DNA from: Prevotella sp.
GTDB lineage: Bacteria; Bacteroidota; Bacteroidia; Bacteroidales; Bacteroidaceae
Length of the DNA stretch: 34,617 nucleotides
Assembly: GCA_017483805.1 (NCBI GenBank)
Contig: JAFUUL010000124.1
Coordinates: 1-34,617 of the forward strand
Direction: 5' to 3'
In this document: one piece after another, positions 1 to 34,617 of the stretch
How positions within the stretch are numbered: the stretch's first letter is position 1
Layout of the letters: each line of letters begins with the position of its first letter
Made by a program: the position numbers and the translations under genes
The notes under the pieces: model-generated
What the model was told of the DNA's origin: nothing
What the model saw: only the letters and a program-made list of their open reading frames with translations
Database searches by the model: none

Positions 1-284
1 CCACTATCCTGCACGCTGTTGTGAAGGGTGAGGTGACTGTTGAGGGCATCAACGCTGCCATGAAGGCTGCTGCCAACGAGTCGTTCGGCTACACCGAGGA
101 GAAACTCGTTTCGAGCGACATCATCGGTATGAAGTTCGGTTCGCTGTTCGACGCTAACCAGACCATGGTCAGCAAGATTGGCGACGGCAACTCTCTCGTT
201 CAGGTTGTTGCTTGGTACGACAATGAGAACTCTTACACCTCTCAGATGGTTCGCACCATCAAGTACCTCGCTGAGTTGAAATAA
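1..284 (+). CDS. gap: Glyceraldehyde-3-phosphate dehydrogenase, C-terminal end (5' part outside window)
   Basis: This is the 3' end of a gene that enters from outside the window; the frame is open from base 3 to the TAA at 282-284. The encoded tail carries the GAPDH C-terminal signature [19 protein letters not shown], which belongs to the catalytic domain that packs around the NAD and active site of this glycolytic enzyme. The enzyme oxidises glyceraldehyde-3-phosphate to 1,3-bisphosphoglycerate in the cytosol. The catalytic Cys and the NAD-binding domain lie upstream and cannot be checked. A strong terminator follows 22 nt after the stop, so the gene ends its transcription unit. Family assignment is secure; which gap paralogue it is cannot be told. 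Confidence 0.95.
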
Positions 285-305
285 TCTCCGTTAAGGTAAA
301 ATAAT

Positions 306-336
306 AGCCGTCCGATTTTGTCGGACGGCTTTTTTT
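306..336 (+). terminator. Intrinsic terminator of gap
   Basis: A perfect 10-bp stem (306-315 with 321-330), a 5-nt loop (TTTTG, 316-320) and six T residues (331-336). The loop also supplies the -33 element of the miaA promoter, so the two signals overlap. Confidence 0.9.
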
Positions 337-347
337 GTGTACCTTTG
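317..347 (+). promoter_or_regulatory. Bacteroidetes-type promoter of miaA
   Basis: TTTG at 317-320, a 19-nt spacer, then TACCTTTG at 340-347. This matches the Bacteroidetes housekeeping consensus. The -33 box lies in the loop of the gap terminator and the spacer contains its 3' arm and T-run. Only 8 nt separate the -7 box from the miaA ATG, so the transcript would have almost no leader. Confidence 0.8.
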
Positions 348-355
348 CCCCTGTT

Positions 356-1291
356 ATGCAGAAGATGATTACCATACTCGGCCCAACTGCCAGCGGCAAA
401 ACCCCGCTGGCCGTGGCCGTTGCTGCCCGTATCGGCGGCGAGATTATCTCAGCCGACTCCCGTCAGGTCTACCGTCGCATGGACATCGGCACGGGCAAGG
501 ACCTCGGCGACTACTGTTGCGTGGTCGACGGTACTACCGTCGACATCCCCCGTCACCTCATCGACATCTGCGAGCCGGGCACGAAGTACAACCTGTTTCA
601 GTATCAGCAGGACTTTTTTGAGGTCTATAATAATATAATAGGTAGAGGCAAGACGCCCATACTCTGCGGTGGCACGGGCCTCTACATCGAGGCTGTGCTG
701 AAGGGCTATAAACTGTCGCCTGTACCCCAGAACCAGTCCCTGCGTGACAGGCTGGAAGGCAAATCACTGGATGAACTGACGCAGATGCTCGTCGGACTGA
801 AGGCGCAGAACGGCTCGGCAATGCACAACACCACCGATGTGGACTCTGTGCAGCGGGCCATCAGGGCCATAGAGATCGAGACCTACAACAAGGAGCATCC
901 TATGCCCCTGCGCGAACTGCCGCCAGTGGATTCACTCATCATTGGCGTCAGCATCGACCGCGACCTGCGCCGCGAGAAGATCACCCGCCGCCTCCAGGCC
1001 AGGCTCGACGAGGGAATGATTGATGAGGTGCGGGGCCTGCTGGCCGAGGGCATCCCAGCCGAAGACCTGATTTACTATGGTCTGGAGTATAAATACCTGA
1101 CGGAATATGTCATCGGTCGGCTCTCCTACGACGAGATGTTCCGCCAACTAGAGATAGCCATCCATCAGTTTGCCAAGCGTCAGATGACGTGGTTCCGCGG
1201 CATGGAGCGTCGCGGCTTCACCATCCACTGGATTGATGCCTCGCTGCCGATGGAAGAAAAGGTGGCAGAAATAGTGAATTTGTCGAGTTAG
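356..1291 (+). CDS. miaA: tRNA dimethylallyltransferase MiaA
   Basis: The enzyme transfers a dimethylallyl group from DMAPP to N6 of adenosine 37 in tRNAs that read codons starting with U. The P-loop GPTASGKT lies at the N-terminus, followed by the substrate motif SADSRQVYRRMDIGTGKD and, later, the conserved Q-RAIRAIE segment and the C-terminal FAKRQMTWFR motif. The length of about 311 residues fits the family. The frame is open further upstream to a TTG at 335, but that would place the start inside the -7 promoter box. ATG 356 is chosen; ATG 365 (MITILGPTASGK) is equally possible. It stands alone between the gap terminator and the nhaD promoter. Confidence 0.93.
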   Translation: MQKMITILGPTASGKTPLAVAVAARIGGEIISADSRQVYRRMDIGTGKDLGDYCCVVDGTTVDIPRHLIDICEPGTKYNLFQYQQDFFEVYNNIIGRGKTPILCGGTGLYIEAVLKGYKLSPVPQNQSLRDRLEGKSLDELTQMLVGLKAQNGSAMHNTTDVDSVQRAIRAIEIETYNKEHPMPLRELPPVDSLIIGVSIDRDLRREKITRRLQARLDEGMIDEVRGLLAEGIPAEDLIYYGLEYKYLTEYVIGRLSYDEMFRQLEIAIHQFAKRQMTWFRGMERRGFTIHWIDASLPMEEKVAEIVNLSS

Positions 1292-1312
1292 CACAAAAAA
1301 TATGGCATTTCC

Positions 1313-1345
1313 TTTCGTCGGTGTGAAATAAAATGTGTAACTTTG
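1313..1345 (+). promoter_or_regulatory. Probable promoter of nhaD
   Basis: TAACTTTG at 1338-1345 is a perfect -7 box. The best -33 candidate is TTTC at 1313-1316, 21 nt upstream, which is a weak match. The leader to the ATG at 1391 is about 40 nt and A-rich. Confidence 0.6.
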
Positions 1346-1390
1346 CAGGGCAAAAGCAATTACAATCTAACTTAAAAACAAAAAAGCAAT

Positions 1391-2746
1391 ATGACATTAA
1401 CCGTATGGATTGTCGCAGTCTTTGTGCTTGGCTATTTCTTCATCGCCATCGAGAGTGTGACAAAAGTGAACAAGGCAGCCATTGCCTTGCTGATGTTCGT
1501 GGCCACATGGACGCTGTTCATGATTTCGCCCGAACTGTATCTGCCGGAGGCCATCGGCGACCTGAAGGCCTCGGTGGTGAGTACTGCCATTGAGCATCAT
1601 CTGGGCTCTACGGCCACCACGCTGTTCTTCCTGCTGGGCGCGATGACTATTGTGGAACTGGTGGACCAGAACGGCGGCTTCAACTTCGTGAGGGATGTGA
1701 TGCAGACCAAGTCGAAGCGGTCGCTGCTGTGGCGCATTGCCTTTATGACGTTCATCCTGAGTGCCATCCTGGACAACCTGACCACTTCGATTGTGATGAT
1801 CATGATTCTGCGCAAACTGGTGGCAGAGCGGAAAGACCGCATCATCTATGCCTCGCTGGTGATTATCGCGGCCAACAGCGGCGGTGCCTTTTCGCCTATC
1901 GGCGACGTGACCACCATCATGCTGTGGAACAAGGGCGTCATCACGGCTGCCGGCGTCATCATGGAGATTTTTATTCCTTCGCTGGTGTCGATGCTCATTC
2001 CTGCCTATATCCTGTCGCTTTCGCTGAAGGGCAACCTGGAGCCGGTGCAGGACTCGAACGTGCTGGAAGAGGCTGACGGCCTGTCGGCCCTGCAGCGCAA
2101 GGCCATTTTCTTCCTGGGCGTGGGCGGCCTGATCTTCGTGCCCATCTTCAAGACCATCACCCATCTGCCGCCGTTTGTGGGCATCCTGCTGGTGCTGGGC
2201 GTGCTGTGGACGGTGACGGAGGTCTTTTACATCCGTATCCACCAGGAGAGCGAGGATACGGCCAACAACACCAACACGCAGAAGCGCGTGTCGAAGATGC
2301 TGTCGCGCATCGACATGGACACCATCCTCTTCTTCCTGGGCATCCTGATGGCCGTGGGCTGTCTGGAGACCATCGGCGTGCTGACGCAACTGGGTACCAG
2401 CCTGAACGAGACCTTCGACGGCAATTACTATCTCGTCACGGGCATCATCGGCGTGCTCTCGTCGATTGTTGACAACGTGCCTCTGGTGGCCGGCTGTATG
2501 GGTATGTATCCCGTGTCGACGATTGCAGGCGACGCGATGGCCGTGGATGGCATCTTCTGGCAACTGCTGGCCTACTGTGCTGGTGTGGGTGGCTCGATGC
2601 TGATCATCGGCTCGGCTGCCGGCGTGGTGGTGATGGGCTTGGAGAAGATTACTTTCGGCTGGTATTTGAAGAAGATTTCGTGGATTGCCTTCGTGGGCTA
2701 TGTGGCCGGCATCGGCTGCTACTACGTGGAGAAATTGTTCTTCTAA
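1391..2746 (+). CDS. nhaD: Na+/H+ antiporter, NhaD family
   Basis: A polytopic inner-membrane protein of 451 residues with roughly a dozen hydrophobic segments, matching the NhaD group of the ion-transporter superfamily, which exchanges external protons for cytosolic Na+ or Li+. Family-typical stretches include AILDNLTTSIVMIMILRKL in the first half and SSIVDNVPLVAGCMGMYP in the second; these two related DN(L/V)-containing repeats form the inverted-repeat transport core. A short polar loop around residue 290 (ESEDTANNTN) separates the halves. It has its own promoter and ends at a hairpin shared with the convergent araC gene. Ion specificity is inferred from the family only. Confidence 0.9.
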   Translation: MTLTVWIVAVFVLGYFFIAIESVTKVNKAAIALLMFVATWTLFMISPELYLPEAIGDLKASVVSTAIEHHLGSTATTLFFLLGAMTIVELVDQNGGFNFVRDVMQTKSKRSLLWRIAFMTFILSAILDNLTTSIVMIMILRKLVAERKDRIIYASLVIIAANSGGAFSPIGDVTTIMLWNKGVITAAGVIMEIFIPSLVSMLIPAYILSLSLKGNLEPVQDSNVLEEADGLSALQRKAIFFLGVGGLIFVPIFKTITHLPPFVGILLVLGVLWTVTEVFYIRIHQESEDTANNTNTQKRVSKMLSRIDMDTILFFLGILMAVGCLETIGVLTQLGTSLNETFDGNYYLVTGIIGVLSSIVDNVPLVAGCMGMYPVSTIAGDAMAVDGIFWQLLAYCAGVGGSMLIIGSAAGVVVMGLEKITFGWYLKKISWIAFVGYVAGIGCYYVEKLFF

Positions 2747-2762
2747 ACCTTATTTCTATTCG

Positions 2763-2806
2763 CACAAGACAGGCGACATCGGAACAACGGTGTCGCCTGT
2801 CTTGTG
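2763..2806. terminator. Bidirectional hairpin between nhaD and the convergent araC gene
   Basis: A 16-bp perfect stem (2763-2778 with 2791-2806), extendable by two pairs, with an 8-nt loop. It sits between two convergent stop codons, directly touching the araC stop. There is no good T-run on either side, so termination efficiency is uncertain. Confidence 0.75.
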
Positions 2807-2807
2807 T

Positions 2808-3680
2808 CTACTGGTTACGCAGGTCACTGGGCTTGCGGCCTGTCTTCGACTTGAACTTGGCCGAAAAGTAGTCGGGGGAGTCGAAGTTGAGGCGGTAGGC
2901 TATCTCCTTGATGCTCATATCGGTGGTGGTGAGCATCTCCTTGGCTCGCTGTAGTTTCAGGTCCTGCTGATAGATGGCGGGGGAGAGACCTGTGTGCTCC
3001 TTGAAGAGTTTGCGGAAGTTGCTATAACTGACACCCAGTTCTTCGGCCACCTGTTGGATGGTGAGGGCGCTCTCCAGCGATTCACGGATGCGTAGACGGG
3101 CCCGGTTGATCATGTCTACATGGGTCTGGTTGCGACTCTTCAGTTCGATGTTGCGCTCCAGCGAGTACATCATGCCGATGAGGTGGTTGACGATGCCTGC
3201 CATCATCTGCTGTGAGTAGGCTGCCTCTTCCTGTGCAGCGGTAAAGGCCTGCCGATAGAGACTGACGATGTCGGCCGAATAGCCCACGTGATAGATGGGC
3301 TTGGTTGGCGACAGGAAGTTGGCCCTCACGCGGTCGTCCATGTTCACGCCCTTGAAGCCTATCCAGTATTTCTTCCAGCCGCGCGGCCCGGTGGGGTGGT
3401 AACTATGCCATTCGCCGGGGAAGAGCAGGAAGAAGTCGCCTTCGCGCAGCGTGGCCTCTGGCACGGTGCGGCTGTGGAAGATGCCTTCGCCCTCAATGAT
3501 GTAGAGCAACTGGTATTCGGGCAACACGCGACCTTTCTCCAGGTCGAAGTAATAGCCGTCGGCATGCCCACGGGTGGGGTAGGGGTCGTTGGGACCAATC
3601 TCCTCGTAGCCGATGGTGGTCACGGTGAGTCCCCATAGCGCATCGCGCTCGCTGGCAAGCATATATTTACACGTCTGCAT
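2808..3680 (-). CDS. AraC-family transcriptional regulator
   Basis: A 290-residue regulator. Residues about 20-150 look like the cupin-type sensing domain of AraC proteins (LLYIIEGEGIFHS, then EGDFFLLFPGEWHSY). The last 100 residues hold two helix-turn-helix motifs: TIQQVAEELGVSYSNFRKLFK and MSIKEIAYRLNFDSPDYFSAKFK, followed by the usual KTGRKPSDLR ending. It has no receiver domain, so it is not a classical response regulator. It is the last gene of an operon with two sensor kinases, 17 nt behind kinase A. The ligand and targets cannot be read from the sequence; the cupin suggests a sugar or other small molecule. Confidence 0.88.
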   Translation of the reverse strand: MQTCKYMLASERDALWGLTVTTIGYEEIGPNDPYPTRGHADGYYFDLEKGRVLPEYQLLYIIEGEGIFHSRTVPEATLREGDFFLLFPGEWHSYHPTGPRGWKKYWIGFKGVNMDDRVRANFLSPTKPIYHVGYSADIVSLYRQAFTAAQEEAAYSQQMMAGIVNHLIGMMYSLERNIELKSRNQTHVDMINRARLRIRESLESALTIQQVAEELGVSYSNFRKLFKEHTGLSPAIYQQDLKLQRAKEMLTTTDMSIKEIAYRLNFDSPDYFSAKFKSKTGRKPSDLRNQ

Positions 3681-3682
3681 AG

Positions 3683-3710
3683 TTTAGGGTTTACTGTTTA
3701 GGGTTTTCGC
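3683..3710. repeat. Heptamer tandem repeat at the kinase/araC junction
   Basis: Four 7-nt units on the + strand, starting at 3683, 3690, 3697 and 3704: TTTAGGG, TTTACTG, TTTAGGG, TTTTCGC. The repeat fills the 17-nt gap between the genes and supplies the stop codon and last codons of kinase A. Confidence 0.8.
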
Positions 3711-5362
3711 TCGCAGGGCACCCATATCCAGAACGTAGAGCCGTGGCCGATGCCTTCGCTGATGACGCCTATCTGGCCGTCGCAGCGTTCGGCGATGCTC
3801 TGGCAGATGCTGAGGCCGAGGCCCGTGCCCTGCACGAAGTCGTTCAGTTTGACGAAGCGCTCGAAGACGCTCGCCTGCTTGTCTTTCGGGATGCCGGCTC
3901 CCGTGTCCTCGCAGTACATATAGATGCCGTTGCGCCGCTTTGTGTTGGGATCTTTCTGGTAGCGGTAGCCAATCTTGATGTGGCCTTTGCGGGTGTATTT
4001 GACGGCGTTGGTCACGAAGTTGGTGATGACCTGCTGCATGCGCCCCTTGTCGATGATGGTCCGGAACGTGTCGTAGGGATGTTCGGCTATGAACTCCACG
4101 TTGGGGTCTTCCACGCGCTGGGCCAGCGTCTCGCAGGTGTCTCGGAAAGCCTGTGCAAAGTCTACCTCCTCCGGCGAGATGCCCTGCGGCGATTGGTTGA
4201 TGTTCGACGCCTCCAGGATGTCGTTGATCAGTCGGAGCAGCATATCGCAGTTGTTGCGTATGATGCGGATGAACTCCTTGCGGTCTTCCGGGGCATCGAC
4301 GGTCTGTATCAGGTCGCTGAATCCCACGATGGCGTTCAGCGGCGTGCGTATCTCGTGGGTCATGTTGGCCAGGAAGGTGCTCTTCTTCTTGCCAGAGTCT
4401 TCGGCGGTCTGGGTCTCCTGCTTGAGCCGCTCCTGCACCTCCATCAGGTGGGTGATGTCGCGCAGCACGCCGAAGTGGCCGGTGAAGCGGCCCTGCTCGT
4501 CGTGTATGGGCATGCCGCTGATCATGTACCAGCCCGGCTGCTTGTTGATGGCTGTGTATCTGAAGCGGTGCACCATGTAGACGTTATGGTAGTGGTCCTC
4601 GTAGTGATCCATAAACTGGCGGGCGGCCTCCTGCTCGTCGTCCCAGAGGGTGTCGATGTAGGTGTCGAAGGAGATGGTGTGTTCGGTGTCGCTCAGTTTA
4701 GTGGAGAAACTGATGGTTCGGTTCTCCAGGTTGCTGGTCCACACGTACATCTTGCAGTTGGTGAGCAGGTAGTGCAGTTCCTCCTCGTATCGGTATATCT
4801 GCTTGTTGGTCTTGGCTATCTCCTTGTCGTGGCGCCGCTGGTGCAGATACATCTCGCGCTCCTGGGTGATGTCGCGGGCCGAGAAGGCATAGTAGGCCAG
4901 TTGGCCGTTCTCGTCCCTGATGCTCCTGATCTTGTATTCGATGTATTTGTCCAGTCCGGCCTCGGCATAGGCCATCTTCTGGCAGACGTAGAACACGTCG
5001 TTGTTCACGGGGTCGAAGTCGGTGTCGAAGCCCGGCAGGTGGAAGAAACAGGTGTTTCGGAAGAACTTCTCTCCCTGCTCGTCGAACCCGCACAGTTCGC
5101 GCATCTTCTGGTTCAGGTCTATCAGCATGCCGTTGGTGTCGTAGAACGACATGGCCACGAGCGACGTGTTGAATATCTGCTGGTAGCGCTGGCGGTTGTC
5201 CTCCAGTTCCTCCGTCTCCATGTCCAGGTTCGTCGGTCTCTCCTTGGCGTCGATGGCCTTCTGCTGCCGGCGGTTAAGCCACACCAGCGTGCCCGTCACG
5301 GCGAGCAGGACGAGCGTGACGATGATGGCGATGGTTGTTATGAGCGATATGGTGATTGTCAT
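3698..5362 (-). CDS. PAS sensor histidine kinase (kinase A)
   Basis: A 554-residue membrane-anchored kinase. One transmembrane helix lies at residues 5-29, then a short linker and a PAS domain (about 55-170; YQQIFNTSLVAMSFYDTNG), a second PAS-like region (about 200-310, ending GHFGVLRDIT), and the HisKA domain with NMTHEIRTPLNAIVGFSDL, where H336 is the phospho-acceptor. The ATP-binding domain has an N box (NFVTNAVKYT), G1 (CEDTGAGIP), F (FERFVKLNDF) and G2 (GTGLGLSIC). All catalytic boxes are intact. Its start overlaps the end of kinase B by 4 nt (ATGA), which implies translational coupling. No response regulator with a receiver domain is adjacent. The signal sensed is unknown. Confidence 0.92.
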   Translation of the reverse strand: MTITISLITTIAIIVTLVLLAVTGTLVWLNRRQQKAIDAKERPTNLDMETEELEDNRQRYQQIFNTSLVAMSFYDTNGMLIDLNQKMRELCGFDEQGEKFFRNTCFFHLPGFDTDFDPVNNDVFYVCQKMAYAEAGLDKYIEYKIRSIRDENGQLAYYAFSARDITQEREMYLHQRRHDKEIAKTNKQIYRYEEELHYLLTNCKMYVWTSNLENRTISFSTKLSDTEHTISFDTYIDTLWDDEQEAARQFMDHYEDHYHNVYMVHRFRYTAINKQPGWYMISGMPIHDEQGRFTGHFGVLRDITHLMEVQERLKQETQTAEDSGKKKSTFLANMTHEIRTPLNAIVGFSDLIQTVDAPEDRKEFIRIIRNNCDMLLRLINDILEASNINQSPQGISPEEVDFAQAFRDTCETLAQRVEDPNVEFIAEHPYDTFRTIIDKGRMQQVITNFVTNAVKYTRKGHIKIGYRYQKDPNTKRRNGIYMYCEDTGAGIPKDKQASVFERFVKLNDFVQGTGLGLSICQSIAERCDGQIGVISEGIGHGSTFWIWVPCERKP

Positions 5363-6975
5363 AGGGCCTTCTTTCTGTCTATTTCTATTGACTTACAGGG
5401 GATGGTGATCCAGACGGTGGTGCCGCGGCCGGGCTTCGAGTTGATCTTGATGGTGCCGCCCATCTTCTCCGTCAGCGACTTGCAGATGGGCAGTCCGAGA
5501 CCGGTGCCGCCCTCGCTGCCCGACGTGAACCGCTCGAACAGGTGTTTCTGGTCTTCTTCGCTGATGCCCGATCCCGTGTCTTCCACCGTCACCACCAGTT
5601 TGTCGTTCACGTAGTCATAGCGGGCCACCACGCTGCCTTCCTTTGTGTACTGGGCGGCGTTGGCCGTTATCTGGCCGACAATCTGGCCCAGGTGGGTCGA
5701 GTCGAGCACGACGACCATGTGGTGGTAGTTGTTCTCCACCGTATACTCCACGCCCTCTTTCTTGTGCTGCAGCCATCCGTTCTCGCAGAAACTGCCGAAG
5801 AGGCCGGCAATGTCGGCGGCCTGTGCCTTGAACTCAATCATGTCGGCATCGAGGCGCGACAGGAACAGGATGTCGTTGATCAGGTGGAGCAGGTGGGTGG
5901 AGTTCTGCTTGATCTGGTCGATAAACAGGTTGTCCTCCTCAGGATCCTCGCTGTGCTCCAGCAGTTCAGAGAAGCCCACCACGGAGGTGAGCGGGGTGCG
6001 GATCTCGTAACTCATGTTGCGCAGGAACACATTCTTCACGTGCTCCACTTCCTGCGCCTTCTTGCTCTCCTTGGCCAGTTGCTGCTCCTTCGACACGATC
6101 TCGCTCTCGTCGCGGCAGAGGCCGAAGTAACTCTCCACCTGTCCGTTCTCGTTGAACAGGGGGTGAAACTGCAGGTGGATATACAAGTCCAGTGCATCCT
6201 TCTGGCGCAGCAGGGTGCGCAGGTGTACGTCGATGGGTCTCTTCGACAGGTTGTCCATGTTGTTCAGGGCCCGCATGGCCTTGCGCTTCGAGGGATCGTC
6301 GATCAGGGTCATGCAGCGCGACTGGGTCAGCGTGAGCATCACGACGCCGCTCTCCTTGAAGATGGACAGGGTGTGACGCTGCGGCGAATAGTTGGCCAGC
6401 CTGACGCCGCCCACTTGCAGCACGTAGTTGATGTTGTTGATATAGGCGCGGATATTGTCGTTGGCCTTGCTCAGTTCGTCGCCGCTGGCGGTGAGTTGAT
6501 GGGCAAAGTGTACCTCTTCCGATATATCGCGGCCCGTGCGGAAGAAGCCGATCAACTGGTGCTCCTTGTTGCGGATGGGCACCACCTGCTGTTCGTAGTA
6601 TATGCCGTCGGGGGTATTGGGCAGGCGGGTGGAGTAGAGGTACTCGAAGTCGTCCCAGTTTTCGCCGCCCAGCACGTCGTTGATAGTGTAGTCGCCATTG
6701 GTCAACTCGTCCCTGGACTTCTGGAAGGTGTCGCACGCCTTCTGGTTCAGATTGGTCAGCACGCCTTCCGCATCGTAGTACATCATATCTGACAAGGCCG
6801 TATTGAAGATCGTCTTGTAGCGCAGCAGCATGTCTTTCTCCTGCTGCCGGAAGTCCTTGACGCGCTTCTCCTCCAGCATCTTGGCTATCCGTCTTCGTCT
6901 CAGATAACTCATGGCCAGATAGGTCGAGGTGGCTATCAATGCTATGTTGATAATGGCTAGTACTACTATAATCAT
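5359..6975 (-). CDS. PAS sensor kinase homologue with Tyr in place of the H-box His (kinase B)
   Basis: A paralogue of kinase A with the same layout: transmembrane helix (residues 2-22), PAS domain (YKTIFNTALSDMMYYDAEG), second PAS-like region, HisKA-like helix, and ATPase domain with G1 (VEDTGSGIS), F (FERFTSGS) and G2 (GTGLGLPIC). The H box reads NMSYEIRTPLTSVVGFSEL: the expected His is Tyr323, codon TAC at 6009-6007, a single transition away from CAC. The N-box region is QITANAAQYT. It may bind ATP but cannot autophosphorylate on the usual His. The reading frame extends upstream to 7053, but a promoter at 7011-6980 makes ATG 6975 the likely start. It is first in the operon with kinase A and araC. 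Confidence 0.9.
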   Translation of the reverse strand: MIIVVLAIINIALIATSTYLAMSYLRRRRIAKMLEEKRVKDFRQQEKDMLLRYKTIFNTALSDMMYYDAEGVLTNLNQKACDTFQKSRDELTNGDYTINDVLGGENWDDFEYLYSTRLPNTPDGIYYEQQVVPIRNKEHQLIGFFRTGRDISEEVHFAHQLTASGDELSKANDNIRAYINNINYVLQVGGVRLANYSPQRHTLSIFKESGVVMLTLTQSRCMTLIDDPSKRKAMRALNNMDNLSKRPIDVHLRTLLRQKDALDLYIHLQFHPLFNENGQVESYFGLCRDESEIVSKEQQLAKESKKAQEVEHVKNVFLRNMSYEIRTPLTSVVGFSELLEHSEDPEEDNLFIDQIKQNSTHLLHLINDILFLSRLDADMIEFKAQAADIAGLFGSFCENGWLQHKKEGVEYTVENNYHHMVVVLDSTHLGQIVGQITANAAQYTKEGSVVARYDYVNDKLVVTVEDTGSGISEEDQKHLFERFTSGSEGGTGLGLPICKSLTEKMGGTIKINSKPGRGTTVWITIPCKSIEIDRKKAL

Positions 6976-6979
6976 GGTG

Positions 6980-7011
6980 CAAAGATACGAAAAATATTTA
7001 ATCTTGACAAC
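6980..7011 (-). promoter_or_regulatory. Promoter of the kinase B - kinase A - araC operon
   Basis: On the minus strand, CGTTG with TTG at 7010-7008, a 20-nt spacer, and TATCTTTG at 6987-6980. The ATG of kinase B begins only 4 nt after the -7 box, so the mRNA should be leaderless or nearly so. Confidence 0.8.
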
Positions 7012-7062
7012 GAAAACGCAATTAATTCTTCGCACAAGAGCGTAATTCGTCAATTAGTAGTG

Positions 7063-7100
7063 AAAAAACTGGAAGTTTCCACGGAGGAAACTCCCAGTTT
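7063..7100 (-). terminator. Intrinsic terminator after cysK, built from the 22-nt repeat array
   Basis: On the minus strand a 15-position stem with one mismatch (7100-7086 with 7080-7066), a 5-nt loop, then six T residues (7068-7063). The stem is made of parts of two neighbouring repeat units, so the array probably ends metY-cysK transcription. Confidence 0.75.
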
Positions 7101-7162
7101 GCCGTATTTAAACTCTTAGTTTACCCGGAGGAAACTCCAGGTTTGGTTCGTCCAAACTCCTG
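7066..7162. repeat. Array of 22-nt palindromic units downstream of cysK
   Basis: Four consecutive 22-nt units begin at 7075, 7097, 7119 and 7141. Each is GTTT, nine variable bases, AAAC, then a 5-nt spacer starting with T (TCCCA, TCTTA, TCCAG, TCCTG). A decayed fifth unit leaves AAAC plus spacer at 7066-7074. The GTTT and AAAC arms are invariant across all four units while the inner nine bases vary; several inner segments are themselves near-palindromes. The array ends 2 nt before the cysK stop. A second array of the same design is at 20523-20610. Confidence 0.85.
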
Positions 7163-7163
7163 C

Positions 7164-8111
7164 TTAGAGCGGATACTCCTCGAAGGCGTAGAGCACGGTG
7201 GAGAGATAGCGCTCGCCGGTATCGGGCAGCAGCACCACGATCTTCTTGCCCTTGTTCTCCGGACGCTTGGCCACCTCGGCGGCGGCAAATGCGGCTGCAC
7301 CGGCAGAGATGCCCACCAGCAGGCCTTCCTGCTGGGCCAGTTGGCGACCCGTGCGGATGGCGTCGTCGTTCTCCACGTCGAACACCTCGTCCACCAGCGT
7401 GCCGTTGTAGGTCTTGGGCACGAAGCCGGCACCGATGCCCTGAATCTTGTGGGGGCCGCTCTGGCCGCCGTTCAGCACGGGCGACGACAGAGGCTCTACG
7501 GCAATCACCTTCACGTTGGGATTCTTTTCCTTCAGACGCTTGCCCACGCCGGAGATGGTGCCGCCGGTGCCTACGCCGGCCACGAAGATGTCCACCTGTC
7601 CGTCGGTCTGCTCCCAGATCTCCTCACCTGTGGTCAGGTAGTGCTTCTCGGGGTTGGCGGCGTTCTCAAACTGCTGCAGGATGATGCTGCCGGGGATGGC
7701 GGCGCGCAGTTCCTCGGCTGCACGGATGGCTCCGGGCATACCGTCCTTGCCGCTGGTCAGGCGCACCTCGGCGCCATAGGCTTTCACCAGGTTGCGACGC
7801 TCCACGCTCATGGTCTCGGGCATGGTCAGGATGAGTTTGTAGCCCTTCACGGCCGACACCAGTGCCAGTCCTACGCCGGTATTGCCGCTGGTGGGCTCGA
7901 TGATGGTGGCGCCGGGCTTCAGCAGGCCCTTCTTCTCGGCGTCCTCGATCATCGCCAGAGCGATGCGGTCTTTCACGCTGCCGCCGGGGTTGAAGTATTC
8001 CACTTTGGCAATCACGGGAGTCTCCAGGCCCTTGGCCTTAGAGTATTTGCCCAGTTCCAGCAATGGAGTATTGCCAATCAGTTCAGTCAATTGTTTCGCG
8101 ATCTTAGCCAT
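7164..8111 (-). CDS. cysK: Cysteine synthase A (O-acetylserine sulfhydrylase)
   Basis: A PLP enzyme of 315 residues that makes cysteine from O-acetylserine and sulfide. K47 in NPGGSVKDR is the Schiff-base lysine, PTSGNTG (73-79) binds the substrate carboxylate, and [12 protein letters not shown] around residue 180 binds the PLP phosphate. Length and motif order are those of CysK rather than the longer cystathionine beta-synthases. The gene follows metY by 61 nt, a gap largely filled with octamer repeats, and is closed by a terminator in the 22-nt array. Together with MetY it forms a two-gene sulfide assimilation operon under the metY promoter. No serine acetyltransferase gene is nearby. Confidence 0.95.
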
Positions 8112-8124
8112 GTTTTTTCCTTTC

Positions 8125-8172
8125 TTTCGTTATTTCGTTATTTCGTTCTTTCGATGTCTCGTGGTCTCGCCC
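8125..8172. repeat. Octamer tandem repeat filling the metY-cysK gap
   Basis: Six 8-nt units run from 8125 to 8172, from TTTCGTTA through TTTCGTTC and TTTCGATG to TCTCGTGG and TCTCGCCC, ending exactly one base before the metY stop codon. Most of the intergenic gap is this repeat. Confidence 0.8.
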
Positions 8173-9462
8173 TTAAATCTGGTCGAAGGCCTGCTTCAGG
8201 TCGTCGATGATGTCGTCGATGTGCTCGGTGCCGATGCTCAGGCGGATGGTGGCAGGCGTGATGTGCTGCTGCTCCAGTTCCTCGGGGCTCATCTGCGAGT
8301 GAGTGGTGGTGTAGGGGTGGATGACCAGGCTCTTCACGTCGGCCACGTTGGCCAGCAGCGAGAAGATCTCCAGCGAGTCGATGAACTTCCAGGCCTCTTT
8401 CTCACCACCCTTGATCTCGAAGGTGAAGATCGAGCCGCCTCCGTTGGGGAAGTACTTCTGATAGAGGGCGTGGTCGGGGTGTGTGGGCAGACTGGGGTGG
8501 TTCACCTTGGCCACCTTCGGATGGTTGGCCAGGAAGTCTACCACCTTGAGGGCATTCTCCACGTGGCGCTCCACACGCAGGCTGAGCGTCTCCAGGCCCT
8601 GCAGCAGAATCCAGGCGTTGAAGGGAGAGATGGCTGCACCAGTGTCACGCAGGATGACGGCACGGATGCGGGTGACGAAGGCGGCAGCACCAGCCACGTC
8701 GGCAAACACGGCACCGTGGTACGAGGGATCGGGCTTGGCCAGCGTGGGATACTTGTCGGCATTGGCCTTCCAGTCGAACTTGCCGCCATCAACGATGACG
8801 CCACCCAGCGATGAGCCGTGACCGCCCAGGAACTTAGTGGCAGAGTGAACCACCACGTCGGCTCCGTGCTCCAGCGGACGAATGAGGAAGGGCGTGCCGA
8901 AGGTATTATCGACAATGAATGGAATGTTGTGCTTGTGGGCAATTTCGGCCACGGCTTCCAGATTCGTCACGTCTGAATTGGGATTGCCGAAGGTCTCGGC
9001 GTATACTGCTTTCGTGTTGGGCTGGATGGCTGCCTCCAGGGCCTTCAGGTCGTTCACGTTGACGATGGTGTTGCTGATGCCTTGGGTGGACAGCGTGTGA
9101 GTGATCAGGTTGAACGAACCGCCGTACAGGTTGTCGGCTGCCACGATGTGGTCGCCGGCCTGGGCAATGTTCTGCAGGGCATAGGTCACGGCAGCAGCAC
9201 CGCTGGCCACAGCCAGTCCGGCTACGCCGCCTTCCAGGGCAGCCACGCGATCCTCAAACACGCCCTGTGTGGAGTTGGTCAGTCGTCCGTAGATGTTGCC
9301 GGCATCGCGCAGGCCGAAGCGGTCGGCGGCGTGCTGTGAGTTACGGAACACATATGATGTGGTCTGGTAGATGGGCACGGCACGTGCGTCGGTAGCGGGG
9401 TCGGCCTGTTCCTGACCTACGTGGAGTTGCAGCGTCTCAAAGCGATAGTTCTTCTTGCTCAT
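8173..9462 (-). CDS. metY: O-acetylhomoserine sulfhydrylase (aminocarboxypropyltransferase)
   Basis: A 429-residue PLP enzyme of the Cys/Met metabolism family that forms homocysteine from O-acetylhomoserine and sulfide, feeding methionine synthesis. The N-terminus RFETLQLHVGQEQADPATDARAVPIYQTTSY and the Schiff-base lysine K210 in HSATKFLGGHG are typical of MetY; the length (about 430) also fits MetY better than MetB or MetC (about 390). It is first in an operon with cysK. The leader is about 45 nt, too short for a SAM riboswitch. Substrate choice of acetyl- over succinyl-homoserine is inferred from the family. Confidence 0.92.
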   Translation of the reverse strand: MSKKNYRFETLQLHVGQEQADPATDARAVPIYQTTSYVFRNSQHAADRFGLRDAGNIYGRLTNSTQGVFEDRVAALEGGVAGLAVASGAAAVTYALQNIAQAGDHIVAADNLYGGSFNLITHTLSTQGISNTIVNVNDLKALEAAIQPNTKAVYAETFGNPNSDVTNLEAVAEIAHKHNIPFIVDNTFGTPFLIRPLEHGADVVVHSATKFLGGHGSSLGGVIVDGGKFDWKANADKYPTLAKPDPSYHGAVFADVAGAAAFVTRIRAVILRDTGAAISPFNAWILLQGLETLSLRVERHVENALKVVDFLANHPKVAKVNHPSLPTHPDHALYQKYFPNGGGSIFTFEIKGGEKEAWKFIDSLEIFSLLANVADVKSLVIHPYTTTHSQMSPEELEQQHITPATIRLSIGTEHIDDIIDDLKQAFDQI

Positions 9463-9511
9463 AATTCGTTTCCTTTCTTTTTAGTTCGTTAATGTTTTTT
9501 GTTTCTGGGTG

Positions 9512-9542
9512 CAAAGTTACGGCAAAAAAGCGACCCCCGAAA
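9512..9542 (-). promoter_or_regulatory. Promoter of metY-cysK
   Basis: On the minus strand, TTTC at 9542-9539, a 19-nt spacer, then TAACTTTG at 9519-9512. The -7 box is perfect and the -33 box is a one-base variant. Confidence 0.7.
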
Positions 9543-9767
9543 TCACACAAAAGGGGCATTCCGCCTACCACAATCGTGGTATTTCTGCCGTTTCGGCGGC
9601 TCCAGTGCTGCTTTTATGCACTATTTATTCAGAATGCCGCCCCTTTCGTCGCCTCGCTCCTTTATTATAATAAGGTATAGGCATCGCCTTTTGTGCGAAA
9701 TTCGGACGATCATTTCTGGTAAATGTGTCCTTTCGGTTGCTTTTTTCGCAAAAATGTCTCCATTTTG
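9543..9767. other. Divergent intergenic region between metY and frr, no gene recognised
   Basis: About 225 nt between the two divergent promoters. Short open frames exist (for example 9492-9680) but have no start context, no recognisable motif and run through the metY promoter. Related G-rich and C-rich blocks occur near 9550 and 9640 and could pair loosely. I see no tRNA, riboswitch or coding signal. Confidence 0.5.
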
Positions 9768-9798
9768 TTGCTCAATCCAAATAAAATGACTAAATTTG
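9768..9798 (+). promoter_or_regulatory. Promoter of the frr operon
   Basis: GTTG with TTG at 9768-9770, a 20-nt spacer, TAAATTTG at 9791-9798; the frr ATG follows 27 nt later. Confidence 0.75.
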
Positions 9799-9825
9799 TC
9801 AGCAGAAACTTAAACACATCCTATT

Positions 9826-10386
9826 ATGTTAGACGTAAAAGAGACATTAAGCAGTGCTGAGGAGCGCATGGAGATGGCAGCGATGTTCCTGGAAGATGAA
9901 CTGAACCGCATCCGTGCCGGCCGTGCCAATGTGGCCATCCTCGATGGCGTTCGTGTGGAATCCTATGGCAGTCGCGTGCCCCTCAATCAGGTGGCCACCG
10001 TCAATTGCCCCGATGCCCGTACCATCGCCATCAAACCCTGGGACAAGAAACAGATTCGCGACATCGAGAAGGCCATCATGGACAGCGACGTAGGCATCAC
10101 GCCCGAGAACAACGGCGAGGTGATCCGTCTGGCCATCCCGCAGCCCACCGAGGAGCGCCGCCGCGACCTGGTGAAGCAGTGCAACAAGATAGCCGAGAAG
10201 GCCAAGGTGGAGGTGCGCAACGTGCGTGGCGACATCAAGGACAAACTGAAGAAGGCCATCAAGGACGGACTCAGCGAGGACAACGAGAAGGATGCCGAAC
10301 TCGAGTTGCAGAAGATTCACGACAAGTACATCAAGAAACTCGACGAACTCATTGAGGCCAAGAACAAGGAGATCATGACGGTCTGA
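9826..10386 (+). CDS. frr: Ribosome recycling factor
   Basis: A 186-residue protein that, with EF-G, splits the post-termination ribosome. It matches RRF over its full length: the N-terminal helix with [11 protein letters not shown], the beta domain ([30 protein letters not shown] is in the right place), and the long C-terminal helices with [12 protein letters not shown] and [13 protein letters not shown]. It is the first gene behind its own promoter. The stop shares one base with the start of rsgA (TGATG), implying coupling of two ribosome-related genes. Confidence 0.96.
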
Positions 10387-11351
10387 TGAAAGGTCTCGTC
10401 ATTAAGAATACCGGCAGTTGGTACACCGTCCGAACGGACGATGGCCAACTGCTTGATTGTAAGGTGAAAGGCAACTTCCGCCTGAAGGGCATCCGCTCCA
10501 CCAACCCCGTTGCCGTGGGCGACAGGGTAGAGGTGGCGGTCAGCCAGGGCGGGGGCAATTGGATCACGGGTCTCGAGGATCGCCGCAACTACATCATCCG
10601 CAAGAGCATCAACCTCTCGAAGCAGAGCCATATCCTGGCGGCCAATGTCGACCAGGCTTTCCTGATTGTGACCGTCTGCCGGCCGCAGACCTCCACCACC
10701 TTCATCGACCGCTTCCTGGCCTCGGCCGAGGCCTATAGCGTGCCGGTGGTGCTGGTGTTCAACAAGACCGACCTGCTCGACGACGATATGCGCCGCTACC
10801 AGCAGGCCATGGTCACGCTCTACGAGACCGTAGGCTACGAGTGCCGCCAGATTTCCGCCGAGACGGGCGACGGCGTGGACGACCTCCGCCCCCTGCTCGA
10901 AGGCAAGATCACGCTGCTCAGCGGCAATAGCGGGGTGGGCAAGTCGACCCTCATCAACCGCCTGGTGCCCAATGCCAACCTGCGCACCGCCGACATCAGC
11001 GATGCCCACCAGACAGGCATGCACACCACCACCTTCAGCGAGATGATCAGCCTCCCCCCATCCCCCTCCAAAGGAGGGGACGAGTCGTCCTCGGTCTCCT
11101 ATCTCATCGACACGCCGGGCATCAAGGGCTTCGGCACCTTCGACATGGAACGTGAGGAACTGACCTCCTACTTCAAGGAGATATTCCGCTTCTCCCGCGA
11201 CTGCCGCTTCTCTAATTGTACCCACACCCACGAGCCGGGCTGTGCCGTGCTTCAGGCCTTGCAGGACCACTACATCGCCGAGAGCCGCTACCAGTCTTAT
11301 CTCTCCATGCTCGACGATAAGGATGAAGGGAAATACCGGGAGGCGCAATGA
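10386..11351 (+). CDS. rsgA: Small ribosomal subunit biogenesis GTPase RsgA, with an in-frame repeat insertion
   Basis: A circularly permuted GTPase that checks late maturation of the 30S subunit. After an N-terminal OB-fold come the G4 motif NKTDLLD, the P-loop GNSGVGKST (about 180-188), G3 DTPG, and a C-terminal zinc knuckle [14 protein letters not shown]. Between the TTTFSEM segment (G2/switch region) and YLIDTPG there is an extra stretch, residues about 222-236 ([15 protein letters not shown]), which coincides with a DNA palindrome at 11063-11079 and looks like a repeat inserted in frame. Such Pro/Lys/Gly-Gly stretches are, to my recollection, recurrent in Bacteroidales proteins. All GTPase motifs remain intact. 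Confidence 0.94.
11051..11080. repeat. C/G-rich palindrome inserted within rsgA
   Basis: Arms CCCCTCC (11063-11069) and GGAGGGG (11073-11079) around an AAA loop, preceded by another C-rich tract. It lies in frame between two conserved GTPase motifs and encodes residues absent from the usual family layout. Confidence 0.6.
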
Positions 11352-11357
11352 CTTTTT

Positions 11358-11392
11358 AGTGAAGAGTGAAGAGTGAAGAGTGAATAGTGAAT
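11358..11392. repeat. Heptamer tandem repeat between rsgA and the methyltransferase gene
   Basis: Five units: AGTGAAG three times (11358, 11365, 11372) then AGTGAAT twice (11379, 11386). It fills most of the 57-nt gap between the genes. Confidence 0.85.
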
Positions 11393-11408
11393 AGTTTGCT
11401 GCCGCCTT

Positions 11409-12212
11409 ATGGTGATTGATGTGACATCTTTGAGTGAGCCCGGGCTGGAGGTCTTTGGTCGGTTGACCGAAGCCCAACTACGCAATGTGCTCGACCCCGC
11501 CAAGGGCATCTTCATCGCCGAGAGTCCCAAGGTGATTCGGGTGGCCCTCGATGCCGGCTACCAGCCGGTGTCGCTGCTCTGCGAGCGGCGCCATATCAGC
11601 GGCGATGCTGCCGACATCATCAGTCGCTGTGGCGACATACCCGTCTATACCGGCGACCGCGACCTGCTGGCCTCGCTCACCGGCTACACCCTCACCCGTG
11701 GCGTGCTCTGCGCCATGCGCCGTCCGCAGCCCCGACTGTTGGCCGAGGTCTGTGCCGGTGCCCGCCGACTGGTGGTCATCGATGGGGTGGTGGACACCAC
11801 CAACATCGGGGCCATCTTCCGCTCGGCGGCAGCCCTCGGCATCGATGGCGTGCTGCTCTCGCGCTCTTCCTGCGACCCCCTCAACCGGCGGGCCATCCGC
11901 GTGTCGATGGGCTCCGTCTTCCTCGTTCCCTGGACGTGGCTCGACAGTTACGATGACCTGCGCCCGCTGGGCTTCCGCACCGTGGCGATGGCACTCACCG
12001 ACCAGTCGCTGCCCCTGGATTCGCCCTGCCTGAAGGCCGAGCCCCGCCTGGCCATCATCATGGGCACCGAGGGCGACGGACTGCCCCTGCAGACCATTGC
12101 GGCCGCCGACTATACCGTCCGCATCCCCATGGCCCACGGCGTCGACTCGCTCAACGTGGCCGCTGCCGCCGCCGTCGCCTTCTGGGAGTTGAAAGTAAAA
12201 CATGAACCATAG
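11409..12212 (+). CDS. TrmH/SpoU-family RNA 2'-O-methyltransferase
   Basis: A 267-residue SPOUT methyltransferase that would use SAM to methylate ribose in rRNA or tRNA. The N-terminal part (residues 15-95) is the L30e-like substrate-binding domain; the catalytic knot domain follows with the three SpoU motifs: TTNIGAIFRSAAALG, LAIIMGTEGDGL and IPMAHGVDSLNVAAAAAVA. The exact target nucleotide cannot be assigned; Bacteroidetes annotations usually say only RNA methyltransferase. It lies behind frr and rsgA, consistent with a role in ribosome maturation, and overlaps the upstream end of the longer frame of the S9 peptidase gene. Confidence 0.88.
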   Translation: MVIDVTSLSEPGLEVFGRLTEAQLRNVLDPAKGIFIAESPKVIRVALDAGYQPVSLLCERRHISGDAADIISRCGDIPVYTGDRDLLASLTGYTLTRGVLCAMRRPQPRLLAEVCAGARRLVVIDGVVDTTNIGAIFRSAAALGIDGVLLSRSSCDPLNRRAIRVSMGSVFLVPWTWLDSYDDLRPLGFRTVAMALTDQSLPLDSPCLKAEPRLAIIMGTEGDGLPLQTIAAADYTVRIPMAHGVDSLNVAAAAAVAFWELKVKHEP

Positions 12213-12219
12213 AATAGAT

Positions 12220-14703
12220 ATGAAACGTACCAGTTTATTCCTTCTTATTTCTTCCCTATTCCTCAGCCCCGCAGTGGCACAGCAAGTGCGTGAGTTCCGC
12301 CAGGCCGGCCCCTTTGCCGTTTCGGCTCCCGTGGGGATGGATACCGTCAATGTGAGCGGCAAGGCCTTCGACGAGAAGAGCCTGCTCGACAATCTGTCGC
12401 TCTCGGTCAAGCCCACCGCCACCTTCAGCGGGCAGGTGCTGCCTTCGCTCACCGATCAGAAGAGCGTCGGCCTGCTCACCTTTTATATTAATAATGTGGA
12501 CTTCGTGAAGGGCGCCATCCAGGTGAAGGGCCCCCGCAACTACCGCCTCTTCGTCGACGGCAGCGAGTGTCAGGGCGAGGTGTCGCTGGCACCCGAGCAC
12601 CACACCGTCGCCCTGAAGTATCTGGCTGAACCTAACGATACGGATAGCATCAGCGTCAGGATGGACCTCTCGAAGACTGTGCTGCCCACCATCAGCGAGC
12701 GTCATCCCTATATGGTGCACGACCTGACCGACGGTCGCCGCGTGCGCAGCGTCAGCCTGTCTGCCGATGGGCAGTATGTGGCCGTGGGCTATCAGACCAC
12801 CGAGCGTGGCGGTCAGTCGCGGTGGGACTACGAGTTGCGCGACGTCAAGACCGGCCGCGTCCTTAGTCGTCCTGCCTCCTGGCCCCATTGGTTGCCGCGT
12901 TCAGTCGCCTGGATCGAAGAGGCCAGAGAGGGCAGCCGCCGCGTGCTCTATCGGGTGGAGCCCCTTTCGGGGGAGTGCACCCTCTTTGCCAGCGATGTGC
13001 CTGAGGGCGGCTATACCGTCAGCCCCACCGAGGACTACCTCATCATCTCCGGCGAGGAGGAAGGACCCAAGGAGGATGCCGACGTCTACGAGGTGTTGGA
13101 GATGGATGACCGTCAGCCTGGCTGGCGCACCCGCCACTATCTGTCCCGCTACGACCTGAAGACGGGCATCACGCAGCGTCTCACCTTCGGCTCGCAGTCG
13201 ACCTATCTGGAGGACATCTCCTCCGACGGCACCCACCTGCTTGTGGGCACCTCCTATTCGCGACTGGCCAAGCGTCCCACCGAGGTGGGCGATGCCTATA
13301 TCATGGATATGCGCACCCTCAGCGTCGACACGCTCTTCGTTGGCGAGGGCTTCATCGGCGGAGGCTCCTTCTCGCCCGACGGCAGCCAGATCCTGTTTAA
13401 GGGCACGCCCGAGGCCTTCGACCGCATCGGCTGTCAGTTGTCGTCCGACGTCACGCCCAGCATGACCGAGGGCGAACTCTTCCTCTTCGACATTGCTACC
13501 CGCCGCGTCACGCCGCTCACCCGCGATTTCGATCCCTCGGTGGAGACGGTCGACTGGTCGCGGGCCGACGGCCAGATATACTTCTCGGCCGAAGACCGCG
13601 ACTACGTGAATATGTTCGTGCTCAACCCCAAGACGGGCCAAACCACTCAGTTGCCCGTCGACGGCGACTATTGCTACCGCTGGGATATGGCCTCTCAGGC
13701 CCCCGTCCTCGCGTACCTTACTTATAAGACCATGGAGCCTGCGTCGGCCCACGTCATGAGAAGTGACAAGGGAAAGGTGAAAAGCGACCTGCTGCTCTTC
13801 GACGGCAGCACCGCCCTGGGCGATGCCGAGATAGGCACCTGCCAGGACTGGAACTTCACCAACTCGCGCGGCGACACCGTCTATGGTCGCTTCTATTTGC
13901 CCCGCGAACTGAGTGACCAAATAGCGAAGGGCGATTCATCACTCATCACTGATCACTCATCACTCAAGAAGTATCCGATGATAGTCTACTACTACGGCGG
14001 CTGCTCGCCCGTCTCGCGCTACTTCGAGTCGCCCTACGCCCCGCAGATGTGGAACTCGCTGGGCTATGTGGCCTATATCGTCGAGCCCAGCGGCGCCACA
14101 GGCTTCGGCCAGGAGTGGGCTTCGCGCCACGTGAACACCGCCGGTCGCGGTCCTGCCGACGACATCATAGAGGGCGTGAAGCGCATCTGCGACGAGCATC
14201 CCTTCATCGACCGCGAGAAGATAGGCTGCATGGGCGCCTCCTATGGTGGCTTCATGACGCAGTACCTGCAGACGCAGACCGACATCTTCGCCGCTGCCGT
14301 CAGCCATGCCGGCATCGCCAACCACACCAGTTACTGGGGCGTGGGCTACTGGGGATACAACTACAGCGAGGTCTCGATGGCCAACAGTTACCCCTGGAGC
14401 CACCGCGACCTCTACGTCAACCAGTCGCCGCTCTTCAATGCCGACAAGATCCACACTCCGCTGCTCCTGCTCCACGGCGATGCCGATACCAACGTGCCCC
14501 TCGTGGAGAGCCTGCAGATGTTCACCGCCCTGAAACTCCTCGGCCGCGAGGTGGCTCTGGTGCAGGTGAAGGGCGAGAACCACCACATCCTCGACTATGC
14601 GAAGAAGGAAAAGTGGCTCGCCACCCAGATGGCCTGGTTCCAGCGCTGGCTGAAGGACGACCCCTCGTGGTGGGATGCCCTCTATCCCAAGAAGCATCTG
14701 TAG
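12220..14703 (+). CDS. Secreted S9-family (prolyl oligopeptidase-type) peptidase
   Basis: About 827 residues. The N-terminus MKRTSLFLLISSLFLSPAVAQQ is a signal peptide, so the enzyme works in the periplasm or outside. Residues about 170-520 look like a beta-propeller; the C-terminal alpha/beta-hydrolase domain has the nucleophile S674 in GASYGGF, D756 in HGDADTNVP and H788 in GENHHIL. This fits dipeptidyl/prolyl peptidases that take oligopeptides, a nutrient class important to Prevotella. An earlier ATG at 12202 would add six residues before the signal peptide and overlap the methyltransferase stop; 12220 is preferred. Two heptamer-repeat insertions (13761-13788, 13933-13967) sit in frame without touching catalytic motifs. 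Confidence 0.9.
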   Translation: MKRTSLFLLISSLFLSPAVAQQVREFRQAGPFAVSAPVGMDTVNVSGKAFDEKSLLDNLSLSVKPTATFSGQVLPSLTDQKSVGLLTFYINNVDFVKGAIQVKGPRNYRLFVDGSECQGEVSLAPEHHTVALKYLAEPNDTDSISVRMDLSKTVLPTISERHPYMVHDLTDGRRVRSVSLSADGQYVAVGYQTTERGGQSRWDYELRDVKTGRVLSRPASWPHWLPRSVAWIEEAREGSRRVLYRVEPLSGECTLFASDVPEGGYTVSPTEDYLIISGEEEGPKEDADVYEVLEMDDRQPGWRTRHYLSRYDLKTGITQRLTFGSQSTYLEDISSDGTHLLVGTSYSRLAKRPTEVGDAYIMDMRTLSVDTLFVGEGFIGGGSFSPDGSQILFKGTPEAFDRIGCQLSSDVTPSMTEGELFLFDIATRRVTPLTRDFDPSVETVDWSRADGQIYFSAEDRDYVNMFVLNPKTGQTTQLPVDGDYCYRWDMASQAPVLAYLTYKTMEPASAHVMRSDKGKVKSDLLLFDGSTALGDAEIGTCQDWNFTNSRGDTVYGRFYLPRELSDQIAKGDSSLITDHSSLKKYPMIVYYYGGCSPVSRYFESPYAPQMWNSLGYVAYIVEPSGATGFGQEWASRHVNTAGRGPADDIIEGVKRICDEHPFIDREKIGCMGASYGGFMTQYLQTQTDIFAAAVSHAGIANHTSYWGVGYWGYNYSEVSMANSYPWSHRDLYVNQSPLFNADKIHTPLLLLHGDADTNVPLVESLQMFTALKLLGREVALVQVKGENHHILDYAKKEKWLATQMAWFQRWLKDDPSWWDALYPKKHL
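13761..13788. repeat. In-frame heptamer repeat inside the S9 peptidase gene, site 1
   Basis: Four 7-nt units starting at 13761, 13768, 13775 and 13782 (AAGTGAC, AAGGGAA, AGGTGAA, AAGCGAC). They encode the polar stretch RSDKGKVKSD between propeller strands. Confidence 0.6.
13933..13967. repeat. In-frame heptamer repeat inside the S9 peptidase gene, site 2
   Basis: Units CACTCAT, CACTGAT, CACTCAT, CACTCAA start at 13940, 13947, 13954 and 13961, with a degenerate unit before. They encode SSLITDHSSLK, a stretch inserted just before the start of the hydrolase domain. Confidence 0.75.
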
Positions 14704-14787
14704 ACATAGCGTTTTCTTGTTGATCGCCTGCAAATCTTCAATGCCAACCGCATCCAGATTTGGTTTTATACGATTTCTATAATAGAA

Positions 14788-14819
14788 TTTGTATAATTGA
14801 GATATTTTACTTAACTTTG
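14788..14819 (+). promoter_or_regulatory. Promoter of the first AAA ATPase gene
   Basis: TTTG at 14788-14791, a 20-nt spacer, TAACTTTG at 14812-14819. A consensus match; the ATG is 27 nt downstream. Confidence 0.85.
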
Positions 14820-14846
14820 CAGCCGAAAATAAAACAAAGTAGTAAT

Positions 14847-15983
14847 ATGGAAAATCCGTTTTATATCACTGGTATCATTCCAGAGCCCTATTTCTGTGAT
14901 AGAGAGAAAGAAACTGCGTGGATGGTTCGTACCCTTGAAAACAAGGCGCATATTCTGTTGACTTCACCACGAAGGATGGGCAAGACTCAGTTGATACGTC
15001 ACGTCTTCGAACAACCGTCCATCAAAGACAACTGTTACACCTTCTATACCGATACATATCCTACCACCAGTCTCCATGAGTTGGTATTATTTCTCAGTAA
15101 GGAAATCTACTCTGTATTGGTGCCCAAAGGAAAGACCGTGCTAAATAAGTTTCTGGCATATCTTCACTCCTTGGCGGGAAGTTTCGGCTACGATCCAGTT
15201 TCCAATACGCCCACGTTCAATATCAAACTCGGCGACATCCGCTCCCCAGAGTTGACGCTGGAAGAGATTTTCCTTTATCTGGAACAGGCTGGCAAACCCT
15301 GTATTTTTGCCATCGACGAGTTTCAGCAGATAGCCTGCTATCCAGAGAAGAACGTCGAGGCCCTGCTTCGCTCGTATATCCAGAAAATGAACAACTGTCT
15401 GTTCATCTATGCCGGCAGCAACCGCCATATCCTGGAGAATATGTTCAACTCTGCAGCCAAGCCCTTCTACAACAGTGCGGAGCAAATCTATCTGGACTGT
15501 ATCTCGAAGGACGTTTATACAGCCTTTGCCGCAGAACAGTTCACCAAAGCCTCGCGCAACATTAGCCCCAAAGCAGCGTCCTTTGCCTACGACCTTTTCG
15601 AAGGACATACCTACTATGTACACAACTTGCTTCACAATGTTTTTGCATTTAGTGAAGCAGGTGAAACCATAGACGAAACAGATGTCAGCAAGACGCTCAA
15701 TGACATCCTGGAAGAGAAAGGCCGCACGTTTGCCTCGGTGATGAATCAACTTAACTACCAGCAGAAGGAGACGCTGATTGCCATTGCCAAGGAAGGAAAG
15801 GCCAGCGGTGTCACTTCGGCCGCTTTTGTCAAGAAGCATTCACTCAAATCGCCCAGTTCCGTCCAGTACGCCACCAGTGCCCTGTTGGACAAACAACTTC
15901 TGACCTACCAGAACGATGGACGCACAAAACTCTATAGCGTTTCCGACCGTTTCCTGGAAATGTGGATCTGCCGGTCATATTGA
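14847..15983 (+). CDS. AAA ATPase of the ATPase_2/archaeal-type family (copy 1)
   Basis: A 378-residue STAND-like ATPase with no signal peptide. Walker A is TSPRRMGKTQLI (about 39-50), Walker B is CIFAIDEFQQI (about 152-162), followed by a sensor-like IYAGSNRHIL segment, and the C-terminal 100 residues have a winged-helix look (SGVTSAAFVKKHSL, SSVQYATSALLDKQLL). Such proteins are frequent, often mobile, and of unknown function in Bacteroidetes; they can act as signalling or DNA-associated ATPases. The frame is open upstream to 14760, but the promoter at 14788-14819 makes ATG 14847 the start. A MITE-like element begins 28 nt after the stop. A related copy lies at 19130-20254. Confidence 0.85.
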   Translation: MENPFYITGIIPEPYFCDREKETAWMVRTLENKAHILLTSPRRMGKTQLIRHVFEQPSIKDNCYTFYTDTYPTTSLHELVLFLSKEIYSVLVPKGKTVLNKFLAYLHSLAGSFGYDPVSNTPTFNIKLGDIRSPELTLEEIFLYLEQAGKPCIFAIDEFQQIACYPEKNVEALLRSYIQKMNNCLFIYAGSNRHILENMFNSAAKPFYNSAEQIYLDCISKDVYTAFAAEQFTKASRNISPKAASFAYDLFEGHTYYVHNLLHNVFAFSEAGETIDETDVSKTLNDILEEKGRTFASVMNQLNYQQKETLIAIAKEGKASGVTSAAFVKKHSLKSPSSVQYATSALLDKQLLTYQNDGRTKLYSVSDRFLEMWICRSY

Positions 15984-16140
15984 TTGGGCAAACTCTATTG
16001 GCAAGAATTTTGTTCTGCGTCAATTTGGGTGGTAAAAATATGTTAATCATGGAAAGACGCAGCGAGCCAGAAAGTCCGTAAACAGGGCATATTCCGCGTT
16101 ACAGCGGCATCTGAGCAGCGCGTATATGCTAACTAAAACA

Positions 16141-16434
16141 TGGTGCACTTACTGCACTTACTGCACTTGATTGTGAGTTTGGAGTTGTCACCTTCGTCGA
16201 TTTGGAGTTAGGCATTTAGTATTGTCTTTTACAGATTCTGGCTACTGCGTTTTACAAAACGATATATCGTGCCTTGATTTGTCAATTCCTTGTCACGTTT
16301 TTAGCAGCGATGCAGGTTATTCTGATAACTCACGGAGATATTTTTGTATCTATGGGAGATATTTTCATAACTAGCAGAGATATTTTCATAACTCGGTACC
16401 CAATTTAGGTGCAGTAGGTGCAGTAAGTGCACCT
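16141..16434. repeat. Nested inverted repeat inside the MITE-like element
   Basis: A 28-nt segment at 16141-16168 and its inverted copy at 16407-16434 match at 25 of 28 positions. Each arm is a tandem of 9-nt units (GTGCACTTA/CTGCACTTA on the left). The arms bracket the minisatellite at 16314-16397, giving an onion-like structure of two nested inverted repeats. Confidence 0.8.
16314..16397. repeat. 21-nt minisatellite, four units
   Basis: Units start at 16314, 16335, 16356 and 16377. The last three begin GAGATATTTT; the first is more diverged. Read on the minus strand the 21-nt period gives a 7-residue repeat around SYENIS, which explains the open frame there. Confidence 0.8.
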
Positions 16435-16565
16435 TGTTTTGGTTAGTTTCTGGCAAGCAGTCAATTGGCCGCGACCGTGTGTGGCATCCCCTGTAAATCG
16501 GCTTTTCGGTGTTTTTTTGTATTGTTCTTGTTAACATATTTCTACCACATAGATTGACGCAGAAC

Positions 16566-16866
16566 CAATTTTAGTGGACACTAGTGATTACAAATATTTC
16601 CGACCGCAATAATACTTCTTTTCTCTCAATAAACAAAGCCTTATCTAACAAAATTAAGTTTTCTTTGCTGAAAAAGGTGTTTTTCTTGTATTTTGATTGA
16701 TATTTTCATGAGTTTTGGGAGCGTTGTGGCATTCTGGAGTATAATAACATTGTTTGTTGTCCTATGAATGGTTGCCAAGACATATTATGCAAACAAACAA
16801 CAACTGGCAACAAAACAAAAAGGAGCAGGTTTTAGATGCTGTCCCATGTTGCAACCGTCGCTTAGA
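16566..16866. other. AT-rich intergenic stretch, nothing recognised
   Basis: About 300 nt between the MITE-like element and the 22-nt tandem repeat. No start with a convincing frame, no promoter in the Bacteroidetes consensus that leads to a gene, and no strong hairpin were seen. Confidence 0.5.
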
Positions 16867-16954
16867 TTCTTGGCACTTCCTCAACACATTCTTGGCACTT
16901 CGTAAACAGAAAGTAGGCGCTTCGTCGACACATTCTTGCACCTTCGTCTGGAGA
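16867..16954. repeat. Four 22-nt tandem repeats downstream of the DUF2971 gene
   Basis: Units start at 16867, 16889, 16911 and 16933. The first two begin TTCTTGGCACTTC and differ at four of 22 positions; the others are more diverged but keep the period exactly. The sequence differs from the GTTT-N9-AAAC arrays although the period is the same. Confidence 0.75.
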
Positions 16955-16957
16955 TAC

Positions 16958-17860
16958 TTAATTATTTCTATAACTGATTCGTGATTTTGTTACCATGCCT
17001 GCGTTTAATCTGCATTCTTCCAGTTCCTTCCGGACTACATGTTTCATTACGTCAAAGTTTACGTCAGGTCCAATAATTATCCCTTGAAGTGCTTTAACAG
17101 GTATAGCAACTTCGATATATGGTAGTATTTTGTAAATTGAGGTTTTATGAGAAGGCATACTGATTTTTCTTTGGTTATACCAATTGTAGAAAACAAATCT
17201 ATACTCCTTCTCGTACTGGTAATCTTTATGTTTAACAAAAGGGGCTGTTGTAAGGCATATTGTGGCAAGTTCTCTGATTTTCGTTTCAACTGGAACCTCC
17301 ATGTCCTTCAATTCTCTCATATAACAACCATACATGAATTCCATAGTATTCTTGAATCCTTCCAAATTCGTTCGGCCGCAATAGTTTACAAGGCCAGGCA
17401 GAGAACTAGTTAGACTCTGCAACTCAGAGAGTGCGAATTTGAGGCACACGCCTTTTCCCTTATCTCCATATAGTCCCCACATAGGGAGGTAGTCATGCCG
17501 AAAAGAAAATGATATAACATACGGCACTTCACCCACTTCTATAAAATCAGCATTCCGAGTTTGCAGATAGTCCGATTTGCACTTTGCTTCATATTCCTCA
17601 TTTTGATAAACTTCGGATAGTCTAATGGATACTGGTATACATTGGGAATCCTCATACCGGCGTATCCATTTTTTCAGGACATCATATCCCATAACCATTT
17701 CTTTAGGGTCATTTACCCGATAGATGTTAGAGGCGCGGAGCGTAAGAACATTGCTTTCTTTACTCTTCCGATAACCCTCTAAGATGGCAAATAAAGTTTC
17801 AATGCTTGTGTAATGGTATACAAATTTCTGCCTGATAGGTTTCACTAATTCTTTATTCAT
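16958..17860 (-). CDS. DUF2971 domain protein
   Basis: A 300-residue protein without signal or membrane segments. It shows the DUF2971 pattern: FVYHYTSIETLFAIL at the N-terminus, LRASNIYRVNDPKEM, the aromatic MWGLYGDKGKGVCLKF block, YEKEYRFVFYNW, and IPVKALQGIIIGPD near the end. Its function is not established. The N-terminal H-Y-T-S motif followed by a hydrophobic helix resembles the start of some ADP-ribosyltransferase folds, but I offer this only as a hypothesis. ATG 17860 is preferred over a TTG at 17869, which lies in a possible -7 box (TATATTTG, 17874-17867). It follows the lipoprotein gene closely and may be cotranscribed with it. Confidence 0.75.
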   Translation of the reverse strand: MNKELVKPIRQKFVYHYTSIETLFAILEGYRKSKESNVLTLRASNIYRVNDPKEMVMGYDVLKKWIRRYEDSQCIPVSIRLSEVYQNEEYEAKCKSDYLQTRNADFIEVGEVPYVISFSFRHDYLPMWGLYGDKGKGVCLKFALSELQSLTSSLPGLVNYCGRTNLEGFKNTMEFMYGCYMRELKDMEVPVETKIRELATICLTTAPFVKHKDYQYEKEYRFVFYNWYNQRKISMPSHKTSIYKILPYIEVAIPVKALQGIIIGPDVNFDVMKHVVRKELEECRLNAGMVTKSRISYRNN

Positions 17861-17881
17861 CTGTGCCAAATATATAGCGAA

Positions 17882-18700
17882 TCAACGTGGAATTTCTTCA
17901 AAAGTGCAATAGACGCGTATTGAGTCTCCCATTGGAAGCTGCAGAGGATCTCGGGGATGGTCCCTATCACCAGTACGCTCTAGAGTTGCCCTTCCATTTT
18001 CTTGGCTAGCAAAAGACCTAACTGTTCCGGTCACGCGTCCGAAAAGCCCTGCTTGGTATGCGGCGATAAAACTAATATGTCTATAAAAAGATTCTTCACT
18101 ACATGTGTTACTCAGCCAAGTTCCATTTAAGTATAGCAACAGTTCCCCCGTATAAGGGTCTTTATCGTAATCACAATAGTAGTACAATTGTGGAGTTCCA
18201 TTTCTCAGACTTTTCACAAACCCAGTTAGTTCTTCATTTTCATAATTGAAAGTCCACATATCCATTCTCTGCCTAATGTCGTAGAGAATGCCAGATTCAT
18301 CATACCTGAACACATAATTATCCAACAAAGTAATGTATCCCTGTTCGTTTAATCGAAAGTGAAAACTATAAGCACGATTACGAAATGGATGAAAATGTAC
18401 TGTGTTTCTGTCATAGTCTATGAATACAATTGTGTCTTTTTTTGTTGTTTGGGCAGTTACAAATCTTTCTTGTGTTATGTTGCTTAATCGACCTTTGTCG
18501 TCATAACCTATCCAACCACCTATCCCTGTCCAAGTATTATCTAATGAACATAAATAGCTCATTTTTGTAAGTCTCAAGTTACCAAGTCCAGATGTATTCC
18601 GGGACTCATCTTCCGAATCGTCGCAACATGTCAAACCAAATACCATTATACACATGGCCAGAAAGCACACAACGCTTTCACAAAAATATTTTTTCCCCAT
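17882..18700 (-). CDS. Putative surface lipoprotein of unknown function
   Basis: A 272-residue protein with a lipoprotein-type signal (basic start, hydrophobic core, then GLTCCDDSEDESR). The acid-rich run right after the cysteine resembles the Bacteroidetes surface lipoprotein export signal. The rest is rich in short beta-like repeats with Tyr-Asp motifs (IGYDDKGRLSNI, FRYDESGILYDI, YDKDPYTGELLLY), like YD/RHS-style or DUF4595-type sheets. No catalytic motif is visible. The gene follows a long structured leader driven by a promoter at 19070-19040, and lies 21 nt ahead of the DUF2971 start. Lipidation and surface exposure are inferences; the function is unknown. Confidence 0.7.
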   Translation of the reverse strand: MGKKYFCESVVCFLAMCIMVFGLTCCDDSEDESRNTSGLGNLRLTKMSYLCSLDNTWTGIGGWIGYDDKGRLSNITQERFVTAQTTKKDTIVFIDYDRNTVHFHPFRNRAYSFHFRLNEQGYITLLDNYVFRYDESGILYDIRQRMDMWTFNYENEELTGFVKSLRNGTPQLYYYCDYDKDPYTGELLLYLNGTWLSNTCSEESFYRHISFIAAYQAGLFGRVTGTVRSFASQENGRATLERTGDRDHPRDPLQLPMGDSIRVYCTFEEIPR

Positions 18701-19035
18701 CGTTTGTATACACTGCCTCCACGCACCCCGGTCTCGGCTTTTAAATCTGATTGTTTTAGGTTTCCATGATACACAAAAAAGGCGTAGGTGTCTGTTTCTT
18801 TGCCCATCCTGGGACTACAGGCCTTCGCATTGCCCAACCCACACAGGATAGACAACGCAGTTAGCCCACGCCAGCACGGACTATATATTAAGGTATATAG
18901 ATGCGTACCACGCAGACGTCTCGGTTGTCATCTGCCTGCTGCGGGTTTGGAAGTTGCGAAGTTCGTAGTCCACAACGACAGACGTTCGAAAACGTCTTTC
19001 TCATATATATGGCCGCCCCGCCGAAGCGAAACGAC
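18701..19035 (-). ncRNA. Candidate structured leader RNA upstream of the lipoprotein gene
   Basis: A promoter at 19070-19040 would start a transcript near 19034 that runs about 330 nt before the lipoprotein ATG. The leader contains compact hairpins: a 7-bp stem closed by a TTCG tetraloop (18997-18980), a GCGT/ACGC hairpin (18913-18903) and a 7-bp CTATATA/TATATAG hairpin (18900-18881). Open frames across it (18888-19070, 18646-18855) begin inside the promoter or overlap the lipoprotein gene in another frame and look non-coding. A regulatory leader or an independent small RNA are both possible; no known riboswitch class is recognised. Confidence 0.45.
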
Positions 19036-19039
19036 ACTG

Positions 19040-19070
19040 CAAAGATAATACAAAAAATCCGAACCGCCAA
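19040..19070 (-). promoter_or_regulatory. Promoter of the leader RNA/lipoprotein unit
   Basis: TTG at 19070-19068, a 20-nt spacer, TATCTTTG at 19047-19040 on the minus strand. The TTG is exactly the loop of the ATPase copy 2 terminator. Confidence 0.75.
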
Positions 19071-19079
19071 GCGATTCGG
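19051..19079 (-). terminator. Intrinsic terminator of AAA ATPase copy 2
   Basis: On the minus strand a 9-position stem including one U-G pair (19079-19071 with 19067-19059), a TTG loop, then A and six T residues (19057-19052). It lies 50 nt after the ATPase stop and overlaps the next promoter. Confidence 0.75.
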
Positions 19080-19129
19080 AGAGAAATTTACTGAAATCTG
19101 GAAACTAATCCAGCACTAAGTAAAGGGAA

Positions 19130-20254
19130 CTACATAAACTCACGGTTGAACCACATCTCGAAGACGATATCAGACAGATAGATGCCATCCATGCGCTCTT
19201 CAATCAGTTCTTTCTCCGTCAAGGCACTCTTAATGCGGGCTATATTCGACTTTGTGCCTAAAGGAAATTGTGCATTGACCTCCTTAGTTCCAAAGTCTGT
19301 GTGGGTTCCAGAACATATAGCCCGGATAAAATTGAGTTGATAGGTGGTCAGGCCAAGTGTCTGTTGCACAAACAAGCCGGAACACTGGGCGATCAGCGCG
19401 TCAACCGCATTCTTGAAGTCTTCTTCTGTAGCGGTGCCATTTGTTTCTGCGAACAGATTCCACGATAACTGCTGGACATACGATGAATAATTGTCAACAG
19501 TCTTGCAGATTCTCTCAGCCATTTCTTCAGACAGATGCTTTCCGTTTTTCTCGAAGCGACTGATGATAAATGGAATCCAATCTGCTGTAGGGATGCAATC
19601 TAGATACATCATTTCCCCAAACTGGTAGAATGGCATACGCTTGTTCTGAAACAGATTAGTCATCAGATGCTTTTTACTGCCAAACAGACAATAGGAAACA
19701 TGTTCTTGATGTTGCCATACACCTCGCATCCGTTTCTGTACCGCCAGTGTATCTGGCAGTTCGCCTATTTGCTGAAACTCATCGATACAGACTACCAAGT
19801 GTATGCCTTTCTCCTTGGCTATGACTTCTGGAAGATTTAATATTTCCTCTGGCTGGTATTCTTTTGGGGTTATACCCAGCGACAATGACACTTCCGACAT
19901 GGGTTCTGGGCTAAATGATATTTTGGGAGAAACTCTGATCAGGAATCGCTTGATATTGTCGAGTATCTGATCCGTACGTGATGCTGTCTCTTTCAGCAGG
20001 ACTGAGGCGAAACGATTCAAGAAGTCGTATTCACTCCGACAGTCATAGATGTCCATGTAGACAGGTTTAACGGAAGGCGCATCTATCTCTGACATTACTT
20101 TTTTTACAAGAGAAGTCTTGCCCATTCGTCTGGGAGAGATCAGGATGGTATTCATACCATTCTCAAAGTTCAGTTTAAGGCGTTTCGTTTCTCTGATGCG
20201 GTCAGTGAAATTGTCACCTCCCACCGACATCCCATAGATAAATGCTTTCTCCAT
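19130..20254 (-). CDS. AAA ATPase of the ATPase_2/archaeal-type family (copy 2)
   Basis: A 374-residue relative of the ATPase at 14847-15983. Walker A is SPRRMGKTSLV (about 40-50), Walker B is LVVCIDEFQQI (about 153-163), then a YCLFGSKKHLM segment equivalent to the sensor region of copy 1, and a C-terminal winged-helix-like part ending in a DIVFEMWFNREF motif that parallels DRFLEMWICR of copy 1. The two proteins are clearly homologous but diverged (for example the N-terminal 30 residues differ), so this is not a recent duplication. Function is unknown. It has its own promoter overlapping a 39-nt palindrome and its own terminator. Confidence 0.85.
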   Translation of the reverse strand: MEKAFIYGMSVGGDNFTDRIRETKRLKLNFENGMNTILISPRRMGKTSLVKKVMSEIDAPSVKPVYMDIYDCRSEYDFLNRFASVLLKETASRTDQILDNIKRFLIRVSPKISFSPEPMSEVSLSLGITPKEYQPEEILNLPEVIAKEKGIHLVVCIDEFQQIGELPDTLAVQKRMRGVWQHQEHVSYCLFGSKKHLMTNLFQNKRMPFYQFGEMMYLDCIPTADWIPFIISRFEKNGKHLSEEMAERICKTVDNYSSYVQQLSWNLFAETNGTATEEDFKNAVDALIAQCSGLFVQQTLGLTTYQLNFIRAICSGTHTDFGTKEVNAQFPLGTKSNIARIKSALTEKELIEERMDGIYLSDIVFEMWFNREFM

Positions 20255-20281
20255 TTACTGCTGACTGTTTGATTTTGCAGA

Positions 20282-20312
20282 CAAAGATAAGGAAAAAATG
20301 CAAGGTTCACAA
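20282..20312 (-). promoter_or_regulatory. Promoter of AAA ATPase copy 2
   Basis: TTG at 20312-20310, a 20-nt spacer and TATCTTTG at 20289-20282 on the minus strand. The TTG lies in one arm of the palindrome at 20302-20340. Confidence 0.75.
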
Positions 20313-20340
20313 GTTTGTGGACCACAAACTTGTGAACCTT
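20302..20340. repeat. Perfect 39-nt palindrome (19-bp arms, 1-nt centre)
   Basis: Arms 20302-20320 and 20322-20340 are perfectly complementary around A20321, and each contains CACAAGTTTGTGG-type alternation. On the minus strand six T residues follow (20298-20293), so it resembles a terminator as well. It overlaps the -33 box of the ATPase promoter and could equally be an operator for a dimeric protein. Confidence 0.85.
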
Positions 20341-20422
20341 ATGCTTATTTAACATTCTTTGGGATAATCTCTGTTGGTTGGTCACAATAAAAGCCGTTGG
20401 CCTTAGGCTCCAGGACGGGCTT

Positions 20423-20506
20423 CTCCTTAGTATTAAATGTACAGGTACTATAGATGAGGATGCCGCCGTCGTTAAGGCACTGCCAGGCGTCGCTGACGAT
20501 GTCTAC
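20423..20506 (-). pseudogene. Relic of an RsmF/NOP2-type rRNA m5C methyltransferase
   Basis: A 28-codon stretch reads VDIVSDAWQCLNDGGILIYS followed by TCTFNTKE. The GG-x-L-I-Y-S-T-C-T-x-N block is the motif IV region of RNA cytosine-C5 methyltransferases (NOL1/NOP2/Sun family), with the TC pair. The SAM-binding part, the PC motif and the C-terminal domains are absent on both sides: the 22-nt array lies directly upstream and unrelated codons follow. I interpret it as what is left of a chromosomal gene deleted when the accessory stretch formed. Confidence 0.6.
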
Positions 20507-20522
20507 TCCAAGGCAACTAAGA

Positions 20523-20610
20523 GTTAGAAGTCTCCAATCGATGGGTTTGGAGCCTCCAAACGATCCGTTTGAAGCCTTCAAACTCCCCGCTTGGAGGCTT
20601 CAAACCGACA
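20523..20610. repeat. Second array of 22-nt palindromic units
   Basis: Units start at 20523, 20545, 20567 and 20589. The second and third are exact GTTT-N9-AAAC units with inner segments GGAGCCTCC and GAAGCCTTC, making 17-nt near-perfect palindromes; the fourth begins GCTT and the first is degenerate (GTTA...AATC). Spacers are 5 nt (GATGG, GATCC, TCCCC, CGACA). Design and period equal the array at 7066-7162. Confidence 0.85.
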
Positions 20611-20647
20611 TTCTGGAATAATTGTTGTGATGGTGGAGCATCCGATC

Positions 20648-20691
20648 AAAAAAAAGATACCGCTGGCAACAGATGGGGTGTTGCCAGTGGT
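20648..20691 (-). terminator. Intrinsic terminator of TM2 gene a
   Basis: On the minus strand a 12-position stem with one mismatch (20691-20680 with 20670-20659), followed closely by eight T residues (20655-20648). It lies 37 nt after the TM2 stop. Confidence 0.85.
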
Positions 20692-20728
20692 GTCTTGTGC
20701 GATTGAAGCCGCTGCGGATGCTTCCCGA

Positions 20729-21097
20729 TTAGTAGATTGACAGAGACTGGAGTAGGGTCTCGGAGTTCTTTTTACGGGTGGCGCCCATGATAAGGAAAAT
20801 GTCGATGAGCCACCAGATCCAGAACAGCGTGCCGCAACTGATTGTACCCACAATGACCGTTACAAGTAGTTTGCCTACACCCATGCCGATGTCGCCGATA
20901 TAGAAACGGTCAACACCTAATTCTCCAATGATGATAGAGAGAATGATAGCGAGAGTAGGGTCTTTAAGATTGCCAAAGTACACGGCGGCCTGGCTATAAT
21001 CCATATCAAGGAGACGCTCACGAATAGACTCGATATACTCTGGTGCCAGTTTAGAACTGTTCATCACAATAAGTTGATCGGCTTGCTTTTGTTCCAT
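20729..21097 (-). CDS. TM2 domain membrane protein a
   Basis: A 122-residue protein. The first 45 residues are soluble and helical (QADQLIVMNSSKLAPEYIESIRERLL), followed by a TM2 domain of two membrane helices: LAIILSIIIGELGVDRFYIGDIGMGVGKLLVTVIVG and FWIWWLIDIFLIMG. The G-x-x-G-x-D-R-F-Y-x-G signature between helices is typical of TM2. The N-terminal head is shared with TM2 protein b. It has its own promoter and terminator, separate from the ilvE-led operon just upstream. Function of bacterial TM2 proteins is not established. Confidence 0.85.
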   Translation of the reverse strand: MEQKQADQLIVMNSSKLAPEYIESIRERLLDMDYSQAAVYFGNLKDPTLAIILSIIIGELGVDRFYIGDIGMGVGKLLVTVIVGTISCGTLFWIWWLIDIFLIMGATRKKNSETLLQSLSIY

Positions 21098-21136
21098 AAT
21101 GTATCGTTTTGTTGGTTTATTTTCTCATATTGTTGG

Positions 21137-21168
21137 CAAAGGTAAGAAAAATATTCTGAACGGCCAAA
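21137..21168 (-). promoter_or_regulatory. Promoter of TM2 gene a
   Basis: TTTG at 21168-21165, a 20-nt spacer, TACCTTTG at 21144-21137 on the minus strand; the ATG is at 21097. Confidence 0.85.
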
Positions 21169-21177
21169 TATTGTAAC

Positions 21178-21208
21178 AAAAAAAACGCTTCAACGGGTGT
21201 TGAAGCGT
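21178..21208 (-). terminator. Intrinsic terminator of the ilvE-to-TM2b operon
   Basis: A perfect 10-bp stem (21208-21199 with 21194-21185), 4-nt loop, then eight T residues (21185-21178) on the minus strand. The plus strand also has a T-run, so it may work both ways. Confidence 0.9.
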
Positions 21209-21230
21209 CTTTTTGCTGTTTCTGGCTTTA

Positions 21231-21563
21231 TTAGATTTGTTCCAGAATCTTGTTGGCATTATACTTACGAGTACGGCCACCGGCAGTGAAGATGTCGATG
21301 AGGCCCCAGATACCGCAGCCACCGCAGGTGAGCAACTTGGCAACGCCAAGACCTGTCTCGCCCAGCATGAAACGGTCGATGCCCAGACTGCCGCCCAGCC
21401 ATGCGATGAGGGTCATCATAGTGGTGCCCTTCAGGCCTGCAAATGCAGCAGTGGCAGTACCCTCGTCAGCATTGAGCAGACGCTCACGGATGGTCTCGAT
21501 GAACTCAGGAGCAATTTTGTCAGCATTAACCTGAATCAACTGTTCGGCTTGTTCTCTTGTCAT
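21231..21563 (-). CDS. TM2 domain membrane protein b
   Basis: A 110-residue paralogue of TM2 protein a. The head EQAEQLIQVNADKIAPEFIETIRERLL matches that of protein a over about 28 residues; the two membrane helices carry GGSLGIDRFMLGETGLGVAKLL and GIWGLIDIFTAGGRTRKYN. It is shorter because the second helix lacks the hydrophobic insertion seen in protein a. It is last in the operon headed by ilvE, 34 nt after the DUF2752 gene, and is followed by a strong terminator. Confidence 0.85.
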   Translation of the reverse strand: MTREQAEQLIQVNADKIAPEFIETIRERLLNADEGTATAAFAGLKGTTMMTLIAWLGGSLGIDRFMLGETGLGVAKLLTCGGCGIWGLIDIFTAGGRTRKYNANKILEQI

Positions 21564-21597
21564 AATAGTAACTTTTTAAAAGGGTTAATAATGTTAT

Positions 21598-21993
21598 TTA
21601 AATATGTAGAATGTTTCTGACGATACACCATACTGGCACCATGACGCAGAGGGCTATGGTCACCGTGCGGCCTTCGAGTACGCGCTTCCAGCGTTTCTTG
21701 GTCTCTCCCGTCAACAGCAGTTGTTCGATGCCGAACAGGGTGATGTAGGGGAGGAACACTACCAGCATGTAGTTGTAGTGGATGGCTTCAAGGAACCTGC
21801 CGTGCATGAATGCGTGGAGGAATCTCTGCATGCCACATCCCGAACAACTCCATCCTGTGATGGCCTTGAAGACGCACTTCGGAGCCAGTGGCGTCTCTGT
21901 GGGGTTGAAGAAATAGAGCAGCACCAGCACCGTTATCACGCCCAGCGTGCCCAGGATGAGTGCTGTTTTCTTCAGGGAACCCTTGTTCATCAC
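21598..21993 (-). CDS. DUF2752 family membrane protein
   Basis: A 131-residue protein with three hydrophobic segments (residues about 8-28, 70-92, 108-128). Between the first and second is the family motif: PKCVFKAITGWSCSGCGMQR, with the paired-cysteine C-x-x-C-G signature and the RFLHAFMHGRFLEAIHYN continuation. The cysteines suggest metal binding or a redox role, but the family has no established function. It sits between a CD225 protein (6 nt upstream) and a TM2 protein (34 nt downstream), a grouping I recall from other Bacteroidetes genomes. Confidence 0.85.
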   Translation of the reverse strand: MMNKGSLKKTALILGTLGVITVLVLLYFFNPTETPLAPKCVFKAITGWSCSGCGMQRFLHAFMHGRFLEAIHYNYMLVVFLPYITLFGIEQLLLTGETKKRWKRVLEGRTVTIALCVMVPVWCIVRNILHI

Positions 21994-21999
21994 ACCGAC

Positions 22000-22317
22000 T
22001 TAGTTGAGTGCTCCAGTGGCGTAGAGGATGAGGTAGAGGATATTGACGATGACGCTCAGACCCACGAAGATGGAGGCGATGATGTTGTACGTCTTGGCCT
22101 TGCCAGAGGCTTCTTGTGCCTGAACCAGGCCCTCTTCGCCCATTGCCACATACTTAGACACATCGTTGGACTTCAACAGGGCCATGATGCCCAGCACGAG
22201 GCCGAAGATGCCGCAGCAACCGCAGCAGAGAACTCCGAAAACGATGTTGATAATTGACCAGACCTTGTAGTCCTGGGGGGCTTCAACGTACCCGGCGTTT
22301 TGATACTGATAATCCAT
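22000..22317 (-). CDS. CD225/dispanin-like membrane protein 1
   Basis: A 105-residue protein with a short polar N-terminus beginning MDYQYQ and two membrane segments (residues about 20-48 and 80-102). The core VWSIINIVFGVLCCGCCGIFGLVLGIMALLKSND has the double-cysteine and G-x-x-x-G features of CD225/dispanin proteins, the family that includes eukaryotic IFITM proteins. Between the helices lies a soluble stretch with EEGLVQAQEASGKAKTYN. The bacterial role is unknown. It follows the paralogous gene at 22336-22662 by 18 nt. Confidence 0.75.
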   Translation of the reverse strand: MDYQYQNAGYVEAPQDYKVWSIINIVFGVLCCGCCGIFGLVLGIMALLKSNDVSKYVAMGEEGLVQAQEASGKAKTYNIIASIFVGLSVIVNILYLILYATGALN

Positions 22318-22335
22318 AACTTGTATGTTTAAATG

Positions 22336-22662
22336 TTAATAACTAGCAATGCTTGCGATAATGAGAAATGCGAAATAGAATACCATGATGACCGCCGTGA
22401 AGGCTTCCAGTCCTAAGGCGATGTAACTGAAGAGTTTTGCGTTCTTCGCTGCAGCCTCGGCCTTCATCGGAAAGCCTTGCTGCATGGAGGTTTCCACTTC
22501 GTTGGCCTGCATCAGTGCATAGATGGAGAGACCCAGTGCTGCCACGTTGCAGCAGAGAACACTCAGAGCAAGTGCCACAATGGTCATTGTCTTGTGGTTG
22601 TCTGGCATGACGGGCACGTTGTTGCTGTTGTCGCTATAGACCGTCTGATACTGGTAATCCAT
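22336..22662 (-). CDS. CD225/dispanin-like membrane protein 2
   Basis: A 108-residue paralogue of the adjacent protein, starting with the same MDYQYQ. Two membrane segments (about 25-50 and 78-105) flank a soluble middle (ETSMQQGFPMKAEAAAKNAK). It keeps the VLCCN cysteine pair in the first helix. It lies 32 nt behind ilvE, which suggests that these small membrane proteins are transcribed from the ilvE promoter. Confidence 0.7.
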   Translation of the reverse strand: MDYQYQTVYSDNSNNVPVMPDNHKTMTIVALALSVLCCNVAALGLSIYALMQANEVETSMQQGFPMKAEAAAKNAKLFSYIALGLEAFTAVIMVFYFAFLIIASIASY

Positions 22663-22694
22663 AATCTTTTATCTTTTTCTTTAAGTGTTGTTTC

Positions 22695-23711
22695 TTACTC
22701 AATCACCACGCTGGTCCAGCCGTGCTTGTCCTCAATCTCGCCATACTGGATGCCGCGCAGGGTGTCGTAGAGGCGCTTCGAGATGGGCCCGGGCTGTGCA
22801 CCAAAGTCGTAGCGCTTGCCGGTCTCCAGATCATCTATATAAGAAATAGGTGAGATGACGGCTGCCGTTCCGCAGGCACCGGCCTCTTCGAACGTGGAGA
22901 GTTCTTCCTCGGGGATGGGGCGGCGCTCCACTTTCAGGCCCAGGTCTTCAGCCACCTGCATCAGCGAGCGGTTGGTGATGGAGGGCAGGATGGAGGTAGA
23001 CTTCGGAGTGACGTAGGTGTTGTCCTTGATGCCGAAGAAGTTGGCTGCGCCACACTCGTCGATATACTTCTTTTCCTTGGCGTCCAGATAGAACTCGCAG
23101 GCGTAGCCCTTCTCGTGTGCCAGGTTGTTGGCGAAGAGGCTGGCTGCATAGTTGCCGCCCACCTTATACTTACCCGTGCCGAGAGGAGCCGAACGGTCAT
23201 AGTCACGGATGATGACGTAGGGGTTGGAGGCAAAGCCGCCCTTGAAGTAAGGACCTACGGGGGTGACGAAGATCATGAACAGATACTCCTTGGCGGGATG
23301 AACGCCCACCTGAGCACTGGTGCCGATGAGCAGCGGGCGGATGTAGAGCGTGGCGCCGCTCTCGTAGGTGGGAATCCACTCCTGATTGAGACGCACCACC
23401 TTGTTGACCATCTCGGTGAAGAGTTCCGTGGGAACCTCGGGCATCATGATGCCGCGGCAGGTGGACTGCAGACGCTCGGCATTGTCCTTCACACGGAAGG
23501 TGCGCACCTTGCCGTCCTTACAGCGATAGGCCTTCAGGCCCTCGAATGCCTCCTGGCCATAGTGCAGGCAGGTGGCAGCCATGTGCAGTTTCAGATACTC
23601 GTCGGAGCAAACCTCGATTTCGCCCCATTTGCCGTCGCGATAGTAGCAACGGACATTATAGTCTGTTGGCCTGTAGCCGAACGATAGATTCTTCCAATCT
23701 AAATCTTTCAT
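22695..23711 (-). CDS. ilvE: Branched-chain amino acid aminotransferase
   Basis: A 338-residue fold-type IV PLP enzyme that interconverts Leu, Ile and Val with their 2-oxo acids, using glutamate. Diagnostic elements are LHYGQEAFEGLKAYR (50-63), K183 in KVGGNYAAS as the PLP lysine, and the FEEAGACGTAAVISP segment that binds the phosphate near the end. Length and spacing fit the longer (about 340-residue) BCAT group. It is first in an operon continued by CD225, DUF2752 and TM2 genes, with no amino acid biosynthesis neighbours. Confidence 0.94.
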   Translation of the reverse strand: MKDLDWKNLSFGYRPTDYNVRCYYRDGKWGEIEVCSDEYLKLHMAATCLHYGQEAFEGLKAYRCKDGKVRTFRVKDNAERLQSTCRGIMMPEVPTELFTEMVNKVVRLNQEWIPTYESGATLYIRPLLIGTSAQVGVHPAKEYLFMIFVTPVGPYFKGGFASNPYVIIRDYDRSAPLGTGKYKVGGNYAASLFANNLAHEKGYACEFYLDAKEKKYIDECGAANFFGIKDNTYVTPKSTSILPSITNRSLMQVAEDLGLKVERRPIPEEELSTFEEAGACGTAAVISPISYIDDLETGKRYDFGAQPGPISKRLYDTLRGIQYGEIEDKHGWTSVVIE

Positions 23712-23761
23712 TTTTATTTAATCTTTATGCACCACGCGATGCAATGCTTATTTTCAAGATG

Positions 23762-23792
23762 CAAAGATAGACAAATTTCCAATAACTTGCAA
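23762..23792 (-). promoter_or_regulatory. Promoter of the ilvE operon
   Basis: TTG at 23792-23790, a 20-nt spacer and TATCTTTG at 23769-23762 on the minus strand. The -33 region reaches almost to the xseB stop at 23799. Confidence 0.8.
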
Positions 23793-23798
23793 GTTTTT

Positions 23799-23978
23799 CT
23801 AACTTTTTTCTAAAATTTTCTTGATTTCACTATCCGTTTTGTTTAGTTTTTCATTGCATTGGCCAATAAGTTGCTGGGCTTCCTTGAGTTGCTGGGCCAG
23901 TTCGTCGACCGAAAACTCGCCGCTTTCCATCTTGTGGACGATGGATTCCAGTTTCTGGAGTGATTCTTCGTATGTCAT
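23799..23978 (-). CDS. xseB: Exodeoxyribonuclease VII small subunit
   Basis: A 59-codon gene easily missed because of its size. Translation begins MTYEESLQKLESIVHKMESG and continues with EFSVDELAQQLKEAQQLI, then ends KKILEKS; this is the XseB pattern of two antiparallel helices that coat the large subunit. Together with XseA it forms exonuclease VII, which degrades single-stranded DNA from both ends. It starts 10 nt after the xseA stop in the same orientation, as expected for the operon. Confidence 0.92.
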   Translation of the reverse strand: MTYEESLQKLESIVHKMESGEFSVDELAQQLKEAQQLIGQCNEKLNKTDSEIKKILEKS

Positions 23979-23988
23979 AACCTTGTTG

Positions 23989-25326
23989 CTATTTGTTGTT
24001 CTGTTGGGTGGAGCGCACCGTGGCGTGCACGGTGCCCTGTTCGAGTCGTGTCTCTATCTCGTCGCCAGGTTGCAGGTCGGCAGCACTTCGCAGGGCCTTG
24101 CCGTTGTGGAGTGTGATGCTGTAGCCGCGCTTGAGCAGCAGGGCAGGGTCGAGGGCCTGGGCCCGCTGGGTCAGCAGGGCCAGCCGGTGGTGTTCGCGGT
24201 CGAGGCGCAGGGTAGCGGCGGCGGAAAGTTGGAGGTTGAGGGTGGAGAGTTGCTGGCGGCCTCTCTCCAGACGGCGTGCAATGCTGGTGGCGAGTGTCTG
24301 CGACAGTCGCTCGAGGCGGGCCTCTTCGCGAGTCCTGACGACGGTGAAGAGGGTGGGGATGCACTCGGCGAGACGGGCCATGCGCAGCCGTTCGGTCTCC
24401 ATCTTGCTTTGGGCGTAGCGGGCCAGACGTTCGCGGCAGTCATTGATGCGCTGCTGGGTGCGGTCGAGGCACGAGATGAGAAACTGGGCTGCAGCGGTGG
24501 GCGTCTTGACCCGGGTGTGGCTCACCATGTCGATGATGCTCTCGTCGCGGTCGTGGCCGATGCCGGTGATGATGGGGATGGGGAACTGGGCCACGTTCTC
24601 AGCCAGGGCCAGCGTGTCGAAGCCCGACAGGTCGGCCGTGGCACCGCCGCCTCGGATGATGACCACGCAGTCAAAACTATCCTCGTTCCTCACTCCTCGC
24701 TCCTCGTTACTCGTAAATATCTGCTCCAAAGCAGATATGATGCTCTGCTCCACCTGCTCGCCCTGCATGATGGCGGGGAAGAGTTGGGCGTGGAAGTTGT
24801 AGGGCGAGTCGGCCAGTTGGTTGACGAAGTCGCCGTAGCCTGCAGCCGTCTCGCTGCTGATGACGGCAATGTTGAGACAGAATGCCGGCAGGTCGAGCGA
24901 CTTCTGCAGGTCGAAGACGCCCTCGGCCTTCAGTTGGCGGATGATCTCCTGCCGCTTGCGGGCCATATCGCCCAGGGTGAACGTGGGGTCGATGTCGGTC
25001 ACTATCCACGAGAAGCCGTAGGCCTCGTGGAACTGGGCGTAGACCTTCAGGCGTACCTTCAGCCCGGCATGCAGGCTCTGTCCGGTGGTGCGTTCGAAGT
25101 AGGGTTGCAGGAGGCTCCATGTGCTCTGCCAGCATTTGGCCGAGGCCCGTGCTATGGGGGTGCTCATGCGGTCGTCTTTCTCCACCAGTTCCATGTAGCA
25201 GTGACCGCGGCTGGTGCGGCACTCCGCCAGTTCGGCCTCCACCCAGTACTCGCGACTGAGCGTCTGCTCGATGGTCATCCGTACCAGCGAGTTCAGTTCG
25301 TAAAGGGAAAGTGTCTTTTCACTCAT
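23989..25326 (-). CDS. xseA: Exodeoxyribonuclease VII large subunit, with two in-frame repeat insertions
   Basis: A 445-residue nuclease subunit. The OB-fold occupies residues about 5-105, followed by the catalytic domain with IAVISSETAAGYGDF, VVIIRGGGATADLSGFD, ITGIGHDRDESIIDM and KTPTAAAQ, then the long coiled coil and a C-terminal RGYSI segment. Two stretches coincide with heptamer repeats: TSNEERGVRNEDS (repeat at 24681-24715) before the RGGG motif, and STLNLQL (24225-24252) within the coiled coil. The start ATG 25326 lies in a third heptamer repeat shared with the protease stop. Catalytic motifs are intact. Confidence 0.93.
   Translation of the reverse strand: MSEKTLSLYELNSLVRMTIEQTLSREYWVEAELAECRTSRGHCYMELVEKDDRMSTPIARASAKCWQSTWSLLQPYFERTTGQSLHAGLKVRLKVYAQFHEAYGFSWIVTDIDPTFTLGDMARKRQEIIRQLKAEGVFDLQKSLDLPAFCLNIAVISSETAAGYGDFVNQLADSPYNFHAQLFPAIMQGEQVEQSIISALEQIFTSNEERGVRNEDSFDCVVIIRGGGATADLSGFDTLALAENVAQFPIPIITGIGHDRDESIIDMVSHTRVKTPTAAAQFLISCLDRTQQRINDCRERLARYAQSKMETERLRMARLAECIPTLFTVVRTREEARLERLSQTLATSIARRLERGRQQLSTLNLQLSAAATLRLDREHHRLALLTQRAQALDPALLLKRGYSITLHNGKALRSAADLQPGDEIETRLEQGTVHATVRSTQQNNK
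24225..24252. repeat. In-frame heptamer repeat in xseA, site 2
   Basis: Units AAAGTTG, GAGGTTG, AGGGTGG and AGAGTTG start at 24225, 24232, 24239 and 24246 (+ strand). They encode the STLNLQL part of the coiled coil. Confidence 0.6.
24681..24715. repeat. In-frame heptamer repeat in xseA, site 1
   Basis: Five units on the + strand: CCTCGTT, CCTCACT, CCTCGCT, CCTCGTT, ACTCGTA, starting at 24681. Thirty-five bases add a polar stretch between two conserved strands of the nuclease domain. Confidence 0.8.
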
Positions 25327-25347
25327 CACTTCTCACTCATCACTTAA
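25320..25347. repeat. Heptamer repeat at the protease/xseA junction
   Basis: Units CACTCAT, CACTTCT, CACTCAT, CACTTAA start at 25320, 25327, 25334 and 25341. On the minus strand the repeat supplies both the TGA stop of the protease gene and the ATG of xseA. Confidence 0.8.
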
Positions 25348-26716
25348 TATATGCTTTCCAGAAATCGGGCAGGCCGTGGCCGAAGATGTTGGTGGGGGCG
25401 GCGTGCTGGTCGCCGCTCTGGCGCACTGCTTCCATAATCTCCAGGGCAGTCTTCTCCGGCAGTGCCTGCCACAAGCAGGCCACCAGACCGCAGATGAGCG
25501 GTGTGGAGAACGAGGTGCCCATGTCGTGGACCAGCGTGCCGCGTCCCGACAGCAGGGCAACGGCAGCCCCTTGGGCCACCACGTCGGGCTTGATGCGGCC
25601 ATCCTGTGAGGGACCGACGCTGGAGAATGATGCCAGTCGGCGCCGCTTGTCGATGGCTCCAACCGTCAGAATGTCGCGGGCATCGGCAGGCACGCCGATC
25701 TTCTTCCATTGTCCCATGCCAGAATTGCCCGCCGAGTTGCACAGGATGATGCCCTTGCCAGCCAGCATCGATGCACTGCGGGAGATGAGCGTCGTCTGGC
25801 CGTCGAGGTCCTGCAGCCGCAGGTCGTTGTCGTCGCCGTCGTAGTCATAGTAGCCCAGCGACGAGTTGATGACGTCGGCCCCAACGGAGTCGGCCATCTC
25901 GGCAGCCATCGTCCAGTAGTCTTCCTCAATGGGCTGCTCGGTGTCAGGATCCTCGCACCTCAGCAGCCAGTAGTCGGCATCGGGGGCGGTGCCGACGGCT
26001 ACCTCAGGAGCGTTGGCCGCCATAGCCGAGAGCACCTTGGTGCCGTGGTCTATCGAATGGAAAGAGGTGGAATCGACAAAGTCTCGCGTACCTAATATAT
26101 GTACTGACCCCAGGGCTGGAATGCGGTCGTAGTTCTGAAAACCGCCATCCAGGATGGCGATGGTCATGCCTTTCCCCGTGAAGCCGGCCTGGTGCAGACG
26201 GATGCCGCCCAGAGGCTCAATCTGTTCGCGGGTAGAGGCATAGGTGTCGCCTTTGACGGAGTCCCACTGGTTGAACCCCTCGTGTACATTCCACCTGATG
26301 TTAGCAGGCGCATCGATAGAGTCGGGCGACACGAAGACACAACGGCCCTCGGCGACGATGGGCAGACGGACCAGCGCAGCCAGGAGCAGCGTGTCGGTAG
26401 AGCGGACGAGCACTGTGTTCTGCCAGCGGCTGGTGCCAATGACCTCCACGTCCATGTCGGCAAACTGGCTGAGGTAGGAGCGGCAGACGGGCAGGTCGGT
26501 GGAGTCGACCGCCAGGCCTTGCCGCTGGCGGCGCTGGATGCTTCTCTGGGAGAGAAACCGCTCCGGCTCTTGCAATGAGTATTCTGTGGCCCCCTTGTCG
26601 CGCAAGTAGTAGCGGTAGACATAGGATTTCGGTCCGGGATATTTGACCTTGGCGGTCATTGCGGCGACCGGCAAGACGGCAGTTAGGATGAGCAGTAATA
26701 GTATGGTGCGCTTCAT
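25340..26716 (-). CDS. Secreted subtilisin-like (S8) serine protease
   Basis: About 458 residues from ATG 26716. The N-terminus MKRTILLLLILTAVLPVAAM is a signal peptide. An N-terminal region (about 30-165) precedes the peptidase domain with D190 in AILDGGF, H224 in SIDHGTKV, the oxyanion Asn in NSAGNSG (about 328-334) and S402 in GTSFSTP. The frame reaches upstream to 26764, but this would place the start before the promoter -7 box at 26749-26742. It lacks an obvious Por/type IX sorting domain at the C-terminus. It is first in an operon with xseA and xseB, an odd pairing likely reflecting chance operon assembly. Confidence 0.9.
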   Translation of the reverse strand: MKRTILLLLILTAVLPVAAMTAKVKYPGPKSYVYRYYLRDKGATEYSLQEPERFLSQRSIQRRQRQGLAVDSTDLPVCRSYLSQFADMDVEVIGTSRWQNTVLVRSTDTLLLAALVRLPIVAEGRCVFVSPDSIDAPANIRWNVHEGFNQWDSVKGDTYASTREQIEPLGGIRLHQAGFTGKGMTIAILDGGFQNYDRIPALGSVHILGTRDFVDSTSFHSIDHGTKVLSAMAANAPEVAVGTAPDADYWLLRCEDPDTEQPIEEDYWTMAAEMADSVGADVINSSLGYYDYDGDDNDLRLQDLDGQTTLISRSASMLAGKGIILCNSAGNSGMGQWKKIGVPADARDILTVGAIDKRRRLASFSSVGPSQDGRIKPDVVAQGAAVALLSGRGTLVHDMGTSFSTPLICGLVACLWQALPEKTALEIMEAVRQSGDQHAAPTNIFGHGLPDFWKAYIK

Positions 26717-26741
26717 TTCGTGGTTCTTCGGTTTTCGTGGA

Positions 26742-26773
26742 CAAAGGTACGAACTATTTTCCAATCTGCCAAA
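26742..26773 (-). promoter_or_regulatory. Promoter of the protease-xseA-xseB operon
   Basis: TTTG at 26773-26770, a 20-nt spacer and TACCTTTG at 26749-26742 on the minus strand; the start codon follows 25 nt later. It is divergent from the MATE promoter only 28 nt away. Confidence 0.85.
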
Positions 26774-26800
26774 TTTATGGCCTCTCTATTTGCGTTTTTC

Positions 26801-26832
26801 TTTGGTGGTTTCATTTTTTCTTCGTACCTTTG
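26801..26832 (+). promoter_or_regulatory. Promoter of the MATE/dTDP-sugar operon
   Basis: TTTG at 26801-26804, a 20-nt spacer, TACCTTTG at 26825-26832. Only 10 nt separate the -7 box from the ATG at 26843, so the leader would be a few nucleotides at most. Confidence 0.85.
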
Positions 26833-26842
26833 CAACTTGAAT

Positions 26843-28195
26843 ATGGACAACAAGCAGAAAGCACTGGAACTGGGGCAGAAGCCTGTGGGACAACTGTTGT
26901 GGCAGTATGCCCTGCCGGCCATTGTGGCCATGACGGCATCGTCGCTCTACAACATCATCGACCGTGCCTCGATAGGTCAGGTGGTGGGTGCCGATGCCAT
27001 CAACGGCCTGACGGTGACCTTCCCCTTTATGAACTTGAGCGGTGCCTTCGGGGCTGCCGTGGGCGTGGGAGCATCGACCTGCATCAGCGTGAAGTTGGGG
27101 CAGCGCGACTACAAGACGGCGGAGCACCTGCTGGGCAACACGGTGACGCTGAACCTCATCGTGGGCTTCCTGTTCATGGCCGTCTGTCTGGTGTTCCTCG
27201 ATCCGATTCTCTATTTCTTCGGAGCCAGCGACGTGACGCTGCCATACGCCCGCCAGTTCATGGAGGTCATCCTGGCCGGCAACATGATCACCCACATGTA
27301 TTTCGGAATGAACGCCGTGCTCAGGGCCTGCGGCAAGCCTCGCCATGCGATGTATGCCACGCTCTTCACGGTGCTGATGAATATCGTGCTGGTGGTCTGT
27401 TTCGTCTGGTGGTTCCGATGGGGCATCCGGGGCGCGGCCCTGGCCACCATCATCTCGCAGACGATGGCCCTGTGCTGGCAGATGTGGATATTCTCCGACA
27501 AGCGTGAACTGCTGCATCTGAAGCGGGGCATATATCGGCTGAAGGCAGCGCTGGTGAAGAACATCATCTCCATCGGTGTGTCGCCCTTTCTGATGAATGC
27601 CACGGCCTGCATCATCGTCATCTTCATGAATCGCCAGTTCCGCGACTACGGCGGCGACATGGCGGTGGGAGCCTACGGCATCGCCAATACATGGGGTATG
27701 CTGTTCTTTATGTTTGTCATCGGCATCAACCAGGGCATGCAGCCCATAGCAGGCTATAACTATGGTGCCAAGAAGTACGACCGCATGATGCGCTGTCTGA
27801 ACCTGGCCATCCTCTCGGCTACGGCCGTGATGACCTTCGGCTGGCTGCTGGCCATGATATTCCCCGAGGCGATGGCTCGGGTGCTGACCCACGACCCGGA
27901 GCAGATCCGTCTGTCGGCCATCGGCATCCGCATCAATATGCTGCTGTTCCCGATCATCGGCTTCCAGGCGGTGGTCACCAACTTCTTCCAGTGCATCGGA
28001 CGGGTGAAGATAGCCATCTTTCTCTCGCTCTCGCGCCAGTTGCTGTTCCTGCTGCCGCTCATCTTCGTGCTGCCGCTCATTTGGGGGCTCGACGGCTTGT
28101 GGGCCTCGCTGCCGGCCAGCGACGGCATTGCCGCTCTGGTGGCTTTCTTCGTGATGTGGAAATATATGCGTGAATTTAAAGTGGCAAAGACATGA
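26843..28195 (+). CDS. MATE-family multidrug/cation efflux transporter
   Basis: A 450-residue protein with about 12 membrane helices in two homologous halves, starting MDNKQKALELGQKPVGQLLWQYALPAIVAMTASSLYNIID-like, as in MATE transporters of the MepA type. These use an Na+ or H+ gradient to expel drugs or metabolites. The family pattern is clear (VGADAINGLTVTFPF in the first half, GINQGMQPIAGYNYGAKKYDR in the second). It is first in a long operon and overlaps the following phosphoesterase by 4 nt (ATGA). Substrate cannot be predicted. The related Wzx flippases would be an alternative, but the motifs are MATE. Confidence 0.88.
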   Translation: MDNKQKALELGQKPVGQLLWQYALPAIVAMTASSLYNIIDRASIGQVVGADAINGLTVTFPFMNLSGAFGAAVGVGASTCISVKLGQRDYKTAEHLLGNTVTLNLIVGFLFMAVCLVFLDPILYFFGASDVTLPYARQFMEVILAGNMITHMYFGMNAVLRACGKPRHAMYATLFTVLMNIVLVVCFVWWFRWGIRGAALATIISQTMALCWQMWIFSDKRELLHLKRGIYRLKAALVKNIISIGVSPFLMNATACIIVIFMNRQFRDYGGDMAVGAYGIANTWGMLFFMFVIGINQGMQPIAGYNYGAKKYDRMMRCLNLAILSATAVMTFGWLLAMIFPEAMARVLTHDPEQIRLSAIGIRINMLLFPIIGFQAVVTNFFQCIGRVKIAIFLSLSRQLLFLLPLIFVLPLIWGLDGLWASLPASDGIAALVAFFVMWKYMREFKVAKT

Positions 28196-28704
28196 AACGA
28201 ATAGGCATTATCAGTGATACGCATAGTTACTGGGACGATAAGTATCTGCACTACTTCGAGTCCTGCGACGAGATATGGCATGCTGGCGACATCGGGTCGG
28301 TGGAGGTGGCCGAGCGACTGGCGGCGTTTCGTCCGCTGAGGGCCGTCTGCGGCAACTGCGACGGTGGCGACCTGCGGCTGATGTACCGCGAGGTGAACCG
28401 ATTCCGCTGTGAGGATGCCGACGTGCTGATCAAGCACATAGGGGGCTACCCCGGTCACTATGACCCGACGGTGAGGCACCTGCTCTATGAAAAGCCGCCC
28501 CAACTCTTCATTGCGGGGCATTCGCATATTCTGAAAGTCAAGTTCGACCCTACGCTCAACCTGCTGCACATCAATCCGGGTGCTGCTGGACTGCAGGGGT
28601 GGCACAGGGAACGCACGCTGGTCAGACTGACCGTAGACGGCAGTGCATTTAAGGATTTGGAGGTAATCACACTGGATGATCCGAGAAAACAATGGATGGG
28701 ATAA
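28192..28704 (+). CDS. YfcE/MJ0936-type metallophosphoesterase
   Basis: A 170-residue calcineurin-like phosphoesterase. Metal ligands are seen in ISDTHSYW (D9, H11), the GD of WHAGDIG, the GNCD motif and the C-terminal GHSH near residue 108. This small subgroup hydrolyses phosphodiesters in vitro; natural substrates are unknown. It overlaps the MATE gene by 4 nt and the following small membrane protein gene by 13 nt, implying strong translational coupling. Confidence 0.88.
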   Translation: MKRIGIISDTHSYWDDKYLHYFESCDEIWHAGDIGSVEVAERLAAFRPLRAVCGNCDGGDLRLMYREVNRFRCEDADVLIKHIGGYPGHYDPTVRHLLYEKPPQLFIAGHSHILKVKFDPTLNLLHINPGAAGLQGWHRERTLVRLTVDGSAFKDLEVITLDDPRKQWMG

Positions 28705-28895
28705 AAGAATGGACAACAGAACTGGCCGTCGACACAATAGTTGCGGCAGTGGTTACGTTATTATTATATGTGGCGGGGCGCATCGCGGGGTTTGAGACCA
28801 CGTGGGACGATGCCTCGCAGACGTTCATCATGAGTTTCCTCATCATGTTCGTGTTAGGTATGTACAGAAAGATAAAAAATAAGAGAGAACAATGA
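28692..28895 (+). CDS. Small membrane protein of unknown function
   Basis: A 67-residue protein with two hydrophobic segments (about 12-33 and 44-59) and a basic C-terminus ([11 protein letters not shown]). No family is recognised. It overlaps the phosphoesterase by 13 nt and rfbB by 4 nt (ATGA); such tight packing supports that it is a real gene despite its size. Confidence 0.65.
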   Translation: MDGIKEWTTELAVDTIVAAVVTLLLYVAGRIAGFETTWDDASQTFIMSFLIMFVLGMYRKIKNKREQ

Positions 28896-30025
28896 AAACA
28901 ATCGTCATCACCGGTGGCGCCGGCTTCATAGGAAGCCATGTGGTGCGTCTTTTCGTGAACAAGTACCCGGAGTATCACATCATCAACCTGGACAAGTTGA
29001 CCTATGCCGGCAACTTGGCCAACCTGAAGGACATCGAGCAGAAGCCCAACTACGAATTTGTGAAGATGGACATCTGCGACTTCGACGCCTTCCTGAAGTT
29101 GATGCAGGACAAAAAGGTGGACGGCATCATCCACCTGGCTGCCGAGAGTCATGTTGACCGCAGCATCAAGGATCCCTTCACCTTTGCCAAGACGAACGTG
29201 ATGGGTACGCTGAGCCTGCTGCAGGCTGCCAAACTCTACTGGGAAAGTCTGCCGGAGAAGTATGAGGGCAAGCGCTTCTATCACATATCCACCGATGAGG
29301 TGTATGGCGCGCTGGAACTGACACATCCCGAGGGCATCGAGCCGCCCTTTACCACGACAGCCTCGTCGGCTGAGCACCATCTGGCTTACGGCGACAAGTT
29401 CTTCCTGGAGACCACGAAGTACAACCCGCACTCTCCCTACAGTGCTGCCAAGGCCAGCAGCGACCACTTTGTCCGTGCCTATCACGACACCTACGGCATG
29501 CCGGTCGTAGTGACCAACTGCTCGAACAACTACGGCCCCTATCAGTTCCCGGAGAAACTGATACCTCTCTTCATTAATAATATTAGGAACAGGAAGCCGC
29601 TGCCTGTCTACGGCAAGGGCGAGAATGTGCGCGACTGGCTCTACGTGGAGGATCACGCCCGGGCCATCGACCTCATCTTCCATAAGGGAAAGATTGCCGA
29701 TACCTATAATATCGGTGGCTTCAATGAGTGGAAAAACATAGATATCATCAAGGTGGTTATCAAGACTGTCGATCGTCTGCTGGGTCGCAAGGAGGGCGAG
29801 GACATGGATCTCATCACCTTCGTCACCGACCGCGCCGGCCACGATCTGCGCTACGCCATCGACTCCAGCAAACTGCAACGCGAACTCGGCTGGGAACCCT
29901 CTCTCCAGTTCGAGGAAGGCATCGAGAAGACCGTCCGCTGGTACCTCGACAATCAGGAGTGGCTGGACAACGTCACCAGTGGCGACTATCAGAAGTATTA
30001 CGAAAATATGTACAAGAACAGATGA
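28892..30025 (+). CDS. rfbB: dTDP-glucose 4,6-dehydratase
   Basis: A 377-residue short-chain dehydrogenase/reductase that converts dTDP-glucose to dTDP-4-keto-6-deoxyglucose. The NAD-binding [10 protein letters not shown] is at the N-terminus, the active-site HISTDEVYG at 131-139 (TDE) and Y183-x3-K187 in [10 protein letters not shown]. The LTYAGNL and [17 protein letters not shown] motifs are RfbB-specific. The length is slightly above the usual 350 because of a segment near residues 140-175. It begins a block of dTDP-sugar genes; rmlA, the preceding step, is not in the window. Confidence 0.95.
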
Positions 30026-31221
30026 AGAAGATACTATTGTTAGGCTCGGGTGAACTGGGCAAAGAGTTTGTGATTGCCGCCATGCGTGCCGGCCAGTATG
30101 TAATCGCTTGCGATCGCTATGACAATGCCCCTGCGATGCAAGTCGCTGATGAGCGCGAAGTGTTTAATATGCTTGATGGCGATGCCCTGGAGGCCGTTGT
30201 CCGCAAGCATCAGCCCGACATTATAGTGCCGGAGATTGAAGCCATCCGCACGGAGCGCCTCTTCCAGTTTGAGGATGAGGGCATCCAGGTGGTCCCTTCG
30301 GCCCGTGCCGTCAACTACACCATGAACCGCCGTGCTATCCGTGATCTGGCAGCAAAGGAGTTGGGATTGAGAACGGCCAAGTACTTCTATGCCAAGACCT
30401 TCGACGAGTTTAAGAAGGCGGCCGACGAGATTGGCTTCCCCTGTGTAGTGAAGCCCCTGATGTCGTCCTCTGGTCATGGCCAGAGTTATGTGCATAACGA
30501 TGCCGAACTGGAAACTGCTTTCAAAGAGGCAATGGAAGGCTCGCGTGGCGATGTGAAGGAGGTCATCATTGAGGAGTTCATCGACTTCGAGTCGGAGTTC
30601 ACGCTTCTCACCGTCACTCAGCAGCATGGCTGGCCCACGCTGTTCTGCCCGCCCATTGGACACGTACAGAAGGGTGGCGACTACCGGGAGTCGTGGCAGC
30701 CGTATAAGATCTCCGACGAGGCCCTGAAGCAGGCCCAGCATATGGCCGACCAGGTGACCAAGGCATTGACGGGCGCCGGCATCTGGGGCGTGGAGTTCTT
30801 CCTGACGAAGCAGGGCGAGGTGATTTTCTCTGAGTTGTCGCCCCGTCCCCACGATACGGGTATGGTCACTCTGGGACACACCACGAACCTCTCGGAGTTT
30901 GAACTTCATTTCCGTGCGGTGATGGGATTGCCTATTGCCGGCATCCATCTGGAGCATGCAGGTGCTTCTGCCGTCATCTTGTCTCCAAAGGAGGCATCAA
31001 CGCCTGTTGACCGTTCTTTGTTCGACTATAATCTGGAAGAGGCCCTGAAGGAAGACCGCACCCGCATCCGCATCTTCGGCAAGCCTGAGGCTCACAAGGG
31101 TCGCCGCATGGGCGTGGTGCTCTGCTATGGCGAGGTGGGTGACGATGTCGACGCTCTACGTGAAAAAGCCAAGCGGTTGGCCAAGACCGTGCTGGGTACT
31201 GACCCTTACTTGAAGAAATGA
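30022..31221 (+). CDS. purT: Formate-dependent phosphoribosylglycinamide formyltransferase 2
   Basis: A 399-residue ATP-grasp enzyme that makes formyl-GAR from GAR, formate and ATP in purine synthesis. The N-terminus [21 protein letters not shown] and the [47 protein letters not shown] and GRRMGV blocks are PurT-specific. A longer open frame starting at 29728 overlaps rfbB and is not used. Its place inside a dTDP-sugar operon is unusual: it overlaps rfbB by 4 nt and the isomerase gene by 4 nt. Whether this reflects only convenience or a link to formylation of an amino sugar cannot be told; PurT acts on GAR in known cases. Confidence 0.93.
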
Positions 31222-31622
31222 TAGGAAGAATCATAGAACTCCCCAAAATAGTGGACCCGCGTGGCAACCTGACGGTGGCCGAGCAGATGAAGAATGTGCC
31301 TTTCGACATCGCTCGTGTCTATTGGACCTATGATATTCCTTCTGGTGAACGACGAGGTGGCCATGCCCATCGCACTTGTCAAGAGGTGATCATTGCCGTC
31401 AGTGGATCGTTCGATGTCGTTCTCGATAATGGCAGGGGTAATCAGGAGATTCATCACTTAAACCATCCTTTTCAGGGATTATATGTGGGGGCGGGAGTCT
31501 GGCGCACGTTGGAAGATTTCTCGTCAGGCGCAGTCTGCCTGGTACTGGCTTCTGAACTGTTCGACGAAGAAGAGTATGTGTATGATTATGATGAATTTGT
31601 CGATTTAGCGAGTCATGTTTGA
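31218..31622 (+). CDS. dTDP-4-dehydro-6-deoxyglucose 3,4-ketoisomerase, FdtA/QdtA type
   Basis: A 134-residue cupin of the WxcM-like group. It moves the keto group from C4 to C3 of dTDP-4-keto-6-deoxyglucose, preparing it for amination at C3. The family pattern [38 protein letters not shown] (with the active-site H-A-H) and [17 protein letters not shown] is clear. FdtA and QdtA give products differing only in C4 stereochemistry and cannot be separated here. It lies directly between purT and the acyltransferase. Confidence 0.88.
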
Positions 31623-32553
31623 TGTGGTCAGATATACCCAGGATAAGGCTTCGGAATGGAATGCTTTTGTCGAAGATGCCAAGAATGCAACTTTCTTGTT
31701 TAATCGCGGGTATATGGATTATCATGCAGACCGCTTTGACGATCATTCCCTGATGCTTTATCGTAATGGGCGTCTATTTGCTCTTTTGCCTGCCAATGAG
31801 CGAGGTGATACTATCTATTCGCATCAGGGGCTGACCTACGGGGGGCTTGTAACTGACAAGAAGGCGGTGGCATCTACTGTATGTGAGGCCGTTGATGCGC
31901 TTAATGGCACATTAAGGCATGAGGGTTTTCGGCGTGTCATCTACAAACCGTTACCTTGGATTTACCAGCAGATGCCTGCAGAAGAGGACCTCTATGCCAT
32001 CTTTGTCAAGTGTAATGCCCGTCTGATTGAACGTGATGTGTCATCGACGATTTGTCTTAGCCGGCGCCTTAGGTTTGAGGAGTCTCGTCGGTCGGGAATT
32101 CGTAAGGCCCTTCGACAGGGCTTGACTGTTTGTGAAAGCAAGGACTTGAACGCTTTTTGGGATATTCTGATGGATAATCTGGCTAGACAATATAAGGCAT
32201 CTCCTGTGCATTCGGTAGACGAAATGCACCTTCTTATGCGTCGTTTCCCAGACAACATACGCTTGTTCATGGTGTACGATGATCAGCACGCCGTAGCCGG
32301 TACTCTTCTCTATATCACTCCTCAGGTGGTTCATACTCAATATATTTCGGCTTCACCGAAAGGAAAGTCCCTTGGGGCGCTGGATTTGCTTTTTGATCAA
32401 TTAATCAATGGTCAGAAGTTCTCCCAGCCATATTTTGATTTCGGCACATCTGCCTTGGCAGATACTTGTGAGATTAACAAATCTCTGATCTTCCAAAAAC
32501 AGGGATTCGGAGGACGTGGTGTATGTTACGATTGGTACGAATGGACACTATGA
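31615..32553 (+). CDS. GNAT/FemAB-like N-acyltransferase in the amino-sugar cluster
   Basis: A 312-residue protein with a C-terminal domain resembling GNAT/FemAB enzymes (RKALRQGLTVCE, AVAGTLLYITPQVVHTQYISASPKGKSLGALDLLFDQLI). Its operon place, between isomerase and aminotransferase, suggests that it N-acylates the 3-amino group of the dTDP-sugar; the usual enzyme for that (FdtC/QdtC) has a left-handed beta-helix, so this would be a different solution. The acyl donor is unknown. It overlaps the isomerase by 8 nt and the aminotransferase by 4 nt. AT content and codon use are higher in A/T here than in rfbB and purT. Confidence 0.7.
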   Translation: MFDVVRYTQDKASEWNAFVEDAKNATFLFNRGYMDYHADRFDDHSLMLYRNGRLFALLPANERGDTIYSHQGLTYGGLVTDKKAVASTVCEAVDALNGTLRHEGFRRVIYKPLPWIYQQMPAEEDLYAIFVKCNARLIERDVSSTICLSRRLRFEESRRSGIRKALRQGLTVCESKDLNAFWDILMDNLARQYKASPVHSVDEMHLLMRRFPDNIRLFMVYDDQHAVAGTLLYITPQVVHTQYISASPKGKSLGALDLLFDQLINGQKFSQPYFDFGTSALADTCEINKSLIFQKQGFGGRGVCYDWYEWTL

Positions 32554-33650
32554 TAGATTATCTTCCTCTCAAGCGTATCACGGCTATGCATGGTGATGAA
32601 ATCCATGAGGCAATCCGCCGTGTTGTTGACTCTGGCTGGTACCTTCGTGGTGAGGCAACGGCCCGATTTGAAGAGGAGTATGCCCGTTATATTGGTACGA
32701 AGTATTGCATTGGTGTGGCTAACGGGCTTGATGCCCTGGCGCTCCTCGTGCGTGCGTATATAGAAATAGGTGTATTGAAAGAGGGCGACGAGGTAATCGT
32801 GCCGGCCAATACCTATATCGCCACCATTCTGTCTATCACGGAGAACCGGCTTGTCCCTGTCTTGGTAGAGCCGCGCATCGATACATTCCAGATTGATGAC
32901 TCGCTCATCGAACAAGCCATCACGCCACGTACTCGTGCCATCATGCTGGTCCATCTCTATGGTCGTTGTGCCTACACGGAGCGCATTGCCGCTATTTGCC
33001 GACAATATCATCTCCTCCTTCTTGAGGATAATGCCCAGGCCCATGGTTGTACCTTCGGCACCTTGCACAAAAGAACTGGCTCTCTTGGTCATGCCGCTGC
33101 CCACAGTTTCTACCCAGGCAAGAATCTTGGTGCCTTAGGCGATGCCGGTGCTGTTACCACAGATGATGAACAACTGGCATCGGTGCTCCGTAGTATCGCT
33201 AACTACGGTTCGTCCCGCAAATATGTCTTCGACTATCAGGGGCGCAATTCACGTATTGATGAGATTCAGGCTGCTGTACTCAGTGTGAAGTTGAAGTATT
33301 TGGATGACGATAATGCTCGCCGACAGGCCATTGCCAACTATTATATAGATCATGTCAGCAATTCTCTGGTACGATTGCCGGAAAAGTCGGAAAGCGTGTA
33401 TCACATCTTTCCTGTCCTCAGTGAACACCGCGACGCGTTGCAGCAATATCTTGAGGCTAATGGGGTGGGGACGGTCATTCACTATCCGATACCTCCTCAT
33501 AAACAGGCCTGCTATGAAAATTGGCACGCTCTTTGCTTGCCTGTTACTGAGCAGATACATGCTCAGGAACTCAGTATCCCCTGCCATCAGGCGATGACCG
33601 ACGATGAGGTGGAGACTGTTGCAGAACTAATTAATCGTTTCACAAATTGA
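32550..33650 (+). CDS. DegT/DnrJ/EryC1-type 3-aminotransferase, FdtB/QdtB type
   Basis: A 366-residue PLP aminotransferase that would aminate C3 of the dTDP-3-keto-6-deoxyhexose using glutamate. K191 in SFYPGKNLGALGDAGAV is the PLP lysine, LEDNAQAHG (158-166) binds PLP, and VANGLDALALLVRAY is the usual substrate-binding region. Earlier in-frame ATGs (32523, 32541) lie within the acyltransferase gene; the ATGA overlap at 32550 is preferred. The product with RfbB and the isomerase would be dTDP-3-amino-3,6-dideoxy-hexose (Fuc3N or Qui3N). Confidence 0.9.
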   Translation: MIDYLPLKRITAMHGDEIHEAIRRVVDSGWYLRGEATARFEEEYARYIGTKYCIGVANGLDALALLVRAYIEIGVLKEGDEVIVPANTYIATILSITENRLVPVLVEPRIDTFQIDDSLIEQAITPRTRAIMLVHLYGRCAYTERIAAICRQYHLLLLEDNAQAHGCTFGTLHKRTGSLGHAAAHSFYPGKNLGALGDAGAVTTDDEQLASVLRSIANYGSSRKYVFDYQGRNSRIDEIQAAVLSVKLKYLDDDNARRQAIANYYIDHVSNSLVRLPEKSESVYHIFPVLSEHRDALQQYLEANGVGTVIHYPIPPHKQACYENWHALCLPVTEQIHAQELSIPCHQAMTDDEVETVAELINRFTN

Positions 33651-33659
33651 AGAAAAAAG

Positions 33660-34379
33660 ATGGATTACGAAGAAATGAACTATCAGACTTATGCGAGAGA
33701 TCGCCAACTGGAGGCATCACTGGCCTTTCCAGTTTTGATGCGAAAGACTTATCTCTGGATGACTATGGCCCTGGTCATCACTGGCTTGACGGCTTATGTC
33801 GTGGCAACCAATCAGGCCATCACCTCTTTCCTGGTATTGCATCACCAGTTCATCTGGGTCCTGTTTATTGCTGAGTTGGCACTTGTCATCGGACTCAATG
33901 CTGCCATCAATAAAATATCACTGCCTGTGGCCACGTTGATGTTTATAGCCTATGCGGTGTTGAATGGCATCACTTTCTCTTCGTTGTTCTATGTCTATAC
34001 GATGGGAAGCCTGGCCACTACTTTCTTGATTACGGCAGGTACTTTTGGGACTATGTCTCTTGTCGGCTTTTTCACCAAGGCAGACTTGTCTTCCATGGGC
34101 AAGATTCTGATGATGGCTTTGATAGGGTTGATTATCGCTACTGTCGTCAATATCTTTGTGGCGAGTTCCGCACTCGAAATGATTCTTTCTTATGTGGGCG
34201 TACTTGTCTTTGTCGGCTTGACCGCATACGACACCCAGAAAATCAAGCAGATGTTCATGATGGCTCCCGATGCCAGTGCTTCTACCCAAAAATATGCACT
34301 GCTTGGGGCACTTACATTGTACCTCGACTTCATCAATCTATTCCTCTATCTGCTTCGCATATTTGGAAGAAGAGACTGA
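33660..34379 (+). CDS. Bax inhibitor-1/YccA family membrane protein
   Basis: A 239-residue protein with seven hydrophobic segments, matching Bax1-I/YccA: LRMRKTYLWMT-like first helix, ITAGTFGTMSLVGFFTKADLS in the middle and the terminal VGLTAYDTQKIKQM...LYLDFINLFLYLLRIFG motif with the conserved aspartates that form the pH-sensing pair. Bacterial members are proposed ion (Ca2+) leak channels or protease modulators. It is 9 nt after the aminotransferase and last in the operon, before a terminator. Confidence 0.9.
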   Translation: MDYEEMNYQTYARDRQLEASLAFPVLMRKTYLWMTMALVITGLTAYVVATNQAITSFLVLHHQFIWVLFIAELALVIGLNAAINKISLPVATLMFIAYAVLNGITFSSLFYVYTMGSLATTFLITAGTFGTMSLVGFFTKADLSSMGKILMMALIGLIIATVVNIFVASSALEMILSYVGVLVFVGLTAYDTQKIKQMFMMAPDASASTQKYALLGALTLYLDFINLFLYLLRIFGRRD

Positions 34380-34403
34380 AAAGTATATTATATTAATAGG
34401 TGT

Positions 34404-34448
34404 AAGACCGCAGGTTTGTCAATAAAGGCGAAAATCTGCGGTCTTTTG
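34404..34448 (+). terminator. Terminator of the MATE/dTDP-sugar operon
   Basis: Stem AAGACCGCAG (34404-34413) with 34436-34445, extendable inward by a few pairs; the loop is about 14-22 nt; followed by TTTTG. It separates the operon from the rrn promoter. Confidence 0.8.
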
Positions 34449-34469
34449 TGAAAAATATTTCCGAAAAGT

Positions 34470-34500
34470 TTTGGCGGTTCAGAAAAAAGTCGTACCTTTG
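34470..34500 (+). promoter_or_regulatory. rRNA operon promoter
   Basis: TTTG at 34470-34473, a 19-nt spacer and TACCTTTG at 34493-34500. An A/T-rich block (34449-34460) immediately upstream resembles an UP element. Confidence 0.8.
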
Positions 34501-34504
34501 CATC

Positions 34505-34617
34505 CGCTTTCGCCCAGAAAACGGGTGCGGGCAAAACAGAGAGAGTTCTTTGAAAGACTTACATAGACAGATAGAAGTAGTACAAGAAGCGAGCGTTCTT
34601 GGGCTTTTGCCTGGGGA
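34505..34617 (+). other. Leader of an rRNA operon (16S rRNA begins beyond the window)
   Basis: Downstream of the promoter lie a hairpin (about 34504-34532) and GTTCTTTGAAAG at 34545-34556, which resembles the boxA antitermination element in rrn leaders. The following bases (ACATAGACAGATAGAAGTAG) are as I recall them upstream of 16S in Prevotella. No mature rRNA is in the window. Confidence 0.7.

Follow-up and report, generated by a model that had tools for sequence, protein, structure and literature searches.

A sensor-kinase pair conserved in Prevotella-type bacteria, with tyrosine mostly replacing the phospho-acceptor histidine of one partner

The analysed stretch of Prevotella sp. DNA (the window, 34,617 nucleotides) encodes two overlapping sensor kinases, kinase B and, directly after it, kinase A (Table 1). 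Kinase B, whose open reading frame contains LRNMSYEIRTPL, has an N-terminus that was judged by eye to be a hydrophobic segment, and its fold is matched over the curated Pfam cut-offs by HisKA, at 61.3 bits against a threshold of 26.9, and by HATPase_c, at 97.4 bits against 26.4, with weak matches to PAS. The H-box position at which an active kinase holds its phospho-acceptor histidine is occupied by tyrosine, confirming what an earlier note on this DNA had read from the codon. Kinase B retains the boxes DTGSGI and GTGLGL as well as the second N-box asparagine (N439), and its first N-box asparagine is replaced by glutamine (Q435); with N439, D466, and the scored glycines in place, its putative ATP site holds all six scored residues. 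Kinase A, in which HisKA, HATPase_c, and PAS are all matched, has the H box NMTHEIRTPL and is the intact downstream partner that the note had described.

Table 1. Features of the kinase locus in the window.
Feature	Position	Strand	Description
Kinase B	5359..6975	minus	538 aa; PAS region, HisKA-type helices with Tyr323 for His, HATPase_c
TAC codon, Tyr323	6007..6009	minus	phospho-acceptor position of kinase B; read from the ORF
ATGA overlap	5359..5362	minus	kinase B stop and kinase A start; from ORF coordinates
Kinase A	3698..5362	minus	554 aa; layout as kinase B, His336, canonical ATP-site residues
CAC codon, His336	4355..4357	minus	kinase A; ORF read, motif match at 4341-4366
AraC-type regulator	2808..3680	minus	AraC_binding and HTH_18; 17 nt after kinase A; unit membership uncertain
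Upstream neighbour	7164..8111	minus	helps mark the syntenic site (cluster c9); product presumably cysteine synthase-like
Downstream neighbour	1391..2746	plus	NhaD-type antiporter; helps mark the syntenic site (cluster c2)

The tyrosine goes beyond chance: the genome of the window has 16 HisKA domains that score above the Pfam cut-off, and 15 of them hold histidine, kinase B being the sole exception. Two further matches fall below the cut-off and lie outside this count. The coding motif NMxYExRTP occurs in 2 of 247 Bacteroidota genomes, including the window's own, and its His form in 73 of 99 genomes. The best matches of kinase B are kinases of its own genus, and the same tyrosine and the same B–A order are found in two further assemblies (G142, 94% identical; G213, 75%), so that a sequencing error is rejected. 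The dN/dS ratios are 0.152 and 0.148 for B and 0.154 and 0.147 for A, and values of about 0.15 in both genes indicate that B is not decaying, which bears out the case that the note had made against simple decay from the retained boxes. Frameshifted or shortened copies of B or A do occur elsewhere (L181, L144, L194, L238, and L174), possibly through assembly errors, and might suggest that B arose by duplication and is now decaying, or that it is an assembly artefact; however, the frame is open in the window, 101 of the 249 genomes examined from the genus have homologues (E <= 1e-60), and this explanation, refuted by conservation across species, deserves next to no credence.

The family was surveyed in regions from the window's genus (Prevotella-type) and from a second genus of the same family, with one row per open reading frame, so that three fused A–B frames (L148, L168, and L174), whose B portions are of the Tyr type, sit among the A rows, and these portions are outside the 137 B proteins; near-copies, 97–99% identical, are also among the rows (L155 and L194). 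B-type and A-type kinases form two separate clades in a FastTree tree of the kinase core. The H-box residue is histidine in all 135 A-type proteins, and is another residue in 119 of the 137 B-type proteins (93 Tyr, 11 Gln, 9 Phe, and 6 with Glu, Ser, Lys, or Gly), leaving 18 with histidine; homologues of B are thus far from uniformly His-bearing. On the earlier question of whether the tyrosine is conserved, it predominates across two genera but is not invariant. This spectrum makes it very improbable that Tyr323 is itself phosphorylated, with B serving as a tyrosine-type acceptor: although tyrosine is the commonest state, and Tyr, Phe, or His occupies the position in 114 of 115 proteins of subclades B1 and B2, phenylalanine stands there in 9 proteins and Gln, Glu, Ser, Gly, or Lys in 17, and tyrosine persists in 35 of 41 B1 proteins, every one of which has an incomplete ATP site.

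The six scored ATP-site residues are all kept in 135 of 135 A proteins and in 54 of 137 B proteins, the complete sites being distributed over the B subclades as 0 of 41 in B1 and as 48 of 74 and 6 of 22 in the other two. Since the site is complete in 8 of the 18 His-bearing B proteins, some B proteins may be active kinases. Kinase B and both its orthologues retain the six residues, as would suit a division of labour in which the ATP-bound catalytic domain of B phosphorylates the histidine of A in trans within a heterodimer; B would then be no pseudokinase but a kinase that lacks an acceptor. Such an arrangement would resemble FasB–FasC of group A Streptococcus, for which two sensor-kinase-like genes per locus with unequal roles, two-hybrid evidence of a heterodimer but not of a homodimer, a dispensable FasC kinase domain, and a required FasC H246 are described (PMC12675982). 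However, the ATP site is complete in every A and incomplete in 83 of 137 B proteins, including all 41 of B1, so catalysis by B is not generally needed, and this division of labour appears quite unlikely. The Fas proteins differ further in having six predicted transmembrane domains each and a co-encoded FasA regulator, and the available part of that source describes no His-to-Tyr replacement in the H box (PMC12675982). The B–A family shares with them kinase genes lying side by side in conserved order, but none of the 19 Response_reg matches of the genome, where 17 such domains exceed the cut-off, falls on the window's contig, so a response regulator is not co-encoded there with the pair.

The history of the H position was followed on two trees from which the H-box column was excluded: the main FastTree tree of the kinase core, in which B is a clade of 137, and a quick IQ-TREE tree of the 137 B and 8 A proteins, spanning the PAS region to the end. 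The second tree repeats the pattern of the main tree for 136 B proteins and places the remaining one, the deepest B (G253, with Phe), beside A proteins instead; because the A rows, with this B among them, do not form one clade, the deepest branch is unsure. Parsimony reconstructs a single His-to-Tyr change close to the stem of the B clade, followed by approximately eight returns to histidine. Irreversible loss would require 25 losses on the same tree, versus 10 changes if reversals are allowed, so regains are preferred, in dependence on parsimony. The A partners of B2 and B3 form a joint 90-member clade with a support of 98, in which the pairing rule left 5 rows without a partner, and the A protein of G253 lies outside it, and those of B3 lie in a clade of 21 that is free of B1 and B2 partners. 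As the A partners of B1 are scattered over branches below the 90-member clade, there is only partial support for duplication of the pair as one unit.

An automatic rule recovered B directly followed by A in 127 complete pairs among the 137 B genes; for nine of the other ten, tblastn finds a downstream A that is either whole or truncated where the available sequence ends, and the tenth (L238) has a damaged A. The paired arrangement is thereby kept in both genera. The extracellular solute-binding domain SBP_bac_3 is jointly present or jointly absent in 125 of the 127 pairs, the two exceptions being fused ORFs, and it is absent from both kinases of the window. Longer B and A members combine SBP_bac_3, PAS, and HisKA/HATPase, as do EvgS/BvgS-type kinases with SBP_bac_3 sensor domains, but differ from these in that receiver and Hpt domains were unmatched in the eight pair members scanned. 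Fused A–B frames occur in three species (G235, G090, and G031), and link the A of one pair with the B of the next pair rather than B with its own A. Some residues are conserved specifically in B and variable in A (e.g., A377, M379, Y455, and C527). The distance matrices of B and A correlate within each subclade (r 0.70–0.86), as co-inheritance alone would also produce. Inter-protein co-evolution in HisKA helix 1 gave a near-diagonal enrichment at first look, but true pairs (0.458) were approximately equal to 200 within-subclade shuffles (0.431 +/- 0.024, maximum 0.499), and swapped same-locus pairs were only slightly below true pairs; with no partner-specific signal in helix 1, this candidate evidence was dropped, and speaks neither for nor against a heterodimer.

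The matched ectodomains and the fusions suggest that the subunits sit together, and so stand against a mechanism that we regard as unlikely, in which no mixed dimers form and B homodimers exert feedback on A by binding, or dephosphorylating, its phosphorylated response regulator. The H-box Thr+4, which serves phosphatase activity in ordinary HisKA kinases, is kept in 128 of 137 B proteins, as such a mechanism might lead one to expect, but is replaced by isoleucine in the 75%-identical orthologue of kinase B. The second-best PDB sequence match of the kinase B core, a distant one, is DivL of Caulobacter, a pseudo-histidine kinase acting on CckA, which is described as having a PAS region followed by HisKA/HATPase, keeping the fold with Tyr at the same place, lacking autokinase activity, and reading a phosphorylated regulator (PMC4211667). 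Like B in the mechanism above, DivL regulates an active kinase (PMC12189002), but the available account describes DivL itself as being without phosphatase activity (PMC4211667). The partner of B, in contrast, is an adjacent paralogue with a matching layout, and B is likened to DivL by layout, with no orthology claimed.

The earlier note had also proposed the AraC protein as output or target of the kinases. A single operon-encoded pathway with the AraC regulator as functional partner is doubtful, even though the gene lies close behind kinase A, a close homologue (E <= 1e-90) is enriched in genomes with B (58 of 101, versus 48 of 148 without B), and the order B–A–AraC recurs in a deep-branching region (L239). 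The homologue is missing from 43 of the 101 genomes with B, Pfam matched no receiver domain in the AraC protein, and in L239 the gene adjoins rhaB, rhaA, and rhaT, which suggests a rhamnose regulator; the link is weak because the AraC gene is associated with rhamnose genes as well and is also found where the kinases are absent. Upstream of the pair in another region (L198), PhoB/PhoR-like genes are present.

Adjacency and order are conserved, the histidine is lost with the sequence of the fold kept, purifying selection is equal on both genes, ectodomains are matched, and natural A–B fusions exist; B and A have evolved as a pair, suggesting that the active A is regulated by a built-in partner, the inactive B. 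We favour, with a probability of roughly 60%, the interpretation that B is the non-phosphorylated subunit (a pseudokinase) and A the phosphorylating subunit of a B–A sensor in which B sets the balance of A, likely as a heterodimer. We infer the heterodimer, the direction of control, and the identity of the signal and response regulator along the following lines. B would use its N-terminal part and PAS region for sensing and its HisKA helices for dimerisation, being unable to take phosphate; A would autophosphorylate at His336 and hand the phosphate to a response regulator encoded off this contig; and B, most likely in a B–A heterodimer, would govern how A is balanced between kinase and phosphatase activity. 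The pseudokinase–kinase pair of the earlier note thus stands in so far as an intact kinase has a pseudokinase-like partner that is conserved and under constraint, and lacks a partner-specific co-evolution signal as regards the heterodimer.

The RetS and GacS genes of Pseudomonas are not known to be adjacent in the genome. Control of one histidine kinase by another through a heterodimer is described for RetS–GacS (PMC12189002), a member of a hybrid-kinase network rather than a family of adjacent paralogue pairs. In Corynebacterium, inactive ChrS heterodimerises with its paralogue HrrS and alters output, but that pseudokinase is described as a frameshift from laboratory evolution, not a conserved family (PMC9491836). 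Searches of the open-access PMC literature with the H-box motif strings, or with Prevotella, histidine kinase, and pseudokinase, found no earlier description of the pair.

A bolder and more tentative proposal is that the pairs are lineage-specific hetero-sensors of dead and live subunits with matched ectodomains. Tandem arrays of such units, drawn from the three B subclades, might together with A1–B2 fusions form larger, signal-combining mixed receptors, and the dead subunit might revert to His and later return to Tyr in evolution, so that a second acceptor is gained or lost.

To our knowledge, only single cases of histidine kinases controlled by pseudokinases have been described. The B family, with homologues in 101 of the 249 genomes examined from one genus, keeps a mostly dead–live pair in rumen and gut bacteria, and its natural variation (Tyr, Phe, His, or Gln at the H position, the ATP site lost or kept, the ectodomain absent in both partners, and fusions) offers a natural series for testing the role of a non-phosphorylated subunit in a two-component sensor.

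Two sensor kinases, B and A, about 30% identical, precede an AraC-type gene in the window. The H box of B reads NMSYEIRTPL, with tyrosine encoded by TAC at 6009-6007, and that of A reads NMTHEIRTPL, just as the earlier note had described. Both pass the Pfam cut-offs for HisKA and HATPase_c, and PAS matches are weak in both. The assembly of the window's genome is incomplete (completeness 91.7%, contamination 7.2%); of its 16 HisKA domains above the Pfam cut-off, 15 carry His, B being the sole exception.

Genes of the window and fused kinase ORFs at related loci
Feature	Position	Strand	Description
B	6975-5359	minus	first in order B, A, AraC
A	5362-3698	minus	second; ATGA overlap with B
AraC-type gene	3680-2808	minus	third in order
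Fused ORF	L148:6390-11186		A-type kinase, then directly SBP domain and Tyr-type B kinase
Fused ORF	L174:6442-11211		A-type kinase, then directly SBP domain and Tyr-type B kinase
Fused ORF	L168:2-4135		C-terminal part of A at contig start, then SBP domain and Tyr-type B

Homologues of B (E <= 1e-60) occur in 101 of 249 genomes of the genus, the window's own counted, and 80 regions were taken from 75 of these; a family-wide search gave matches at 1e-50 in 15 of its 349 genomes, and 15 further regions came from the 14 other genomes of that set, seven of which belong to a second genus. The window, these 95 regions and eight control loci from its own genome gave 295 kinase-like ORFs; the alignment took in the 287 whose kinase core was near-complete and left out 8. 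The A clade of the resulting tree comprises 135 rows, all with His, and the B clade 137 rows from 93 of the 96 loci (none from L240 or L241; in L168, B sits inside a fused ORF and hence has no separate row). The remaining 15 kinases comprise 14 with His and one with Arg, the latter a kinase-like ORF outside the pairs (L185:12467-13393).

At the H position the B rows carry Tyr (93), His (18), Gln (11), Phe (9), Ser (2), Glu (2), Gly (1) or Lys (1); Tyr is thus the predominant state but not an invariant one. The window's B lies in a small clade of four rows, all with Tyr, and its near orthologues in G142 (94% identical) and G213 (75%) have both the Tyr and the B-A order that the earlier note proposed to check; the AraC gene follows A in G213, and an additional pair intervenes in G142. 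By parsimony, His gave way to Tyr once, at the root of a group of 136 B rows (support 99), Tyr went back to His eight times, and Gln came in within one subclade of 16; irreversible loss of His would require 25 losses, against 10 changes. The codons are TAC (58), TAT (35), CAC (10), CAT (8) and others, and Tyr and His are therefore one transition apart. The NMSYEIRTP motif also occurs in an unpaired sensor kinase of 498 aa from another Bacteroidota family (L252:7004-8497, genome G692), with no second ORF bearing the NM.[YH]E[IL]RTP motif within the surrounding 16 kb.

The paired arrangement is widely kept. By an automatic rule, A lies directly downstream of 127 of the 137 B; for nine others (L121, L126, L127, L128, L134, L159, L170, L171 and L194) tblastn found an A that is whole or cut where the available DNA ends, and in L238 A is shortened and B frameshifted. 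By the same rule B lies upstream of 127 of 135 A; the other eight comprise fused ORFs, genes at the edge of a contig, genes with a frameshift or a split, and cases that the rule overlooked. Complete pairs occur at 88 loci, singly at 49 and as two pairs at 39, and L171 holds the beginning of a third. The B stop overlaps the nearest in-frame ATG of A as ATGA in 18 of 127 pairs. The extracellular solute-binding domain SBP_bac_3, detected by Pfam scan in six of eight pair members, is present in both partners or in neither in 125 of 127 pairs when scored with a small profile; in the remaining two, A1 runs on into the following B as a single fused ORF. Neither partner has it in five pairs of the B2 subclade (window, G142, G213, L143, L180). 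In G235, G090 and G031 (loci L148, L174 and L168), A and the following B form one ORF with no stop between them. Frameshifted or shortened copies of B or A in single assemblies (L181:13936-15972, L144:7388-10152, L194:6708-9447, L238:7353-11158 and L174:3743-6438) may reflect decay or assembly errors.

B itself is not simply decaying, as had been argued from its well-kept boxes: its dN/dS (0.152 against G142, 0.148 against G213) indicates the same purifying selection as on A (0.154 and 0.147); values for the AraC gene are 0.009 and 0.032. Six scored ATP-site residues are all kept in 135 of 135 A versus 54 of 137 B: in none of 41 B1 proteins (mostly ~700 aa, without SBP), in 48 of 74 B2 (the window's type and most ~930-aa proteins) and in 6 of 22 B3, where the set is complete in all six proteins that have Tyr or His at the H position and incomplete in the other 16, whose residue there is Gln, Glu, Ser, Gly or Lys. 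The first N-box Asn is present in 4 of 137 B versus 135 of 135 A. Positions conserved in B and variable in A, among them E309, E311, R374, L375, A377, M379, Y455 and C527, fit a role of B's own.

The most economical reading is that B and A form a two-subunit sensor, in which B has lost its phospho-acceptor and, in many lineages, its ATP site, and has retained its fold, partner and matching ectodomain. DivL shows that Tyr at the H position can accompany an absence of kinase activity; exchange of this Tyr for His failed to restore autonomous activity (PMC4211667). FasB-FasC shows that kinase genes sharing a locus can give a heterodimer with unequal roles (PMC12675982). Phe at this position in some B argues against a general need for phosphorylation of the Tyr. 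A test for co-evolution in helix 1 of the two proteins gave no partner-specific signal: near-diagonal mutual information reached 0.458 in the 127 true pairs, compared with 0.431 +/- 0.024 (maximum 0.499) in 200 within-subclade shuffles. Where a locus holds both a B1 and a B2 pair (28 loci), it was 0.33 for true and 0.26 for swapped partners, with very few effective sequences. The B and A distance matrices correlate (r 0.70-0.86), which co-inheritance explains as well.

At many loci the pairs are flanked by frr/rsgA/cysK/metY-like genes and, at the other end, by the AraC gene with an NhaD antiporter (NhaD, rha and Pho names by NCBIfam); neighbour clusters in the 80 regions include c0 (rsgA-like, 38 members) and c1 (AraC, 33), and other neighbours flank the remaining loci. 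The AraC protein, which the earlier note cast as output or target, is enriched among genomes with B (E <= 1e-90; 58 of 101, compared with 48 of the 148 that lack B; p = 1.4e-4 by Fisher's test, kinship not corrected for) but not required, being absent from 43 of 101 and present without B. In L239 the order is B-A-AraC-rhaB-rhaA-rhaT, and the position of the AraC gene near the rha genes (L239:2738-7580) suggests a rhamnose regulator; L230 and L231 have B-A-AraC and, further off, ORFs starting like rhaB, rhaA and rhaT.

None of the genome's 19 Response_reg matches lies on the window's contig. PhoB/PhoR-like two-component genes precede B-A, directly or nearly so, in L198 (12479-14601; family search) and, judged by ORF position, length and start, in L199 and L239 (L239:13667-15790); these possibly represent the original response regulator. 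Two short ORFs with a Response_reg match elsewhere in the window's genome (123 and 126 aa; C46:30453-30779 and C116:33849-34184 of G000) may be stand-alone receivers. The window also holds two similar-looking ATPase ORFs a few kb apart (14760-15983, plus; 19130-20254, minus), each of which contains the P-loop-like sequence SPRRMGKT.

Both pseudo-histidine kinases and heterodimers of kinases are already known. The open PMC literature searched held no account of a widespread family of dead-live kinase pairs in Prevotella.
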